Shown piece by piece: positions 1 through 64,000 of a stretch of 64,000 nt of DNA. The notes below the pieces were generated by a model, which worked only from the letters and a program-made list of their open reading frames with translations, was not told where the DNA came from and searched no databases. Positions within the stretch are counted from its first letter, which is position 1. Each line of letters begins with the position of its first letter. Source of the DNA: Terriglobia bacterium (GTDB taxonomy: Bacteria; Acidobacteriota; Terriglobia; Terriglobales; Acidobacteriaceae); assembly GCA_021324365.1 (NCBI GenBank), contig JAJPJE010000123.1, forward strand, positions 1 through 64,000. The letters run 5' to 3'. The translations under genes were made by a program, and so were the position numbers.

Positions 1-95
1 AGGCTAAATTACTTTGGTTTCGTGCCTTCGGTGGCCAGGGTGCCGGGTGCCGGTCCTTTGCCTCCTTTGCAAAGGGCCGCCGGAACTCACGGCTT

Positions 96-1241
96 CTACT
101 CCGGTAGTTCATACACGCTCACCATTGGGCTTTGCAGTATCGCCAACTTCTTTCCATCCGGCGAGAGCGCAAACGAAAAACGCTGGCCTGGCTTGTCGAT
201 CTTCAATTTGAAAATGATTGCCCGCTTCTCCACATCGAAGACGTCTACCTCGAGCGGTGTCGCTGGCGTATTTTCGTGATGTTCAACCAGTTCAAAGGCA
301 AAACGAGGCGCATCCCGCGCTGTGCGCAATTCGGTTCCGGACGGTTTCGGCAGTTTCTGCTGCCAGATGTCCTGTTTCTGCAGATCCACATAGGTGAAAT
401 TCGGACACCCTCCGGTAATCACCAAGCTCGCAATCGAAAGAAATTTCGGACTATATCCGTAGCAATTACCCCGTGCGAACGGCAGTTCAGGTGCGCCGCC
501 CGTGAGCGACTGCACACGCAAAGTTATGTTGCCGAAGTAACCTTCTTCCACTGCGTAGGCGATGTACTCGTCCGACCCGCTGAACGTGACGACTTTCGGC
601 ACCGCGTATTGTTTCATCACACGCAATCGCTCAGGATCGAGCAAGGCGATAGTGCTCTGCGGGGCTGTCGGTTGAACGAGAAATAGCGTTCGTCCGCTGG
701 TTGAAAGAAATGGCTGCGCTAGAGTATCCCCGGCGTATTCGAGTTGCCTCGTGAGCAGGGGCTTCAGATCAGGGCCAAGTATAGAAAGCAGATAGCTCGA
801 CTGCACCAGTAATTTGCCGTCATTCAACTGCAATAACGCCTCTGACGTGCTGTCATTGCCCCACGAGCGCGCCCAGACCGCTTTGCCTGAATTTAAGTCG
901 ATATCAGTGGTATGGAACAGCACTGGACTTCCAAATGGATTGTCGCGGAAAGAAAGCCCTGGATGTGGATTAGCGACGAGAAAGGAAGCGGCAAGGTGGG
1001 TACCATCCAGAAAGAGTACCGGATCCGAAAGCAGTTCGTAGCTCCACTGGTCGCGTTCGGCGACAGGATGCAAATACCCGAACTGACGGAGATCGATAGT
1101 CCTGGTCGGCTGCGGCACAGGTGCCTTCGAGAGAGACTGCTGCTCGGCCCCAGATGCTACCATCAGCCCCATAACGAAAATGATCGCACATGCGGCGAAC
1201 CAGACGGCTCTCGCAAATCGTTGCTGTCTTGCGTATGACAA
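96..1241 (-). CDS. exported beta-propeller-like hypothetical protein
   Basis: A 381-residue protein with no assigned function. A hydrophobic stretch at about residues 13-31 is a signal peptide or N-terminal anchor. The rest alternates short beta-strand-like segments. The C-terminus reads like the last blade of a WD40/TolB-like propeller (FALSPDGKKLAILQSP). Such exported propeller proteins are common in Acidobacteriota. It lies 95 bp downstream of apt on the same strand and may be cotranscribed, but the spacer leaves room for its own promoter. The propeller fold is inferred from repeat texture only; no catalytic motif was seen. Confidence 0.7.
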   Translation of the reverse strand: MSYARQQRFARAVWFAACAIIFVMGLMVASGAEQQSLSKAPVPQPTRTIDLRQFGYLHPVAERDQWSYELLSDPVLFLDGTHLAASFLVANPHPGLSFRDNPFGSPVLFHTTDIDLNSGKAVWARSWGNDSTSEALLQLNDGKLLVQSSYLLSILGPDLKPLLTRQLEYAGDTLAQPFLSTSGRTLFLVQPTAPQSTIALLDPERLRVMKQYAVPKVVTFSGSDEYIAYAVEEGYFGNITLRVQSLTGGAPELPFARGNCYGYSPKFLSIASLVITGGCPNFTYVDLQKQDIWQQKLPKPSGTELRTARDAPRFAFELVEHHENTPATPLEVDVFDVEKRAIIFKLKIDKPGQRFSFALSPDGKKLAILQSPMVSVYELPE

Positions 1242-1336
1242 GGAAAATGGCCTTGAGCCAGTATTTACTCAAAGGCCAAACTCTATCGCAGTTTGCTGTC
1301 GTTCGTGAAACCAGACGCCTCAGACTCGAATGCAGT

Positions 1337-1900
1337 TTACTCGCTGTAATGCAGCAGGCTGACCACGTCATATTTCTTTAGACGCTCGCGGCCGTTGAGA
1401 AAATCAAGTTCCACGATGAAAGCTAAACTTGCCACATTTCCACCGAGACTCTCTACCAAATTCACGGTTGCGACTGCGGTTCCACCTGTCGCCAACAGGT
1501 CATCGACGATGATTACGTTCTGTCCCTTCTTAATCGCGTCCTTATGGACTTCCAGAGTGTCCTGGCCATACTCGAGCGCATAAGTAACCCGAGCCGTTTC
1601 CGCCGGCAGTTTGCCGGGCTTGCGCACCGGCACGAATCCCGCATTCAGCCGATAGGCGAGCGCTGGTCCGAAAATAAATCCACGCGCTTCAATCCCGAGG
1701 ACGAGATCGACTTGCCGCCCGATGAAGCGCTCCGAAAGCGCATCAACCAGCTTAGCGAAGCCGACCTTATCTTTGAGCAGCGTGGTGATGTCGTAAAAGA
1801 GAATCCCTTTCTTGGGGAAATCCGGGACTCCTCGAATCAGTTTCTTCAGCGAGTCGCTATCGAACTCCTCTTTCGTATTTGGCCTTACGGCTTCTGTCAT
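1337..1900 (-). CDS. apt: adenine phosphoribosyltransferase
   Basis: Converts adenine and PRPP to AMP plus pyrophosphate in purine salvage in the cytoplasm. The protein has 187 residues, close to the usual 170-185. It carries the PRPP-binding motif [14 protein letters not shown] in the C-terminal half and the family signatures [15 protein letters not shown] near the N-terminus and [15 protein letters not shown] in the middle. It starts 3 bp after the acylphosphatase stop codon, so the two genes are probably cotranscribed. The sequence looks intact and the assignment is secure. Confidence 0.96.
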
Positions 1901-1903
1901 CGG

Positions 1904-2200
1904 CTACCATGCTCCTTCGATTCGAAACGTCTTCACATCCGTTGATGCAGTGGCTTCGAACTCTTCCAACTGGTCGACTCGCGCCGCTCGCGGACCTTCC
2001 TGCAGTTTCTTCCTGAGTGCCGCCAGTTGCTCGCGCGTGCCGATGGCCAGTACCTCAACAGCCCCGTCAACGTTGTTGCGAACCCATCCACGGATCCCGA
2101 GCAACTGTGCCTCGCGCTCCACAAACCAGCGAAAACCCACGCCCTGTACGCGACCCCGCACAAGAAATTGCTTGGATTCGAGTTTGGCTTTTTCTGTCAT
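1904..2200 (-). CDS. acyP: acylphosphatase
   Basis: A small 98-residue enzyme that hydrolyses acyl-phosphates such as carbamoyl phosphate and 1,3-bisphosphoglycerate. The core motif RGRVQGVGFRWFVEREA contains the phosphate-binding loop and catalytic arginine. The motif GWVRNNVDGAVEVLAIG contains the catalytic asparagine. Length fits the family, which is usually 90-100 residues. It is the first gene of a short acyP-apt unit. A stretch of imperfect 7-bp repeats lies just upstream, about 30-55 bp before the start codon. Confidence 0.93.
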   Translation of the reverse strand: MTEKAKLESKQFLVRGRVQGVGFRWFVEREAQLLGIRGWVRNNVDGAVEVLAIGTREQLAALRKKLQEGPRAARVDQLEEFEATASTDVKTFRIEGAW

Positions 2201-2230
2201 GTTCTCAAACGGATCGCCCGAGGAGATAAA

Positions 2231-2260
2231 GGTAGCTTGGCGGTCGGTAGCTGGTAGTTG
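2231..2260. repeat. imperfect heptanucleotide direct repeats upstream of acyP
   Basis: GGTAG-like words recur with a spacing of about 7-8 bp (starting near 2231, 2239, 2246 and 2253). This resembles three other heptamer-period tracts in this window at 27.9, 45.8 and 46.5 kb, though the unit sequence differs. It lies outside coding sequence, directly upstream of acyP. Periodicity is imperfect, so confidence is modest. Confidence 0.4.
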
Positions 2261-2430
2261 AAGTGCCGTCCCCTACTGGACTCGTGTTTTGATGCGCCCG
2301 TTTACCCGACACTCACGTGCCGGGCTATGCTGTTTCGTCGCTGACTCGGTTATTCTTCAGGCACTCCGCTACTCTACGGGCTATTTCTAAGCACTCAGCT
2401 ACTAGTTGCCAGTAAACAGGAACGACTTAT

Positions 2431-2991
2431 TTACGCTCTCGACAAATATGCGCCTTCCGACGTATCCACCTTGATCTTCTCGCCTTCATTGATGAACGGC
2501 GGCACCTGCACCACCAGCCCAGTTTCCGTCTTCGCGGGCTTGGTTACGCTGCTCGCGGTCGCGCTCTTCAGACCGGGCTCAGTTTCTACTACAGTGAGTT
2601 CGACCGTCTGCGGTAGTTCCACGCCCACTGGTTTACCGTCAAAAAACTCCACCGTGATATTCAGGTTTGGAATCAGGTAGTCGACTGCGTCGCCGAGGAT
2701 ATCTTTCCCGAGATGCATCTGCTCGTAATTCTCGGTATTCATGAAGTAATAGCTGTCGCCATCGTTGTACAGATACTCCATCTTCTCTTCATCGACCGTG
2801 ATCTTTTCAATCGCATCCGCCGAGCGGAAACGATGTTCGAACATTGCACCCGTGCGCAGGTTGCGCAGCTTGGCCTGGATGAAGGCCCGCAGGTTACCGG
2901 GGGTTCGATGTTCGACGCTGAACACCGAATGCAAATCGTTGTTGTGCTTAATCACCATCCCCGGACGCAGCTGGGTGGCTGGAATTGCCAT
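2431..2991 (-). CDS. efp: translation elongation factor P
   Basis: EF-P rescues ribosomes stalled at polyproline stretches. The open frame extends further upstream, but the start at 2991 is chosen because AGAAGGAGA, a strong ribosome-binding site, precedes it and the protein then begins MAIPATQLRPGM like other EF-Ps. It has 186 residues, the usual length. The KOW-like N-terminal domain, the central OB fold and the C-terminal motif TGLVVQVPPFINEGEKIKVD are all present. The loop that carries the modified Lys/Arg in other bacteria reads TPGNLRAF here, with Asn at the modification position. Confidence 0.96.
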   Translation of the reverse strand: MAIPATQLRPGMVIKHNNDLHSVFSVEHRTPGNLRAFIQAKLRNLRTGAMFEHRFRSADAIEKITVDEEKMEYLYNDGDSYYFMNTENYEQMHLGKDILGDAVDYLIPNLNITVEFFDGKPVGVELPQTVELTVVETEPGLKSATASSVTKPAKTETGLVVQVPPFINEGEKIKVDTSEGAYLSRA

Positions 2992-3222
2992 ACTAAGTTC
3001 TCCTTCTGAGCTAATCGACTTCGGAATCTTGCACTGTTGGTGGTGCGGGCACTCAGACCCGCAATGCGCGAGCGAGGCGCTGACCGGTTGCAGGCGAAGC
3101 GGACACTGAACCCAGGTTAGCTTTGCGAATGTGGGCACCCAGTGCCGGGCACAAACATACGCAGTGCACCGCTTAGGCTACAAACAGTTGATTTTACACG
3201 GAGGCCGGCGCGTTTGGAAATG

Positions 3223-4320
3223 CTAGCGAATGTCGCCCGCGCTCGTCGGCACAAACGAATTGAATCGGCGCAGGCTGACTGTCCGACCGTCGCTCTGGAA
3301 GGTAGCCACGGTCTGCGACTGTTCACGATAGAGCTGCAAATTCTCAAACGGAATTTGACAATGCGCACCGAGAAATCCGTCCCAATCAGGCTTTTTCAGA
3401 TCCAGCATGCCAAGAAAGTAGATTTGTCCGCCACCTGCTTGAGCTTCGGAAATCCTCGTCTGCATTTCCTGCAGAACGTGCGGGCTTTCGCCGCAAGCCA
3501 AGGCGGTGAAATCGAATGATCCAGCGTCGCCAGCCCAGATCTGCCGATACAGAACGGCTACTGAGCTCCAATCGGTAATAACGAGGTCTCCGGGTTGAAT
3601 GACCGACTGCACGCGATTTGCTTCATCGAAGTTTGGCCAAGGTCCATGACTTGCGGCGAAGGCGGCCGTCAGATTAATCGTCGCGAAGAGGATTCCCAAT
3701 GCCACGAGCACGAACCGCACACTCTCTCGCGGAGGAACAACGTACCTGCTCCTCACAAATACAAGCAGAACTAAAACCCAGAGCGGCTGTAACCAGAGCT
3801 TGTCGTACAGCGGCACCCAGTAAATGAGCAGGAGCATTCCCAGCCCCAGCGAGGACAGACACCCAGTGGTGAAGGCATGCAGCCAAACCGGCTGTTTGTC
3901 ATTCCGCTTGCGCATGGAGAACGACACGAGCGTTCCCGACACAAGCATCAGTGAGAGCGCAGTCCACAAGAACCAAGCATGCTGTTCTTTTGCCGTCGTG
4001 TCCTGATCCAGGAGAAACGCCCAGCGATACCCAGCCTTTCGCGCCCACGCCACCCCGCGGTTCAATCCTGCGGCCAAGCCCAAGTTCGCGTTATTTTCGA
4101 GGAGCACGACGCTGTGAGCGCATAGCTGTTGCAAGCGGACAGCTACCTGGTCACTCGCGGAGTTGTCTACGATGACGATCCGGCTAACCTGCGATTGCAC
4201 GGCTGACAAGCGAGCACAGAAATCGTCGTCCGGGAAATAGGTGACGAAGATTGCACAAACATCTTTCTTCGAGATGGCGGCCTGCTCAGGCTGTACGATT
4301 TCGCTCACGCTGGCGAGCAA
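3223..4320 (-). CDS. chimeric GT2 glycosyltransferase N-terminus fused to membrane protein C-half
   Basis: Residues about 20-115 match the first half of a rhamnosyltransferase-like GT2 domain: VCAIFVTYFPDDDF, IVIVDNSASD, NANLGLAAGLNRGVAWA and the metal-binding LLDQDTT. The sequence then changes abruptly to transmembrane helices (about residues 118-230), followed by a soluble tail containing GDLVITDWSSVAVLY. That tail resembles the end of a polytopic GT-C-type membrane protein. The second half of the GT2 domain, needed for acceptor binding, is absent. The reading frame is open throughout. The likeliest origin is an in-frame deletion that joined two genes, so activity as a glycosyltransferase is doubtful. 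Confidence 0.65.
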   Translation of the reverse strand: MLASVSEIVQPEQAAISKKDVCAIFVTYFPDDDFCARLSAVQSQVSRIVIVDNSASDQVAVRLQQLCAHSVVLLENNANLGLAAGLNRGVAWARKAGYRWAFLLDQDTTAKEQHAWFLWTALSLMLVSGTLVSFSMRKRNDKQPVWLHAFTTGCLSSLGLGMLLLIYWVPLYDKLWLQPLWVLVLLVFVRSRYVVPPRESVRFVLVALGILFATINLTAAFAASHGPWPNFDEANRVQSVIQPGDLVITDWSSVAVLYRQIWAGDAGSFDFTALACGESPHVLQEMQTRISEAQAGGGQIYFLGMLDLKKPDWDGFLGAHCQIPFENLQLYREQSQTVATFQSDGRTVSLRRFNSFVPTSAGDIR

Positions 4321-4476
4321 TTCTAGACTCCACCTGTTTTCGTAAATACAACATTTAAGTGTGATGCATAGTTTCGGGATCAGCTACTCACAATTGATCC
4401 GTCGGCAGCGACGCTTCTGCAGGTTTCTGAGGTCCAACGGACAACGGCACACGACGCTGACTTTTCTAAGTCCTTA

Positions 4477-4496
4477 GGAAACGGTATCCAAAGAAC
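4477..4496. repeat. short imperfect inverted-repeat element, copy 1
   Basis: GGAAACGGTATCCAAAGAAC matches GGGAACGGAATCCAGAGTAC at 11482-11501 at 16 of 20 positions. In both copies a 9-nt core (AAACGGTAT here, GAACGGAAT there) is flanked by 6-nt arms: CTTAGG/CCAAAG here and CTCTGG/CCAGAG in the other copy. This copy is just upstream of the small basic protein gene. It could be an operator or a small dispersed repeat. Confidence 0.35.
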
Positions 4497-4512
4497 GTTC
4501 GGAGTCGAACCG

Positions 4513-4692
4513 ATGCCCAGAAAACCGGCAACTCGAAACACGAAGAGCGCGGGCTCGAAGGCGGGCAAAGCGCGACAGGGGATCGCAAATCGCGATACAG
4601 ACGAGGAAGTTAAGCGCAAGCTTAAGGTAATCCCGTTCAGTGCGGAGAACAAAGCCCTCGACCGCAAGCAGAAAACACCTAAAGCGAGCTAA
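4513..4692 (+). CDS. small lysine/arginine-rich protein
   Basis: A 59-residue ORF beginning MPRKPATRNTKSAGSKAGKA and ending KALDRKQKTPKAS. It is strongly basic and has no hydrophobic segment. GGAG lies about 9 bp upstream of the ATG. The stop codon is 17 bp before the histidine-rich gene, with AGAAGGAG between them, so the two may form a unit. The composition resembles small nucleic-acid-binding proteins, but no domain is recognised. Its short length keeps confidence moderate. Confidence 0.55.
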   Translation: MPRKPATRNTKSAGSKAGKARQGIANRDTDEEVKRKLKVIPFSAENKALDRKQKTPKAS

Positions 4693-4709
4693 TCAGAAGG
4701 AGCATTCTT

Positions 4710-5069
4710 ATGGCAGACACATGCAAGATGCACGGCGAACACTCTCACCAGCACGGACCGAGTTGCGGTCACACATCAGTTCAGCACGAAGGCCATACGG
4801 ACTACGTTCATGATGGCCATCTTCATCACCCGCATGAGGGGCACGTTGACGAATGCGCGATCGGCATCAATGCAAAGAACCCGGCATCGGCTACTCCCAG
4901 TCACGACTGTGGCGGTCACGAAAAGGGACATGTCCACGGGAAAGGTTGCGGTCACGAGGCCATTCCACACGGCGATCATACCGATTACCTGGTGAACGAT
5001 CATTTGCATCATCATGAAGGTGGCCGCTGTCACGATCATGGTCCGCTTCATGCAAGCAGGGCAGCGTAA
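4710..5069 (+). CDS. histidine-rich metal-binding protein
   Basis: A 119-residue protein with about 27 histidines plus several Cys, Asp and Glu. It contains two copies of a ~35-residue unit: HQHGPSCGHTSVQHEGHTDY followed by a His-rich tail, and HVHGKGCGHEAIPHGDHTDY followed by LVNDHLHHHEGG. No signal peptide or membrane helix is visible, so a cytoplasmic role is likely. Such proteins plausibly bind Zn, Ni or Co as a store or buffer; function is inferred from composition only. A good ribosome-binding site, AGAAGGAG, precedes the ATG. Similar proteins are sometimes misannotated as zinc-transporter permeases, for which there is no support here. Confidence 0.8.
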   Translation: MADTCKMHGEHSHQHGPSCGHTSVQHEGHTDYVHDGHLHHPHEGHVDECAIGINAKNPASATPSHDCGGHEKGHVHGKGCGHEAIPHGDHTDYLVNDHLHHHEGGRCHDHGPLHASRAA

Positions 5070-5182
5070 TATTCACAACGGCCAGGGTGGCGGGACATGT
5101 GACACAATTCTTGGTGCCCTTTACTCCCGCAACGAGAGCGCATCTAATGTGGGTACAATTCTACTGCCATTGAGGAGGGTTC

Positions 5183-5482
5183 ATGACCGACTACGAACGT
5201 TTCGGAGATTATTCCACCCAGACGGAATCCACCAGCAACTTCGGATTTGGTCTCATGTTCCTTTTCGTCGGATTAGGAATTGGCGCAATTACCGCCCTGA
5301 TGTTCGCGCCGAAATCCGGCAAGCAGATCCGGCGTCAGATCCGTCGCCGCTATGAAGATGCTCGAGATGCGATCGACGGTTTTAGCGATCAAGCCGGAGA
5401 CTATATTGACAAAGGCAAAAGCTGGGCGGGCAAAGCGAAGGATCGCGTATCGCCGGTGACGCGCGTTTTCAATCGGGACTAG
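5183..5482 (+). CDS. YtxH domain-containing protein
   Basis: A 99-residue protein. A single hydrophobic helix (about residues 20-41, GFGLMFLFVGLGIGAITALM) is followed directly by FAPKSGKQIRRQIRRR, the typical glycine-rich helix and FAPKSG turn of the YtxH/gas-vesicle-like family. The rest is a charged amphipathic helix. Family members are small membrane-associated proteins, in some species linked to general stress; no biochemical role is established. A good ribosome-binding site, GAGGAGG, sits just before the ATG. Confidence 0.85.
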   Translation: MTDYERFGDYSTQTESTSNFGFGLMFLFVGLGIGAITALMFAPKSGKQIRRQIRRRYEDARDAIDGFSDQAGDYIDKGKSWAGKAKDRVSPVTRVFNRD

Positions 5483-5633
5483 CCAGTTCTTTTGAAGGTG
5501 CTATTGCTCCCGCCACTAAGAATTACTCATGGAAAGGCGAGGCTAGTACTTTGGTCCAGGACTGTCTGTGCTTGCGATTACTGAATAGCGCTCGGGCGAA
5601 GGCTTCCTCGCAACAGCCCGGGCGGCCGGCGCT

Positions 5634-5668
5634 GCAAAACAAAAGGGCCGAATCTTCATTCGGCCCTG
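5634..5668 (-). terminator. rho-independent terminator of the TonB-like gene
   Basis: On the minus strand a 9-bp stem AGGGCCGAA/TTCGGCCCT (5644-5652 with 5659-5667) with a 6-nt loop is followed by TTTTGTTTTG. It lies about 30 bp beyond the stop codon of the minus-strand gene at 5699. Confidence 0.85.
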
Positions 5669-5698
5669 TCGCGAAACTTGAAAGGCGAAACTGAAAAG

Positions 5699-6613
5699 CT
5701 AATACAGGCGGAAGTTCACTTCTACGTTGATCTGCACCGCGACCGGCTGGCCATTCTTGCGCGCGGGATCGAACTTCCACTGGCGAACGGCTTCGATCGC
5801 CTTTTCATCCAGGCCCAGCCCTAACGTGCGCTGTACGCGGATATCACGCGGCCGTCCATCCGGACCGACAATCACCCACAGCACCACGGTGCCTTGATAC
5901 TTCGCTTTGCGGGCTTCTTCTGAATACTCGGGGTCCGGCGAATAAAGCACGCGAGGCGCGCTTACGCCTCCGCCGACGCGATAGGCGCCACCGCCAATGC
6001 CACCACCGTACCCGGGACCAACTCCCGGTCCTGAACCGGAACCAACGCCACCGCCTTCGCCGCTGCCAATTCCGCTACCCGATCCCGTGCCGTTGGATGG
6101 CGGACCCATGACCTTCGACATGGGATCGCCGAGAGGCCCGAGCGAGGGAAGCTTGATCTCAGGAGGCACGACGACAGTGGGCTCAACCGCTAGCTTTGGA
6201 TGATCGGTGCGCAAAACCACTGCCGGAGGCGTGATCTGTTCCAACGAACGCTTCGGCAATGCGCCTTTGGGGGCAGCGAGTTTGTCGCGGTCGCCACCAC
6301 CGCCACCACCGCCAGCCTGCGTCTTCGCGGGCGGCAGGATGTATGGGCTGATGTCGGTAACCGTACCTGCGATTTGAATCTTAATCTGTTCCTTATGCGT
6401 CCACACCCAGGTGCTCGCCCAGATGACGAACCCCAGCATGATGGATTGGGCCACAAAGGAAGCAATGAAACTTTTGGACTGAACGCTGTAGGACGCGTCT
6501 CCGGCACCAAACAGTGTTTGAACATCGGGTTCGCCAGTCAGTTTCTTGCGCGGCTTGGGCCTTGGCTTCAGCTTCACGTTTCGGACTGGCGGAGGTACTG
6601 CCGGGGTGGACAT
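5699..6613 (-). CDS. TonB-family energy transducer
   Basis: A 304-residue protein that would couple proton motive force to outer-membrane transporters. It has a cytoplasmic N-terminus rich in Pro and Lys, one membrane helix at about residues 49-72, a Pro/Gly-rich periplasmic spacer including a long Gly-Ser region, and a C-terminal TonB domain. That domain includes YSPDPEYSEEARKAKYQGTV, the VIVGPDGRP turn and AVRQWKFDPARKNGQPV. It is monocistronic: a terminator follows and the next gene is 158 bp upstream. A large TonB-dependent receptor is encoded at 32.9 kb, but a partnership is only an inference. Confidence 0.92.
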   Translation of the reverse strand: MSTPAVPPPVRNVKLKPRPKPRKKLTGEPDVQTLFGAGDASYSVQSKSFIASFVAQSIMLGFVIWASTWVWTHKEQIKIQIAGTVTDISPYILPPAKTQAGGGGGGGDRDKLAAPKGALPKRSLEQITPPAVVLRTDHPKLAVEPTVVVPPEIKLPSLGPLGDPMSKVMGPPSNGTGSGSGIGSGEGGGVGSGSGPGVGPGYGGGIGGGAYRVGGGVSAPRVLYSPDPEYSEEARKAKYQGTVVLWVIVGPDGRPRDIRVQRTLGLGLDEKAIEAVRQWKFDPARKNGQPVAVQINVEVNFRLY

Positions 6614-6771
6614 GGTTCTCGCTATGAGTATAGACGCGAACTTAAATGAAAGGTTCCGAAAAAGTTAGTACCTACCAGTTAAGAGCGGTTACCCTTCCGT
6701 TACGAAGCAGGTTACAAGGAGTTTTTGCCTCGGAAATCAGCAACTTCGAAGCAGTTACGTCTCACTCCCGG

Positions 6772-7701
6772 TTAATGGAAAATAGCCGCGAAAAAGGCAC
6801 CCACTTTCCTGAAAAGTCCGTGCTTTGCTGTCTTTTTCTTTTCAGGCTCGGGAGGTTTTACTACCGCTGCCTTCTCGGGTGGTGGTGGAGGCGCCAGGAC
6901 AATCGGGTTTGGCATCATGGGACGCGCCGTTAACCTCAAGCGCGCCACTCCTGCCACCACTTCGTCTGCCACCGGTCCCGCCTGGTAAACCAACGGTACC
7001 TGCTCCAGATGCTGTTCCGGCACAGGCCGCAGAGGAACCACAGGCAGACTCGGCTGCTTTTGCACCGCAGGCTTCGCCACATCCTTGGGCACCTCTACCG
7101 CAGCACGTTCGATCTGGGGAAGCGGGGGACAGCCGCAGTCTGGCGGAACCGCATGGTCCGGATTTGCCAGCTTGCCATCGTGGAAAAGGACCTCTTCGTT
7201 GGGCTTCACCTGGTAAGTGCTATCGCCGTTTAGTTCGGAGACGATCAGCGATGCCGTATTCCCGCTGAGAGCTTTGATGGCTGCATTCCCATGCTCATCG
7301 GCCTTGATGGCGAAACTAAACGTGCCTGGCCCAGCCAGCATAATGCGGAAATCTGGAGTCACGATCGTATCGGCAGTCATCCCGAGGTTGTAGTGGGCTT
7401 CAAGAGAGCCGGTGCTCATGCCGATCATCAACTCGCGGCCTGTTTTGGAACTCGTTAGGGTGATTGAGGTAGTCGGGCAAATGCGAACTTCGCCCCCACG
7501 GCTAAGCCGAAAGACAGCGGCTGCATCTCCTGCGGTGACGGAAGAGCCGCTGATGATCTTCGTGCCAGTCCCAGCCAGCAGCACAGAGCCCCGAACGCTG
7601 GCGTCCGCTGCAAAGAGCTCGCCGACAATCGCGTTCTGTGCGGACGAAACGGAAGCGGGGCCAAGCACGGCGATAAAAACGATCCATGAGGAGAGCTTCA
7701 T
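6772..7701 (-). CDS. exported FecR-like domain protein
   Basis: A 309-residue protein with an N-terminal signal peptide ending near ASVSSAQN. Residues about 25-175 resemble a FecR-like beta-rich domain (GSSVTAGDAAAVFRLSRGGEVRICP, ELMIGMSTGSLEAHY). The C-terminal third is Pro-rich and ends in a short basic and hydrophobic tail (KKKTAKHGLFRKVGAFFAAI). There is no sigma factor next to it, so classical FecIR signalling is not indicated. In Acidobacteriota such proteins occur often as stand-alone envelope proteins of unknown role. The domain assignment rests on pattern resemblance. Confidence 0.65.
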   Translation of the reverse strand: MKLSSWIVFIAVLGPASVSSAQNAIVGELFAADASVRGSVLLAGTGTKIISGSSVTAGDAAAVFRLSRGGEVRICPTTSITLTSSKTGRELMIGMSTGSLEAHYNLGMTADTIVTPDFRIMLAGPGTFSFAIKADEHGNAAIKALSGNTASLIVSELNGDSTYQVKPNEEVLFHDGKLANPDHAVPPDCGCPPLPQIERAAVEVPKDVAKPAVQKQPSLPVVPLRPVPEQHLEQVPLVYQAGPVADEVVAGVARLRLTARPMMPNPIVLAPPPPPEKAAVVKPPEPEKKKTAKHGLFRKVGAFFAAIFH

Positions 7702-7820
7702 GGCGGTAACAGGATAACCCGTCAGCAGCCATTCCTGCTCGCTTCTCCCGCGGTTATCAGGTCAGATCACGCATGTTGTTGTTGCTAACCTTTCGCCACC
7801 GCCGATCAGAGGGGAGATTT

Positions 7821-8741
7821 TTATTTCCAAAGATAATAGAAGCCCACATTATTCTGAAGCATCCGCGATGTGTCTGGCAGGAACTCTGAGACGTCGCCGA
7901 ATAGCAGATCAAGGACCGACTTCTTTTCCTTCTCATAGCGGACCAACGTCGGCTCTCCTTTGATGCCCACGGAAGCCGCCGTATCCTTCACGGCGGTTTC
8001 GAAATCGCCGATTGCATCCACTAGCTTAATCGCTTTTGCTTCCTGGCCTGTCCAAACGCGGCCATCGGCGATTGTTTTAATCTGATCGTCGTTTACGCCA
8101 CGCCCATCGGCGACATTATGTATGAACTGCCCAAGCATATTATTCGCCAGGCCCTGAAGGTACTGTTGCTCGTCGGGAGTAAGGTCGCGCGCGGGATTGC
8201 CTGTATCCTTAAATTCGCCTGTCTTGATTACGATGTTCTTCAGTTTCGCCCACTTGATCAGATCGGCGTAGTTGTACCACTCCATGATCACGCCGATGCT
8301 ACCCACAATGCTGGCATCGTTGGCGAATATCTTGTTGGTTCCTGAGGCTACGTAATAGGCTCCGCTCGCGCCGACGGTTTCAATGTCGGCAACAATTCGC
8401 TTCTTCTTCTGATCTCGAACCCTTCGTACTTCGCGATAAATCTCTTCCGAGGCCGCGGCGCCTCCTCCGGGAGAGTCGATGTGAAGAATGATGGCTTTTA
8501 CGCTGTTATCGTCGGCAAATTGTTTCAGCGCCTTGACTGTGTCCTTCGGGGTCATGATGACGCCGTCGAGATCGACGACAGCAATCTTGCCGAAACCACC
8601 CGCTTGAATGATTTCGGTCGAAGCCTGGTTGCTCCGTACGGAGTAGTAAACCAGCGTGAATACGGCGAGCAGGAACAGGAAGAAGACGCCTCCACCCACA
8701 ACCACCCAAAGCCAAACGCGCGAACGCCCATCATTTGCCAT
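7821..8741 (-). CDS. sppA: signal peptide peptidase SppA, 36K-type
   Basis: A membrane-anchored serine protease that degrades cleaved signal peptides. One N-terminal membrane helix (about residues 10-33) precedes the protease domain. Visible motifs are HIDSPGGGAAASEEI, ETVGASGAYYVASG with nucleophile Ser126, and IKTGEFKDTGNPAR with Lys178 at the expected general-base distance. Length of about 306 residues fits the short SppA form. The start at 8741 gives a normal short cytoplasmic head; an in-frame GTG at 8762 is an alternative, and neither has a strong ribosome-binding site. It is divergent from the GH5 gene. Confidence 0.93.
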   Translation of the reverse strand: MANDGRSRVWLWVVVGGGVFFLFLLAVFTLVYYSVRSNQASTEIIQAGGFGKIAVVDLDGVIMTPKDTVKALKQFADDNSVKAIILHIDSPGGGAAASEEIYREVRRVRDQKKKRIVADIETVGASGAYYVASGTNKIFANDASIVGSIGVIMEWYNYADLIKWAKLKNIVIKTGEFKDTGNPARDLTPDEQQYLQGLANNMLGQFIHNVADGRGVNDDQIKTIADGRVWTGQEAKAIKLVDAIGDFETAVKDTAASVGIKGEPTLVRYEKEKKSVLDLLFGDVSEFLPDTSRMLQNNVGFYYLWK

Positions 8742-8946
8742 AGGAAAGTCACAGTTTAGCACCCTGTTCGGGCTTCGCTGCCCATCGTATTTTTCACGCC
8801 CGTTCTGCCCAAATGCGAATAAAATGTCGGGCCGGTGAGGTGGCTAGGAATCCCCTGCTGGTTGCACGATAGCTGGAAGGCCCTCCCTGCTCGCGCTCGT
8901 CCTCACCATTCAGAAAGTTAAAACAAGAAACTGTGGAGGTATTCGC

Positions 8947-10254
8947 ATGAAGGATAGTTCGATGCGGCATTCGGCCTCTCGCGCGCTCGCACTGACATTC
9001 GCTCTGGGACTGTTTGCAGTCTCAGTTCTCCCTATGAAAGCGGAAGAAGATGACGCCTATTGGCATACCCAAGGAAATCAGATCGTCGACTCGCACAACC
9101 GCCCCGTGAAGATTTCCGGGGTCAATTGGTACGGATTTGAAACTACTAACCTGGTCGTCTTCGGGCTCCAGCAGCAGGACTACCGTTACATCCTCAACCA
9201 GATCCGATGGTACGGCTACAACACCATTCGAATTCCATTCTCCAATCAAGTGGTTGAAACAAACCCCGTTCCGACAGCGATCAGTTTCACCGACGCAAAC
9301 GGCCATCCCATCAACCGCGATTTGCAGGGCAAAACGGCGCTGCAAATTCTCGATCGCATCGTGCGTTACTCCGGGAAGATAGGCCTGAAGATTATTCTCG
9401 ACAATCATCGTTCCGAAGCCGGCAGCTCGGCGGAAGATAGCGGACTCTGGTACACGCCCGCTTATCCGGAAAGCGCATGGATTGCCGACTGGACGGCGCT
9501 TGCCTGGCGCTATCGTCACAACCCCACTGTTATCGGCATGGACCTGCGCAACGAGCCGCACAATGCCGCGTTCTCCGGTTCCTGCTGGACCGGTGACAAT
9601 GCGGCCGGAGCCATCGTAGGTCCGGCAACGAATTGTCCAATCGACGGACCACAGGACCCGGTAACGAATCCCAATCCCCATAATTGGCCCGCAGCGGCAA
9701 CGCGCGCTGGAAATGCAGTCCTTGCAGTCAATCCGAACCTGCTGATCTTTATTGAAGGCGTCGACAATTACGCCGACTACTCAGTGAGCGGGGCATGGAA
9801 TTGGGGATGGAATGGCAGCAATCTGATCGGTGTGACCAAGCATCCGGTGACTCTGAATGTCGCCAATCGCGTAGTCTACTCGCCGCACGATTACGGCCCG
9901 TCACTCTACCAGCAGGGCTGGTTCAACAGCAACACGACCTATTCCAGCCTCGCCGGTGTTTGGGACCTTTACTGGGGACACGTTTACAGCCTGAACATTG
10001 CGCCCGTCTGGGTCGGTGAGTTCGGAACGCCAAATGCCAACTCGGATGTGTTCGATACCACGCCTGGATCAGAAGGGCAGTGGTTCAGTAGCCTGGTGCT
10101 CTATATCGGCAGTCACCAGGGCATGAGCTGGACCTATTGGGCGCTGAATGGGAACGATTGGTTCGCGTTGTTGAACAGTAACTGGAGCGGCGTTGCCAAT
10201 CCTCTGAAACAGCAGATGCTCTCTGCCATTCAGTTCCATCAGTTCGATCGCTAA
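8947..10254 (+). CDS. secreted GH5-family cellulase (endoglucanase)
   Basis: A 435-residue glycoside hydrolase with a signal peptide (about residues 1-32) and one catalytic domain. GH5 hallmarks are visible: the strand motif YNTIRIPFS, IILDNHRS, the acid/base in MDLRNEPHN (Glu203), the YSPHDYGP strand and the nucleophile in VWVGEFGTP (Glu358). Likely substrates are beta-1,4-glucans such as cellulose. No carbohydrate-binding module is present. TGGAGG precedes the ATG at good spacing. It stands alone and is followed by a small minus-strand ORF. Confidence 0.93.
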   Translation: MKDSSMRHSASRALALTFALGLFAVSVLPMKAEEDDAYWHTQGNQIVDSHNRPVKISGVNWYGFETTNLVVFGLQQQDYRYILNQIRWYGYNTIRIPFSNQVVETNPVPTAISFTDANGHPINRDLQGKTALQILDRIVRYSGKIGLKIILDNHRSEAGSSAEDSGLWYTPAYPESAWIADWTALAWRYRHNPTVIGMDLRNEPHNAAFSGSCWTGDNAAGAIVGPATNCPIDGPQDPVTNPNPHNWPAAATRAGNAVLAVNPNLLIFIEGVDNYADYSVSGAWNWGWNGSNLIGVTKHPVTLNVANRVVYSPHDYGPSLYQQGWFNSNTTYSSLAGVWDLYWGHVYSLNIAPVWVGEFGTPNANSDVFDTTPGSEGQWFSSLVLYIGSHQGMSWTYWALNGNDWFALLNSNWSGVANPLKQQMLSAIQFHQFDR

Positions 10255-10332
10255 ACCGATAAAGTGGGGGGCCGACACCTTGTGCGGAGGTGAACGCCCC
10301 GCTCTATTTTCCGAGATCGTCTTTCGCTGCCG

Positions 10333-10506
10333 CTAGCTCGCGCCGATTTCTTCCGGCTGCCTGCGTTTCGCTTCGGCGATATCTTTTTCCAGCTGTTCGC
10401 GGAACGTTTCAAGATGACTACGAGTTGCTGCGGAAACGAGAGGGCTCTCCAAAAGGGCTACGACAGCCAGGTGTGCTTGAACGAGATCGTTAAGCCTGCT
10501 ACTCAA
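10333..10506 (-). CDS. possible small charged helical protein
   Basis: A 57-codon frame with a TTG start. It reads SSRLNDLVQAHLAVVALLES, then TRSHLETFREQLEKDIAEAK and RRQPEEIGAS. The composition is that of an amphipathic, possibly coiled-coil helix, and the codons look protein-like rather than random. No ATG or GTG is available in frame and no good ribosome-binding site is visible, so this may be a remnant. It sits between the GH5 and deacetylase genes in a ~380-bp gap that is otherwise empty. Confidence 0.38.
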   Translation of the reverse strand: MSSRLNDLVQAHLAVVALLESPLVSAATRSHLETFREQLEKDIAEAKRRQPEEIGAS

Positions 10507-10636
10507 TTCGCACTACCAAAGCGAAATCTCACCACCCCATCATGATGTAACAGATCACGATTTGAGACAATACGTAACCTGTGCAAAAGGTGTAGCCTTG
10601 GTGCGAGTCGAAAGAAAGTTGCTTCACTCCGCAAAC

Positions 10637-11461
10637 TCACGGTTGCCCTTTCATTGTCGCCGGAAGCGGTTTTGTTCGAACTCGGTTCATGTACTCCTGC
10701 AGCGTAACGAATTGATACCCACGCGCGCGCAGTTCCGGTAGCAGAACCTCCAGCGCCGCCACGGTCGTCGATAGCTCGTGAAACGCGATGATATGCGTTG
10801 TGATCCCTTTTCTCTCCCGTGCTTCGATCGTCTTTAGCACGGAGGCATCCAGCGATGGCTTCGGGCACTGAGTCGCTTTTCCTGCGCACAAGTAATCGAG
10901 AGAATTGATATCTCGTAATGCGACCGGCATCTCAGACGAGATTGTCAGCACGGTCCATCCTCGGTGTTGCAGATCCCGTTCCAGGTCGGAAGGCATGATC
11001 CAGTCCGGCGGACGCAAGTAGTGTGGTTGTGACCCGGTAACCGTTTTGATCAGCTGGGCTCCACGATCGACATCCGCAATGGCTGCGGCTTCACCCTTTG
11101 TGCGCTCGAACTGCTTCAGTTGCACGTGGCTGAAAGTGTGATTCTCGATTTCGTGCCCACGCCGGAATTCTTCCCGCGCCGCGTCGAGACAGGTTTTGTC
11201 CGTGCGGTATTCATGGCGTTCGCCGTAGGTGTTCGGCAACAGTCGCCAGCCCATCACGAAGAAGGTAGCCTTCGCCTGATTCTTGTCGAGCAGGTCGAGC
11301 AGGCTCGGAACCGGCTTCACACCCGGCGCGTTGTACCCAAACAGGATGTACGGTCGCGGCCCGTCATCAAAAGTGAGGGCAATCAGTTTCTGATCACTTG
11401 CAGAGGCATTGCAAAGGCCGAACAGCAGAACTGCACACAGCAGGTACCCGACAGACTTCAT
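10637..11461 (-). CDS. polysaccharide deacetylase (NodB-like, CE4), exported
   Basis: Removes N- or O-acetyl groups from a polysaccharide such as chitin oligomers, peptidoglycan or surface glycan. The start at 11461 is chosen because it begins a clear signal peptide (MKSVGYLLCAVLLFGLCNAS); the open frame upstream is probably untranslated. The NodB motifs are present: TFDDGP at 30-35, the metal-binding HTFSH with His108 and His112, and RPPDW, which replaces the usual R-x-P motif. Length is about 274 residues. It is divergent from the permease at 11649, with the shared inverted-repeat element between them. Confidence 0.9.
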   Translation of the reverse strand: MKSVGYLLCAVLLFGLCNASASDQKLIALTFDDGPRPYILFGYNAPGVKPVPSLLDLLDKNQAKATFFVMGWRLLPNTYGERHEYRTDKTCLDAAREEFRRGHEIENHTFSHVQLKQFERTKGEAAAIADVDRGAQLIKTVTGSQPHYLRPPDWIMPSDLERDLQHRGWTVLTISSEMPVALRDINSLDYLCAGKATQCPKPSLDASVLKTIEARERKGITTHIIAFHELSTTVAALEVLLPELRARGYQFVTLQEYMNRVRTKPLPATMKGQP

Positions 11462-11481
11462 GGCCGTTTTCTCGTTTCTCT

Positions 11482-11501
11482 GGGAACGGAATCCAGAGTA
11501 C
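11482..11501. repeat. short imperfect inverted-repeat element, copy 2
   Basis: GGGAACGGAATCCAGAGTAC, whose arms CTCTGG (11478-11483) and CCAGAG (11493-11498) pair perfectly around a 9-nt core. It matches the element at 4477 at 16 of 20 positions. It lies 20 bp upstream of the deacetylase start codon, in the divergent intergenic region. Confidence 0.35.
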
Positions 11502-11648
11502 CTCGATTTGCCGTGGAACGCGGTAAAAGTGGTGCATTCGAACGTACATGAACATCCGGAATCCACCTGCAGCTCCGGCCCATGCGGCTTCGCAAATCGC
11601 GTGCCGGCCTTTGCCGCCAATCCCTGCGGCATATACCATTGAATAATT

Positions 11649-12935
11649 GTGGCAGTGAGTACCACACCGCAGGCGTCGCCGATCCACGCGCGCCCTCCCT
11701 ATCCGCACAGCGAACTCAAGCCCACTCTCGATTTCGGTGAGATCGTTCGCTTTGCCTACGACACTTTCTGCAGCAACAAGATTCGCTTCGTGCTCACAGC
11801 CCTTGGGATGGTGATCGGAACTGCGTCGCTGATCCTGGTTGTCACCATCGGATTGACGGGGAAGCAGTACATCCTTGCGCAAATTCAGGCGATCGGCGCG
11901 AACATGGTGCGAGTCAGCGAAGAAGGAAGTGCCAATCAGGCCGAGTCCACGGAAGCCCAGCAGGATCTACTTACCATCGACGACATGCGTGCCGTTCGCG
12001 AAGAGGTGCCCGGGATTCGCGCTGCCTCGCCGCTGATTCAGTTGCACGACCGAATCGGTATCGGCAACGGTAAAGAGCGCGACATCCTGATCCTGGGTGT
12101 CTCGCCTGAGTACCTGCAGGTCCGCAATCTCGACGTCCCCACCGGACGCTTCTTCGATCAGGACGACACGCAGGCACGGAACAAGGTCGCCTTGGTAACT
12201 CAGAAATTCGCGGAAAAGCAGTTCGGCAGCGAGGAAGAGGCGGTCGGCCAGACCATCAAGTTGTACGGGCTTCCGTTTACGATTATCGGGACATTCCGTG
12301 AGCGCGTAGAAACCTTCGGGCAATCAGAAATTGCCGATGAGACGCTCCTCATTCCCTACACGGTTGCGCAATACTTTACCGGCAATGACTCGGTCAGCCA
12401 GCTGTTCTTTTCGATGGCCGACTCCTCTGATGTGCCTCGCGCTACCCGGCAGATTGTCGGCGTCATTCGTTCGCGGCATCGGCCGCAGTCGGTCTACCGC
12501 GTCGAGAACCTGACGGAATTACTCGACGTCGCCGCCAAGTCTGCCAATACGCTCACGGTCGTGCTTCTCCTTGTCGCGATGGTCACTTTGCTGGTAAGCG
12601 GCGTCGGCATCATGAACATCATGCTGGCCACGGTGAGTTCCCGCATCCGTGAGATCGGGGTTCGCAAAGCCATTGGCGCCACCAATCGGGAGATCCGGTT
12701 GCAATTCATGGCCGAAGCTATGTTCATTTCGCTCTCAGGCGGAATTCTGGGCATCCTGATCGGACTTCTGCTGCCGCTCTCGATGCGCTGGTTTACCGCG
12801 TTTCGCGTACCGATCTCGGGGCTGTCGGCCATCATCGCGATTGCCGTTTCCACCCTGGTGGGAGTGGTCTTCGGGACGCTGCCGGCAACCCGGGCAGCCC
12901 AACTCGATCCGGTGGAAAGTCTCAGGTACGAATAG
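11649..12935 (+). CDS. MacB-like ABC transporter permease
   Basis: A 428-residue inner-membrane protein with the MacB/FtsX layout: one N-terminal helix (about 45-67), a large periplasmic domain (to about 290), then three helices at the C-terminus. The C-terminal signature VSGVGIMNIMLATVSSRIREIGVRKAIGATNREI is typical of FtsX-like permeases. It would work in a mechanotransmission-type exporter or an outer-membrane-linked system. A GTG start is used. No ATPase or membrane-fusion partner is adjacent, which is common for acidobacterial members of this family, so its substrate cannot be inferred. Confidence 0.9.
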   Translation: MAVSTTPQASPIHARPPYPHSELKPTLDFGEIVRFAYDTFCSNKIRFVLTALGMVIGTASLILVVTIGLTGKQYILAQIQAIGANMVRVSEEGSANQAESTEAQQDLLTIDDMRAVREEVPGIRAASPLIQLHDRIGIGNGKERDILILGVSPEYLQVRNLDVPTGRFFDQDDTQARNKVALVTQKFAEKQFGSEEEAVGQTIKLYGLPFTIIGTFRERVETFGQSEIADETLLIPYTVAQYFTGNDSVSQLFFSMADSSDVPRATRQIVGVIRSRHRPQSVYRVENLTELLDVAAKSANTLTVVLLLVAMVTLLVSGVGIMNIMLATVSSRIREIGVRKAIGATNREIRLQFMAEAMFISLSGGILGILIGLLLPLSMRWFTAFRVPISGLSAIIAIAVSTLVGVVFGTLPATRAAQLDPVESLRYE

Positions 12936-13260
12936 ACGGTTTCCTGTTGATGCCGTGACTTTCATCACAAGAACGGGTTCGCCAGGGTCGAAGAACCGTG
13001 TACTTGGGGGTTGCCGTGACCGTCTCTTTGCTTACGGCCAGCAGTTTTCTTCGAACAAGCTAGCCGACGGCACTCTGAGCCGAACTCTTCGATACGCCGA
13101 TTGCTTCGGCCAGTTGTCGGTAGCTGACCTGCACCACCCCGCCGACGCGCGCATGCTCCGCAGAGAGCCACAGATAAATCAGAAAACTGACGGGCTTGCG
13201 GCGGTGCCCCACCAGGTCGCGCATCACCGTGTCGATCACGTACTCGTCGATGAGCGGCAT
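12922..13260 (-). pseudogene. winged-HTH gene interrupted by an amber codon
   Basis: The frame begins MPLIDEYVIDTVMRDLVGHR and contains a helix-turn-helix, VSYRQLAEAIGVSKSSAQSAVG. It then meets TAG at 13060-13062 and continues in the same frame as LVRRKLLAVSKETVTATPKY to a TGA at 12922-12924. The TAG falls where related proteins are expected to have Trp (G-W-L-x-R-R-K-L), so a single TGG to TAG change explains it. The 66-residue product lacks the wing. The 3' end overlaps the convergent permease gene by 14 bp. A perfect palindrome sits at its start. Confidence 0.75.
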
Positions 13261-13265
13261 GTTCT

Positions 13266-13282
13266 ATACCAATTGTTGGTAT
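13266..13282. promoter_or_regulatory. perfect palindrome, probable operator of the HTH gene
   Basis: ATACCAA and TTGGTAT are 7-bp perfect inverted arms around a TTG spacer. The site ends 5 bp upstream of the HTH start codon at 13260. On the minus strand it overlaps a TATAGA-like -10 element. This position suits autorepression by the HTH protein; binding itself is inferred. Confidence 0.55.
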
Positions 13283-13348
13283 CGCATTGTTTGGCAGATT
13301 GCAGCCCGGATTCGCAAGCTATCCTCCGTGCATCGAGAGGGGAAAACG

Positions 13349-13697
13349 ATGGTTCGAGGAATTAAGTTTGTCGGCATCCCCGTTCGCAATCAGAATGCCG
13401 CGTTGAAGTTCTACACGGAAGCGTTGCGCTTTAAGATTGCCACCGACCAGCCCTACAACGAGAAACAACGCTGGATAGAACTGATGATCCCGGGCGCCGA
13501 TTCGCTGTGGCAGCAGGGTACTTTTGGATCACGTATCCGAAGAAGACATCTGGCTTGATAGCGATCTCAGCCGCGACGTTGTGGCCGAGGCGATGGAAGG
13601 AATGGGTTGGCGGCCTGTGTCGCTTATCGCGATTGACGAGGTGTGGTCGGCACTGCGCTTTCGTCCGCTACAGGATGTAAAGCCGGGAAAACGGTAA
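13349..13697 (+). pseudogene. chimera of a VOC (glyoxalase) N-terminus and a frameshifted DUF3052 C-terminus
   Basis: The first ~50 codons, from MVRGIKFVGIPVRNQNAALK to ELMIPGAD, are the N-terminal half of a VOC/glyoxalase-fold protein. GAGAGG precedes the ATG. At about 13500-13515 the homology switches to the end of a DUF3052-type protein, in another frame: YFWITYPKKTSGL, then after one missing base at about 13557, DSDLSRDVVAEAMEGMGWRP to IDEVWSALRF. Three frames are needed to read the whole, so no functional product is expected beyond a 70-residue fragment. A deletion joining two neighbouring genes followed by an indel explains it. Confidence 0.75.
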
Positions 13698-13732
13698 CTC
13701 TGGGTGAATAGGTAGACGGCAGCTGGGGGGTG

Positions 13733-13767
13733 AGAAAACAACAAAGCCGGGCTTGTTGCGCCCGGCT
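13733..13767 (-). terminator. rho-independent terminator
   Basis: On the minus strand a stem of AGCCGGGC/GCCCGGCT (13760-13767 with 13745-13752) and 7-nt loop is followed by TTTGTTGTTTT. It lies just after the stop of the gene at 13798. Confidence 0.85.
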
Positions 13768-13797
13768 CTGACCTGCATATCGGATTGTGGGCTGGCT

Positions 13798-14025
13798 TTA
13801 TTGAACCAGAGCTACACCTTCCAATTCTTTGTGAATGACTTCCAGCGAGCATCCTGCCGCTCCCATACGGCTGGCTGCATCCAGGGCAGCCTGTTGGGAA
13901 ACCCCGTATCCCCGGCCCATCAGGAACATCTGCACCAGCTCTGCTGTCTCCGTAGTGTCCAGCATGCGCTGCATCAATTCGCTCCTGAGAGCAGAAACTT
14001 CTGCGATCGTAAATTTTTCAGCCAT
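13798..14025 (-). CDS. small conserved-looking hypothetical protein
   Basis: A 75-residue protein beginning MAEKFTIAEVSALRSELMQR. The start at 14025 is fixed by a strong ribosome-binding site, GGAGGTGAT, 8 bp upstream; the open frame upstream of it is probably not translated. The protein is predicted to be mostly helical, with no membrane segment or signal peptide and no recognised domain. The gene has its own intrinsic terminator, so it appears to be a real monocistronic gene. Confidence 0.75.
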   Translation of the reverse strand: MAEKFTIAEVSALRSELMQRMLDTTETAELVQMFLMGRGYGVSQQAALDAASRMGAAGCSLEVIHKELEGVALVQ

Positions 14026-14270
14026 CACTCGGATCACCTCCGACCCCACTGGCTTACTGCTTACTCTATTAGACTGCCCAGACGTGCTTTTCGTTACTGC
14101 AATTCTTATGCCGAAGTGAAGCAAGCAGTGCCAAAAATTGTGTACTCATGAAAACCCAATGGATATCAAACAGTTGCGGAGCTCAGATCGTTGAAAGGTG
14201 GGAAGTTACAGGCCAGATTACGGTATCTGTCGACAAAAATGTGTATTGTTCTGAGCCGAAAACGGAGACA

Positions 14271-14298
14271 TGTCTCGCTCACCGCGGCAAGCGAGACA
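14271..14298 (-). terminator. hairpin after the Trm112-like gene
   Basis: A 9-bp perfect stem TGTCTCGCT/AGCGAGACA (14271-14279 with 14290-14298) and 10-nt loop lies directly after the Trm112-like stop codon on the minus strand. The following sequence has only a short T-run (GTTTTC, 14 bp on), so termination may be weak. Confidence 0.5.
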
Positions 14299-14300
14299 CA

Positions 14301-14468
14301 TCAGGCCTCCACGATGGCCTCATCAACCAGCAGAATAGGAATTCCGTCGCGAACCGGATACACGCGATGGCAGTTGCCGCATTTCAAGACACTGCGCTCT
14401 TCATCGTAGGTAATAGGAGTCTTACAAGCCGGACAGGCCAATATGTTCAACAAGTCGCGGTCCAACAT
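14301..14468 (-). CDS. Trm112-family zinc-ribbon protein
   Basis: A 55-residue protein: MLDRDLLNILACPACKTPIT, then LKCGNCHRVYPVRDGIPILL and VDEAIVEA. Four cysteines (12, 15, 30, 33) form a zinc ribbon, and the ending PVRDGIPILL is diagnostic of the Trm112/YcaR family. In eukaryotes and archaea Trm112 activates methyltransferases. In bacteria the role is less certain; E. coli YcaR lies beside lpxK and kdsB. Here it is divergent from folD. It is too short for routine ORF cut-offs and could easily be missed. Confidence 0.9.
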   Translation of the reverse strand: MLDRDLLNILACPACKTPITYDEERSVLKCGNCHRVYPVRDGIPILLVDEAIVEA

Positions 14469-14561
14469 AATCCGCTCATTCTATACCCGATCCAGAGCTG
14501 CCCCGGCGCGGGCGTAAGATAGAATTTCGAGTTCGTAATCTGCTGAAAGCAAGGAACCTGC

Positions 14562-15503
14562 ATGTCTGCCGTCATACTCGATGGAAATCGCATCGCCACC
14601 GACATCAAGAACGAAGTCGCCGAAGAGATTCGCAATCTTAGCGGTTCGGGAGTTCGTCCCGGGCTGGCGGTCGTCCTTGTCGGCCACAATCCCGCCTCAG
14701 AGATTTACGTTCGCAGCAAGGTGAAAGCCTGTGAGGCCTTGGGGATCTTTAGCGAGAAGCACACGCCTCCCGAGAGTGTCTCGACGCAGGAACTCCTTGA
14801 GTTGGTGCACAGTCTCAATTCGCGCGAGGAGATTGACGGCATCCTGGTGCAGCTTCCGCTGCCGCCGCAAGTCGACGCCAAAAAGGTGCTCCTGGCCGTC
14901 GATCCGGCGAAAGATGTAGACGGCTTTCACCCCATGAATGTGGGACTCCTCTCCACCCAGCGCCCGGGTCTGGTCTCGTGTACGCCGGCCGGTGTTATGG
15001 AAATCCTCCAGCGCAGCAATATTCCGATCAGCGGAGCCGATGCAGTGGTTGTAGGAAGAAGCGACATAGTCGGCAAGCCCATGGCCATGCTGCTGACGAA
15101 TGCGAATGCTACCGTCACAATCTGCCATTCCAAGAGCCGGGATCTGCCGAGCGTCTGCCGGCGGGCGGACATTTTGGTTGCAGCTATTGGGCGCGCCGGG
15201 ATGATCACCCGCGAGTTTGTAAAGGCGGGGGCGACCGTCGTCGACGTCGGGATGAACAAGGTGACGACTCAAAAGGATCTGGAATACTTCTTTCCCGGCG
15301 ATCAGAAGCGCGCGCAGGCTTTCGCGAAGAATGGTTCGGTGCTCATCGGCGACGTCCATCCCGAAGTCGCCGGCGTCGTCGGTGCTATCACGCCCGTTCC
15401 TGGAGGAGTTGGCCCCCTCACCATTGCCATGTTGATGTCCAACACACTGAAGGCGATGAAGCTGCGCCGTGGCGAGCGTGTGCGCGAGGCCGTGGTCCGC
15501 TAG
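14562..15503 (+). CDS. folD: methylenetetrahydrofolate dehydrogenase/cyclohydrolase
   Basis: A bifunctional enzyme that interconverts 5,10-methylene-THF, methenyl-THF and 10-formyl-THF, supplying one-carbon units. The 313-residue protein is intact and slightly longer than E. coli FolD because of its C-terminal tail. Visible motifs are PASEIYVRSKVKACEALGI with the catalytic lysine, DGILVQLPLP, the NADP-binding VVGRSDIVGKPMAMLL and TPVPGGVGPLTIAMLM. It is followed 160 bp later by coaE on the same strand. Confidence 0.97.
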   Translation: MSAVILDGNRIATDIKNEVAEEIRNLSGSGVRPGLAVVLVGHNPASEIYVRSKVKACEALGIFSEKHTPPESVSTQELLELVHSLNSREEIDGILVQLPLPPQVDAKKVLLAVDPAKDVDGFHPMNVGLLSTQRPGLVSCTPAGVMEILQRSNIPISGADAVVVGRSDIVGKPMAMLLTNANATVTICHSKSRDLPSVCRRADILVAAIGRAGMITREFVKAGATVVDVGMNKVTTQKDLEYFFPGDQKRAQAFAKNGSVLIGDVHPEVAGVVGAITPVPGGVGPLTIAMLMSNTLKAMKLRRGERVREAVVR

Positions 15504-15577
15504 CGCCTGTAGCGCTGGCCGACTGAGCCCTGCTTTGAAGGGGCACACCTTCAGGTGCGACGAAACTGCGGCTATCT

Positions 15578-15600
15578 GCAGCGCCGCTTTAGCGGCTGAG
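15578..15600. repeat. GC-rich palindrome in the folD-coaE spacer
   Basis: GCCGCT and AGCGGC (about 15583-15595) form a short hairpin within CTGCAGCGCCGCTTTAGCGG. It resembles REP-like intergenic palindromes of acidobacterial genomes. No T-run follows, so it is not an obvious terminator. Only one copy was recognised in this window. Confidence 0.35.
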
Positions 15601-15663
15601 AGAATACTTCTAAGCGGTCATATCTGTGAATGCAGTTACCCTTTAACGATTAGGACCTGGCGA

Positions 15664-16290
15664 ATGTCCCTGAAAGTCGGACTCACCGGCGGAGTGGCGT
15701 GCGGCAAAACCTGTGTCGCAGACATGTTCGCTCGCCGCGGTGCCCACGTCATACAGGCAGACAAGATAGCGCACCAACTCATGACGAAGGGTGGACCGGT
15801 GTTTGAAGCAATCTTGAAAACCTTCGGCCCGGAGATCGTGGCCGACGACGGCACGATCAGCCGCCCGAAACTTGCCGATGCGGCATTTGACTCTGGTCGC
15901 ATCGCCGAATTAAATGCCATCGTTCACCCCGCTGTAATCGCGGCCGAGAACGAATGGATGCGTGTCGTGACCGAGAACGACCCCTCTGCTGTCGCTATTG
16001 TTGAAGCGGCCTTGCTTTTCGAAGCCCACGCCGAAAAACGCTACGACAAGCTGATCACGGTGACGTGCACCTTCGGTCAGAAAGTGGAACGTTTTGCTGC
16101 GCGCCACAAGTTGGCGGCTGCCGTCGCCCGCGCCGAAGTCGAGCGCCGCATGAAAGCGCAATTCTCAGATGAACAGAAGGTTCGCGCAGCTGACTACGTC
16201 GTCGACAACTCTGGTCCTCTTTCAGAAACCGAAAAGCAGGTTGATAAGATCTGGCCAGAACTCCAACGGCTTGCGCTTGCCACAAGTTAG
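15664..16290 (+). CDS. coaE: dephospho-CoA kinase
   Basis: Phosphorylates dephospho-CoA at the 3'-hydroxyl, the last step of CoA synthesis. The start at 15664 is chosen because the protein then begins MSLKVGLTGGVACGKT with the P-loop at once, giving 208 residues as usual; the long open frame upstream is not homologous. Other family motifs are HVIQADKIAHQL, AELNAIVHPAVI and VEAALLFEAHAEKRYDKLI. The 3' end overlaps the frame of a decayed PadR gene, so the sequence just beyond the stop derives from a different gene. Confidence 0.95.
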   Translation: MSLKVGLTGGVACGKTCVADMFARRGAHVIQADKIAHQLMTKGGPVFEAILKTFGPEIVADDGTISRPKLADAAFDSGRIAELNAIVHPAVIAAENEWMRVVTENDPSAVAIVEAALLFEAHAEKRYDKLITVTCTFGQKVERFAARHKLAAAVARAEVERRMKAQFSDEQKVRAADYVVDNSGPLSETEKQVDKIWPELQRLALATS

Positions 16291-16563
16291 GGCCGAGCAG
16301 CCGCGTCACGGGTATTCCATTCTCAAAGATGTTGAACAGATGAGCCGTGGCAGCGTGTTGCTCAGTACTGGCACGCTCTACGGCGCGCTACGGCGACTGC
16401 TCGACGATCGCTGGATCGAGCGTTACCAAGATGACGATACCTCCCGCGGCAAACAGGCCTACCGCCTTACCTCGCTCGGCCGTAAGAATCTGCGGGCGGA
16501 GATATTTCGCATGAAACATCTGACGCGCCCGCGGCGTTACGCCTGGCCTGCAAGGAGTCTTAA
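16271..16563 (+). pseudogene. PadR-family regulator remnant
   Basis: EQPRHGYSILKDVEQMSRGS, then LLSTGTLYGALRRLLDDRWI and QAYRLTSLGRKNLRAEIFRM are the winged-helix core of a PadR repressor. The usual N-terminal helix before the RHGY motif is missing, replaced by the out-of-frame tail of coaE, with only TTG codons for a start. Near the end a frameshift at about 16527-16531 is needed to read AALRLACKES and a TAA at 16561, a normal PadR ending. Truncation plus frameshift suggest a non-functional remnant. Confidence 0.7.
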
Positions 16564-16565
16564 CC

Positions 16566-17092
16566 CTGCGCACCCTCTTACATTCTTTGTTTGGCCTCTA
16601 TCCCGCCGCCTATCAGCGCGAGTTCGGCGACGAGATGGCTGCGGTTTTGCTCGATGGGCAGGCCGACGCCCGCACCCGCGATCCGGTCGCGCGGGTACGC
16701 TTCTTTTCTCGCGAATTGGCCGACTTTGCTTCTAGGTGCTTGCCACGAACACCTTCGTTCGCTTGGTTACTCGTCCGAATTGGCTTCTCCTGCATCCAAG
16801 GAGCTTCACTACGCGTTCCAACTTCCGTTATCCACGAACCACGATCGTTCTCATGATGTTGATTCTCGGGATCATCGTCGGCATCATTGAAAAGGCTCGC
16901 GCTGTCGCGTACGCGAATCTGCCCGTTCCGGCGATTCATTCCACGACCTTTGTTTCGACGCAGGCCGTCATCGCGGTCCTCGTTATGACTTACATCTTGG
17001 GCGCTGCAGCCTGGGCTCTCGTATTCGCCATGCGGCGTTCCGGAGTGCACCGCTTGTCGCAGATCGAAACGTGGACTCACGCGCAAAGGTGA
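16566..17092 (+). pseudogene. frameshifted membrane protein downstream of PadR
   Basis: Three frames together give one plausible protein: first LRTLLHSLFGLYPAAYQREF to RELADF, then (shift near 16730) LLGACHEHLRSLGYSSE, then (shift near 16790-16810) NFRYPRTTIVLMMLILGIIV through a second membrane helix to the TGA at 17090. The opening LYPAAYxREFGDEM is typical of membrane proteins encoded next to PadR regulators in Acidobacteriota. AAGGAG stands 7-8 bp before a CTG at 16566. Two indels make an intact product unlikely, unless they are sequencing errors. Confidence 0.65.
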
Positions 17093-17130
17093 TTTCAGGA
17101 GTTCTTCTGTCAGACTCTCCCTCGGAAGAG

Positions 17131-17170
17131 GCAAAGAAAAGCCCCACTCGATGTCACTCACGAGTGGGGC
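17131..17170 (-). terminator. rho-independent terminator of gdhA
   Basis: On the minus strand a 10-bp stem GCCCCACTCG/CGAGTGGGGC (17141-17150 with 17161-17170) is followed by TTTTCTTTG. It lies 21 bp after the gdhA stop codon. Confidence 0.88.
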
Positions 17171-17191
17171 ACTCTTGCTTCTGTGTCCGAA

Positions 17192-18469
17192 TTACGCGTA
17201 GATGCCGCGCTGCCGGATGACCGCCTGCACACGGTCAATGGCGACCATGTACGCGGCAATTCGATTGTTCACGCTGTGCTGCTGGGCGTAGCTGACCACG
17301 GCATCGAATGATGAACGCATGATGTGATCGAGCTGCTGGTTCACTACCGACTCCTGCCAGAAGTAGCCTTGACGATCCTGTACCCACTCGAAGTAGGAGG
17401 TAGTAACGCCGCCCGCGTTGGCGAGAATATCCGGCACGACGAAGATATTCTTGTCGGCAAGGATGTCGTCTGCCACAGCCGTGGTCGGACCATTTGCGCC
17501 TTCGATGAGAATGCGTGCCTTGATCTTGTCCGCGTTACGCGTCGTGATGACATTCTCGGTGGCAGCAGGAATCAGCACGTCGCAGTCGGCTATGAGAAGC
17601 TCGTGCGCGCCAACAGCTTCGGCGCCCTTGAATCCGGTGACGCTGCCAGTCTTGGCGCGATGCTCCACCAGGGCATTGATGTCGATGCCGTTCTTGTTGT
17701 ACAGACCGCCATCGTATTCATCGATGCCGATGATCTTGTATCCAGCACTGTGCATCAAGCGAGCGGCATTTGACCCGACGTTGCCGAATCCCTGCACGAT
17801 CACACGTGTCGACTCGCGCTGCAGGTTGAAGCGCTTTAAGGCTTCATCGGTCACGACCCAGACTCCGCGACCGGTTGCCTCGCGGCGCCCTTTGGATCCG
17901 CCCATATTTTCCGGCTTGCCGGTAACAACCGCGGTGACCGTCTGGCGCATATGCATGGAATAGGTATCCATGATCCACGCCATCGTTTGTTCGTTGGTGT
18001 TCATGTCGGGCGCGGGGACGTCCTTCTCCGGTCCGATGAACTCGAATAGCTCGGCGGTGTAGCGGCGCGTCATGCGTTCCAGTTCACTGCGCGACATCTT
18101 TTTTGGATCGCAAATGACGCCACCCTTCGCGCCACCGAATGGGATGTTTACGACTGCGCATTTCCAGGTCATCCAACTGGCGAGTGCGCGCACTTCGTCG
18201 AGAGTGACGTCTGGGCTGTAGCGAATGCCGCCCTTGGCGGGTCCGCGGGCAATGGAATGCTGAACCCGATATCCGGTGAAGATTTCGAGTTTACCGTTAT
18301 CAAGTTGTACTGGAATGTGTACTGTGATCTCCCGGTTGGGGTAGCGGAGAACCTTCCATAGACCTTCGTCGAGGTTTAGCTTACGAGCGGCAATGTCGAA
18401 CCGTGCCGCTTGTGCCATCCACGGATTGGTCTCCTGCTCAATGGGGAGTGTGGGGGTTTCAATACTCAT
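17192..18469 (-). CDS. gdhA: glutamate dehydrogenase (Glu/Leu/Phe/Val dehydrogenase family)
   Basis: Interconverts glutamate and 2-oxoglutarate plus ammonium with NAD(P). The start at 18469 gives [17 protein letters not shown] and a 425-residue protein of normal length; the in-frame extension upstream is probably untranslated. Visible motifs are [20 protein letters not shown], the catalytic-lysine loop [34 protein letters not shown] and the Rossmann motif [16 protein letters not shown]. Cofactor preference cannot be fixed by eye. It has its own terminator and appears monocistronic. Confidence 0.95.
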
Positions 18470-18656
18470 AAAAGAGCGCTCCGAAGGCGGGGAACTTCTT
18501 TTGGCGCGTTCCGCGCCTGCTCTGTAACGTAATGCGCCAAACCGCCGAGTATATGCCCCGAAAAACCTCAATTCAAGGCAGGGTGCCACGGCGGTGACCA
18601 CGAGCGTGATGTAGAGCATTGACAATGCGGAGCCAACAGTGGTCGCACGCGGCGCT

Positions 18657-19919
18657 CTAATTTTCAGCGCGAAGCGCTTCGATCGGCTCCAATCGGGACG
18701 CCTTGAACGCCGGCCAGAAGCCGCTACTGATACCAACAAAGGCGAGGATCGTGAATGAGATGATCATCACGTTCGCCGAAGCGCGCAGGAAGATGTCGCC
18801 TTCATTATTTAGGGTCTTATAGAACCCGCTGTAAAGTGGCAGAGGCGGAATCACTACTGTCAGCAGCCAGGAAAGAATGATTCCAGCGGCGCCTCCCAGA
18901 AATGTAAGCACGAGTGCCTCAACAAGAAATTGACTGAGAATGTTGCATCGACGGGCACCGAGCGCTTTGAGCAGGCCAATTTCTTTGGTCCTCTCCGTGA
19001 CGCTTACCAGCATGATGTTCATCACGCCCACACCGCCAACGCCGAGCGTGAGAGCACCGATGATGCCCATGATCGCTTCCAACCCGATGGTGAAGGCCTG
19101 AAGCATCTTACCGGTTTCGACCGTGTCCCATTCGGGGGTGGCTTTTTCGTCCTTCGCCTCGAAGTGATGGCGCCGTGCAATGACGCGACGCGCGGCAGCG
19201 AGCGCATCGATATGAAGCTCTTTCGCAATCGGCTGGATGAGGATCATATCCGGATCGCGCTTGTTCTTCAGTTCGTTATAGACGTCGAACGGAATGAACG
19301 CCTGTTCGTTATCTGGTCCCTCGTACATGGAATCCTGAATCTTAATGTTCATGACTCCGATCACTTCGAAGCTCTCTCCCTGCACGAGCACTGACTGCCC
19401 AACTCCCGGCGCTCCTTGAAAAATTCGCTGGGCGGCTCCGTGGCCCAGGATCACCACTCGCCGCCGATTTGTAAAATCGGCATCCTCGAAATAGCGCCCG
19501 TCTTCGAAATTGCCAATATTGCGCATGGAGCCGTAGGGATATTCAACGCCGCGCGTTGTCACTGAAACTACACGCGTCCCCATCTTGAATCCGAAATTGC
19601 TGACCGACTCGGCACTGACAGCTCGGATAATCGGAACTTCGGAGCGAATCGCTTCCACATCTTCGTATTCAAAATGGACGGAGCGACCGGCACGCTGACC
19701 TCCAGCCTGCATGCTGGTCTGTCCAGGCCAGATCACGATGACGTTGTTGCCCATGTTTCCGACCGCATGCATGATGCCGCCGCCCAGACCCTCGCCAAAC
19801 GCCAGCAGCAACACCACCGAAACCACTCCCCACGAGATGCCCAACATCGTGAGCATCGATCGCATGCGGTTGCGCCGCAGTGCCGTCCAACTTTGCTGGA
19901 TCAGTTCTTTCAGACGCAT
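18657..19919 (-). CDS. MacB-like ABC transporter permease (second of a pair)
   Basis: A 420-residue inner-membrane permease with an N-terminal helix (about 24-46), a MacB periplasmic core domain and three C-terminal helices. The FtsX signature [20 protein letters not shown] followed by [16 protein letters not shown] is present. It starts 13 bp after the stop codon of a related permease on the same strand, so the two are an operon and may form a heterodimer. The protein ends [16 protein letters not shown], as usual for the family. No ATP-binding subunit is nearby. Confidence 0.9.
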
Positions 19920-19932
19920 CGTGCACCTCAGG

Positions 19933-21192
19933 TCATTCGTAGTGCAGGCACTGAATCGGTTCGAGTTCAGCCGCGCGCCGCGCCGGATACATGCCCGCGC
20001 TGATCGTGATCAAAGAAAGGGTGAACAAAGAACCGATTACCGCAATCGGGGAAATAATTGGCCTCGGAACAAAGTCAGGAAGCGGTGCAGCCGCCATCAA
20101 GAGACAGATTCCCACGCCCAGGCAGTAACCAATGAATCCACTGAGCGCGGTGATCACAACCGATTCCGCAAAAAACTGATTCAGAATGTCGACCTTGGTG
20201 GCACCAATCGCCTTCATGATGCCGATCTCGCGCGTCCTCTCTGTGACTGCGACCAGCATAATGTTCATCACGCCAATGCCGCCAAGAGCCAGCGTGGTAA
20301 TGGCGACACAAGCAAAGAAGATAGTGATTGAGCCAAAGATGCGCGCCAGCAGCTTAGAAAACTGCATCGTGTCCCAGATAAATAGCGCGTCTTTGTCTGT
20401 CGGTTCGAAATGATGGAGCCGGCCAAGCGATCTCCGCACCTGCATTACCGCTTCGTCATGCCGCTCGGGATCGCCGACTTCCATGACGATGTCCGAGAGA
20501 TATCCTTTCACGATGGTCTCGCCCTTTTGTGGCGGGGGAGGGAAGTCGCGCGCCATTGCCGAGTAGGGCACATAGAGCATGTCATTGTCAGGCCCGCTGT
20601 AGTTCGAATTCTGTTTTTTTTCGGCCATGACGCCGATGACGGTGTACGGATAGCGCGCGATGATCAGCGTAGCGCCGACAGCCGGCTGCCCGGGATACAG
20701 CTGTTTGGCGGCGTTATATCCCAGGACAACGACGCGATTGGCGTTGGTCTCATCCTCATCTTTAATTAGCCGCCCCTCGGAGAGGATGATGGAGCGAAAA
20801 TCCTGGAACGCCGGCCAGACGCCGGAGATCTGGCGCGCCGCCGAATTGAACTGACTTACTTCGGGCACGCTGCGCTGCAGTTCGGGGCTAACCGCCTTTA
20901 CTAGATAACATTCGTCCCGGATGATGCGGGCGTCGTCGATGGTAAGCGTGACCTTGCGTCCGGCAGCCAGACCTCCTGCTTGCGCACTGGTGCGGCCTCC
21001 CCACATGATGACGAGGTCTTTGCCGAGCGTCTCCATCCGCTTTTTCTGATCTTTACTGAAGCCCATGCCGAGGCCGACCAGCAAGATCACGGATGCGATA
21101 CCCCAGACAATACCGAACATCGTCAGGAACGAACGCATCTTGTGTGCGCGGAGCGTGGCAATGGTCTGCTTGGCAATTTCGCGCAGGTTCAT
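19933..21192 (-). CDS. MacB-like ABC transporter permease (first of a pair)
   Basis: A 419-residue permease with the same architecture as its downstream neighbour: helix at about 20-43, periplasmic domain to about 270, then three helices. The signature [20 protein letters not shown] followed by IGIMKAIGATKVDIL is present, and the C-terminus is RRAAELEPIQCLHYE. The periplasmic domains of the two are clearly related but not identical, which fits an ancient tandem duplication. With no ATPase or adaptor gene adjacent, the substrate cannot be inferred. Confidence 0.9.
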   Translation of the reverse strand: MNLREIAKQTIATLRAHKMRSFLTMFGIVWGIASVILLVGLGMGFSKDQKKRMETLGKDLVIMWGGRTSAQAGGLAAGRKVTLTIDDARIIRDECYLVKAVSPELQRSVPEVSQFNSAARQISGVWPAFQDFRSIILSEGRLIKDEDETNANRVVVLGYNAAKQLYPGQPAVGATLIIARYPYTVIGVMAEKKQNSNYSGPDNDMLYVPYSAMARDFPPPPQKGETIVKGYLSDIVMEVGDPERHDEAVMQVRRSLGRLHHFEPTDKDALFIWDTMQFSKLLARIFGSITIFFACVAITTLALGGIGVMNIMLVAVTERTREIGIMKAIGATKVDILNQFFAESVVITALSGFIGYCLGVGICLLMAAAPLPDFVPRPIISPIAVIGSLFTLSLITISAGMYPARRAAELEPIQCLHYE

Positions 21193-21459
21193 AAAAGGCT
21201 CTTAGCCGAGACTTAGACGTATGTCTCAACAAAAGGTACGGTCAACACAGGAGAATGGTTCCAGTATTCCGGAGAGATTGGGATCAAAGGCAGCGCTTTT
21301 TCGGGATCGATGATCCGTTCTGGGAAACTTCATTGAAAAGCAGAGACACAGAGAAACCGGTAATGAGTTAAGAAGAATTTAAAAGATCATGAGAATTGAT
21401 CTTTCGTGTACCGCCACAGCGCAAATGCCCGCCCAGCACAGCTATACTAGTTGTACGAG

Positions 21460-22341
21460 ATGGCTCCTTCCTTCATTAATGCTTTGGGTTTTGCTGCGGC
21501 TGCACTGACCACGTTTTCGTTCGTGCCGCAGGTGCTCAAGATCCGCCGGCAGGGCGGCAAAGATCTCTCCTACATCATGCTCGGGGTCTTCTGGACCGGC
21601 GTGATGCTGTGGCTGGTCTACGGGCTGATTATGAAGGAGCCGGCGATCATTGCGGCGAACCTGGTCACGGGAATTCTGGTGATGCTCGCGATGGTGCTGA
21701 AAGCCATCATCAAAGCACCGGCTACTCCTGTGACAACGACCCGTTCTCGTCCGCGGATTGCCATCGACATGGATGAAGTGATGGCCGACAGCCTTTCGCG
21801 GCACCTCGAACTCTATAACACCGAATTCGGTGCCAGCCTGCGCAAACAGGATCTGCATGGGAAGCCGCTGCACCTGAGCGTGCCTGCGGCGCATCGCGAG
21901 CGGATCGACGAGATCGCGCTGTCTGACGGATTCTTCTGGGATCTCGACGTCATGCCCGGCTGCCAGGAAGTAATCCGCGAATTGACCGAGCACTACGATG
22001 TGTTCATCGTGACGGCGGCCATGGAATTTCCCAATTCGTTCCTGGCGAAGCACGCGTGGCTGAAAGAGCACTTTCCCTTTGTCGATATTCGCAACGTCGT
22101 GTACTGCGGCGACAAGAGCATCGTCGATGCCGACATCATGATCGACGACCGCATCCGCAATCTCGATAACTTTGCCGGCATGCGCATCCTGTTCACGGCG
22201 CCTCACAACATGAGCGAAACAAGGTTCCTGCGGGTGAACAACTGGCAGGAGGTTCGCTCGCTGCTGCTCAGCAAGGGTGCGAAGGCCGGACGGCAGACCA
22301 ACGCAGCCGAATTTGCAAACGCTCCAGCAGCGTCGGTCTAG
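21460..22341 (+). CDS. SemiSWEET-like membrane domain fused to 5'(3')-deoxyribonucleotidase (NT5C-type HAD)
   Basis: Residues 1-86 form a three-helix PQ-loop unit of the SemiSWEET family: NALGFAAAALTTFSFVPQVL with Pro23-Gln24, GGKDLSYIMLGVFWTGVMLW, and IIAANLVTGILVMLAMVLKA. A short Thr/Pro/Arg linker follows. Residues about 98-280 are an NT5C-type HAD phosphatase: motif I AIDMDEVMADS (Asp103, Asp105), motif II VTAAMEFPNS, and CGDKSIVDADIMIDDRIRNL with the motif III/IV residues. Each part looks complete. ATG at 21460 is preferred over an in-frame TTG at 21451. Membrane-tethered dephosphorylation of dNMPs or a sugar phosphate is inferred. Confidence 0.85.
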   Translation: MAPSFINALGFAAAALTTFSFVPQVLKIRRQGGKDLSYIMLGVFWTGVMLWLVYGLIMKEPAIIAANLVTGILVMLAMVLKAIIKAPATPVTTTRSRPRIAIDMDEVMADSLSRHLELYNTEFGASLRKQDLHGKPLHLSVPAAHRERIDEIALSDGFFWDLDVMPGCQEVIRELTEHYDVFIVTAAMEFPNSFLAKHAWLKEHFPFVDIRNVVYCGDKSIVDADIMIDDRIRNLDNFAGMRILFTAPHNMSETRFLRVNNWQEVRSLLLSKGAKAGRQTNAAEFANAPAASV

Positions 22342-22369
22342 AATCGCTGATAGAATTCTTCCTACCGCA

Positions 22370-23140
22370 GTGCCCTCCAGGAACAAAGCCGGGAATGAAA
22401 AGCAGCTATCGAAGTCGGCGCTGAAGTTGCGCTTGCTGAAGCGGCTGAAGTGCACCACCAGGTTCGAGCGCGAACTCTGGACCGGAGGCGCGCAACTGGT
22501 CGCAGGTGTCGACGAAGTTGGACGCGGCGCTCTCTTCGGCCCAGTCGTCGCTGGCGCAGTCATACTCGATCCGAAATACCGCATCAAGGGACTGCGCGAC
22601 TCGAAACTGCTTCCGGCAAAAACCCGCGAGATTCTCTCCGAGCGCATCAAGCAGCACTGTATAGCCTGGGCCATAGCAGCCGTCGATGTCGCCCGCATCG
22701 ATCAGCTCAACATCTATCATGCGACACGGCTTGCCATGACCGAGGCAGTGCAGGCACTTTGTCCTGTGCCGGATTGCCTCCTCATCGATGCCCTGAAGCT
22801 GCCCTCGCTCACTTGCCAGCAGAAGGCCATCATCCACGGCGATGCGCTTTCCGCCTCGATTGCGGCCGCTTCGATCGTTGCCAAAGTCGAGCGCGACCGC
22901 ATGATCTCGGCATGGGACCCCGTATTTCCCGCCTATAAGCTGGCTTCGAACAAGGGATATCGCTCTCCCGCACATATCGCCGCGTTGCGCGAGTTTGGCC
23001 CGTCGCCGCTGCACCGCCAATCCTTCGCTCCCGTGTGGAATTCAACGCACCCGCAGGAAGTCTTGGAGTTCATGCTCGAGGAGGCCGGCGATCCCGAAAC
23101 AAGTGGAGAAACAGTTCCGATCGAATCTTGTCAGGAATGA
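22370..23140 (+). CDS. rnhB: ribonuclease HII
   Basis: Cleaves the RNA strand of RNA-DNA hybrids and initiates removal of misincorporated ribonucleotides. A GTG start at 22370 gives 256 residues and avoids overlap with the upstream gene; the open frame extends to 22277, so an earlier start is possible. Active-site motifs are visible: VAGVDEVGRGALFGPVVAGA with the Asp-Glu pair, KLLPAKTREIL, DCLLIDALKLP with the third Asp, and the SIVAKVERDRMI segment. The N-terminal ~35 residues are a basic extension. It is probably cotranscribed with the SemiSWEET fusion gene 28 bp upstream. Confidence 0.93.
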   Translation: MPSRNKAGNEKQLSKSALKLRLLKRLKCTTRFERELWTGGAQLVAGVDEVGRGALFGPVVAGAVILDPKYRIKGLRDSKLLPAKTREILSERIKQHCIAWAIAAVDVARIDQLNIYHATRLAMTEAVQALCPVPDCLLIDALKLPSLTCQQKAIIHGDALSASIAAASIVAKVERDRMISAWDPVFPAYKLASNKGYRSPAHIAALREFGPSPLHRQSFAPVWNSTHPQEVLEFMLEEAGDPETSGETVPIESCQE

Positions 23141-23610
23141 ATATCCAGAGATTTATTCTTCTCTGATTGAACGTGCCACTGCTGCTCGAGTTTATCGAAC
23201 TTCTTTTCTGACGATCATTCAGGAACTCGCGGGTTTTGTTTGTCTGCTTCATCAAACAACAGCTCCCGGGTCGTGCCGGTAACCGAAATGTTTACATATC
23301 GGCGGTGAACAGAGGATGTATCGCGCGCTGGCTGACTCCGGAAGACTCAATGATTTCTTCGATCCCGCGCAAGGCTATTTTCGCACGGAGTCGAGAACAG
23401 GCTGAAGCAACTCAAGCGTGCCGCTGGAATTCCGCCGCGGTAGTTGCGTATTCGAACCGTCGCCATAACGGGAAGCCTACTCGTCCCTCTACGCTGGTGG
23501 ATCGGTCATGGTACAAGCAGTCTTTGGCTGAACTCGACAACCATTCCATCACATACTTTGGTAGGGCATAAGGGAGAAACAACTCTGACAGGGCGTCGAG
23601 TGCTCCACCA
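23141..23610. other. intergenic, no gene recognised
   Basis: A 470-bp gap between rnhB and a convergent minus-strand gene. Several short frames are open on both strands, but none has a convincing start, ribosome-binding site or recognisable protein. No terminator with a good T-run was found after rnhB. It may hold gene remnants. Confidence 0.5.
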
Positions 23611-24234
23611 TTAGAAAAGATCTACATGGAACTTCGAGATCCGCTGACCCGTTGGTGAAAGCACCTCCAATACGAGTCGGTCTTCAATGGGAATGCGGCC
23701 AATATTGAAGTCAATACGATAAATACGCTCGTCGTAGTTGATATCTGCCGGCATTCCGATCGGGACTACGGCTGCCGGATATATCGTGCGCTGCTCGAGT
23801 CCACGAAACACCTTCAATCGAAAGCGCAACCCAAGCAGAAAGGCGTTCAAGGGAATGCGGCTCGGGAAGGGAAACGGCTCGTTATCCAGCATTCTTTCTC
23901 GAGCACTTGCCGTAATTCGAAACTGCAATCGGTCGGGGTACATCCGTACGGGCTGCCCCCGTGCATCCAGCAAACGGTTGCGGCTTCCAATGCTTACCTT
24001 GCGCCAGCCCTGGAATTCCCGATTCTCTACGGACCCGAGCAGGTAGAAACACCTCTTCGCCGAACTCAGAACGAAACTTTCCCATCCCAGCGGAATGCGC
24101 GACTGGTACAGCGTGTCCGTTGCGTAGGTTTTCCCGGGGGTGAAAGCATCTTCCGCATTAACGGTTGCCAGGCTGGCCACGACCGTTGCCAGCAAGAGTC
24201 GAAGACAGAACTTGCGAACAACAACCACGTTCAT
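23611..24234 (-). CDS. exported hypothetical protein
   Basis: About 207 residues starting MNVVVVRKFCLRLLLATVVA, a clear signal peptide ending near NAEDAF. The start at 24234 is preferred over 24279 because it places the signal peptide at the N-terminus and has GGGGG upstream. The mature part is beta-rich with several Arg-Tyr-Phe segments (RIDFNIGRIPIEDRLVLEVL). No domain is recognised. It is divergent from the PIG-L gene, and function is unknown. Confidence 0.65.
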   Translation of the reverse strand: MNVVVVRKFCLRLLLATVVASLATVNAEDAFTPGKTYATDTLYQSRIPLGWESFVLSSAKRCFYLLGSVENREFQGWRKVSIGSRNRLLDARGQPVRMYPDRLQFRITASARERMLDNEPFPFPSRIPLNAFLLGLRFRLKVFRGLEQRTIYPAAVVPIGMPADINYDERIYRIDFNIGRIPIEDRLVLEVLSPTGQRISKFHVDLF

Positions 24235-24351
24235 GCAACCCCCGACGAACGAGGCAAACTGCGAAATATAAGAAGCCAAGAAAAGCGCTCCGAGTTGGCG
24301 TCACATACAGGGTCTTTAACCGCCGAGTTAGACTGAAAGGATAGGAGGGGC

Positions 24352-25095
24352 ATGCCACGATTTCTTTGTGTTACTGCACATCCGGACGATGAGGTGGGTG
24401 GTTTCGGAGGATCACTGCGACTGTATGCGTCGCGCGGAACAAAGGTCAGCGTTATTTGCCTTACGGCGGGGACAGCTGCCAGCAATCGTGGGGGGGCAAA
24501 ATCTGATGCAGAATTGGCGGCCATGAGACGGGAAGAATTTCGCCGTGCGTGCGAGATGCTAAACGTGACCCATGGCGAAGTTTGGGATCTGCCGGACGGC
24601 GGGCTCGACCGGGTAAACTTCTACGACACTGTGGAGCGGCTCACCCGCCGGGTGCGCGAGTTGAAACCACACGTAATGCTGACGCTCGGGATGGAAGGCG
24701 CAGTTACCGCTCACCCGGACCATTCAATGGCCGGCCTGTTCGCAACCATGGCTTTTCACTGGGCGGGTCGATCGAACCGCTTTCCCGGCCAGCTCGTGAA
24801 TGGCCTGACACCTCATCGCACACAGAAGCTGTATTACGCGACAGCGAACTTTACGTTGCCGGATCGTCAACCAGTCGCGATGCCACCGACTACAACCCTT
24901 ATTGACATCGGCGACTGTCTGGAAATCAAGATAGCAGCTTTTCGCGCCCACACTAGCCAGAATCCATTGCTTCCGCGTTTCGAGCAGGCGATGCGTGAAC
25001 GCGCTTCAAAAGAGAGGTTTCATCTCGCGGCAAGCACTGAATTCAGGAGCATCGATCGCATTGAACGCGATCTGCTGGAAGGTGTGGTGGAGTGA
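24352..25095 (+). CDS. PIG-L (LmbE-like) family deacetylase
   Basis: A 247-residue zinc-dependent N-deacetylase-type protein. The metal and catalytic motif AHPDDE is at residues 9-14 and a second metal site, TAHPDHSMAG, lies in the middle, as in PIG-L, MshB and BshB. Usual substrates are GlcNAc-linked small molecules; in some bacteria these belong to bacillithiol or mycothiol synthesis, but no partner gene for either is nearby. GGAGGG lies just before the ATG. It converges on the M61 gene with a 27-bp gap. Confidence 0.9.
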   Translation: MPRFLCVTAHPDDEVGGFGGSLRLYASRGTKVSVICLTAGTAASNRGGAKSDAELAAMRREEFRRACEMLNVTHGEVWDLPDGGLDRVNFYDTVERLTRRVRELKPHVMLTLGMEGAVTAHPDHSMAGLFATMAFHWAGRSNRFPGQLVNGLTPHRTQKLYYATANFTLPDRQPVAMPPTTTLIDIGDCLEIKIAAFRAHTSQNPLLPRFEQAMRERASKERFHLAASTEFRSIDRIERDLLEGVVE

Positions 25096-25122
25096 GCACA
25101 GGGCGCTCACTCCGCTATCTGT

Positions 25123-27036
25123 TTATTTCACTGCGTGCGGTTTCAGGATATCGCTCAGCAGATCGGGTTGCGAGTTGCGCATCAACTGCGGATAGCGATC
25201 TCCTCCGTGGTAATCGATGTGAACGACCTTGAAGTAACCGGCGTTCTCTACAATCAGCTCGAGAGGTTCTTTGTTCGTCTTGGCCGACTTCAGTGCATCG
25301 TGCAGGAGGTCGGGAGTAAATGCACGGCCGTTTACCGCTATGATCTGCATACCCGGCATTACACCCGCCTTCGCTGCCGGCAGAAAGAGATTCGCATCTT
25401 TTACCTGCCCTGAATCCGATAACAGCAGACCCAGCGAGAACCGTTCATCGACTTCATGATGGGTTTCTTCCCGGGCGCGTATGTAGTCCGGTTTTGCTTC
25501 TGTATAGCTAATCTGCCATCCGCTGCCTTCGATACCTCCGATAGGAGCGTGCGGTGCGGTCGTCCAGAGAATATCATCGAAGAACTTGCGCCAGTCGTAC
25601 GGGGTAACCTGGGTTAACGCATTTAGCAGGTCGTCATAGGTGTACGGCTTTACCATGGGGGCTTCGTTCAGCGGCAGACTTGGGGGCCCGTAGAAGAGCT
25701 TGCAGAAATCATCGATGGATTTTGCTCCATGCGTCTGCTGGCGAATGATAACGTCCACCCAGAGCCATAGCATGGTCCCCTCGTCGTAATAGTCGACGCC
25801 CCTGCGCCAGTTTGACCACGCGGTAGGCGCGTCGTAGAGGATCTGCGCAGCCACAGCCGTGTCGATCAGCGGGCGCCAAGTTCGGCCTGACTCGATATCG
25901 AGGTCAGCGGATGAGAAAGCCAGCTGTTCGCGCCACTGTTCCGGGGTCAGCAAACCGCTCCGAGCCGTGAGCACTTCGCCCAAGTAGTTCGTAAGACCCT
26001 CATACACCCAAAGCAGCTCTCCCTTCATGGGCTGTTCGTAGTCGGGCGTAGTGAGACCAACAGGACGGCGATACTTGCCGTTCCAGGAGTGTACGTACTC
26101 GTGTGGAAGCAGTGACGCCTCAAGGTGGCCGAGATCGTAGTCGATCATCGTTCGCTCATAAGTTCGACTGTCATTCGATTCGTGATGCTCGAGGCCGAAA
26201 TGAGCAACATGGTCGCTCAACGAGTAGAGGAAGTGGTAGTCGCGATAATGAGTCGCTCCGAACAGTGTGGTTGCTTCAGCAACCAGGTTCTTATAGTCGG
26301 TCTCGAGTTCCGGAGACATCTGCAGCGCGGCTTCACTGTCAGCGGCAATATCCATTTCAGCAGTCGGAGTCACCGCGGGCGGAGTGAGGCGAACCATCCG
26401 GAAATACTGCCCGCTGATTACAGGCGAGTCGATAAGCGTGTAGAGCGATGCGGGCTTGAATTGAATCGTGTCTCCGGATTCAAGTGCTACGGGGAGCGCG
26501 GTGCCGTACTTCCAGCCTTCAGGAAGCTTCAGTGTGGCGCGATATGTGATTTCATCGGCTGCATAGCCGGCAGGGTAGAGCAAAGTCCAGTTCCAACTCA
26601 CTAGCGCCATCTCTGCGCTAGCCGTCGATCCTGCACTGAAGCCGCTTTCCTGCTCGATGGGCGATGTATAGTCGAGCGTAGCTTCGAGAGTACTTACGCC
26701 GGCAGGCACATCGACATGAATGGCATACATCTCCACATCGTCGCGACGCCAGCGCAACGTCTGTCCATTGGCAAAAAACTTCAAGCCGGTAAGATCCACG
26801 ATCGGTCCGGTCGGCCCATGTTCGCCTGGCATCCACTTTGGGTAATACAACGTCAGCGGACCTCGCTGTACGGGAATCGAAAGCCGGGAATGGAAGAGCC
26901 GCGTTGGTGCTTCACTCGCATCGACTGAGACCTTGATCTCGCCGCGAAAGCGGTGCGCTGGTGGATTCTGTGCGACGGTAGAGAGTGAAAAGACACAGGC
27001 CAGGAGAACAAACAAGCACCGAAAAGACGTTCTCAT
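25123..27036 (-). CDS. exported M61-family peptidase (glycyl aminopeptidase-like) with PDZ domain
   Basis: A 637-residue secreted metallopeptidase. A signal peptide (MRTSFRCLFVLLACVFSLST) supports the start at 27036 rather than 27078. An N-terminal beta domain and a thermolysin-like catalytic domain follow, with the zinc motif HEYVHSWNGKYRRP (His312 and His316); the third ligand is expected in WVYEGLTNYLGEVL. A PDZ-like domain near the C-terminus includes GVMPGMQIIAVNGRAF. M61 enzymes cleave N-terminal glycine or similar residues in periplasmic peptides. All key residues are present. Confidence 0.92.
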   Translation of the reverse strand: MRTSFRCLFVLLACVFSLSTVAQNPPAHRFRGEIKVSVDASEAPTRLFHSRLSIPVQRGPLTLYYPKWMPGEHGPTGPIVDLTGLKFFANGQTLRWRRDDVEMYAIHVDVPAGVSTLEATLDYTSPIEQESGFSAGSTASAEMALVSWNWTLLYPAGYAADEITYRATLKLPEGWKYGTALPVALESGDTIQFKPASLYTLIDSPVISGQYFRMVRLTPPAVTPTAEMDIAADSEAALQMSPELETDYKNLVAEATTLFGATHYRDYHFLYSLSDHVAHFGLEHHESNDSRTYERTMIDYDLGHLEASLLPHEYVHSWNGKYRRPVGLTTPDYEQPMKGELLWVYEGLTNYLGEVLTARSGLLTPEQWREQLAFSSADLDIESGRTWRPLIDTAVAAQILYDAPTAWSNWRRGVDYYDEGTMLWLWVDVIIRQQTHGAKSIDDFCKLFYGPPSLPLNEAPMVKPYTYDDLLNALTQVTPYDWRKFFDDILWTTAPHAPIGGIEGSGWQISYTEAKPDYIRAREETHHEVDERFSLGLLLSDSGQVKDANLFLPAAKAGVMPGMQIIAVNGRAFTPDLLHDALKSAKTNKEPLELIVENAGYFKVVHIDYHGGDRYPQLMRNSQPDLLSDILKPHAVK

Positions 27037-27251
27037 CTGCTTACAAGCATCCTCACGATCGCTAAAGCGACCGAACATAATACCGGAATGTGCAATACAA
27101 TGCCTGCGAATAACCCAGATTTAAATCGCATCAATCACGACCGACCAACCCGCTCTCGTTAACGGCGAAGCGTTATTCCGCAGAAGATGCTTCTGATGTC
27201 GCAAGAAAGCCATGCAAAACGCAGGTGTTATGATTTTTGCAGGCATGAATC

Positions 27252-27932
27252 ATGCGGGGCGTCTTCATCACCTTCGAAGGGCTGGACGGCTGCGGGAAGA
27301 GCACCCAGACTGAGCGGTTGGCCTCCGTGCTGCTGGCTGACGGCTACGAGGTGGTGGTCACCCGTGAACCCGGCGGCACCATCATTGGCGAGCAGATTCG
27401 CGGATTGCTGCTGAATTCACGAACACAGGGGATGTCGCCATTGACGGAGTTGGCCTTGATGTTCGGATCGCGGGCACAGTTGATCCAGGAAGTGATCCGC
27501 CCGGCGCTGGGTTCCGGCAAAGTTATTCTGTGCGACCGCTACACCGATTCTTCGGAGGCGTATCAGGGTGGCGGGCGCCAATTGGGCAGCAAGCCGGTGC
27601 TCGATCTGCACCACATCGTTTGCAGCGGCCTGAATCCGGACATCACCATCCTGATGGATTCAGAGGTGCGCGCCAGCGTGGCTCGCGCCCGTAAACGAAA
27701 CCAGCAGGCGACTAACGGTGGTGGCGCACTTGATGAGAACCGCTTCGAACGCGAGAATGCTGCATTTTTCGAGAGAGTTCATCAAGCGTACCTCGCGATC
27801 GCGCGGCGGGAGCCCAGTCGAGTGTTCATGGTGGACGCGCGCCGCGAAGCTGATGTTGTGCACTCCGAGATTGTCGAACACGTGCGGCGGAAGCTGGCCG
27901 TGTTCGAAGCAAGAAGTGAAAGTAGGAAGTAA
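27252..27932 (+). CDS. tmk: thymidylate kinase
   Basis: Phosphorylates dTMP to dTDP for DNA synthesis. The 226-residue protein shows the P-loop FEGLDGCGKST, VVVTREPGGTIIGEQIR, the DRY motif in CDRYTDSSEAYQGGGRQLG, and the LID region RARKRNQQAT. It is followed 35 bp later by holB, an arrangement that is widespread in bacteria. The last codons run into a purine-rich 7-bp repeat tract (GAAGT words), so the C-terminal ARSESRK may be repeat-derived. Confidence 0.95.
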   Translation: MRGVFITFEGLDGCGKSTQTERLASVLLADGYEVVVTREPGGTIIGEQIRGLLLNSRTQGMSPLTELALMFGSRAQLIQEVIRPALGSGKVILCDRYTDSSEAYQGGGRQLGSKPVLDLHHIVCSGLNPDITILMDSEVRASVARARKRNQQATNGGGALDENRFERENAAFFERVHQAYLAIARREPSRVFMVDARREADVVHSEIVEHVRRKLAVFEARSESRK

Positions 27933-27951
27933 GCAGGCGAAGTAAGAAGTG
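27905..27951. repeat. purine-rich heptanucleotide repeat tract at the tmk 3' end
   Basis: GAAGT-like words recur in a 7-bp register (around 27918, 27925, 27932, 27939 and 27946). The tract spans the tmk stop codon and the tmk-holB spacer. A similar GAAGTnn tract lies at 46461-46495. Confidence 0.5.
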
Positions 27952-27967
27952 TGACTGATAAAACAAC

Positions 27968-29068
27968 ATGGGATTTTCAGACTTCATCGGCAATGCAGAG
28001 ACCGTCCGGCGCGTGCGAGAGATGCTCGCGCGCGATCGCTTTCCGCACGGCATTATTCTTTCCGGTCCTGAAGGGTCTGGAAAATATTTGTTCGCCCAGA
28101 TGATTGCGAAGGCGATGAATTGTCAAAATCCTCCATCCGGTCCGCTTCCGGATTTTTGCGGCGCTTGTCCCAGTTGTGTCGAGATTGCCGGTGCCGACGA
28201 TTTCGAGTCGAAGTTTGAAGAGGCCGTGGAAGCGCGCGAGGCGCTGCGCGACGTCGATAAAAAAGACACGCGCATTTTCCTGCAGACCCATCCCGATGTG
28301 CTCATCATCCCACCAGATCCGCCGCAGTTGATGATCAAGGTCGACCAGGTGCGCCATGTGATCGCGAATATTTATAAGCGGCCACGCATGGGCAGGCACT
28401 CCGTATTCATCTTTACTACATCTGCGATGATGAAAGAGGCTGCCAACTCGCTGCTCAAAGTGCTCGAAGAGCCACCCGGGTATGCGATCCTTTTCCTTTT
28501 GACAACGAATCCGGGCGAATTCCTCCCGACCATACGCTCGCGCTGTATCACGCTGCAATTGGCACCTCTGAAGACAGCGGAGATTGAGTCGCTGCTGGCA
28601 AACCTTAAATTTGACTGGCCCGCTTCCACCCGATCGCTGGTCGCGCGCTTGTCCGACGGCGCGGTGGGAAGAGCTCTGGCCTTCGATCTGCAAAGTTATA
28701 CAGCCGCACGCAAAGACGCTTTGGTTCTGCTGACTTCAGCGCTCGGTACTGAAGATCACAGTTTTCTGTTTCGGATGACTGAAACCTATCGCGCGGGAGC
28801 AGAAGGAAAAGCAAAAACCGATCAGTTGCTTCGTGTTGCTTACGGCCTGTTACAAGATTTCCTTTATGTGAAATCAGGGATGCCGCAGTCCATTCGCAAT
28901 ACCGATATCAGCACGGAAATTACAAAGCTCGCGGCAAATCTCGACTTCGACTGGATCACATTGGCAACGCAGCGGTTGAGCGAAGTGGAATCGGGCATGC
29001 GCCGCAATGTCTTACGGTCGCTATCGCTGGATTCTTTTGCCGCTGCAATGGACCGGCAACCCGCCTAA
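27968..29068 (+). CDS. holB: DNA polymerase III delta' subunit (clamp loader)
   Basis: An AAA+ protein of the replication clamp loader. Motifs: FIGNAETVRRVREML, the P-loop GPEGSGKYLF, a zinc-binding cluster in CGACPSC plus an upstream cysteine, LLKVLEEPPG, and the sensor-1-like LLTTNPGEFLPTIRSRC. The P-loop has Tyr where Ser/Thr normally follows Lys, so ATP hydrolysis by this subunit is unlikely; delta' is often not an ATPase. An insertion of about 40 residues after the zinc cluster is rich in Asp, Glu and Lys. Position after tmk supports the assignment. Confidence 0.9.
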   Translation: MGFSDFIGNAETVRRVREMLARDRFPHGIILSGPEGSGKYLFAQMIAKAMNCQNPPSGPLPDFCGACPSCVEIAGADDFESKFEEAVEAREALRDVDKKDTRIFLQTHPDVLIIPPDPPQLMIKVDQVRHVIANIYKRPRMGRHSVFIFTTSAMMKEAANSLLKVLEEPPGYAILFLLTTNPGEFLPTIRSRCITLQLAPLKTAEIESLLANLKFDWPASTRSLVARLSDGAVGRALAFDLQSYTAARKDALVLLTSALGTEDHSFLFRMTETYRAGAEGKAKTDQLLRVAYGLLQDFLYVKSGMPQSIRNTDISTEITKLAANLDFDWITLATQRLSEVESGMRRNVLRSLSLDSFAAAMDRQPA

Positions 29069-29253
29069 CCTCTCCGAATCCGCTGCCACGGCTGGTTCTG
29101 ACGCCCACGGAATCTGTGTCCTGTGCCGTTGCGAGGTGAGTACAGCTGTGATACGGTAACACCAACGCTCGCGCGATCAATCCCGCAGTTTCCGAATCTG
29201 GTGGATGCTTCCGCGCAGTCAAATTTTTTCGGCGGGGGGCACAGGCACTCAGC

Positions 29254-29634
29254 ATGAAAGATGGATTCGACTCGACAGCTGTAGGAAGGGCGCCAGAACC
29301 TGAACAATTTACCAGTAGAAAGCTGATCCGGCCATCCCTGGGACGCCCAGAGGCTCGTCCGGAAGGGGGGCCTGCGCCAGAACGGCGTGAGCGGCCGAGC
29401 AACGGCAAGCGTCCTGCTCCTCCGGAGCAAACGCACGCGGAGAATTTCTACTATCAGAAGCAGATTCAGTCGCACACGCCAATGGTCGTCGTACTGCGCG
29501 ACGGCGAAGAGATACACGGCACCATCGAGTGGTACGACCGGATTTGCATCAAGGTCAGTCGCAACGGAAACTCGAACCTACTCGTCTACAAGAAGGCGAT
29601 CAAGTACATGTATAAGGAATCCGAGGGGAAGTAG
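29254..29634 (+). CDS. hfq: Hfq-like RNA chaperone with N-terminal extension
   Basis: A 126-residue protein. Residues 1-60 are a disordered, Pro/Glu/Arg-rich extension. Residues 62-122 form an Sm-like core: AENFYYQKQIQSHTPMVVVL, RDGEEIHGTIEWYDRICIKV and LLVYKKAIKYMYK, which parallels the Hfq YKHAIS region. Hfq forms hexameric rings that pair small RNAs with mRNAs. Here the extension is at the N-terminus and a C-terminal tail is nearly absent, opposite to E. coli Hfq. The start at 29254 lacks a strong ribosome-binding site, so a shorter protein starting nearer the core is possible. Confidence 0.8.
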   Translation: MKDGFDSTAVGRAPEPEQFTSRKLIRPSLGRPEARPEGGPAPERRERPSNGKRPAPPEQTHAENFYYQKQIQSHTPMVVVLRDGEEIHGTIEWYDRICIKVSRNGNSNLLVYKKAIKYMYKESEGK

Positions 29635-29699
29635 TCTCTGCTTCTCTTACTTTCAAGGCTGGACGCAATTGCGTTCGTCTGTAGTGTTCTTGGAATGTC

Positions 29700-30251
29700 C
29701 TAGCTGGCTGTTCCCCCATCCTCTAGATACGTATTTTGCTCGACCACACCTAGTTGTTCCGGAGCGATGCCTCCGTTGTATTCAATCAGGCGATTCTTCC
29801 ATTTGAGGAAGTCGGTGATCGACTGCGGCTCGATACGTACTTCCACGCGGCGCAGACTGGAGAGCAGCAGGTTCATCTCGTTAATCAAGCCTTCCGGTGT
29901 TCGCTGGCTCCGCCTATCCGGAGGTACGATCACTTCGACCTTGCGCGCGTGGTATTCCAGTAGTCCCCAGTTGGGAGGAAGATCGGCAGCTTCGAGCATA
30001 CCATGTGGTGCGAGATAGAGGCGCTCGCAACCTAGAGCAATTTTCGGGTCGGCCCGCCAGAGCTTCTGCTTGTCGGCGTGGAAGTCAGATCTCGAGATTT
30101 TGCATTCCACCACTACCGAGCGACAGCGTTTCTTCCATCCGATCGCGTCAGGCATTTCTCCCGTGCAGCAAGCTTGCTCACTGAGCACAATGCCGCATCC
30201 ATAGCGACGCAGCCACCCGATGGCGATCTGAACTAGTTGGGCGTGAGTCAT
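29700..30251 (-). CDS. PD-(D/E)XK nuclease-like protein (MmcB/DUF1052-like)
   Basis: A 183-residue cytoplasmic protein beginning MTHAQLVQIAIGWLRRYGCG. A PD-(D/E)XK active site is visible: PDAIG (Asp35), then VVVECKISRSDF with Glu49 and Lys51. The following HADKQKLWR and CERLYLAPHG match the pattern of MmcB-like and restriction-like nuclease folds. MmcB is linked to mutagenic DNA repair in alphaproteobacteria, but no repair gene is adjacent here. The C-terminal ~80 residues are helical and unassigned. The start at 30251 is preferred over 30275; either way it lies directly after the S9 peptidase gene. Confidence 0.65.
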   Translation of the reverse strand: MTHAQLVQIAIGWLRRYGCGIVLSEQACCTGEMPDAIGWKKRCRSVVVECKISRSDFHADKQKLWRADPKIALGCERLYLAPHGMLEAADLPPNWGLLEYHARKVEVIVPPDRRSQRTPEGLINEMNLLLSSLRRVEVRIEPQSITDFLKWKNRLIEYNGGIAPEQLGVVEQNTYLEDGGTAS

Positions 30252-30271
30252 CCGACGACAGTAACAGATTT

Positions 30272-32458
30272 TCAATTCAGTCGTGATTGCCCAGTATGAG
30301 GCTCTTTCGGATCATCCGTCGTGCCGGTAGCCGGCGGAATGCTTCCTTTTTTCAGTATGCGATCGAAGAAGTCGGCAGTGGCCGCATAAGTGCGCAGCCA
30401 ACTGCGATACATCAGAAATCCGTGGATCTCGTCGGGCAGCACGATCTGCTCGAACGGCACGTGCTGTGCGCGAAGTCGCTGAACCAGGTCGACGGTCTGC
30501 GAGAAGGGAACGTTTCGGTCATCATCGCCTTGAATCAGCAGTACGGGGGAGCACCAGGTTGCAATCGACGCATCGGGCGACGATTCCCATGCGAGCTTTT
30601 TGGCTTCTTCCAGGTCCAGAGGAGTTCCCGCCGCAGCATTGCCAATCATCTCGTTCCAGCGTGAAAGAAAGGCCGACCAGTCATGCACGCCATGGAAATC
30701 CACCCCGGCGGCAAAAATATCGGAATTGCGAGCCAGACCGAGAGCCGTTAAATAGCCGCCATACGACCCGCCCCAGAGTCCAATTTTTCTTGAATCGACA
30801 TTGGGCCGCAACTGCAGGTATTTGGCGGCGGCGACTATGTCCCTGTATTCGGAAGCGCCGCGCCATCCGCCGTCCTTTGGTTCGCGGAAAGCGCGTCCGT
30901 ACATAATACCGGTCCGATAATTCACCGAGAGCACAACGTAGCCAAGGCTTGCGAGATACTGATTCTCGGCATAGGCATTGTGATAGTAGTCCATGTAATG
31001 AAATCCGAGGACCATTTGACGGGTCGATCCGCCGTGCATATACACCAAGCCGGGAGCTTTTCCGGTCAGGGCACGGGGAACGAACAGCTGTCCGTGAACC
31101 TCCAGGCCGTCTTCTGATTTGAAAATGACTTGTTTCGGCGTGACTAACTGGCTCGACGGGAAGTCGGCAGGAAGTGCCGATGGCGCGATCATCTCCCGTC
31201 CGGTTGCGGTCAGATGGTAAGGCATTGCGGGAGAAGTTGCGCCCGAGCCGAGGCAGACTACCGTCTGGCCATCCGAGAGCTCAATTGGAGACCACTCGAT
31301 CGTGTCCCCTCGCGTTAACGCCTCTGGAGTTCCACCCCCAACAGCGACGCGCCACAAATGGCGGCGATCAACATCGTTCTGATTGGAAGAGTAGATGACA
31401 ATTTTTCGATCTGGTGTCAGCTGGACGTCTTCAACCTCGAAGTTCCCAGGCGTAAGGAGCGTAGCTCCTCCACCTTCGGTCGAGATCGAGTAAAGATGGT
31501 TATATCCGTCTTGTTCGGAAGCGAAGACGAGGCGACTGCCGGCCGCAAACTTGAAGGAGACGTCAGCCGTAAGCTCAGGGAAACTATCGTCGGCGTTATT
31601 CCCGCTCCGCCAAACGACCTTGGCGGTTGTCGTCTCTGGATCGGCTACAAGGATGGACCACGGTACGGTTCGTTGTGGGATGAGGGGCTGATTCCTTTCG
31701 ACGCCTGGAATGCGGAGGAATGCGATCTGATTGCCATCCGGAGACCAACGGGGCGAACTGTCTCGATCGACACTCGGGGCTAGATAACGCAGCACGGGAC
31801 TGTTGAAGTCGTAAAGAGCGATCAGGCTGTGGTCCCCACGATCGCTGACGAAGGCGATCTGTTTCGAATCGGGCGACCAGCGCGGGTTCGAGTTGTTGCC
31901 GCGCGCGTAGGTCAGTTGCCGGGCCTTTTCCGCGCCTGAGATCGGGGCAATCCACAGATTCTTACGTGCTGCCCATACCGCCCATTTCCCGTCGGGCGAG
32001 ATCTCTACGTCTTCGCATCCCTCTTCGCCGCATTCCATAGTGCCAAGCAGGCGTGGCGCTCCGCCGGCGGCGTCAACTGCCCAGACTTCCTGATGCGGTT
32101 GGTGGACAGAGCTGTTCGGATCCGCCGATTCCCCGGCGCGATTCGTCTCGCTGCCGCGTACGTACACAACAGTATTGCCATCCGCAGTCAGACGAACCGA
32201 GGCGATAGGCTGGCCGTCATCGTCGGCGTACTTGGTCAATTGCCGTGCAGAAAACGATGGAGCGTCGCCAACCCATATGTTGCGGGCTCCTTTCTGGTCG
32301 AACACCCATGCAATGCGATTGACGTGCGCCGCAGAATGAAGTTCGCTGGGAAAAGGTGAACTCAGCACCTGTTCAAGGGTGAATCGCCCGAAAGCCGGAA
32401 CAACGAAAGCAAGAATGGCGGCCAATGCAAACCGAGAGAGGCGCTTGGGGATGAGCAT
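30272..32458 (-). CDS. exported S9-family prolyl oligopeptidase-like protein
   Basis: A 728-residue protein with a signal peptide, an N-terminal TolB/WD40-like propeller (repeats such as RWSPDSKQIAFVSDRG and RWSPDGNQIAFLR) and a C-terminal alpha/beta-hydrolase. The catalytic serine lies in GLWGGSYGGYLTAL, the Asp in LLIQGDDDRNVPF and the His in LPDEIHGF. S9 enzymes cleave peptides or acylpeptides, and the propeller limits access to short substrates. The gene is divergent from the TonB-dependent receptor across a 421-bp spacer. Confidence 0.93.
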   Translation of the reverse strand: MLIPKRLSRFALAAILAFVVPAFGRFTLEQVLSSPFPSELHSAAHVNRIAWVFDQKGARNIWVGDAPSFSARQLTKYADDDGQPIASVRLTADGNTVVYVRGSETNRAGESADPNSSVHQPHQEVWAVDAAGGAPRLLGTMECGEEGCEDVEISPDGKWAVWAARKNLWIAPISGAEKARQLTYARGNNSNPRWSPDSKQIAFVSDRGDHSLIALYDFNSPVLRYLAPSVDRDSSPRWSPDGNQIAFLRIPGVERNQPLIPQRTVPWSILVADPETTTAKVVWRSGNNADDSFPELTADVSFKFAAGSRLVFASEQDGYNHLYSISTEGGGATLLTPGNFEVEDVQLTPDRKIVIYSSNQNDVDRRHLWRVAVGGGTPEALTRGDTIEWSPIELSDGQTVVCLGSGATSPAMPYHLTATGREMIAPSALPADFPSSQLVTPKQVIFKSEDGLEVHGQLFVPRALTGKAPGLVYMHGGSTRQMVLGFHYMDYYHNAYAENQYLASLGYVVLSVNYRTGIMYGRAFREPKDGGWRGASEYRDIVAAAKYLQLRPNVDSRKIGLWGGSYGGYLTALGLARNSDIFAAGVDFHGVHDWSAFLSRWNEMIGNAAAGTPLDLEEAKKLAWESSPDASIATWCSPVLLIQGDDDRNVPFSQTVDLVQRLRAQHVPFEQIVLPDEIHGFLMYRSWLRTYAATADFFDRILKKGSIPPATGTTDDPKEPHTGQSRLN

Positions 32459-32879
32459 CAGGCCGAAAACCTTACGACACTCAGCCCATTAGCGACAAGA
32501 GGCAGAACAAAAACGTTTCAAAACGGGATAGATTGAGGCAATGCCGCAATCGATGTTACGGAAAGTGGGATGAAATCCCAACGCGGATTCCATTTGTTGT
32601 AGACGCGAACGACCTCAAATCAATCGATTTGCTGATGTAGTCTGAATAGGCGAGGGGACAGACAAACAAAATAGAGTTCCGGAATCCAGGGAAACGCTCT
32701 CAAATGAGAAAAGGTCGCATAGGGGCTCTCGGCCATCCAGGGGCGGACAGGCACCAGACCATTTGGCTTTCGAGTTGCCCAAGCAGCAGCAAAGGTTTGC
32801 CACACTTCAACCTACCGCGGCAAACCGCTTTAGTTGGGCCAATCAAATAACTCTGTTTTGAAGAACAGGAGTTTCTCCT
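32459..32879. promoter_or_regulatory. divergent intergenic region with inverted repeats
   Basis: A 421-bp non-coding spacer between the S9 peptidase and the TonB-dependent receptor. It contains a perfect inverted repeat CAAATC/GATTTG around AATC (32616-32631), operator-like in form, and a longer hairpin GGTTTGCC/GGCAAACC (32794-32801 with 32819-32826) that would fold in the receptor mRNA leader. A ribosome-binding sequence, AGGAG, sits 10 bp before the receptor ATG. Regulator and promoter positions are not identified. Confidence 0.4.
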
Positions 32880-35800
32880 ATGACCGTGCGTATCAACCGC
32901 TGGTTCGTAGCGTTGGTTCTGTTGGGATTCGTGTTGATGGGGGCCATGGTTTTCGCGCAGACCCTTTCGACCGGTTCCGTGCAGGGAACCATTACTGACC
33001 CATCGGGTGCCGTCGTACCTGGTGCAAAAGTCACAATCACAAACGTGGCCACTGGACGTTCCGTACAAATAATCGCAAACGCCAGCGGCGCCTTTACCTC
33101 AGGAGCTCTAACTCCCGGAAACTACAAAGTTCGAGTAGAAGCCCAGGGATTTCGATCCGTTGAAACTACCGTGCCGGTGCAGGTGGGTGTTGTCACTACC
33201 GGCAATATGAAGATGCAAGTGGGCCAGACCAGTGAAGTCGTCGAAGTACAGGGTTCTGACGTACAAGTCAATACAGAGCAGGCGCAGGTTGCAGGAGTTT
33301 TGAGTGGCGCCCAAATGGAAGCGCTCCCGGTGAATGGCCGTAACTTCCTGGATTTCGCTCAACTCGAACCGGGCGTACAGATCCAGGATGGAACGAATTT
33401 TGACCCGACAAAAGTTGGGTATTCCTCGATCTCATTCGGTGGCCGCTTCGGCAGAACGGCTCGCATTGCGGTTGACGGCGTTGACGTCAGCGATGAGACC
33501 GTCGGCACCACTACAACCGACATTCCCGCCAGCGCAATTCAGGAATTCCAACTGGCCCAGTCCGACCTCGACCTTTCCAATGACTTGACCTCCTCCGGCG
33601 CTGTCAACGTAACGACGCGCTCCGGGACGAACCAAGTTCATGGAGAGGCTTTCGATTATTTCCGCGACAGCAGCATGGCGGCCAGGCTGCCGGCCCCTCC
33701 GGGAATCAATTCTCCGTTCCAGCGCTCGCAATTTGGAGGCAGGCTCGGAGGCCCGATCATTAAGGACAAGTTCTTCTGGTTTCTGGATGGTGAACGTACA
33801 CTCCAAAACCTGAAGGCGCCTGTAGCATTACCGGCCCCGTTTAGTTCCTTGTCTGGCGCCTGGAATTCGCCCTTTCGCGAGACGAATGTGCTGGGCAAGG
33901 TCGACTACCAGCTAACCAAGAGTGCACATGCTTTCTATCGATTTAGCTATTTCGATAATTCCGCCTTTGCAACCTTTTTTGGTTCCAGTTTCCAGGTCTA
34001 TGACAACAAGGACATAACTCGAAACCATGTTGTTGGCTTGGATTTCCTGACGGGCTCTTTCACGCACAGTATTCGGTTCAGCTATTTGAAGTTCCAGAAC
34101 CAGATTGCCGATGGTTCTGCAGGCCAACCGGGTAATACCACTGGACTTTCGTTGTTCATTGGACCGCTTGCTGTGGGTCCGAATTTCCTGGCTCCTCAGT
34201 CAACACCGCAGAGTGATCACCAGGTCAAATACGACGGCAGCAAGACGCTTGGAAACCACATCATCCGATACGGTGTGGATTACAACCACCTGCAGGGTGG
34301 AGGCTTTGCGGCGTTCTTTAGCATTGCGCCTGTCGTATTCTCAGATCCCAGCATCTATGATCCGACCATTTGCGGCGCCTGTCCTGGTGGGTCTGCGAAC
34401 CCCCTGAATTATCCGGTTCAGTCGATCACGATGGGCAACGGACAGGGATTCTCGACCTCGCAACCAGCTTTCGGATTCCCGGCTGGCGGGCTTGGTCCTG
34501 ACAACCGCATTGGATTTTATGTCGGCGACAACTGGAAGGTCCGACCCAACATGACTTGGACCTTCGGTCTGCGTTATGACCGCGACACTGGCCGTACGGA
34601 TTCCGACCTGCCCGGAATCTCACAACTCAATAATCTTGTCCCGACATATCCCAATCTCGGTGCGCCGATTCGGAATCCGAACCTAAACTTCGCGCCTCAA
34701 ATGGGTGTCACTTACGACCCATGGTCCAATGGAAAGACTGTCATTCGAGCAGGCATTGGACTGTTCTACGAAAATACCATCTGGAACAACGTTCTGTTTG
34801 ATCGTCCAACACGCGTTCCGACAGGAGCCTTCCTGCAAACCGCATCTCCATGCACCGGAGTGGGAGTGGCTGGGCCTCCAATTCCAATACCCGGCGGGGA
34901 ATTGCCGGTTCCGGATGGAGTTTGCGGCAGTGGTGGCAACCCGATCACAATTGGTGCTGCGGCAGCGAATATCATCGCCTTCCAGCACGCTTATCAGGCT
35001 GCCTCACCGTTCACTGTTGGACAAAATCCCGGATACATTCCAACCCTGCTAGGGCAGGGACTTGGTGTTGGCAGTAACACGGCACCGGGAACTTTCGCTC
35101 CCAACTTCCAGACTCCGCGTTCCGTACAGATGAACATCGGCGTACAACGTGAAATTAAACCCGGCATGGTTTTCTCTGCAGACTTTGTCAGGAACGTGAC
35201 CACGCACACGTTGCTCGGCCAGGATCTGAACCACGTCGGAGATGTGCGCTATTTCAATATGGCAGGAGCAATGCAAGCGATTGCGGCCACGGTTGGACCC
35301 GGGTGCATCCCCGGCGGAGGACTCACGCAGGCGAATGCCTCGGCGGCCGTCGGCTGCTATCTTGCCGCGAATCCAACTGCGACCATGGCGGCCTTTGCCG
35401 GAAATGGGTTGACCGCAACCAGCGACCTGGGAGTGGCTGGATGTCCGGCGGCGGGCTGCGCATTTGGCGGCATCAATCCGGCTGTCAGCAATCTCAACTT
35501 CCTGCTTCCCATCGGTCGTTCCGTTTATAACGGCTTGCAGATGAAGCTGAGCAATAACACCAGCTTCTCGAACAGGATTGTTAAAGGCGCGAATTACCAG
35601 ATCGCATATAGCCTGTCGCGATTTGTAAACCCCGGTGGCGCGAACACGATCAGCCCTCCATCGAACCCAACTTCGGCCAGCGATCAGGATTTCGTGATCG
35701 GCGCGCCGGATAACGCCAACCCGCTACGTTACATGGGACCTTCTCTGCTTGATCGTACCCATCAGTTATCGTTCGGAGGGTATGTTACGGTGCCACACGG

Positions 35801-36419
35801 GTTCCAGTTGGGCATCATTTCCCATTTCTACAGCCCGCTGGCGCTGCCCCTGGTGGTTCCGAATTCTGGGGCCGGAATTGGTGAAATCTTCCATACGGAC
35901 TTCACGGGAGATGGAACCACGCAGGACTACCTTCCCGGCACTAAGAATGGATACTTTATGCGGAACATCAGCCCTGGTGGACTGAATAACATAATCAATC
36001 AGTACAACGCCACGTACGCGAACCAGCCGACTCCCGCCGGCTTGACACTGGTCAACAATGGGCTGTTCACCGTCGCCCAGTTGCAAGCCCTGGGTGCGGT
36101 AGCGCCATCTCTGTCGCCAGCGCCTCCGGGTGAAGTTGGATTGGGGTGGGTGAAGGCATTCGACTTCAGCTTGCGTTGGGATTACAAGATACGCGAACGT
36201 TTCGAGATCCAGCCCAGCGTGTCGATTTTTAACCTCTTCAACTTTGCCAACTTCAGTTTGCCGCCGAATACCCTGAGCCCGTATCTCAATAACGCTCCGG
36301 GTTCCGTGAACGGCACCACCTATAACGATCAAGCCAATGTCAGGGTCGGAGTCGGAACGGGCGTGTATGGATTAGGCGCCCCGAGGACGACCGAATTCGG
36401 ACTGCGGTTCTCGTTCTAG
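32880..36419 (+). CDS. Oar-like TonB-dependent outer-membrane receptor with carboxypeptidase-regulatory-like domain
   Basis: A 1179-residue outer-membrane protein. After a signal peptide (about 1-28) comes a CarboxypepD_reg-like domain (about 33-115: GSVQGTITDPSGAVVPGAKV). A plug domain follows (about 118-250: QMEALPVNGRNFLDFAQLEP), then a long beta-barrel ending TEFGLRFSF with the C-terminal aromatic residue expected for outer-membrane insertion. In Acidobacteriota these receptors are numerous and are thought to import glycans or peptides; the substrate here is unknown. The gene is monocistronic, with its own terminator. Confidence 0.93.
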   Translation: MTVRINRWFVALVLLGFVLMGAMVFAQTLSTGSVQGTITDPSGAVVPGAKVTITNVATGRSVQIIANASGAFTSGALTPGNYKVRVEAQGFRSVETTVPVQVGVVTTGNMKMQVGQTSEVVEVQGSDVQVNTEQAQVAGVLSGAQMEALPVNGRNFLDFAQLEPGVQIQDGTNFDPTKVGYSSISFGGRFGRTARIAVDGVDVSDETVGTTTTDIPASAIQEFQLAQSDLDLSNDLTSSGAVNVTTRSGTNQVHGEAFDYFRDSSMAARLPAPPGINSPFQRSQFGGRLGGPIIKDKFFWFLDGERTLQNLKAPVALPAPFSSLSGAWNSPFRETNVLGKVDYQLTKSAHAFYRFSYFDNSAFATFFGSSFQVYDNKDITRNHVVGLDFLTGSFTHSIRFSYLKFQNQIADGSAGQPGNTTGLSLFIGPLAVGPNFLAPQSTPQSDHQVKYDGSKTLGNHIIRYGVDYNHLQGGGFAAFFSIAPVVFSDPSIYDPTICGACPGGSANPLNYPVQSITMGNGQGFSTSQPAFGFPAGGLGPDNRIGFYVGDNWKVRPNMTWTFGLRYDRDTGRTDSDLPGISQLNNLVPTYPNLGAPIRNPNLNFAPQMGVTYDPWSNGKTVIRAGIGLFYENTIWNNVLFDRPTRVPTGAFLQTASPCTGVGVAGPPIPIPGGELPVPDGVCGSGGNPITIGAAAANIIAFQHAYQAASPFTVGQNPGYIPTLLGQGLGVGSNTAPGTFAPNFQTPRSVQMNIGVQREIKPGMVFSADFVRNVTTHTLLGQDLNHVGDVRYFNMAGAMQAIAATVGPGCIPGGGLTQANASAAVGCYLAANPTATMAAFAGNGLTATSDLGVAGCPAAGCAFGGINPAVSNLNFLLPIGRSVYNGLQMKLSNNTSFSNRIVKGANYQIAYSLSRFVNPGGANTISPPSNPTSASDQDFVIGAPDNANPLRYMGPSLLDRTHQLSFGGYVTVPHGFQLGIISHFYSPLALPLVVPNSGAGIGEIFHTDFTGDGTTQDYLPGTKNGYFMRNISPGGLNNIINQYNATYANQPTPAGLTLVNNGLFTVAQLQALGAVAPSLSPAPPGEVGLGWVKAFDFSLRWDYKIRERFEIQPSVSIFNLFNFANFSLPPNTLSPYLNNAPGSVNGTTYNDQANVRVGVGTGVYGLGAPRTTEFGLRFSF

Positions 36420-36442
36420 GCGGAAGCTGTGCAATCTCTTGC

Positions 36443-36473
36443 GGGTCGGCCACAATGGCCGACCCATTTTTGT
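36443..36473 (+). terminator. rho-independent terminator of the receptor gene
   Basis: A 10-bp perfect stem GGGTCGGCCA/TGGCCGACCC (36443-36452 with 36456-36465) and 3-nt loop is followed by ATTTTTGTTGT. It begins 24 bp after the receptor stop codon. Confidence 0.92.
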
Positions 36474-36689
36474 TGTGCTCAAGCCGAATGAGATTTCGGC
36501 GCAATCGCTTGGAATTATGAGATTTGGAAAGCCTCTTCTACGCATTTTCCAAAATGCATACGAAAAGCCGAGAAAATTACCCGTAAGTGCTTTGTATCTA
36601 GTTACTTTGGATTGGTACTCCATTTGCGTGTGAGAGCTGTGGGCAGCGCGCAGAAATGAGTGAATGGACGCGGGAATTCTGCCGAGATT

Positions 36690-36840
36690 TTCCTCTTGCC
36701 TGATCCTTTAAGCTAGGCACCTTCGCAGCGTACGAAGGAGTCGAGGCGGATCAGGCAAACAAGTTCTTAGTTGCTCGGAGCCGCACCGGGAGCGGTAAAG
36801 AGCTTTAACTAGCGGGCCGATCATCGGTCCGCTTTTTTTT
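36690..36840 (+). ncRNA. candidate structured non-coding RNA with intrinsic terminator
   Basis: A ~150-nt stretch whose segments pair in order. An 11-bp stem TTGCCTGATCC/GGATCAGGCAA (36696-36706 with 36748-36758) encloses a 6-bp hairpin CCTTCG/CGAAGG (36720-36725 with 36733-36738). A second domain pairs TAGTT/AACTA (36768-36772 with 36807-36811) and GCTC/GAGC (36773-36776 with 36800-36803), and encloses CCGC/GCGG. A terminator GCGGGCCG/CGGTCCGC (36812-36819 with 36825-36832) is followed by eight T. The next gene is convergent, so it controls no downstream gene in cis. No known RNA family was matched by eye. Confidence 0.6.
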
Positions 36841-36860
36841 ACGTTTTGGATTCGTAATGC

Positions 36861-37286
36861 CTAGGAAGTTCTGCTATAGCTTTTCGCGATCAGGGCCTCG
36901 ATCCTGCTCCGTTCCGATTCTGCTACCGGTTCGCATATGAGCATCTCGTTGCCGACGTGCAACTCAAATGGGCTGCGCACCACCAGGATGTGCAAGCCCC
37001 CTTCCGGGCACCCCAGAGCGTACGCCTCCAACGAATTTCTCTGGTGGTTGTGCTCGTGCAGTTCCTCAAGGAATTGCCAGTTGTGTCCCTTGACAGCGCG
37101 AAAGAACTCCTCTGTAGCTTTGAACTGATTGACGCCCGCTAAGCGAGTACCGAGCAGGGCAATGCGATGCTTCGTCCACGGTTTGTGACAAGCAGGGCAC
37201 CGTTGTACCAGTCCGCTTAATTTCTTTTCGGCAGCTTGGAAACCACCAGAATGAACGGTGGTTGCGACGGGCGCGATTTGTTTCAC
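36861..37286 (-). CDS. hypothetical protein with a CPxC motif
   Basis: A 141-residue protein. The GTG at 37286 is chosen as the start because AGAGG lies 6-7 bp upstream; the frame is open further back but without a ribosome-binding site. A CPACHKPW motif in the first third could bind a metal or be redox-active, although only one such pair is seen. The rest is mixed alpha/beta (LHILVVRSPFELHVGNEMLI). No family is recognised. Its end faces the candidate ncRNA terminator. Confidence 0.55.
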   Translation of the reverse strand: MKQIAPVATTVHSGGFQAAEKKLSGLVQRCPACHKPWTKHRIALLGTRLAGVNQFKATEEFFRAVKGHNWQFLEELHEHNHQRNSLEAYALGCPEGGLHILVVRSPFELHVGNEMLICEPVAESERSRIEALIAKSYSRTS

Positions 37287-37609
37287 GAGTGACCTCTTTT
37301 TCTGCCAGGAAGACACGAGAACATCGTCACTTTCGCACAGCCCGGGATTAGAAAATGTGGAATGGATCACACGCGGTTGTGACAGAAGAACTGGCTGGTT
37401 CTCCCAATACGGAACGGCGTGAGAAGAACTCGCTGGGAACAGTTGTGCATGGCTTTGCATCCTGCCGCCCGCCGCCACTGTGAATCGATCGGCTCGGCGT
37501 TTGAAAAGCCGCTATCCTTCAGGAAATTCACGAGGCTCAATTTGCGGGCGTGTGGATTTGAGATTGCGTGAACAAGAGAAGTTGTTCTTACATCCAAAGG
37601 GAGTTTCAA
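37287..37609. other. divergent intergenic region, nothing recognised
   Basis: 323 bp between the minus-strand hypothetical gene and the PEP-CTERM gene. Open frames here are short and lack start signals. Promoters for both flanking genes must lie here, but no clear -10/-35 pair or palindrome was picked out. Confidence 0.45.
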
Positions 37610-38212
37610 ATGCGGAAAATCGTGCTCATGCTGGTCGTGTTTCTAGCGATGGGTGCTTGGGCAAACGAGGTCACATTTCAGACTGACGTCACTCAAGGAT
37701 GTTTTGGGGTTGGTTGCACTCCGACCAGCTCCACTGCTTCTCTTGCCGATCTGACGTTCACTGGGTCAAGTTTTGGTCCGGCGCTCACATCAGGTGGCAA
37801 CCTTACTCTAACCTTGGGTCAATTCTCTCTTACGGATTCAACAGGGGCACTATTCCTGGGGCCGCTGACGAATTCAACTTTTACCGCAGAAGTGAACTTT
37901 ATAATGCCCTCCCTGAATGGGCAGGCAGCAATTTACGACGCCTGGATCATCGGCGGGGTTATCAAGAACTTTGCTGGAATTGCTTACCTGGATTTTGGCG
38001 GTCCGCAGCACTTCGACTTTAGCGGCGGGTCCTTCGATCTGCAGGTAAATGATTTGAACCTTTCGGTTTTGGGGAAGGATGGAGTCACTTCACAACAGCT
38101 GCAAGGGCAGATCACGAACGCAACTGCAGTACCCGAACCGGCAACCTTGAGCCTGTTGGGCTGCGGCCTGGTTGTTGCCACAACAAAACTGCGCAAGAAA
38201 TTCAAACCATAA
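37610..38212 (+). CDS. PEP-CTERM sorting-domain protein
   Basis: A 200-residue exported protein: signal peptide MRKIVLMLVVFLAMGAWA, a beta-rich Ser/Thr/Gly body, and a C-terminal sorting signal. The signal is VPEPATLSLLG, a hydrophobic helix, and a basic end (TKLRKKFKP). PEP-CTERM proteins are cleaved and anchored by an exosortase, usually in species that make exopolysaccharide; no exosortase is in this window. The start is fixed by GGGAG 7 bp upstream. A terminator follows. The role of the body domain is unknown. Confidence 0.9.
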   Translation: MRKIVLMLVVFLAMGAWANEVTFQTDVTQGCFGVGCTPTSSTASLADLTFTGSSFGPALTSGGNLTLTLGQFSLTDSTGALFLGPLTNSTFTAEVNFIMPSLNGQAAIYDAWIIGGVIKNFAGIAYLDFGGPQHFDFSGGSFDLQVNDLNLSVLGKDGVTSQQLQGQITNATAVPEPATLSLLGCGLVVATTKLRKKFKP

Positions 38213-38229
38213 CAGGGAAGTCGAAGTGG

Positions 38230-38259
38230 GAGCCGTCTTGCAAGGGCGGCTCTTTTTTT
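38230..38259 (+). terminator. rho-independent terminator of the PEP-CTERM gene
   Basis: GAGCCGTC/GGCGGCTC (38230-38237 with 38245-38252, one G-T pair) with a 7-nt loop is followed by a run of seven T. It lies 17 bp after the stop codon. Confidence 0.88.
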
Positions 38260-38274
38260 CGTTTCGAACCGCGG

Positions 38275-40647
38275 CTAATTCGAGTGAATCACCGTTTTCG
38301 CCAATCCCATATTCTCGAAGCGATCATAGACACGCACGATCACAACGTGTTCCTGGGGGCTCATTACTGCTGGAGGCTTGTTGTCCGGTGTCTTCTTAAT
38401 CGCTTTCACCACGATCTCAGTGCCGGTGTTCTGCTTGGAACCGATGGCGGCAGCCGACGCTTCAGAGGCTCCGGGAATAGGAACGGAAACCTGGTAGTTC
38501 TCCACACGATCATCGGAGATCTCACCGATCGGCTCAACAACCTGCCACTCGCCTGCGTCGACAGAATATTCGGCGCGCTGAATAGGCGAATAGCCATCAA
38601 CTGCTCGGAACGACAGACGAAGCTTGCCTGCTTGAAAAGTTCCGTTCAGATCCACCACTTGTGGAGGAGTGTTATCGACTTCGAAATAGGAGCTTTGCTT
38701 GGCCCCCTTGAGCGCCTCATCTGGTGAGTGCGACGGCGCGTCGGAAGCCACGACTTTCAGAGTGTACCCTCCGTCAGGCAGCAGATTCGAATCAAAGGAA
38801 TAGAATTTCTCGGAAAGGTCGCCCTTGAGCAGTTTCCAGTTTCGTTCACCTTGTCCGCGGTAGAAGAGAGAGTAGACGAGCGTATCCTCGTTGTCGTCGT
38901 GGGCAGTCCATCGTACAGCGATAGAAGTACGGTCGCGAACGGCGCCAGGTGTGATTTCGAAGTGAGCGGGGGCCGCTACGTTTGACGGACCGACTGCGAC
39001 TGGGAGGTTATCCACGGGATTCTTCGGCAGAGGCAGAAACCGCGCACCTGTCTGAACGTAAACATCGGTGATTTCTGGCGCAACGTTCTTGGAAAGATAG
39101 TTGATGAGAACGCTATCTATGGATGTGCCAGGATTCGACGCATGCAACACGGCCTTCCATTGCAGGAATCGCGCCGAAGGCACACCGAGAGGCAAGTTTT
39201 TGGTCAAATCGACCTTACTCCACGAGCTCCAATTGCGATCGGGATTGTCGACATTGCCACTGCGGGCGTAGATCTCGAATGCTCCCGTCGCACGGATGGA
39301 GGTCCGTCCCCACCTGGAAAAAATGCGAGCATCAAAGACGTCGCTTTCGTAGATACCGTCGTCATCGGTGGCGCCACCAAATTCAAAGACCTTGCCCAGA
39401 TTGCTAGTGGCAAGATAAATAGCGCCGCCTGGACCCAGTGCCATGCTCGTGACCTGTGTAGCACTCAGCTTCCCCATGTCGATAAAGCTATCGTCTCCGA
39501 GCACGGCGAAGATTCTTCCCGTGTTGCCTGTGCCTGCAAGCAGGCGATGCTGGCGGTCGAAGCCTAGCGAATAGACAAGATCTTCGCGCGACGCCCATAG
39601 CGTTTGCGGAGATCCATCAGCAGCGATTCGATAAATCTCGGATCCGCCAGTGGCGAGCGGCGGCGGCCCTGAAGGCAACGGCGTTGAAGCTCTTACGGGG
39701 CTGGCAACCGGTGCTCCCGCTACAGACCCTGCCGGTGCCGTGGGGTTCGGGGCGACCGGTGGGCTCAGAGGAACCATTGGGGCGACCATCGGCGACGTGC
39801 CCGTACGCTTATCGCCCACGCCTGCAGCGTAGATGTTGTCGTCGGCATCGACGGCAAGCGCGGTTATCTCCTTTTTGTTCGCACTGTAGAGCACGAAGGC
39901 TTCGCCTGCAGGCGAAATGCGATAGATCAGACCGCTGCCATCAGATCCGGCAATCAAGTTGTCCTTGGGATCAATTGCCAGGCAACGGATATGTGCTTCC
40001 GCGCTCTTGAAAAAGAGTGATCCCGTGCCGTTTTTCTCAACCCGAAAGATCTCGCCTGTATCGCCCGTAGCAACGTAAATCTTTCCCTCAGAATCTTCCA
40101 CGAGGTCCCATATATATTTCGTCTTCGGCTCGAAAAAGACAGAAGCGACATAAGACGGATCAACCGGTATGTTCTTGGGAATCTCTGCCTCAGTGGAGAT
40201 GTCTTTTTTGGCAGATGCGGGCGGGTTGGGAGATGACACGCCGGCCTTGTGGACAATCTTGTAGATCCTGCCGTCCGGAGACGTGGCCGCGAAGAGTGTC
40301 CCGCCGTTGTCGACCAACAGGGACTGTACCTGCAGTTCCTGCGGCTCAAAGACGATCGAAACCTGTCCTTGCGGGGTGATCCGGTAGACGCGCGCTGGCG
40401 CACCCGCCGCCGCGAAGATGTCGCCCTCGCGATCTGCCGCCAGTGCCCATAGGAATGTCGATGGCGTCGTGGTAATTGCCTTCAGCGTCGGTGCCAACTC
40501 GAGGTGCCCATCACTGTGGATGGCAACACCTTTGGCTGTGCCCTTTTCGAAATCGTCATAACTGGACTGTTCCCACGTACGAGTACCTTCCGCGAGCAAC
40601 AAGGACGAGACTACAAGGAGAGAAACGAGGAGAAAGAACTTCCGCAT
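38275..40647 (-). CDS. large exported beta-propeller protein
   Basis: A 790-residue protein with a signal peptide (MRKFFLLVSLLVVSSLLLAE). Two stretches of NHL/propeller-like repeats, such as GEIFRVEKNGTGSLFFKSAE and LIYRISPAGEAFVLYSANKK, flank a Pro/Ala/Val-rich linker at about residues 285-340. The C-terminal ~250 residues look like beta-sandwich domains (VRWTAHDDNEDTLVYSLFYR; EYSVDAGEWQVVEP). It is probably a periplasmic or surface binding protein. No catalytic residues were recognised. It is followed on the same strand by nothing but the convergent PEP-CTERM terminator. Confidence 0.75.
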   Translation of the reverse strand: MRKFFLLVSLLVVSSLLLAEGTRTWEQSSYDDFEKGTAKGVAIHSDGHLELAPTLKAITTTPSTFLWALAADREGDIFAAAGAPARVYRITPQGQVSIVFEPQELQVQSLLVDNGGTLFAATSPDGRIYKIVHKAGVSSPNPPASAKKDISTEAEIPKNIPVDPSYVASVFFEPKTKYIWDLVEDSEGKIYVATGDTGEIFRVEKNGTGSLFFKSAEAHIRCLAIDPKDNLIAGSDGSGLIYRISPAGEAFVLYSANKKEITALAVDADDNIYAAGVGDKRTGTSPMVAPMVPLSPPVAPNPTAPAGSVAGAPVASPVRASTPLPSGPPPLATGGSEIYRIAADGSPQTLWASREDLVYSLGFDRQHRLLAGTGNTGRIFAVLGDDSFIDMGKLSATQVTSMALGPGGAIYLATSNLGKVFEFGGATDDDGIYESDVFDARIFSRWGRTSIRATGAFEIYARSGNVDNPDRNWSSWSKVDLTKNLPLGVPSARFLQWKAVLHASNPGTSIDSVLINYLSKNVAPEITDVYVQTGARFLPLPKNPVDNLPVAVGPSNVAAPAHFEITPGAVRDRTSIAVRWTAHDDNEDTLVYSLFYRGQGERNWKLLKGDLSEKFYSFDSNLLPDGGYTLKVVASDAPSHSPDEALKGAKQSSYFEVDNTPPQVVDLNGTFQAGKLRLSFRAVDGYSPIQRAEYSVDAGEWQVVEPIGEISDDRVENYQVSVPIPGASEASAAAIGSKQNTGTEIVVKAIKKTPDNKPPAVMSPQEHVVIVRVYDRFENMGLAKTVIHSN

Positions 40648-40787
40648 CGGTTTCCTAAGGCGTAAACAGCTCTGGAGGATATTGAAAGCCTATCACGAAA
40701 TGAAAAGCTGCCGGTGGGCGCGATCGCACATAGGGCCAGAAGTATGACCAAACTAAGGCCACCATCGGAGGAACGCGGTACGCGATC

Positions 40788-42560
40788 CTACTTGATTGTC
40801 AGCGTGATGACCTGTGCGCCGGAGACGACATAGTCCACCGGCGTCGATTCTTCTCCCACCGACGACTCGCCGAGAACGGTCATCTCCTGCGTGCCACGCA
40901 TGCCTTCCATCACGTTCATGACGGAAAGCGGAAGCGTTGGCATAATCTTGTCCTGCACCATGGCTTCCGGATTTTGCTCGAGCAAAGAGACGTACAGGCG
41001 GTCGTTAATTCGCTCTTTGTTCAGCAGCGCGATGGTCGAAGCAAGATCGAGCCGCTGCGCAAATGGACGCGCCGTCCGGCGCATCCGGTCGAGCGTGTCA
41101 GCGTCGCTGACCAGGATTCGCAGCGTGCCTTGCGGCGTTGAGGTCGGAATCTGAATCGGAATCTGCTTCACGATCCGTTCGCCACGATAGGGACGAAGGG
41201 CGGCCTCGATGGTGATCTCATCACCCGGACGTGCCTCGGTGACATCGGTTCGCGCGCTCTCCAGGCGGGCCCACCGGCGTTCGTTGAGGATGTCGAAGTC
41301 GAGTTCGACACCGGTCACGCTGGGCTTCACAAACTGGTTGTCGTAAATACGTCCGAAGCGGTCTCCCAAAGACATGGCGAGCGCCGCCGCCGTCGGCACA
41401 GAACTGTCCGACGGGGCGTACATATTCTCAAGCTTGACCTCTGGATAGCCGCGGACATCAATGCGGCCGTTCAGTCGATAGGTAACGTCCTCTCCGTACT
41501 CATTGATCCCTTGCAGCACGCTGTATGCGGTCGACATTATTGCTACGGGGGTCAGCTTTGGGTTACTGAGCACTTCGTAGTGGAACGTCTTAGGGTTAGA
41601 GACGCCGTGAATGCGAAGCGTGACGGGAATCATGTCTGGCGTCTGATCGAAACGCCCCAAAATCCCCGTGTGGCGATCCTGCACGAAAGCGCCCACTGCT
41701 TCGGTCGTATTAATGATTTTGAAGGCGTTTTCCGGAGATGGCAGGGTTGCGATCACTTCAGCCTTGTTCATCGGTATATCGACATTGCCGAACTGCAGCA
41801 GGGGATGTCCGCACGCCAGCAAGCGCTGCGGATCGACGTAGGTGACGGTGCAGGTTGCCGCAATGCTCAGATCCCCGCGCACCAGAACTGCACTAATTGA
41901 TGATCCGGGCACCAGAGGATCGGGCTGTTTTTCACCCGTAACCGATCCTGCGCCCATCACCGGCGTGATTCCTGCAGCACTGAATTGCGGAGCAAAGCGG
42001 CGCACTGCATCCTCGGTGAATCCGCTGAACACAAGCGGTGTATCGATCGGCTTCAGCAAATTCGCGAAGTTCTGCAGGCCATTCCGGCCGGTCACCGGAC
42101 CCGGAGATGCTACTTGCGCCAACGGAGCAAAAGTCCGTTTGGCTGACGTCTGATCCAGGGCATTGATTTCCAGCATCTGCTCAATGGGAGTGACTCCGGC
42201 GATCGGTTCCTTGGAGAATTCGCCAATGCGGAATGCCAGTGCTCCGACGAGTTTTCCGTCAATATAGACCGGGCTGCCGCTCATGCCGGCTACTACACCC
42301 GTGTATTCCGGCTTTGCGCCCTCAAGACGAATCAGAATGACGTCAGCGTCCGGCCCGTTCATGTTCTTCAATACCCCAAGCACTACCAGATTCATGGGTT
42401 CGGGACGAGTTCCTTGAAAAACGGTGTAAGCAACACCTTTCATTCCGGCATGTACCTGGGACAGCGGCATGATCGGAACATCAGGTTTGAACACAGGCTG
42501 AGCTGACCAGCAGTTCTGGATGAGTAAAACGACGGCGAAGGCGAGAAAGAATTTTTTCAT
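40788..42560 (-). CDS. exported SpoIVB-type (S55) peptidase domain protein
   Basis: A 590-residue protein. The start at 42560 gives a clean signal peptide (MKKFFLAFAVVLLIQNCWSA) and avoids a frame extension of 35 codons. The N-terminal ~230 residues are an S55 domain with GVVAGMSGSPVYIDGKLVGA, where Ser94 is the likely nucleophile, and CTVTYVDPQRLLACGHPLLQ. The latter resembles the G-H-P motif of SpoIVB. In Bacillus SpoIVB signals across the forespore membrane, but this is a non-sporulating lineage and the role is unknown. The C-terminal half is beta-rich and unassigned. Confidence 0.88.
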   Translation of the reverse strand: MKKFFLAFAVVLLIQNCWSAQPVFKPDVPIMPLSQVHAGMKGVAYTVFQGTRPEPMNLVVLGVLKNMNGPDADVILIRLEGAKPEYTGVVAGMSGSPVYIDGKLVGALAFRIGEFSKEPIAGVTPIEQMLEINALDQTSAKRTFAPLAQVASPGPVTGRNGLQNFANLLKPIDTPLVFSGFTEDAVRRFAPQFSAAGITPVMGAGSVTGEKQPDPLVPGSSISAVLVRGDLSIAATCTVTYVDPQRLLACGHPLLQFGNVDIPMNKAEVIATLPSPENAFKIINTTEAVGAFVQDRHTGILGRFDQTPDMIPVTLRIHGVSNPKTFHYEVLSNPKLTPVAIMSTAYSVLQGINEYGEDVTYRLNGRIDVRGYPEVKLENMYAPSDSSVPTAAALAMSLGDRFGRIYDNQFVKPSVTGVELDFDILNERRWARLESARTDVTEARPGDEITIEAALRPYRGERIVKQIPIQIPTSTPQGTLRILVSDADTLDRMRRTARPFAQRLDLASTIALLNKERINDRLYVSLLEQNPEAMVQDKIMPTLPLSVMNVMEGMRGTQEMTVLGESSVGEESTPVDYVVSGAQVITLTIK

Positions 42561-42844
42561 ACTACTGGCGTAAACCTCGACTCCCGGGGGAAGGGATCGG
42601 ATACCTCGAACTGTGGTTTCCGGCGCACTCGTCGCCTTCGACCAGATCAGCCGGAAAATAACCAAAAGGATGCTGTTCGCATCGAGTCAAAAAGGCGGAA
42701 GTGAGGTTTTATACTAGCACAGAGGCTCTGGTGCGGAGGCCTGCAATTCTTCAGGCTGGGCGATTCGAAGAGGCCATCACGCTCGCGGAGCGGCTATCTG
42801 GAGTTCCCATGGTCACTGGTTCATGTCATTCGGAAATTATTCAA

Positions 42845-44017
42845 ATGAAACGTCCGGCGAATACCCTTCGCAAACTTCTTAGCATCGTCGCAGCGTGCTT
42901 ATTCCTTCTTAGCGTGCTGTCCTTATCGGCGCTTGCACAGGGACAGTCCCAAGCGCCTCCCAGCGATCAGGCTCCGGAAGCGGGAGGCCCGCAGGGCGAC
43001 ATTGGTCCGATGGCCATCCCCAAGAAGAATACCGACGAGCCGCCACCCGAACGCAAGCCTCCTGCTCCAAAAAATCCCGAAGGTATGCCTGATTTTTCTA
43101 TCCGCGTCGACGTTCCCGAAGTGACGGTTCCGGTGAGCGTAGTGACCAAAGATGGCCAGTTCATCCCCGGGCTGAAGAAAGACAATTTCAAGATTTTTGA
43201 AGATGGTGTGCCGCAGCAGATTGCTACGTTTAATGTGACCCAGGCGCCTATCACCTGTGTGTTGCTGATCGAGTTCGCCTACACCAATTACATGTTCATG
43301 TACGACGCTATCAATGATGCTTACTATTTTGCGAACAGCCTGCGTCCGCAGGACTGGGTGGCAGTGGTGTCCTATGACATGAAGCCGCACATGATCACCG
43401 ATTTCACGCAGGATAAACGCGAAATATATGCGGCGATCAACACGCTGCAAATTCCGGGGTTCAGCGAGACCAACTTGTTCGACGCCCTTTATGACACCCT
43501 CGACCGTGTTGACCGCATCGAGGGCCGAAAATACATCGTGGTGATTTCAAGCGGTGTCGACACATTCAGCAAGCTCACCCTCGACAAAATTCTGAAGAAG
43601 ATTAAGGCCACACCGAATGTAACGATCTTTACGATCAGCACCGGAGCCCTTTGGAGGATCTATTTCGAAGCCGCAACTGCCGGGTCGCTGAATGCATCCA
43701 TCGCAAACCTGGATTTCTTGCAGGGCGACAACCAGATGCGAGCGTTCGCCCAGATGACTGGCGGTCGCTGGTACTCGCCCCGGTTCGAAGGCGAGTTGCC
43801 TGAGGTGTTTCGCGAGATCTCCGGCGATATTCGCAATCAATACCTGATTACTTACCATCCTACGAATCAGAAGCTGGATGGCACCTATCGCAAATTGAAG
43901 GTCGAAGTTGTAGCGCCGGATGGCGGCCCACTCCAGGTGCACGATCAAAAGGGAAAGAACTTGAAGTACCAGGTGATCGCGCGCGAAGGTTATACGGCTA
44001 AACACCAGGTAGAGTAG
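42845..44017 (+). CDS. exported VWA-domain protein (VWFA-related acidobacterial type)
   Basis: A 390-residue protein. ATG at 42845 is preferred because it begins a signal peptide (MKRPANTLRKLLSIVAACLF); earlier in-frame codons lack one. A Pro-rich segment follows, then a von Willebrand A-like domain from about residue 85: TVPVSVVTKDGQFIPGLKKD, FKIFEDGVPQQIATF, then VLLIEFAYTN, TNLFDALYDTL and YIVVISSGVDTFS. The DxSxS metal site is degenerate (LLIEFAYTN), so metal-dependent ligand binding may be lost. The layout matches a family nearly confined to Acidobacteriota. It is divergent from the S55 gene. Confidence 0.9.
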   Translation: MKRPANTLRKLLSIVAACLFLLSVLSLSALAQGQSQAPPSDQAPEAGGPQGDIGPMAIPKKNTDEPPPERKPPAPKNPEGMPDFSIRVDVPEVTVPVSVVTKDGQFIPGLKKDNFKIFEDGVPQQIATFNVTQAPITCVLLIEFAYTNYMFMYDAINDAYYFANSLRPQDWVAVVSYDMKPHMITDFTQDKREIYAAINTLQIPGFSETNLFDALYDTLDRVDRIEGRKYIVVISSGVDTFSKLTLDKILKKIKATPNVTIFTISTGALWRIYFEAATAGSLNASIANLDFLQGDNQMRAFAQMTGGRWYSPRFEGELPEVFREISGDIRNQYLITYHPTNQKLDGTYRKLKVEVVAPDGGPLQVHDQKGKNLKYQVIAREGYTAKHQVE

Positions 44018-44127
44018 AGGATGAAAGAGCGGCGCTTGAGCGCTGCGACATGCATTTCTCCACCTCTGGCACCCCAAGGATGACTTCAGTCTTGAGGGTC
44101 TATCCTTCGGTCAACTCATACCTGTTG

Positions 44128-44595
44128 TTAAATCTTTGGGAGCAGTTCCCGCAGAGCCCACTGAATCCGGTTCACGCTGCTTTTGATAGCAGTCAGCTTT
44201 TCCTTATCCGAATTCGAATAGGAAGTGAACTCAATCACCTGAAGGGCGTTGCGAACGTGGTGGTTCATGTTGGCGATGACTTCGATGCGCTGCCGCAGCA
44301 TGGCTCGCTGCTGCCGGTACGAGCGAAGGAAGAGAAGGAAGACGATCCCGCAAATCAGGGCCGCAATTCCGTCTGAGAACTCCAACGTCCGGCGGATAGA
44401 ATCGCGATCGTGAAGCAAAGTCCAGTCAAGACCAAATCCAAGCACAAAAACGAATAGAGCAAAGAGCAGCGAAAGGAGAGCAATTCCCCAGAACGAGCGG
44501 AAGAGCCGCTTTTCGGGAGGAGGTGCAAGCTGCTCGGATATTTCAGCGGCATCAGGGCGAGAATCGCGCGGTACTGCTGGAGTTGGAGTGCTCAT
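44128..44595 (-). CDS. membrane protein with a histidine-kinase dimerisation (DHp)-like domain and no ATPase domain
   Basis: A 155-residue protein with a Pro-rich cytoplasmic head, two membrane helices (about 36-58 and 75-91) and a C-terminal helical region. That region contains VIANMNHHVRNALQVIEFTS (His112, His113), which reads like the H-box of a sensor histidine kinase, followed by a second helix (SSVNRIQWALRELLPKI). No N, G1 or G2 boxes of a HATPase_c domain follow; the protein stops there. It could be a truncated kinase or a phosphotransfer or dimerisation partner of another kinase. Confidence 0.65.
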   Translation of the reverse strand: MSTPTPAVPRDSRPDAAEISEQLAPPPEKRLFRSFWGIALLSLLFALFVFVLGFGLDWTLLHDRDSIRRTLEFSDGIAALICGIVFLLFLRSYRQQRAMLRQRIEVIANMNHHVRNALQVIEFTSYSNSDKEKLTAIKSSVNRIQWALRELLPKI

Positions 44596-44737
44596 GATGC
44601 AAACGACTCCTCATTGTACCTCGCCCAAAGTCTCTTTTCGGGTCTAGATAAAAAAAATGCGGAGCATGACTCACGGCCCGAAAAATCGGCTGTTTGTGGG
44701 AACACGACAGACACTTTTTCCGGAAAGTTCGCAGCAG

Positions 44738-45820
44738 TTATCCGCTGTGCCGAATGTGCAGCACGTCTCCGTCCTGCACGATGTAGTCCTTGCCTTCCAG
44801 TCGCAAGGTTCCTTGTGAGCGGGCGACAGCTTCGGAACCCGCAGCGAGCAGTTTGTCCCAATGAATCGTTTCTGCGCGAATAAAGTGTTTTTCAAGATCG
44901 CTATGAATGGCGCCAGCGGCTTCCACCGCCCGCATCCCACGCGTGATCGTCCAGGCGCGACACTCATCTTCTCCAACAGTAAGGAACGAAATCAGGCCAA
45001 GAAGATCATAAGTCTTGCGAATCAGGCGCGAGAGTCCACTTTCTTTCAGGTTATAACTTGAGAGAAACTCCTCAGCATCCTCGTCGCTCATCTCGGCAAG
45101 TTCGGCTTCTACCTTTCCGCAAACGGCAGTAGCGCCCGTATTCATATGTGTAGCGATTTCTGAGAGTCCGTATTTGGAGACCGCTTCGTCCAGGTCTTTC
45201 CCCAAGTCGGCGCTCTCGGCGATATTGAGCACGTGAAGAATCGACTTTTCGCTCAGGAACATGAATCCGCGAATCAGCTTCTTATCCTCTTTGGTCATCT
45301 CCATTTCGCGGAGCGGTTTCTCGGTTTCCAAAAATGCTTTCGCCTTTTTCAGGAGCTCATTTTCTTTTTCGAGATCGGCCGATCGCATTTTCTTCAGATC
45401 TTTCTCGAGACGCTCGAGGCGTTTTTCGATCTGGCCAAGATCGCTGAGCATGAGGTCGAACTCGACGTTCTTGATGTCGCTCAGAGGATTAATGTCTCCC
45501 GCGGCATGGGGGATCGAAGCGTCTTCGAAAGCGCGAACCACATGCGTCAGCGAGTCCACCTGTCGCAGATTGCCAAGGTAATCTGCTGCTTTCAGCGCTT
45601 CCTGCCCAATGGCGGCGACGTCCACGTACTGAATGGTCGCGTGAACGGTCTTCTTCGGGTTGTAAAGTGCCGCCAGACGATCAAGACGGTCATCCGGTAC
45701 CGTAGCCACTCCGAGATGCGCTTCACGGGGGTTCGCGTGGCCGGAGACGTCAGTCTTCGTGAGGATTTTAAATAAAGAGGATTTGCCTACCTGCGGCAGG
45801 CCAATGATTCCGCTTTTCAT
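44738..45820 (-). CDS. ychF: YchF/OLA1-family ATPase
   Basis: A 360-residue P-loop protein of the Obg-related YchF group, which binds ribosomes and prefers ATP to GTP. It shows GIIGLPQVGKSSLFKILTK at the N-terminus, YVDVAAIG as the switch/Walker B region, a long charged coiled-coil insert (about 130-190), and a C-terminal TGS domain (FLTVGEDECRAWTITRGMRA through VQDGDVLHIRHSG). Length matches the family. Heptamer repeats lie just upstream of its start. Confidence 0.95.
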   Translation of the reverse strand: MKSGIIGLPQVGKSSLFKILTKTDVSGHANPREAHLGVATVPDDRLDRLAALYNPKKTVHATIQYVDVAAIGQEALKAADYLGNLRQVDSLTHVVRAFEDASIPHAAGDINPLSDIKNVEFDLMLSDLGQIEKRLERLEKDLKKMRSADLEKENELLKKAKAFLETEKPLREMEMTKEDKKLIRGFMFLSEKSILHVLNIAESADLGKDLDEAVSKYGLSEIATHMNTGATAVCGKVEAELAEMSDEDAEEFLSSYNLKESGLSRLIRKTYDLLGLISFLTVGEDECRAWTITRGMRAVEAAGAIHSDLEKHFIRAETIHWDKLLAAGSEAVARSQGTLRLEGKDYIVQDGDVLHIRHSG

Positions 45821-45829
45821 AATGAGCTG

Positions 45830-45857
45830 TCAGCCGTCAGCACTCAGCCTTCAGCCA
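45830..45857. repeat. four tandem heptanucleotide repeats (TCAGCnn)
   Basis: TCAGC begins at exactly 45830, 45837, 45844 and 45851, a perfect 7-bp period with two variable bases per unit. The tract lies 10 bp upstream of the ychF start codon, in the spacer to the DUF4149 gene. Confidence 0.75.
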
Positions 45858-45965
45858 ACGCAAGTGAACGCGCACGGCGAGCCACTGAGTCGAGTGGGCA
45901 AATTTCTCCATATACCAGAATAAAAGAACGGAGCAGGGAAGCCAAATTCCGAATGTCGCGGAGAC

Positions 45966-46442
45966 TTACTTCAACTGCCTCACCGTTAAATACAGGACGA
46001 CTAACCCGATGAAATACACGGAGCCTTCCAATCGCGTCGACCATTGATGCAGGCGATTAAACTCAATCCGGCGAGGATTGTCGTGCGGAACATTGTCGAT
46101 GACTCCCATCTCGGCGCGAAGCACCGCCATACGCGACGAAATGGCATACATCGAGATCAGCGTCAGCGCAAGCATTACCACTACAAGGACATGACGTGGA
46201 GCAAACGCATGTGTCGACCCGGTGCTTACCGCCGAGTAGCCCATCGATGTGCCCAGAAAGATGATTCCGGAAATCAATCCCATCCAGTGCAAGATAGGAA
46301 GGGAACGATTTACAACGGAGCCAGCCAGTTCGCGAGTCGGCAGAACAGAGAAAACTGTCGGTGCTAGAACGAAGGCGAAGAAGGTAATCCCGCCCAACCA
46401 GACGACGAGCGACAGGAGCATGAAAAACCGAAGAACGGTCAT
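45966..46442 (-). CDS. DUF4149-family integral membrane protein
   Basis: A 158-residue protein with four membrane helices. The N-terminal LSLVVWLGGITFFAFVLAPTVF is typical of DUF4149, and a cytoplasmic loop, DNPRRIEFNRLHQWSTRLEG, precedes the last helix. The start at 46442 (MTVLRFFMLLSLVVW) is preferred over 46511 because the longer N-terminus is encoded by a heptamer repeat tract. Family function is unknown. Confidence 0.8.
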   Translation of the reverse strand: MTVLRFFMLLSLVVWLGGITFFAFVLAPTVFSVLPTRELAGSVVNRSLPILHWMGLISGIIFLGTSMGYSAVSTGSTHAFAPRHVLVVVMLALTLISMYAISSRMAVLRAEMGVIDNVPHDNPRRIEFNRLHQWSTRLEGSVYFIGLVVLYLTVRQLK

Positions 46443-46460
46443 CTGCTGATTATCAGGTAA

Positions 46461-46495
46461 GAAGTACGAAGTCAGAAGTACGAACTCAGAATTCA
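46461..46495. repeat. five tandem heptanucleotide repeats (GAAGTnn)
   Basis: Units GAAGTAC, GAAGTCA, GAAGTAC, GAACTCA and GAATTCA start at 46461, 46468, 46475, 46482 and 46489, an exact 7-bp period. The tract sits between the MoxR stop codon and the DUF4149 start. Confidence 0.75.
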
Positions 46496-46517
46496 AGGTG
46501 AGCGCCGACATTCTGCG

Positions 46518-47474
46518 TTACACGGGCACGGGAACCGTCTCGAGAATGTCCCGAAGGATCTGTTCAGCTTGTTCGGACTTCTTCAGCGTCGATGAATATC
46601 TCCCGCCAACCACTACGCGATGCGCAAAAACTGGGATAGCAAGTGTCTTGAAATCCTCCGGAGTGGCGAAGTCGCGGCCATCCACAAACGCGAGGGCCTG
46701 CGCGGCTCGGTACAGCATCAACGTGCCACGTGGAGAGACACCTAAGGAAAGATAAGCTGACACGCGCGTCTTTCCGACGATTGCCAAGGCATATTCCACC
46801 AGCGAATCGTCGACGTGAACCCGCGTGACATCGTTTTGGATTGCGATTACATCAGCCGCGCTCAGCACCGGGCGCAGGTCATCCAGCCGGGCAGCTCCTG
46901 CTTCGGCGCGCAGAATCTCGCGTTCGCTCTCTGCCGAGGGATATGTCATTGGCAGCCGCATAAGGAACCGGTCCATCTGCGACTCGGGCAGCGGATATGT
47001 CCCATGGTGCTCGATTGGATTCTGGGTTGCGATCACCAGGAATGGCTGCGGCAGTGTGTAAGCATGACCGTCAACCGTAACCTGCGATTCGTTCATGGCC
47101 TCGAGCAGGGCGGATTGTGTTTTCGGCGTCGTACGGTTGATCTCATCCGCTAGCAGAATGTTGGTGAATACAGGCCCATGCTTAAACTCGAATTTCTGTT
47201 CCGCCGCGGAATAAATCGAGATGCCCAGCACGTCGCTGGGAAGCATGTCGCTCGTAAACTGCAGGCGCTGGAACTCGCAGTCGAGACCCCGGGCAATGGC
47301 ATGCGCCAAGGTAGTTTTGCCGACTCCCGGAACCCCCTCAATCAGCAGGTGGCCACGGGCAAACAGGCAAACCAGAGCGAACCGAACCACATGGTCCTGT
47401 CCACGGATGACAGACCGCAGCGCGCTTTCCAGTTGAATGACGCGCTCGGGAGCGACTTGGACCGTAGAAGCCAT
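46518..47474 (-). CDS. MoxR-family AAA+ ATPase
   Basis: A 318-residue chaperone-like ATPase. Motifs: Walker A EGVPGVGKTT, Walker B ILLADEINRTTPKTQSALLE, sensor 1 VIATQNPIEHHGTYPLPE, the arginine-finger region SQMDRFLMRL, and a C-terminal lid (ALAFVDGRDFATPEDFK). MoxR proteins usually act with DUF58 and VWA-domain proteins encoded beside them, to assemble or activate metal enzymes or envelope complexes. Those partners are not adjacent here; DUF4149 follows instead. Confidence 0.92.
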   Translation of the reverse strand: MASTVQVAPERVIQLESALRSVIRGQDHVVRFALVCLFARGHLLIEGVPGVGKTTLAHAIARGLDCEFQRLQFTSDMLPSDVLGISIYSAAEQKFEFKHGPVFTNILLADEINRTTPKTQSALLEAMNESQVTVDGHAYTLPQPFLVIATQNPIEHHGTYPLPESQMDRFLMRLPMTYPSAESEREILRAEAGAARLDDLRPVLSAADVIAIQNDVTRVHVDDSLVEYALAIVGKTRVSAYLSLGVSPRGTLMLYRAAQALAFVDGRDFATPEDFKTLAIPVFAHRVVVGGRYSSTLKKSEQAEQILRDILETVPVPV

Positions 47475-47562
47475 TATCGCGATTGTAAATGATCTATGAA
47501 GGCCGAAACGGGAACGGGAGTTGGTGTACGGCGGGGATGATAGGAATCAGCGAGGTGAGGAA

Positions 47563-47582
47563 CCCACTCGATTGCGAGTGGG
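47563..47582 (-). terminator. hairpin after the TipAS-type regulator
   Basis: A perfect 8-bp stem CCCACTCG/CGAGTGGG with a 4-nt loop lies 13 bp after the regulator stop codon on the minus strand. The following sequence TTCC has almost no T-run, so efficiency is doubtful. The arms nearly match those of the gdhA terminator at 17.15 kb. Confidence 0.5.
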
Positions 47583-47595
47583 CTCCAAAATAACA

Positions 47596-48369
47596 TCAGT
47601 TCTTTCGTGCCCTCATCGCTTTCGAGATGAAGTCGTGAACTTCGGGAGGGGCGGGAGATTTGAAGTTCTCCGGCCAGTTACTGCGATCGGAGTAGAGCTT
47701 AGTCAGTCCCTTTTGGATCTCAGGATCGCCACCGGTGAATTCATCGATAAGCGCCTGTGCCCGCGCGGCAAGAGCCTGTGCTTTGTCGCTGGCAGGATCT
47801 TCGTGGAGTGATGCCTGAACTTCGGTGTAGAGTTCCTTCCACTTCTTGTCGGTCCGCTCCTGTAGTTCCGGCGACCAGAGAGCTTTGCGTTCCTCAATCT
47901 TTGCCTTGGCTGCTTCCGTGAAGTAATGACCCATCCAGGTTTTGTCGTTTTGCATATTGATCTCCTTGATGATGCTGGCGAGAAGGCGCCAGTCGGACTC
48001 GTCTCCATTGCCGATCGATTGCGAGGCCTTCGCTATTACGGCAATAGCCTTGTCCAACTGCCGCCGCTGTTCGGTGAGCACTTGCTGCTGATGCTGCAAG
48101 GTTTGCGGCAATGTTGCTGTCTCTTGCTGCAGGACCTCACCAATTTCGCGGAGTGGCATTCCAAGAAACTTCAGCACCACGATCTGCTCGAGACGCGCCA
48201 AATCCTTCCGGCTGTATAACCGGTATCCCGCTTCGCTGCGATGCGCAGGTTTGAGCAGTCCGAGGCGATCGTAATGATGCAGCGCGCGGACAGTCACTCC
48301 AGCCAACTCAGCGAATTCGTGTGCTTGATACAAAGCGGATCGAGATTCAGTCACGGTAATTGGCTTCAT
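47596..48369 (-). CDS. MerR-family regulator with TipAS-like ligand-binding domain
   Basis: A 257-residue transcription factor. The N-terminal MerR domain (about 12-80) contains YQAHEFAELAGVTVRALHHY, then DRLGLLKPAHRSEAGYRLYS, followed by a coiled coil (about 85-120). The C-terminal ~120 residues (MGHYFTEAAKAKIEERKALW to EVHDFISKAMRARK) match the TipAS fold, which in Streptomyces binds thiopeptides. Family members bend the promoter DNA and activate genes including their own. A matching MerR-type promoter lies just upstream. Confidence 0.92.
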   Translation of the reverse strand: MKPITVTESRSALYQAHEFAELAGVTVRALHHYDRLGLLKPAHRSEAGYRLYSRKDLARLEQIVVLKFLGMPLREIGEVLQQETATLPQTLQHQQQVLTEQRRQLDKAIAVIAKASQSIGNGDESDWRLLASIIKEINMQNDKTWMGHYFTEAAKAKIEERKALWSPELQERTDKKWKELYTEVQASLHEDPASDKAQALAARAQALIDEFTGGDPEIQKGLTKLYSDRSNWPENFKSPAPPEVHDFISKAMRARKN

Positions 48370-48386
48370 GTTATGCCTCTCGAAGG

Positions 48387-48417
48387 ATTGTCAGCTCTGA
48401 CGTTGCGGCAGGGTCAA
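48387..48417 (-). promoter_or_regulatory. MerR-type promoter with 19-bp spacer
   Basis: On the minus strand TTGACC (48417-48412) and GACAAT (48392-48387) are separated by exactly 19 bp, the overlong spacing typical of MerR-activated promoters. The spacer holds an imperfect dyad, CTG-n-CGCAACG-n-CAG. It ends 18 bp before the regulator start codon, which fits autoregulation. Confidence 0.6.
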
Positions 48418-48515
48418 GAGAATCCTAAACGGCGCTCACAATCACAGTGCTTTTGTAAACGTGTGGAACAGAACGGGACACTCACGCGGGCGAGGGCGCC
48501 CGCGCCCAGAAAAAC

Positions 48516-49373
48516 TCACTGCATAAACTCTGCCGGACGTCCTGTCAGCCGCTCGATACGTTTCGCGGTCGGAGGATGAGTAGAAAACAGGTTCCCGAAG
48601 TTCATCCCCAACAGCGGCTGGATAATGAACAGGTGCGCTGTCGAAGGTGATGCCGCCATGGGCACACGGCGTGAATAGGCGTCCAACTTCTGAAGAGCGC
48701 TGGCCAGCGCATACGGGTTTCCTGTAATGTGCGCTCCAGTTGCGTCTGCCTGGTATTCGCGCGAGCGCGACACAGCCAACTGGATCAGCATCGCCGCGAT
48801 TGGGGCCAGAATCAACATGAAAAGAGCGGCGAGTCCGCCGCCGCGGTCGCGATCGTCGCGACCACCGTATCCGCCGAACATGGCACCCCACGCTCCCATG
48901 CGGGCGAGAAATGTAATGGCTCCAGCAATCGTAGCTGCCACCGAACTGATCAGGATGTCGCGATTGCTAACGTGTCCCAACTCGTGCGCAAGCACCCCTT
49001 CCATTTCATCATCGTTCAGCAAGCCGAGGATTCCCTGGGTCACCGCGACGGAAGCGTGTTGCGGATTGCGCCCCGTGGCAAATGCATTTGGCGAATCCGT
49101 CGGAATCACGTAAATTTTCGGCATTGGAAGGCCGGTTTTGGCGGTGAGCCGCTCGACGATGCCATAGATGCGCGGGGCCTCTTCGCGCGTAACCGGCTGG
49201 GCGCGGTACATGGCCAGAGCCAGTTTGTCCGAGAAGAAGTACGAGACGAAATTCATCACCCCGGCGATGATGAAAGCCATGATCAGTCCGTTCTGACCGC
49301 CGAAGTATTGCCCAATAAAGAGGAGAAGCAGCGTCAACGCGGTTAGAAGAAACGCTGTCTTGAGTGTGTTCAT
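48516..49373 (-). CDS. htpX: membrane zinc metalloprotease HtpX
   Basis: A 285-residue M48B protease of the inner membrane that degrades misfolded membrane proteins. Two N-terminal helices (about 5-22 and 30-48) precede the zinc motif [13 protein letters not shown]; the third ligand is in [10 protein letters not shown]. Two further helices lie between them. A Gly/Arg/Asp-rich insert ([14 protein letters not shown]) is found between helices three and four. All catalytic residues are present and length is normal. Confidence 0.95.
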
Positions 49374-49545
49374 ATCAGATTCTTCCTAACTATCTGATGT
49401 TAATGCCACCCGTTTGATTCAGGAACCGTAACGGACCCCCACATGGTGCCGTGAATTCTCAAATCGGGAAGGAGATGTCAAGGCCGCAAAATCGCCGAAT
49501 TGCTCCTAAGTAGAACAAAGTACGGCGAATATAGTTTCGGCGTAA

Positions 49546-49656
49546 GTGTCAGGTAGGTGCGGCCAGTCTTGGTACTCTGAAACTAAGCGATACCTGATCG
49601 AGAGTACACATGACTACATCCTGGTTACGTGGCCGCCAATGCTGGCGGCTTTTTTA
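49546..49656 (+). promoter_or_regulatory. structured leader with intrinsic terminator inside the start of the beta-helix gene
   Basis: TCAGGTA/TACCTGA (49549-49555 with 49591-49597) closes a domain containing the hairpin CTTGGT/ACTAAG (49568-49573 with 49582-49587). Downstream, GCCGCCA/TGGCGGC (49632-49638 with 49643-49649) is followed directly by six T and ATTT, a textbook terminator. It lies within the signal-peptide codons of the gene starting at 49610. This could be an attenuator or riboswitch-like element. No known riboswitch core was recognised. Confidence 0.5.
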
Positions 49657-52600
49657 TTTGCTGGTTTCCATCTTCCTCATGGTTCTCAGCACGATGCATT
49701 TACAGGCGCAAACTCCAGCGACGACGCAGATCAACGACATCGTTTACCGAGCGGATGGCACACCCGCTGGTGGCACGCTGCTAATTTCATGGCCGGCTTT
49801 CACCAGTGCCGACCAGAAGCCGGTTGCTGCCGGTTCGATGAGTGTCTCGATTGGCGATGCTGGGCGGGTGAACCTGAACCTGATACCCAATCAGGGCGCG
49901 ACCCCAGCAGGCACCTTCTACAAAGTCGTGTTGAAACTCGATGATGGAACGACGATGACTGAGTATTGGACCGTGCCCTCCATGTCGCCCGCAACGATCT
50001 CCGCCATCCGTTCCAGCATCGTGCCGGCATCCGTCGCTGCGCAAATGGTGTCCCGCCAGTACCTCGACTCCAACCTCGTGTCGAAGGCCGATAATGCCGT
50101 GGTGCTTCATAACTCCGGTGACGAATCGGTTGCGGGAATAAAAACCTTCGCGGCCTCTCCGATGGTCCCCACGCCGATGATCAGCATGGCTGCCGCAAAT
50201 AAGGCCTATGTCGATACCGCGGTCTCCAACGTCTCCAGCGGTGCGTACGTCAACAAGAATGGCGACACCATGAGCGGCCCATTGTCCCTGGCAGGAGATC
50301 CCGTCACCTCCAGCCAGGCGGCCACCCGTCATTATGTCGATACGCAGACGGCTACTGTGAATACAGGGCTGGCGCAGAAACTTGGGCGCATTGGTGATAC
50401 GCCGATTAGCCTTGCCGGCCTCCGCTTTGCCTCCCAATTCTCTTCGATCCAGGATGCTATCACCGATGCCGGTAGCACCGGGTCAGTTCTAATCCCCGCT
50501 GACTACGCAGGCATAGATAACTTCACCAATCCGCAAAATATTCCTATCGTCGATCTGCGCGGCGGATCTTCCGGTCCACGCGGCTATTTGAATGTGAAGG
50601 ATTTCGGCGCTCGGGGCGATGCCATTACCGATGACTGGGCTGCGATTCAGGCTGCCATTGATGCTGCGAGCGCTGGCACAGGTGGTACTGACAGCGTCTA
50701 TGTCCCTAAAGGCATTTACCGTGTTCTCAAGCCGCTGCACATCAGCCGCGGGATCAAGTTCTACGGTGCGGGGGAAAACTCTACGACCATCACCAGCGGC
50801 TATACCAACCAGGGGCCATTATTTGTGATTTCGCCGCCGGTTTCCTTGGGATACACAGGTGTCCCCACTGGACCGGCACTGGCTTCGGGCAACGGAAGCT
50901 CGATGTATCTCGATGGCAGCAACAACTACCTGCTGAACTTTCGCGATGTCAGTGCCGTGGAACTGAATGGACGAAACAGCCTGACTGTCGAGCTGTTTTA
51001 TAAGCCCAATGCGAGGTTTGGATCTGCCGACGGCACCCATAACATTCTCAGCAGTTCAGGATGGACCACGCCGGTGGATAGCAACACGTCTCTCGTAATC
51101 CAGCATGGCGCGAATGATCAGATTATCGCGATGTTGAACGTGAGCGGGACGCTAAAGGCCGTCGGAACCGCAGCCAATGCAGTGCAGGCAGGGACCACTT
51201 ATCACATCGCATTCACTTACGACGGAACGATGCTTCGTCTGTTCCTGAATGGCGCACTGCAGGGAAGCACAACTGCAACTGGAGCCATCAAGCAACTCGC
51301 CTGCGAAGATTTTCTACTCGGTCCTACTCCGGGTGGATGGCTGGAATCTTCATTTAACAATCCGATGACAAACGGCTGGGTCGATTCCATACGAATCTCA
51401 TCCACTGCTCGCTATACGGCTGACTTTACTGCTCCCAGCACAAAAGCAACCTTTGACAGCAACACCATGCTGTTACTTAACTTCGATAACAATTTCGACC
51501 AGTTTACGACCGCCACCACACCCGACGGCGCTGCGTACTTGTTCCTACGTCGACCGGGCGGCAGCTACGGGCAGGTAAATTTTCTCGACTTCCGCGATCT
51601 CAACCTGATCGGAACGGGACCCTACGCCATCTACACCGTGAACAGCCGCTTTGACAATGTGATGACGACGGGCTACTGGCGTGGCTTCCAGTTAATCAAC
51701 AACGATTACCTGAACCGCCTCACCAGCGTGAAGGTAATTGGCGCTGAGAAGACGCTGTTCGACCTGGGGATCGGCCCCATGGGCGGCGTGCTCACCATGA
51801 GTGACATTGCGCTAACCGGCGGACATTATTCTTTTTACCAGGATACAGGCAGCGCCATTATCGATGGGCTCTGGATCGAGCAGGGTAACGGAACAGAAAT
51901 TGGAGCCGTGTTTAAGGGTTGGGCGAACTCCTCGCTCGTGCTCAATCACCCTGTCTTCAGCGCCGAGACGAATCCTTCAACCAACCGGCATGCCATTGCT
52001 TTCGTGAATATGGGAAACGTGGTCGTCAATGGCGGCGTGATCGAAACCTCGAACGGAGCACCACATATCGCGGTTCATGGCGGAACCAGCATCATTCATA
52101 ATGGCGGCAATTATTCCTTGGTTGGCACAGCGCCCACTACGATCTTCCGCATCTACACGCCGCCGACGAACAAGGTGCAACTGGTTTCGCCAATGCAGCA
52201 GTGGATGAGCGTGCCCTGGTCCGACAACATGAGCGCCATGGCTGTCCTGGCTGGCGCCGATCCGGCCGCGAGCAAAGGCGTGCCGAACGGGTATGCATCA
52301 CTCGACAGCAACGCGCTCGTCCCGAATGCGCAAATCAACTGGGCAGCACCTGGAACCTTGGGAAGTACAAGTCCCGTTGCAGGGACCTTCACTGACCTGA
52401 AGTGTCAAACTCTTGCTGGCGCGAAGTGCGCCGATGCGTATCCCGGCGCTGACTGGGGAGCCAAAGTTAGTGCAGCGATTGCCGATCTCCCCGCGGGCGG
52501 AGGACTTGTGGATGCTCGGGCTTTGACCGGTTCGCAAAGCTTGAGTTCGGATCTGGTGATTGCGAAAAAGTCGGTTACCATTTTGGCGGGACAGACGACG

Positions 52601-53992
52601 CTTGCGATGGGCGCCAGCCGCATTGTGGTTCAACCCGGCGCAAACCAGTTTGCTTTTCTCGGATACAGCGCCGGTTGGGGGCCGGATCAGTCCTTTACCG
52701 CGGGTGGCACCGCGCTTCAATACACCGGGAATGGATCGGCGTTTAAGATTGGTGGCTCCGGTACAGGGACCAACTTCATCCGCCTGGAAAATTTCCAGAT
52801 CGATGTATCAGGCGGTGGCAGCGCGGCCCGTGCGATGGAAATCGATAACACGATTGGCGGCACGCTAAGCAATTTGAAGCTCCTCGGCTCCATTACGCCC
52901 GGCACCGCCCAGGAAGCCTTGCGCTTCGACGCTACCGGAGGTATGAACGCGTACATGCTGCTGCACAACCTGTACCTCGGAGGCGGTCACAATACATTGC
53001 ACCTCACTGGCGCCTCGGGTCAGGGCAACTCCGCGTTCCAGATCATTGGCGGCACAGCGCGAACCAACAACACCACAGATGGCACGGGAGTGCTGCTCGA
53101 GTATGCGAGTAACGTGAATTTCATGGGCTTCGACGTGGAATCGGCGCTCGTCGGGTATTCCTTCGGTTCGGGAGCCATGCAGAACATCCTCAGCGAGTCC
53201 CGCACGGAAGGGAACACAACCGACTACTCATTCGTTTCCGGTGCGGCGTACAACAAAATTCAAACCGTTACTCTTCCTGTGGTGACCGATGCGGATGGCC
53301 GCAACTCGGTGATGTCGACGCAGGTCTGGATGTTCAAGCGCACCGGTAACCTCAATGTTTATGATCAAACGGATAGTCCGCTGATCTGGAATTGGTATTC
53401 GGGAGCGACGGCAGACCAGAACATTCAGTGGATTTTCAACGACAAGTCCAGTTCCCCGAAGTGGACGATTTATCCGAAGACGAGCATCAATGACTTTGCA
53501 ATCGCACATGCGGGATTCACGCCATACCGACTGGCGCTGTCGAACTCAGGCAGCACCCAACTGAATAGTGAAGCGACGCAGACGCTCGACTTCAATGTGA
53601 CAAGCGGCACCAGTACCGGCGGAGTGCGGTTCGGAAATGGCGCTGGCAGCACTGTTGCTACTGTTACTTCCAGCGGCAAGGGAACCTTCAATGGTGGAGT
53701 TCAAATCGGAACTAACGGCACCGCCTTAACGAAGATGGCGAAGTACACGGCAACGATTTCACCGTCGGCAGTGGCCGCGAATACCTGCGCGACGCAGTCG
53801 TTTACTGTGACAGGGGTGGCGACCGGCGATATGTTCGTTGCCGTGCAGAAGCCGACGGAGCAGACGGGGTTGAATGTAGACCATGGCCACGTGACCGCAT
53901 CGAATACGCTTACCATCAACTTCTGCAACCATACGGCTTCATCGATCACGCCCACCGCGTCCGAGACATACACCTTCCTGGTGGCGCAGTAG
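49610..53992 (+). CDS. secreted modular beta-helix protein with tail-fibre-like repeats and LamG-like insert
   Basis: A 1460-residue exported protein. Order: signal peptide (1-34); an unassigned beta domain (about 38-130, ADGTPAGGTLLISWPAFTSA); phage tail-fibre-like repeats (about 155-250) with AANKAYVDTAV and SSQAATRHYVDT; and a pectate-lyase-3 type beta-helix start (about 325-400, VKDFGARGDAITDDWAAIQA). A LamG/concanavalin-like insert follows (about 425-610), then the resumed helix, a second beta-helix module (about 940-1330) and a C-terminal beta domain. It lies upstream of the Wza-like gene, so a role in binding or trimming surface glycan is plausible. Confidence 0.85.
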   Translation: MTTSWLRGRQCWRLFYLLVSIFLMVLSTMHLQAQTPATTQINDIVYRADGTPAGGTLLISWPAFTSADQKPVAAGSMSVSIGDAGRVNLNLIPNQGATPAGTFYKVVLKLDDGTTMTEYWTVPSMSPATISAIRSSIVPASVAAQMVSRQYLDSNLVSKADNAVVLHNSGDESVAGIKTFAASPMVPTPMISMAAANKAYVDTAVSNVSSGAYVNKNGDTMSGPLSLAGDPVTSSQAATRHYVDTQTATVNTGLAQKLGRIGDTPISLAGLRFASQFSSIQDAITDAGSTGSVLIPADYAGIDNFTNPQNIPIVDLRGGSSGPRGYLNVKDFGARGDAITDDWAAIQAAIDAASAGTGGTDSVYVPKGIYRVLKPLHISRGIKFYGAGENSTTITSGYTNQGPLFVISPPVSLGYTGVPTGPALASGNGSSMYLDGSNNYLLNFRDVSAVELNGRNSLTVELFYKPNARFGSADGTHNILSSSGWTTPVDSNTSLVIQHGANDQIIAMLNVSGTLKAVGTAANAVQAGTTYHIAFTYDGTMLRLFLNGALQGSTTATGAIKQLACEDFLLGPTPGGWLESSFNNPMTNGWVDSIRISSTARYTADFTAPSTKATFDSNTMLLLNFDNNFDQFTTATTPDGAAYLFLRRPGGSYGQVNFLDFRDLNLIGTGPYAIYTVNSRFDNVMTTGYWRGFQLINNDYLNRLTSVKVIGAEKTLFDLGIGPMGGVLTMSDIALTGGHYSFYQDTGSAIIDGLWIEQGNGTEIGAVFKGWANSSLVLNHPVFSAETNPSTNRHAIAFVNMGNVVVNGGVIETSNGAPHIAVHGGTSIIHNGGNYSLVGTAPTTIFRIYTPPTNKVQLVSPMQQWMSVPWSDNMSAMAVLAGADPAASKGVPNGYASLDSNALVPNAQINWAAPGTLGSTSPVAGTFTDLKCQTLAGAKCADAYPGADWGAKVSAAIADLPAGGGLVDARALTGSQSLSSDLVIAKKSVTILAGQTTLAMGASRIVVQPGANQFAFLGYSAGWGPDQSFTAGGTALQYTGNGSAFKIGGSGTGTNFIRLENFQIDVSGGGSAARAMEIDNTIGGTLSNLKLLGSITPGTAQEALRFDATGGMNAYMLLHNLYLGGGHNTLHLTGASGQGNSAFQIIGGTARTNNTTDGTGVLLEYASNVNFMGFDVESALVGYSFGSGAMQNILSESRTEGNTTDYSFVSGAAYNKIQTVTLPVVTDADGRNSVMSTQVWMFKRTGNLNVYDQTDSPLIWNWYSGATADQNIQWIFNDKSSSPKWTIYPKTSINDFAIAHAGFTPYRLALSNSGSTQLNSEATQTLDFNVTSGTSTGGVRFGNGAGSTVATVTSSGKGTFNGGVQIGTNGTALTKMAKYTATISPSAVAANTCATQSFTVTGVATGDMFVAVQKPTEQTGLNVDHGHVTASNTLTINFCNHTASSITPTASETYTFLVAQ

Positions 53993-54015
53993 GGCCTCGC
54001 TCTCGCTGGTTCTGT

Positions 54016-54045
54016 CCCACGTCTGCGAGATTTAGCAGACGTGGG
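54016..54045. other. strong hairpin after the beta-helix gene
   Basis: An 11-bp perfect stem CCCACGTCTGC/GCAGACGTGGG (54016-54026 with 54035-54045) with an 8-nt loop lies 23 bp after the stop codon. No T-run follows, so it may protect the mRNA end or be a REP-like element rather than a terminator. Confidence 0.55.
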
Positions 54046-54080
54046 GCGCCTCGCAGTAACACACCTGCACCTTCCTCTAA

Positions 54081-54102
54081 GCAATCGAAAGATTTCGATT
54101 GC
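54081..54102. promoter_or_regulatory. perfect palindrome upstream of the export gene
   Basis: Two 10-bp perfect inverted arms, GCAATCGAAA and TTTCGATTGC, are separated by GA. It lies about 150 bp upstream of the Wza-like start codon. Size and symmetry suit a dimeric repressor or activator site; the regulator is unknown. Confidence 0.45.
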
Positions 54103-54252
54103 ATCGCGGACGTCTCGCCCCCATGTACTTAGGTTTGATGAGTAACTATGGCGGCCACGAATGCCAAAAAAGCACCTCAGTGCACATCTGGTTACCGCCC
54201 CTATCTATGGCCGCCGTTCGCGTGTGAATTGCGATAGATTGAATCCACTCCG

Positions 54253-55257
54253 ATGGCAAAACTCACGCGGCGCATTCTGATTGCCTCTGCATTACTCGCT
54301 TCTTCCGGCCTCTTGTTGTCGACCCGAGTTGTGGATGCACAGAATCCCGATTCTCTTGTCGGGCCTGTAACCGAAACTGCCGAGGCGACGCCGGCCGCGC
54401 CGTTGCCCAGGCTTTCTGCCCCAGCCCAGTCGAAGCCTGCGTTTATCAAGCTCTCTCCGGGAGACCTGATTGCGGTCAGCGTCGATGGCGTCAGCGACTA
54501 CCGCCCAGAAACCAGAGTCAGCCAGGAGGGCGTGATTTCGCTGCCTTTGATCGGAGACGTTGCCGTTGGCGGCCTTACTACCGAACAGGCGCAGGACGAG
54601 ATCGCGAAGAAAATGAGAGACGGCAACTACTTTCGTGATCCTCATGTGTCTGTGTTCGTGAAGGAGTACGCTTCCATCGGCATTTCCGTGCTTGGCGAGG
54701 TATCTCATCCGGGAGTCTATCCCTCGCTGGGAACGCGACGACTCTATGACGTAATTTCCGCGGCTGGTGGATTTTCCGCTCGTGCTGGCAAAACCGTCAC
54801 CATCACTCATCGCGATCATCCGGAGCAGCCTGTAATCGTAACCGTCGACGCGGATCCAGCCAGGTCAGTCGATAGCAACGTCCAGGTGTTTCCAGGCGAT
54901 ACCATCATGGTTTCGAAAGCCGGCTTGGTTTACGTCGTGGGTGATGTAGGCCGTCCCGGCGGATTCATCATGGACAACAATGAGCACATCACCGTGCTGC
55001 AGGCGCTGGCGTTGGCTCAGGGAGTGAATCGATCGGCAGCTTTGGGTTCCGCGCGCATCATCCGAAAAACGTCCGGGGGCCCGAAGGAAGTTCCAGTTCC
55101 TCTGAAGCGCATGATGGCCGCCAAGGCCACGGACATGGACATGCAGCCCGAAGACATTCTTTTCATTCCCGGCAGCGCCGCGAAGAATATTGTGAAGAGA
55201 ACTGCAGAGTCCGTAATGCAAGCGGCAACCGGTGTAGCCATTTACGGCGTGCATTAG
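54253..55257 (+). CDS. polysaccharide export protein (Wza/KpsD-like) with SLBB domains
   Basis: A 334-residue exported protein that would form or gate the outer-membrane channel for surface polysaccharide. After a signal peptide (about 1-29) and a Pro/Ala linker comes the Poly_export domain (about 75-160: KLSPGDLIAVSVDGVSDYRP, DPHVSVFVKEY). Two SLBB-type units follow (ISVLGEVSHPGVYPSLGTRR and VYVVGDVGRPGGFIMDNNEH). No lipobox cysteine is visible, unlike E. coli Wza. Convergent with, and 8 bp from, a glycosyltransferase operon that also encodes an ABC exporter, which suggests a capsule-type system. Confidence 0.93.
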   Translation: MAKLTRRILIASALLASSGLLLSTRVVDAQNPDSLVGPVTETAEATPAAPLPRLSAPAQSKPAFIKLSPGDLIAVSVDGVSDYRPETRVSQEGVISLPLIGDVAVGGLTTEQAQDEIAKKMRDGNYFRDPHVSVFVKEYASIGISVLGEVSHPGVYPSLGTRRLYDVISAAGGFSARAGKTVTITHRDHPEQPVIVTVDADPARSVDSNVQVFPGDTIMVSKAGLVYVVGDVGRPGGFIMDNNEHITVLQALALAQGVNRSAALGSARIIRKTSGGPKEVPVPLKRMMAAKATDMDMQPEDILFIPGSAAKNIVKRTAESVMQAATGVAIYGVH

Positions 55258-55265
55258 CGCCGGCG

Positions 55266-56438
55266 TTAGCTGATCCCGAGGACCTGAGAATAGAGTTGTA
55301 GCGTGCGTGCGACCATGGTTTCAGTTGCGAATTCCTGTTCCACGCGTTTGCGACCGGCACGACCATACCGGGCCGCCAGCATCGGCTGAGATAACAGGGT
55401 CGAAATCGCCTCTACCAACGCCTGTGTGTCGCCGGGGTGCACGGTAATACCGGTTTGCCCATTTAAGGAAACCCACGGCACACCCGATTCCAACTGCGTG
55501 TTGATGACCGGTTTACTGCAGGCCATCGCTTCCAGTTGAACAATGCCGAAGGCTTCGCTTCGCGCGATAGAGGGAAGCACAAATACATTACACGCGTGAT
55601 AGTAGGGACGCAGATCGTCAACATTTCCGAGAAAGCTGACCTTGTCCTGCGCACCTGAGTGCGAAGCCGTGTCGATCAGTTGCTCGCGCAAGGGTCCGTC
55701 TCCAATCAGCAGAAGATGCGCATCAATGTCGCGCATTGCGCGGATCAGAAACTCGAATCCTTTGTAGTACACCAGGCGTCCCACGGCCAGGACGATTGGC
55801 TTTCCGTAACGAGCGCGAATCTGAGCTACCTGCTCGCGATCGACTAAATCGAAGCTCTGAAACGCGACTCCATGCGGGATCACGTGGCATTTATCCCTGA
55901 ACGGTTGCAACAATGGGGAGTGAGCAACATGGTTCGGCGACAGACTAATGACGGCGTCGGCACGGCGCAGCAAGGCAGCAACTGTTGGTTTCAGCACCTT
56001 GGCCATCCACTTCTGCCGTACGATGTCGCTTAAGACACTCACCACAAGTTTGCCGCGATATCCGCTCAGCAAACACGCGATTACCGCGGGGGGATTCGGC
56101 AGGTGCAGGTGAACCAGGTCGGCGGAGCTTTCCCTCAGAAAGGGAAGCATGCTGGGGCAGAGCGGCGCGGAAGCGACCTGTGCGAAACGCGGCATGCGGG
56201 TGACGCGAATGTCGCAATCACGCTCTTCTATGTAACTGCGAGACTCGTTGGAAACGAGCACATCCACATCGACGACTGACATCAAGCCATGGCAGAGCTC
56301 GCGAAGATGGGTTTCGATGCCGCCGTAATGAGGAGCCCAGAACTTTCCGACCTGCAGGATTCGCGGCCGCCTGATAGGAAGGCATTCGTCCAGTGCGGCA
56401 GTTCCGAGTAGGGGCCGAACTGATGCCTGGGTTACCAA
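55266..56438 (-). CDS. GT4-family glycosyltransferase
   Basis: A 390-residue GT-B enzyme, last gene of the polysaccharide operon. N-terminal domain: ILQVGKFWAPHYGGIETHLR with the Gly-rich acceptor loop. C-terminal donor domain: GKPIVLAVGRLVYYKGFEFL and SEAFGIVQLEAMACSKPVIN, the E-x7-E motif of retaining GT4 enzymes. The start overlaps the preceding gene by 7 bp, so translation is probably coupled. Donor and acceptor sugars cannot be told from sequence. Confidence 0.93.
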   Translation of the reverse strand: MVTQASVRPLLGTAALDECLPIRRPRILQVGKFWAPHYGGIETHLRELCHGLMSVVDVDVLVSNESRSYIEERDCDIRVTRMPRFAQVASAPLCPSMLPFLRESSADLVHLHLPNPPAVIACLLSGYRGKLVVSVLSDIVRQKWMAKVLKPTVAALLRRADAVISLSPNHVAHSPLLQPFRDKCHVIPHGVAFQSFDLVDREQVAQIRARYGKPIVLAVGRLVYYKGFEFLIRAMRDIDAHLLLIGDGPLREQLIDTASHSGAQDKVSFLGNVDDLRPYYHACNVFVLPSIARSEAFGIVQLEAMACSKPVINTQLESGVPWVSLNGQTGITVHPGDTQALVEAISTLLSQPMLAARYGRAGRKRVEQEFATETMVARTLQLYSQVLGIS

Positions 56439-57616
56439 GCGACTATCCTCTGGTAAATGTCAGTCATTTGATGCGCGTATTCGTTCCACTTGAAGCGCGA
56501 TGCCTGCTGGAGGCAGGCTTCACGGCGACCCCGGCGTTCGTATTCAGCCTCGTTCATCAGCTCAAAGAGCTTTCTGGACCATGCTTCAACGTCACCGACC
56601 GGACAATATTCAGCGGCGGTTCCACCAACTTCGCGCAGGGCAGGGATATCGCTGGCGACTACAGGTGTGCCCGAGGCCATAGCCTCAACGATCGGTAAAC
56701 CGAATCCTTCGGCTTCGGAGGGTTGAATAACCACGCGGGCGCGCCGATAGACGGCAGCGAGCAGACTTCGGTCCAACCGAGGCAGCACATCGATCGAACT
56801 CGTCAAATCCAACTTGCGGGTAATCCGATGCTGCTCTCCTGTGAACACGCCACCCACCCTGAGCAAGCGTAATGTGGGAATCCTGGCACGCAGCTTTGCG
56901 AAGATCCCCAGCACATCCTGTATACGTTTTCTCGCAATCGTGCTGCCTACGTGAAGTACCTCCGGGGATTCTCCCGCACGCCGGCCGAGCATATTCGCGA
57001 GCGCCGTATCGGCGCTCTCATTCGGATGTGGACAGAAAGCAGGATCGACGCCGTTGTGGACGACGGAAACACGGTCCGCTTGGGCCAGGTGGTTCGACAA
57101 AAGCTGATCGCGCGTGGCATGCGTATCACAGGTTATCCAAGCCGCCCGTCTCAACCCCGACAGGATGTGGCGGGACATGGCTGAGCGAACAAGATTGCGC
57201 GAACGAGCACCCGGCACCAAGTCTCGGAACGCATCGACATCATGGCAGGTCACAACGACACGCCCTGGTGGCAGCTCGAGCGCAAGATGCGCATAACTGT
57301 GATCGACAATGTGAAACAAATCGAAGCCGGCTCGGAGCACGCGAAGTTCACGCGGGTAGCTGACAAAGCGGCCGAGGATACGATGGAAGTTGTTTAGAGT
57401 CCCAGAGCGCCGGCCGAACGGTTGAGGCATCGGAGGGCGAATTCGGGTCACGTCGACAACCTGCTTATCGTTGCTACTCAAATGATCGCAAAGCATGTCG
57501 CCGACAAGATCCATGCTGGGCCAGTTTTCTTCTTTAAAATCACAGATCACCGCAACCCGGGGGCGGGCCAGCGGAAGGGTTTTCAGTTGCCCGGACGCAC
57601 TGGCAATTGCGTTCAC
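56432..57616 (-). CDS. GT4-family glycosyltransferase
   Basis: A GT-B enzyme of about 394 residues. A GTG at 57616, one base after the stop codon of the previous gene, is preferred as the start; the frame is open to 57712, but that would overlap the upstream gene by 95 bp. Motifs: HVGSTIARKRIQDVLGIFAK in the donor domain and PSEAEGFGLPIVEAMASGTP with the E-x7-E motif. The N-terminal domain includes FHIVDHSYAHLALELPPGRV. It is coupled on both sides within the operon. Confidence 0.92.
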   Translation of the reverse strand: MNAIASASGQLKTLPLARPRVAVICDFKEENWPSMDLVGDMLCDHLSSNDKQVVDVTRIRPPMPQPFGRRSGTLNNFHRILGRFVSYPRELRVLRAGFDLFHIVDHSYAHLALELPPGRVVVTCHDVDAFRDLVPGARSRNLVRSAMSRHILSGLRRAAWITCDTHATRDQLLSNHLAQADRVSVVHNGVDPAFCPHPNESADTALANMLGRRAGESPEVLHVGSTIARKRIQDVLGIFAKLRARIPTLRLLRVGGVFTGEQHRITRKLDLTSSIDVLPRLDRSLLAAVYRRARVVIQPSEAEGFGLPIVEAMASGTPVVASDIPALREVGGTAAEYCPVGDVEAWSRKLFELMNEAEYERRGRREACLQQASRFKWNEYAHQMTDIYQRIVAW

Positions 57617-57617
57617 G

Positions 57618-58895
57618 TCATCGCCCCCGGTAAATTGCACAATGCTCGAATTCTTGCATGTGCAGGGGATCGGCGAGCGGTTCAGCATGCCGTTCCCTAG
57701 TGACTTGCGCAAAGGTGCGGAGCAGTAAATCCATATGCCGGCTCAGGCTGAATTCCCGCGCGCGTGCCAACGCTTTCGTCCTGAGAATCAGGTAATGCCT
57801 CGAATCGGAGAGAGCTCGATCGATTGCGTCAGCCAGTCCTACCGATGTTGGTGGCGTTGCCGGCGCAAGATGACCGTTTTCACCCTCGTGCAGCCATTCC
57901 GGAATACCGCCGTTAGCGAAAGCCACCGCGGGGACCCCACACAGCCCTGCTTCGAGTCCTGAGAGTCCGAAAGGTTCCGGCCACACACTCGGCATCACCA
58001 GTAGATGTGTTTCGGCAAAAAGGTCGGAGGTGCGAGTGTGCCATCCGACGAAGGAAATCTGGATGCGGTCACTACGAAGTTTCTCAGCCAGACGCTGCCA
58101 TTCCCGAAGCGCGGGACCATCTCCCGCGAAGGTTACAGAGAGGGGCCGGCCAATCTTTTCAGCCACTAAAGGGAGTGATTTCAGGAGAAGTTCGCCGCCT
58201 TTGAGCGCGTGAGCGCGTCCCAGAAAAAGCAGACGCCAAGGCTCGCCCGGCGCCGGAAGAGTAAAAGCGCCGATTGCAGAAGGACCAACAGGAGCTTTTG
58301 AGGCAAACAGATAAACGCACTCCGCGGCGATGCCTTGTTCCAAAAATGTTCTGACGAGAAACTCCGAATTCGTCAGGACTCGCCGGTATCCCCTAAGCAG
58401 CCGCAGTCGCCGCATCTGCACTCGGTATCTGCGCAGCATCGTGATCGGACTGTAGCCGCCGCAACCCCTGGGAAGATAACAGGCCAGACAGGCTGCCCCG
58501 AACTCGCGCGTGCAAGGCATGACATGAGGCCGCGCATAAGTTTTTGATCCACTGATACATTGGCCGTAGTAGTCGTGAGCGTAAAAAACAGACGGCGCGA
58601 TTCGCTGAATGTTTTCTTCGAAGCACACTTCCTCGAGGCCGTGGAGATAAATCAGATCGGGGGCCCAGCTGATGAGACGAAGAATGGCAAGCGCAGCCCC
58701 ATGATCTTGCGCAGACCAGCACTGAGTTTTCGGCGGAACCTGAATGGCAGGGCGAGAACGATCGCCATGGCCCTCAAACACCACGGCTACCGAGTGGCCA
58801 GCCCGCTCCAGAGCCGGCAAGAGGTCTTCAATATAAGTTTCCGCGCCGCCAATCTTGCGGGCAGCACGAGTGACCACCGCAATACGCATCGACAC
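57618..58895 (-). CDS. GT4-family glycosyltransferase
   Basis: A 425-residue GT-B enzyme. The N-terminus has RKIGGAETYIEDLLPALERA. A cysteine-rich insert follows (CTREFGAACLACYLPRGCGG), the pattern of a small zinc-binding loop seen in some GT4 enzymes. The donor domain shows WRLLFLGRAHALKGGELLLK and WPEPFGLSGLEAGLCGVPAV with the E-x7-E motif. It starts 58 bp after the previous gene, the widest gap in this operon. Confidence 0.92.
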   Translation of the reverse strand: MSMRIAVVTRAARKIGGAETYIEDLLPALERAGHSVAVVFEGHGDRSRPAIQVPPKTQCWSAQDHGAALAILRLISWAPDLIYLHGLEEVCFEENIQRIAPSVFYAHDYYGQCISGSKTYARPHVMPCTREFGAACLACYLPRGCGGYSPITMLRRYRVQMRRLRLLRGYRRVLTNSEFLVRTFLEQGIAAECVYLFASKAPVGPSAIGAFTLPAPGEPWRLLFLGRAHALKGGELLLKSLPLVAEKIGRPLSVTFAGDGPALREWQRLAEKLRSDRIQISFVGWHTRTSDLFAETHLLVMPSVWPEPFGLSGLEAGLCGVPAVAFANGGIPEWLHEGENGHLAPATPPTSVGLADAIDRALSDSRHYLILRTKALARAREFSLSRHMDLLLRTFAQVTRERHAEPLADPLHMQEFEHCAIYRGR

Positions 58896-58953
58896 CCGAC
58901 CCGGAGCTGCAAGGAAACTTGGCGAATTCTACCTGTCTGGAGGGGCAGAAGGA

Positions 58954-60114
58954 TTATCGAAGTTGATGCGCCGAGAGAGAAGCAAAGCAGGGGCGGCTGT
59001 TTCGGAGAGCAGTGACAACGTGTTCGAAGTCGAAGCGTTCCCGGTAGAGCCTCAATCCTGCTTCGGCCAGTTGCTCCCGCTGTTCCGTCGACTCAATGAG
59101 ATTGCAGGCTAACTTTGTCAAGGCCATCACATCGGCAGCAGGCGCCATCGCGACCGCCGCCGTTTCCAGCCACAAGGGTTCTGATAAATGCCCCAATGTC
59201 GTTACCACGGGAATGCCGTGCGCAATACCGGCCATTAAGCTGGTGCGTCGAGAACTGGCGCCGTCGGGGTACGGTTGAATTAGCAGGTCGCAGGCAGCCA
59301 GATGCGCCGAAAGGGCCTCGCGGGACAGATGGCCGGTCGCAAACAGGCGGCCTGACAGATCCGGGTTATTCGCAATCAGTTCGGCGCGCAATTCTTCTCC
59401 GCCAGAGCCCAGGAGAAGAAACCGTTGAGTCGAATAGCGCTTCAGAATTTCGGTAACTATTGGGTCGAGCATACTGCGAATGGACTGAGAATAGGTTCCA
59501 AGATGTCCGATCAGCAGCGCGCCGCTGGCAAACTTCTCATGGAGTAATCGTGCCTCTTCTCTGCTGGAGCAATTGGGTATGGTACTTGGAATCGGCAGCC
59601 ACTCCATTTGCAGATCAGCAGGCGCAAACGGGTGCAGCATCGGTTTCCATGCAGGGATGGAAAGCCACACTCGATCGGCTGCCCCGAGTAGTGTCTTCAC
59701 CATCAGTCGATGTACGGCCGCAGCAACGCTCTGACGGAGGCCGCGAAATTCCAGGAAAGGCTCGTGCACCATGATTTGCAGAGCGTCTCCGTGAATTCGC
59801 ACGCGTCGCTCGAGCCAGCGGCAGAAGCCAAGATTCATCGAGCGTTGCCCATACCCGTGGGGAACCCATTGCAGCAACAGAACGCGCGGGGAAGCGTATT
59901 GATTCAGAAGTTGATCGCATACAGCTAGTGATTTCGAATCGAATGTCCCGAGCGCACGATGCAGATTTGTGTCGGCAGTACCGGAATTCCCCGGGGCCCA
60001 CACATGTACTGCGTCGCCGCTCTGCCGGAGCGCGGCGGACAACTGCTCGCCGTAGTCACTGACGCCTCCAACCTGTGGAGGATACTCGCAGGTAATCAGG
60101 TGCCACTCAGTCAT
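58954..60114 (-). CDS. GT4-like glycosyltransferase
   Basis: A GT-B protein of about 386 residues. ATG at 60114 overlaps the previous stop by 8 bp (ATGACTGA), a coupling arrangement preferred over the ATG at 60129. N-terminal: WHLITCEYPPQVGGVSDYGE. Donor domain: GALLIGHLGTYSQSIRSMLD and YPDGASSRRTSLMAGIAHGI. The first Glu of the usual E-x7-E motif is replaced in this segment, as in a subgroup of GT4-like proteins, so the sugar donor may differ from that of its neighbours. Confidence 0.88.
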   Translation of the reverse strand: MTEWHLITCEYPPQVGGVSDYGEQLSAALRQSGDAVHVWAPGNSGTADTNLHRALGTFDSKSLAVCDQLLNQYASPRVLLLQWVPHGYGQRSMNLGFCRWLERRVRIHGDALQIMVHEPFLEFRGLRQSVAAAVHRLMVKTLLGAADRVWLSIPAWKPMLHPFAPADLQMEWLPIPSTIPNCSSREEARLLHEKFASGALLIGHLGTYSQSIRSMLDPIVTEILKRYSTQRFLLLGSGGEELRAELIANNPDLSGRLFATGHLSREALSAHLAACDLLIQPYPDGASSRRTSLMAGIAHGIPVVTTLGHLSEPLWLETAAVAMAPAADVMALTKLACNLIESTEQREQLAEAGLRLYRERFDFEHVVTALRNSRPCFASLSAHQLR

Positions 60115-61243
60115 TTTCTTTTCCGCCATAGATTTGCAAGCAGCGCTCGACTACTGCAGGCCATGCGAATTTCTCAAGCACCCGCTGGCGTCCTGCAGCA
60201 CCCATAACATCGGCTTGTTCCCGGTGCTGCTGCAGCCAGAGCAGCTTTTCGCGCAGCGCGTCCGGGCGATTCGCAGGCACCACGAATCCGGTTACTCCGT
60301 CGACTACAATCTCGGGCATGCTCGCCACGTCGGTGCAGATGGCAGGCGTCCCACAAGCCATCGCTTCCAGCAGGGTTTGTCCGAGCAATTCAGGGATCTG
60401 ACTGTGCCCACCATAGAGGTCGACGTACACGCTGGGCAGTACCAGGCAGAGTGCTTGCCGGTAGGCTTCCAAAATCATGTCGTCGTGAGCAGCGGTTCGG
60501 AAGCTGACAGGCTTGCCGGCGGCGAGTGCCTGCAAGTCTGCAAAGTAACGATCGTTCAGCTTGGGGCCGATGATGCTGAGACGTAATTCGGGAAGAACAC
60601 TCCTGGGCCGGATGGCTCGGATGAGGTCGTCGATTCCCTTATGGGGAAGCAATCGGCCCACGAACAGCACCTGATCACGTCGCGATTTTCCCGGAGATGG
60701 CGAGAACTTCTCGGTATCCACGCCGCCGAGGATGACGTGAGCCCGGCGCTGCCCTTCCTGACCAAAGACTCGCCGGCTGTATTCACTGATGTGCAGGTGC
60801 CCGTGATACCACCGATCCGTCGAGAGGTAGGACGAAATATCCCAACCGCCGCCTCCGAGTTCAGTAACGAAGACTTTGCGACTCGTGATACGTGATATCG
60901 CCGCCGCCATGCTACTCGCCGCGACATGTTGCTGATGGCAATGAACCACATCGGCTCGCAGGATTTCGCGAACGATGTTCCAGGAAAGCGGATTCATGCG
61001 ATTCCCGCGAACGTAGTGGGGCCGTCCAATAACGCGAATGCGCAAGTTACCCATGCCTTCTTCGCGGGATTCGGGCCCAAACGTCAAAAGTTGAGTCGAT
61101 ACGCGTTCCGCCATGTGCCGGGCTAGTTCGAGCGCATAGCGCTCGGCGCCACCGATGACCCCATCACTTCCAAATAACGCGGGAACAATATGAAGCACAC
61201 GCGGTTCAGATATCCCGGACGTTCGCTCGTCAGCGGAAGTCAT
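60107..61243 (-). CDS. GT4-family glycosyltransferase
   Basis: A 378-residue GT-B enzyme. Motifs: VIGGAERYALELARHMAERV, VLFVGRLLPHKGIDDLIRAI and PELLGQTLLEAMACGTPAIC, with the E-x7-E motif. It begins 7 bp after the Wzt-like ATPase gene, so it is the first glycosyltransferase read after the exporter genes. A long Arg-rich N-terminal extension is absent and length is normal. Confidence 0.93.
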   Translation of the reverse strand: MTSADERTSGISEPRVLHIVPALFGSDGVIGGAERYALELARHMAERVSTQLLTFGPESREEGMGNLRIRVIGRPHYVRGNRMNPLSWNIVREILRADVVHCHQQHVAASSMAAAISRITSRKVFVTELGGGGWDISSYLSTDRWYHGHLHISEYSRRVFGQEGQRRAHVILGGVDTEKFSPSPGKSRRDQVLFVGRLLPHKGIDDLIRAIRPRSVLPELRLSIIGPKLNDRYFADLQALAAGKPVSFRTAAHDDMILEAYRQALCLVLPSVYVDLYGGHSQIPELLGQTLLEAMACGTPAICTDVASMPEIVVDGVTGFVVPANRPDALREKLLWLQQHREQADVMGAAGRQRVLEKFAWPAVVERCLQIYGGKEND

Positions 61244-61250
61244 TCATGGC

Positions 61251-62516
61251 TCACTGACTCGTCTGCTCACCCGGGAAATCGCTGCTCACGCTCCAGGTCG
61301 TGGGCCAGAAGATCGTCCCTTCATTGCCGGTCGGAATATGACCGCTGCCGAAGACATCAGCGGGAGTTACCTCAAAGGAGATGGCGTCATAAATCGCGTC
61401 CAGCGCCTGGTACTCCTCTCCAAAGTAGACATCCATGCTGTAGAGGCCAGAAACCAGTGGAAGATCGGGAATTTTGCAGGTAATCGCTCCCCGCTTCATG
61501 GAACGTTCGAAGTGGTATTGCGACATCACCCGATTGCTCGCACTGAACACAACAACGCCAAAACTGTTTTTAACGCTGATCTCGAGTGTGGGCCGAATCG
61601 GATGGTCGGGAGCTTCAAAATCGATTTGCACCGAAAGCGACTCACCCATTCGCACGGATGAAACGGGATCTTCCTTGGCGGAAAGCAGCGTAATGCGCCG
61701 CATCAGTTGCTTCATACCGCTATGACGATTTTCGTGATCGCGAAGATCGCGAGAAGGTGCCTGCGTGCTGAGGTTGGCAGCCATGTACTGACCAATGACT
61801 TCGTGGGGATTGCCGTCTGCCGACAGTTGTCCCTGCGAGAACATCAGGCATCGCGTGCATAACGATTCAATGGCCGCCATGTTATGGCTTACGAAAATGA
61901 CAGTGCGTCCTCCGGTACTAATGTCGCGCATCTTTCCCAAGCACCGCTTCTGAAAGCTGGCATCACCCACGGCGAGAACTTCATCGACGAGCAGGATCTC
62001 CGATTCAAGGAATGCCGCTACTGAAAACGCTAGGCGAAGGTACATGCCGCTGGAATAGCGTTTTACGGGTGTATCGATGAAGCGCTCGACTTCAGCGAAG
62101 GCGACAATGTCGTCAAACTTGGCGGCGATCTCGGCACGTTTCATGCCGAGGATGGCGCCGTTAAGAAAGACATTTTCACGGCCAGTCAATTCCTGGTGAA
62201 AGCCTGTCCCCACTTCCAGAAGACTGCCGACACGTCCGAAAAGATCGATTCGGCCAGTGGTCGGCTCGGTGATTCGGGAAAGCACTTTAAGGAGGGTTGA
62301 TTTACCTGCCCCATTTCGGCCAACGATGCCGATAACTTCTCCCGCGGTGGCTCGGAAGGAAACATCGCGGAGCGCCCAGAAAGTTGGGGGCTGCTGCTTA
62401 CGTGCGAGAGGATGCCTGAACTTGCGTACCACCGCGTCGCGAAAGGTGTCGTAGTTCTCACGGGTGCCGATCTGATATTGCTTGCCGAGTTGTTCAACAA
62501 CAATTGCGGGGCGCAT
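61251..62516 (-). CDS. wzt: polysaccharide ABC transporter ATP-binding protein with C-terminal cargo domain (Wzt-like)
   Basis: A 421-residue ATPase that powers export of a lipid-linked polysaccharide. The nucleotide-binding domain has Walker A GRNGAGKST (66-74), the signature YSSGMYLRLAFSVA and Walker B EILLVDEVLAVGD. Residues about 275-410 form an Ig-like domain of the Wzt C-terminal type (MGESLSVQIDFEAPDHPIRP, PLVSGLYSMDVYFGEEYQAL). In O-antigen exporters this domain recognises the finished glycan's end cap. It follows the permease gene by 3 bp. Confidence 0.95.
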   Translation of the reverse strand: MRPAIVVEQLGKQYQIGTRENYDTFRDAVVRKFRHPLARKQQPPTFWALRDVSFRATAGEVIGIVGRNGAGKSTLLKVLSRITEPTTGRIDLFGRVGSLLEVGTGFHQELTGRENVFLNGAILGMKRAEIAAKFDDIVAFAEVERFIDTPVKRYSSGMYLRLAFSVAAFLESEILLVDEVLAVGDASFQKRCLGKMRDISTGGRTVIFVSHNMAAIESLCTRCLMFSQGQLSADGNPHEVIGQYMAANLSTQAPSRDLRDHENRHSGMKQLMRRITLLSAKEDPVSSVRMGESLSVQIDFEAPDHPIRPTLEISVKNSFGVVVFSASNRVMSQYHFERSMKRGAITCKIPDLPLVSGLYSMDVYFGEEYQALDAIYDAISFEVTPADVFGSGHIPTGNEGTIFWPTTWSVSSDFPGEQTSQ

Positions 62517-62519
62517 CGG

Positions 62520-63410
62520 TCAGATCACATCTGCAAAAGTACGCTCGGCGGAGCGGAAGAAGTAAGCGCCGTAGAGGACCAAAGCTGTTGCGACGACGCC
62601 TGAAATGATCAGCATGGTCCACGCTTGCGGCATTCCGAATATGGCCGCGCGAAACGCTTCCAGCATGCCAGCCATGGGATTTAGTGCAAGCACCCATCTC
62701 CATCGCCCAGGTACCAGCGCAGCCGGGTAGATGACGGGTGTAGCGAACATCCAGAATTGAATGAGAAAGGGAAGCACGAAGCGAATGTCGCGAAAACGCA
62801 CGTTCAGGGCGGCGAACAGCGTTCCAGTACCCATGGCAAAGAGCGTGATCAGCAACAGTATCGATGGTACCAGCAGGATCGAGAGTCGCAGCGGAATGTG
62901 GTACCAGAGCATCATTCCGGCGAGAAGCGAACTTGCGACAACAAAGTCGAGCAGCGCAGCAAGAACGCCGGAAATTGGAATCAGGATCCTCGGAAAATAG
63001 ACCTTTGTGACCAGATTTGAGTTGGCCACTACGCTCGACGAGCTATTGCTGACTGCGTTGGAAAAATACGTCCACGGCAACAGTCCGGCATATGCAAATA
63101 GCGAGTATGGGATACCATCCGAGGGCACGTGGGCCAGCTTGCCAAAAAAAAGGGTAAAAATCAGCATCGGCAGAACCGGTTGAATGATGGCCCAGGCAGC
63201 GCCTAACGCTGTCTGTTTGTAACGCAACTTGATATCACGCCAGATCAAAAAGTACAGAAGTTCGCGATACTGCCAGACCTCGGCTAGGTTCAGCGTGACA
63301 TTTTTCGATGACGCTCGAATTGTAAGGACCGGTTCTAAGGGACTGGCGGAATGCGCTGGTAGCGTGCAAGTTTCGAACTGCAGCAGAAGCCATTTTTCAG
63401 TGCTGGACAT
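62520..63410 (-). CDS. wzm: polysaccharide ABC transporter permease (Wzm/KpsM-like)
   Basis: About 296 residues with six membrane helices. The cytoplasmic N-terminal part contains YRELLYFLIWRDIKLRYKQT, then ALGAAWAIIQPVLPMLIF, which is diagnostic of the ABC-2 polysaccharide permeases. The periplasmic end of helix 6 is followed by a short tail. ATG at 63410 (MSSTEKWLLLQ) overlaps the upstream gene by 14 bp; the frame is open to 63446. It is paired with the Wzt-like ATPase. Confidence 0.94.
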   Translation of the reverse strand: MSSTEKWLLLQFETCTLPAHSASPLEPVLTIRASSKNVTLNLAEVWQYRELLYFLIWRDIKLRYKQTALGAAWAIIQPVLPMLIFTLFFGKLAHVPSDGIPYSLFAYAGLLPWTYFSNAVSNSSSSVVANSNLVTKVYFPRILIPISGVLAALLDFVVASSLLAGMMLWYHIPLRLSILLVPSILLLITLFAMGTGTLFAALNVRFRDIRFVLPFLIQFWMFATPVIYPAALVPGRWRWVLALNPMAGMLEAFRAAIFGMPQAWTMLIISGVVATALVLYGAYFFRSAERTFADVI

Positions 63411-63780
63411 ATGCCTCTGCTTTCGGGGCAGCCGGTGCATGAACACCTGGCTTCACAACTACTAGTTCAAAGTAGAGATACCAGGCAGGCAATGCCCACG
63501 TCCACGACTTCTCAAATCGCTGCGGATTTCGCTCGGCCCTTCGCCGGACGAACTTGTTTATCAGCGAAGGATAGAAAAGCAACTTGCGCGTTTGCAGCCG
63601 GAAACGGCACTCGGAGTAGAAATCGTTGTAGCTATTTTCCGTAAAGTGGTTGAGGTTGTGAACTACATCCGGAGTAACAGCCGAACTGATATCGACGCTC
63701 ACCGCGCCGGCAACGCGTTCTTTCCCGCATCCCAGGTTTAAAACGCACGGGCGCTCTCCCGTTTCGTAAGGCAACCGCAA
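63397..63780 (-). pseudogene. SAM-dependent methyltransferase with internal deletion
   Basis: A 127-residue frame with a TTG start behind GGGAGG. It begins like a class I methyltransferase: PCVLNLGCGKERVAGAVSVD (motif I) and DVVHNLN. It then jumps to what reads as the C-terminal region, NSYNDFYSECRFRLQTRKLL to LPAWYLYFELVVVKP. The central ~90 residues, which would hold the rest of the Rossmann core, are missing. The junction is in frame, so a short protein may be made, but it should not bind SAM normally. It is the first complete frame of the polysaccharide operon. Confidence 0.65.
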
Positions 63781-63890
63781 CCTCCCACAGATTGTCTACC
63801 GAGAATTGCACAATTCGGTTTCGATTCCCATACTCGGCAGGAAATGGCGGTTTACTCAAGAGATTCGCGGGTGCGCCTCGCAAGGTCAGG

Positions 63891-64000
63891 TCAGGCAAAC
63901 CTGCGGACCTCTGCATTCAGCAACCGCGCACGCTGAAGAGGAATCATCCGGTAGTCCGGCTGGTCGTTTTGAGGAATAGAAACCCACCCGAGCATCATTA
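63891..64000 (-). CDS. C-terminal end of an unidentified protein (partial)
   Basis: The minus-strand frame enters from beyond the right edge and reads MMLGWVSIPQNDQPDYRMIP, then LQRARLLNAEVRRFA to a TGA at 63891-63893. The residues look protein-like and the direction fits the polysaccharide operon. Too little is visible to name it. Confidence 0.45.
   Translation of the reverse strand, partial: MMLGWVSIPQNDQPDYRMIPLQRARLLNAEVRRFA

Follow-up and report, generated by a model that had tools for sequence, protein, structure and literature searches.

A SemiSWEET transporter domain and an NT5C-type phosphatase are fused in a single protein of Acidobacteriota. The gene occupies positions 21460..22341 on the plus strand of the window, i.e., the whole 64,000-nucleotide stretch of DNA that was analyzed, and a fusion with the same order of domains is present in 12 genomes, the window's included, from two Acidobacteriota classes. 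Both domains are already known, and it is their combination, together with a neighboring regulator, that is new as far as we have seen. We put the chance at about even that the fusion works as an inner-membrane, inducible module for dephosphorylation and export.

The reading frame is uninterrupted from 21460 to a stop codon ending at 22341. The list of open reading frames places its start at TTG 21451; ATG 21460 is the likelier start, giving a protein of 293 residues. Profiles, an AlphaFold2 model and a fold match delimit a three-helix PQ-loop SemiSWEET domain at residues 1-85 (21460..21714, plus strand), and an NT5C-type HAD phosphatase domain at residues 99-271 (21754..22272, plus strand) is defined by Pfam, the model and a fold match. 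Between them lies a basic, Thr/Pro/Arg-rich linker (residues 86-98; 21715..21753, plus strand) that the alignment and dN/dS values indicate to be loosely constrained. The AlphaFold2 monomer model has a pLDDT of 89.8 and a pTM of 0.77, with a pLDDT of 68 in the block of residues 81-90, at the linker.

The N-terminal half passes the Pfam PQ-loop profile PF04193, scoring 22.3 bits over residues 6-60 where 22 are required. It falls below the cut-offs of MtN3_slv (18.8 against 23.7 bits) and of NCBIfam SemiSWEET_2 (E 4.7e-20, 71.5 bits, the curated cut-off being 80). It is thus a plain but more distant member of the family. In the model, TM1 is interrupted at the PQ motif and consists of helices 3-19 and 22-31; together with helices 38-58 and 61-83, it forms the three-helix bundle of the SWEET fold. 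Comparison with 4rng gave a target TM of 0.88, a Z score of 13.3 and an rmsd of 1.2 over 82 aligned residues, 4rng being the one match with a Z score for this part of the protein, as the others mostly span residues 94-277; the target TM with 4qnc was 0.86. The bundle, the PQ motif, the TM2 Trp and the TM3 Asn are shared with known SemiSWEETs of the PQ-loop/MtN3-like clan (4rng, 4qnc, 4x5m). The PQ motif P23-Q24 (21526..21531), W51 in TM2 (21610..21612) and N67 in TM3 (21658..21660), all on the plus strand, are kept in 12/12 fusions; the last two correspond to the residues given as key to the sugar site of SemiSWEETs in the available text of PMC8961523. All 12 fused units are also one residue shorter in the TM1-TM2 loop, with a glycine at position 32. 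This state occurs in 3 of the 18 separate SemiSWEET rows (L012, L125 and L152), the residue being present in the other 15.

The C-terminal half matches the Pfam NT5C profile PF06941 over residues 100-270 with an E of 1.4e-45 and 155.8 bits, far above the cut-off of 24.8, and superimposes on the Staphylococcus epidermidis protein 3bwv with a target TM of 0.95 (chain B), a Z score of 27.7 and an rmsd of 1.1 over 168 residues. The alignment locates HAD motif I, D103-M-D105, at 21766..21774, the motif III lysine, K219, at 22114..22116, and motif IV, I228-D229-D230-R231, at 22141..22152 (plus strand). Across motifs I-IV, D103, D105, T/S185, K219, D229 and D230 are kept in 12/12 fusions. A preliminary description of this locus had called both parts apparently complete and named the motifs Pro23-Gln24, Asp103-x-Asp105 and IDDR. 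The family profiles, the intact motifs and the match of each half to a solved fold over its length bear this out, and the three motifs are found as P23-Q24, D103-M-D105 and I228-D-D-R231. Judged from their intact pore and catalytic residues, both halves look active.

The same description had named the enzyme a 5'(3')-deoxyribonucleotidase, a name that does not hold up well at the substrate pocket. The nucleobase pocket of human mdN, which we take to consist of F49, F75, W76, I133 and R163, aligns with S111, K135, P136, M188 and G217 of the window protein. F at 111, F at 135 and W at 136 are all absent from the 12 fusions, while M188 and G217 are found in 104/104 rows (12 fusions and 92 separate enzymes). 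The separate NT5C rows are mixed, with F at 111 in 11/92 and W at 136 in 20/92. Because these mdN pocket residues are replaced in the fusions, 5'(3')-deoxyribonucleotidase should be read as an annotation name only. The fusions thus have the HAD motifs in common with the other NT5C phosphatases of PF06941 (S. epidermidis 3bwv, SPbeta YorS, human mdN/cdN) and differ at these base-pocket positions, and none of those proteins has a SemiSWEET half. Of the function first proposed, a link between pore and phosphatase remains plausible, whereas a nucleoside as the cargo lacks the support of the pocket residues. The structure of AtSWEET13 was solved with 2'-deoxycytidine 5'-monophosphate (dCMP) as a substrate analogue, according to the accessible part of PMC8961523, which keeps a nucleotide or nucleoside cargo in play. 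The GH1 glycosidase neighbors of related regulators, described below, hint weakly at sugars as the substrate.

The fusion recurs, and its distribution is patchy. Matches spanning both halves were obtained in 3/396 genomes of a sample of the phylum (the window's, G274 and G400). In the class of G400, 5/193 genomes carry the fusion (G400, G274, G489, G490 and G504), and a sixth strong match, G482 (locus L093), is without a SemiSWEET. The family of G009 also includes the window's genome; in a sample of this family, the fusion is present in 6/199 genomes (G009, G897, G914, G959, G997 and G991), the G897 gene being truncated by a contig end. This family sample also holds 68 separate NT5C places (matches with E up to 2e-33); in genomes with both halves separate, none are adjacent among the matches listed, and pairs on the same contig lie at least about 12 kb apart. 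Three Acidobacteria fusions, L021, L022 and L023, which correspond by contig number and position to G490, G489 and G504, were among the best 80 of 340 genome-contig matches. The search for fusions covered these best 80 of 340 matches, the Acidobacteriota samples, one Bacteroidota sample, and plasmid and phage records. Among 72,556 plasmid and 50,697 phage records, 0 covered 80% of the window protein, and in the matches listed (15 of 16 and 15 of 30, respectively) the NT5C half alone was matched.

The window comes from a draft genome assembled into 125 contigs, a setting in which an assembly join or a frameshift could in principle mimic a fusion. The occurrence of the same architecture in 11 other genomes refutes this explanation, to which we give practically no weight, and excludes chance and mis-assembly. 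The preliminary description had set against a real fusion the case in which this genome alone had it while close relatives had two spaced, separate genes; instead, relatives in 11 genomes have both domains in one protein. It knew of no protein described with this order, and we likewise found none in the open-access papers searched; no paper among them mentions both a SemiSWEET and a nucleotidase, most subscription papers lying outside this scope, and none was found on YorS or YqfW. The surveys PMC5742349 and PMC5972207, in their available parts, describe duplication and self-fusion of SWEETs and SemiSWEETs, and a nucleotidase is absent from them.

SemiSWEET matches inside other long open frames (296-711 aa among the matches listed) were considered as further fusions, and none is claimed. 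In six of seven such places, visual reading suggests that the residues added by the long frame are low-complexity sequence that happens to lack stops; at the seventh, L180, the frame has 102 aa.

A single origin of all 12 fusions is possible on phylogenetic grounds. The 11 fused rows other than the window's grouped with L093 and L003 in the NT5C tree, with a support of 92, below the star mark of the tool. The free NT5C trees set the window row apart, with Bacillota enzymes nearest by distance, which suggested an independent fusion in the window; however, a tree with one clade comprising the 12 fusions, L093 and L003 fits as well as the free tree (p-AU 0.49, and 0.40 on a smaller set), and we do not retain this idea. 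In contrast, a clade made up of the first 7 fused rows to be found, leaving out L093 and L003, was rejected (p-AU 2e-5), which makes it necessary to assume that these two have lost the SemiSWEET half. In the SemiSWEET tree, which is weak, one clade of 7 fused rows was not rejected (p-AU 0.23). The one-residue loop deletion and glycine 32 in all 12 fused units agree with one origin. The NT5C trees were built without 14 near-duplicate Shouchella/Rufibacter/Bryobacterales loci, 10 repeat loci (L114-L122 and L129) and NT5C rows with E values above 1e-25; alignment A2 comprises 59 rows chosen from the remaining set.

The two clade members without a SemiSWEET half differ at their N termini. In L093 of G482 (L093:3461-5116), a single N-terminal hydrophobic helix replaces the SemiSWEET (best 19-residue mean 2.28), and in L003 of G038 the phosphatase has no N-terminal hydrophobic helix (best 19-residue mean -0.66). 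No SemiSWEET remnant was found upstream of either gene. As both keep the phosphatase without the SemiSWEET, the pore is dispensable in some lineages. A separate SemiSWEET in G915 (L152:5181-5699), 59% identical to the SemiSWEET half of the G009 fusion, shares the loop deletion; from its sequence, it is a candidate for a pre-fusion state or a split fusion.

Two features go beyond the preliminary description, namely, linked separate genes in Bacteroidota and a LysR regulator with its operator in relatives of the window gene. At three Bacteroidota loci, a separate NT5C gene is directly followed by a SemiSWEET gene, an order opposite to that of the fusion. Stop and start codons overlap as ATGA at L034:4920-5785 and L056:4977-5791, and a gap of 53 bases separates the genes at L028:4938-5845. 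L034 and L056 are related, and the tandem arrangement therefore represents one or two events. Among the matches listed for 296 Bacteroidota genomes, the seed, G449, has the only adjacent pair; in G870, also among the matches listed, the two genes lie about 3.4 kb apart on opposite strands.

A divergent gene for a LysR-type regulator adjoins the fusion in 10/10 other fusion loci with upstream DNA (L114, L147, L148, L149, L150, L151, L022, L023, L115 and L116). It shows a resemblance to the solved structures of BenM/CatM. The N-terminal DNA-binding end is present in 9 of these 10 regulators. The LysR gene at L150:4805-5542 (G997) lacks the first 59 residues, and the first half of the adjacent operator is replaced; the sequence may reflect a broken or decayed regulator, or a rearrangement. 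L021 begins 113 bases upstream of the fusion gene, a region that contains the operator and is too short to judge the regulator. In the 64 kb of the window, no match to the fusion LysR and no operator beside the fusion gene were found.

The operator-like site between the LysR and fusion genes follows, at constant spacing, the pattern ATAA-N7-TTATCA-N14-TTTCAYTGGA. Exact copies occur in 9 fusion genomes and in G482; the copy in G991 has 3 mismatches, and in G997 the second half alone is left. Conservation of the site may be partly coding, because the first half overlaps the LysR start codon. With at most 1 mismatch, the site occurred in 3/396 genomes of the phylum (two fusion loci and G433) and the reversed control in 0. 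The pattern was found in 8/198 genomes: five fusion loci, G976, where it precedes a GH1 gene, and G955 and G029, whose matches, with 2 mismatches, look like chance. A second operator site, with 3 mismatches, was seen in G400.

The regulators themselves are more widely used. In 138 loci with either half, many with short flanks, the other LysR matches were in L093 and its repeat L121, where the gene appears as two overlapping frames, perhaps through a frameshift, and in L106 and L009, where it is convergent, lies behind a separate NT5C gene, and sits on a distant branch in the LysR tree. The same operator stands, exact, before a GH1 glycosidase gene at L169:7364-9026 (G433) and at L173:4301-5982 (G976), the latter named by likeness to the G433 protein. 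Both glycosidases begin with what we take to be a twin-arginine-like N terminus. On another contig of the window's genome (contig C86 of G000; L168:2289-3792), a relative of the fusion LysR has a VOC/glyoxalase-type neighbor gene, with the operator at G000:C86:3184-3224 at 3 mismatches. This LysR is the sister of the G991 fusion regulator (support 98/99), on a long branch. From this LysR and its operator, the window lineage may have kept the regulator apart from the fusion gene. The fusion regulators do not form one clade in the LysR tree, the regulators of the GH1 and VOC genes falling among them. As the regulator group serves several targets (GH1 twice, VOC once), the substrate is not fixed by the regulon.

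An export module of the kind that we favor would operate as follows. The SemiSWEET half would dimerize, presumably forming a passive, sugar-type pore, and a cytoplasmic C terminus would place the HAD phosphatase at the cytoplasmic mouth, two per pore. The phosphatase would hydrolyze a small, sugar-bearing phosphate monoester, probably a nucleoside monophosphate or a sugar phosphate, and the neutral product would leave through the pore by facilitated diffusion, presumably outward. In most of the species found, the adjoining LysR, bound at the conserved operator, would switch the module on once its signal accumulates. The N terminus of plant SWEETs is outside and the C terminus inside, as stated in the portion of PMC8961523 consulted; by carrying this topology over to the three-helix unit, we infer that its C terminus is also inside. 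A cytoplasmic phosphatase is also consistent with the basic character of the TM1-TM2 loop and the linker in the window protein. Speaking for this module are the recurrence of the fusion in 12 genomes, the conserved pore and catalytic positions, the purifying selection described below, the complete fold of each half, the adjoining LysR with its operator and the abutting Bacteroidota genes, as well as the AtSWEET13 structure with dCMP. Counting against it are the replaced mdN pocket residues, the loss of the pore half in L093 and L003, the absence of regulator and operator beside the window gene, the shortened regulator and half operator of L150, the other targets of related regulators, and SemiSWEET dN/dS values of up to 0.71 in more distant pairs.

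A more specific form of this reading is a single-polypeptide transporter for metabolic release, in which a trapped phospho-metabolite is driven out by its hydrolysis and a dedicated LysR senses the metabolite. The phosphatase on each half of the SemiSWEET dimer would hand the neutral product straight into the pore. We advance this version tentatively and regard it as possible rather than probable. Tethering a phosphatase to a passive pore would then give the pore a direction, and the physiological cargo of a SemiSWEET could be read from the enzyme fused to it. The available text of PMC5972207 describes function as little known for all but three SemiSWEETs. The fused enzyme, the neighboring regulator and the short operator represent three independent handles, by which the question of the cargo becomes directly testable.

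Two known systems bear comparison with this model. Escherichia coli YigL, a HAD phosphatase of the glucose-phosphate stress response, dephosphorylates its substrate to a neutral sugar able to leave the cell, as described in the accessible part of PMC4021124. In contrast to the fusion, that system consists of separate proteins under sRNA control, and its exporter is not identified; the two are alike only in the way they would work. PnuC, a full-length SWEET homologue by the title of a work that PMC7221760 cites, imports a cargo that is trapped inside by NadR phosphorylation, according to the available text of that paper. A SWEET-type facilitator and a phospho-transfer step are common to PnuC/NadR and the fusion, but the chemistry is opposite, phosphorylation trapping the cargo and the phosphatase releasing it, and PnuC and NadR are separate proteins. 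If the metabolic release version is true, the fusion would be a mirror image of PnuC with NadR.

The opposite direction of transport can be envisaged as well, with the pore admitting a substrate and the phosphatase acting on a compound that is entering or has just been phosphorylated, as would happen in the scavenging of nucleotides or phosphate. SWEETs are bidirectional facilitators, and the AtSWEET13 cavity accommodates dCMP, both per the consulted part of PMC8961523. In addition, predicted GH1 glycosidases, which suggest acquisition, lie beside relatives of the regulator in two genomes. However, removal of the phosphate inside the cell abolishes trapping, which favors exit, and PnuC uptake is paired, in the available text of PMC7221760, with NadR, an enzyme that phosphorylates. 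Furthermore, no conserved kinase or uptake gene was recognized by eye among the neighbors at six loci. We consider this uptake-coupled alternative unlikely.

Sequence evolution bears on whether the pore matters at all. In the closest pair, L021/L022, the SemiSWEET half had a dN/dS of 0.21 and NT5C one of 0.12, compared with 0.53 over 11 codons of the linker. Across five pairs, of which the distant ones are near saturation, dN/dS ranged from 0.21 to 0.71 for the SemiSWEET half and from 0.12 to 0.33 for NT5C, 0.71 being reached in the more distant pairs. Purifying selection acts on both halves in the compared pairs. That the SemiSWEET half had the higher value in 4/5 pairs would fit a membrane-tethered phosphatase, in which this half is mainly an anchor and transport is incidental or lost. 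L093 of G482, inside the fusion clade, points the same way, with its single-helix phosphatase beside a LysR gene (in two overlapping frames) and an exact operator. However, a mere anchor would not need the PQ motif, TM2 Trp and TM3 Asn kept in 12/12 fusions, the value of 0.21 in the closest pair also speaks against this reading, and we judge this explanation rather doubtful. A chance joining of two domains with no functional relation, followed by neutral retention, could explain the patchy occurrence in 6/199 genomes of one family and 5/193 of another class, and the two clade members (L093 and L003) without the SemiSWEET half. We find this improbable in view of the purifying selection on both halves, the survival of the fusion across two classes and the second linked arrangement in Bacteroidota.

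In the window, the fusion gene is followed on the same strand by an open frame for RNase HII (22277-23140), the start of which is uncertain, being either GTG 22277, inside the end of the fusion gene, or GTG 22370, 28 bases past its stop codon. RNase HII was not recognized by eye at six other fusion loci. Upstream, and divergent from the fusion gene, two MacB/FtsX-like permease genes are arranged in tandem on the minus strand (18657-21192), the second named by a Pfam scan and the first by its sequence.
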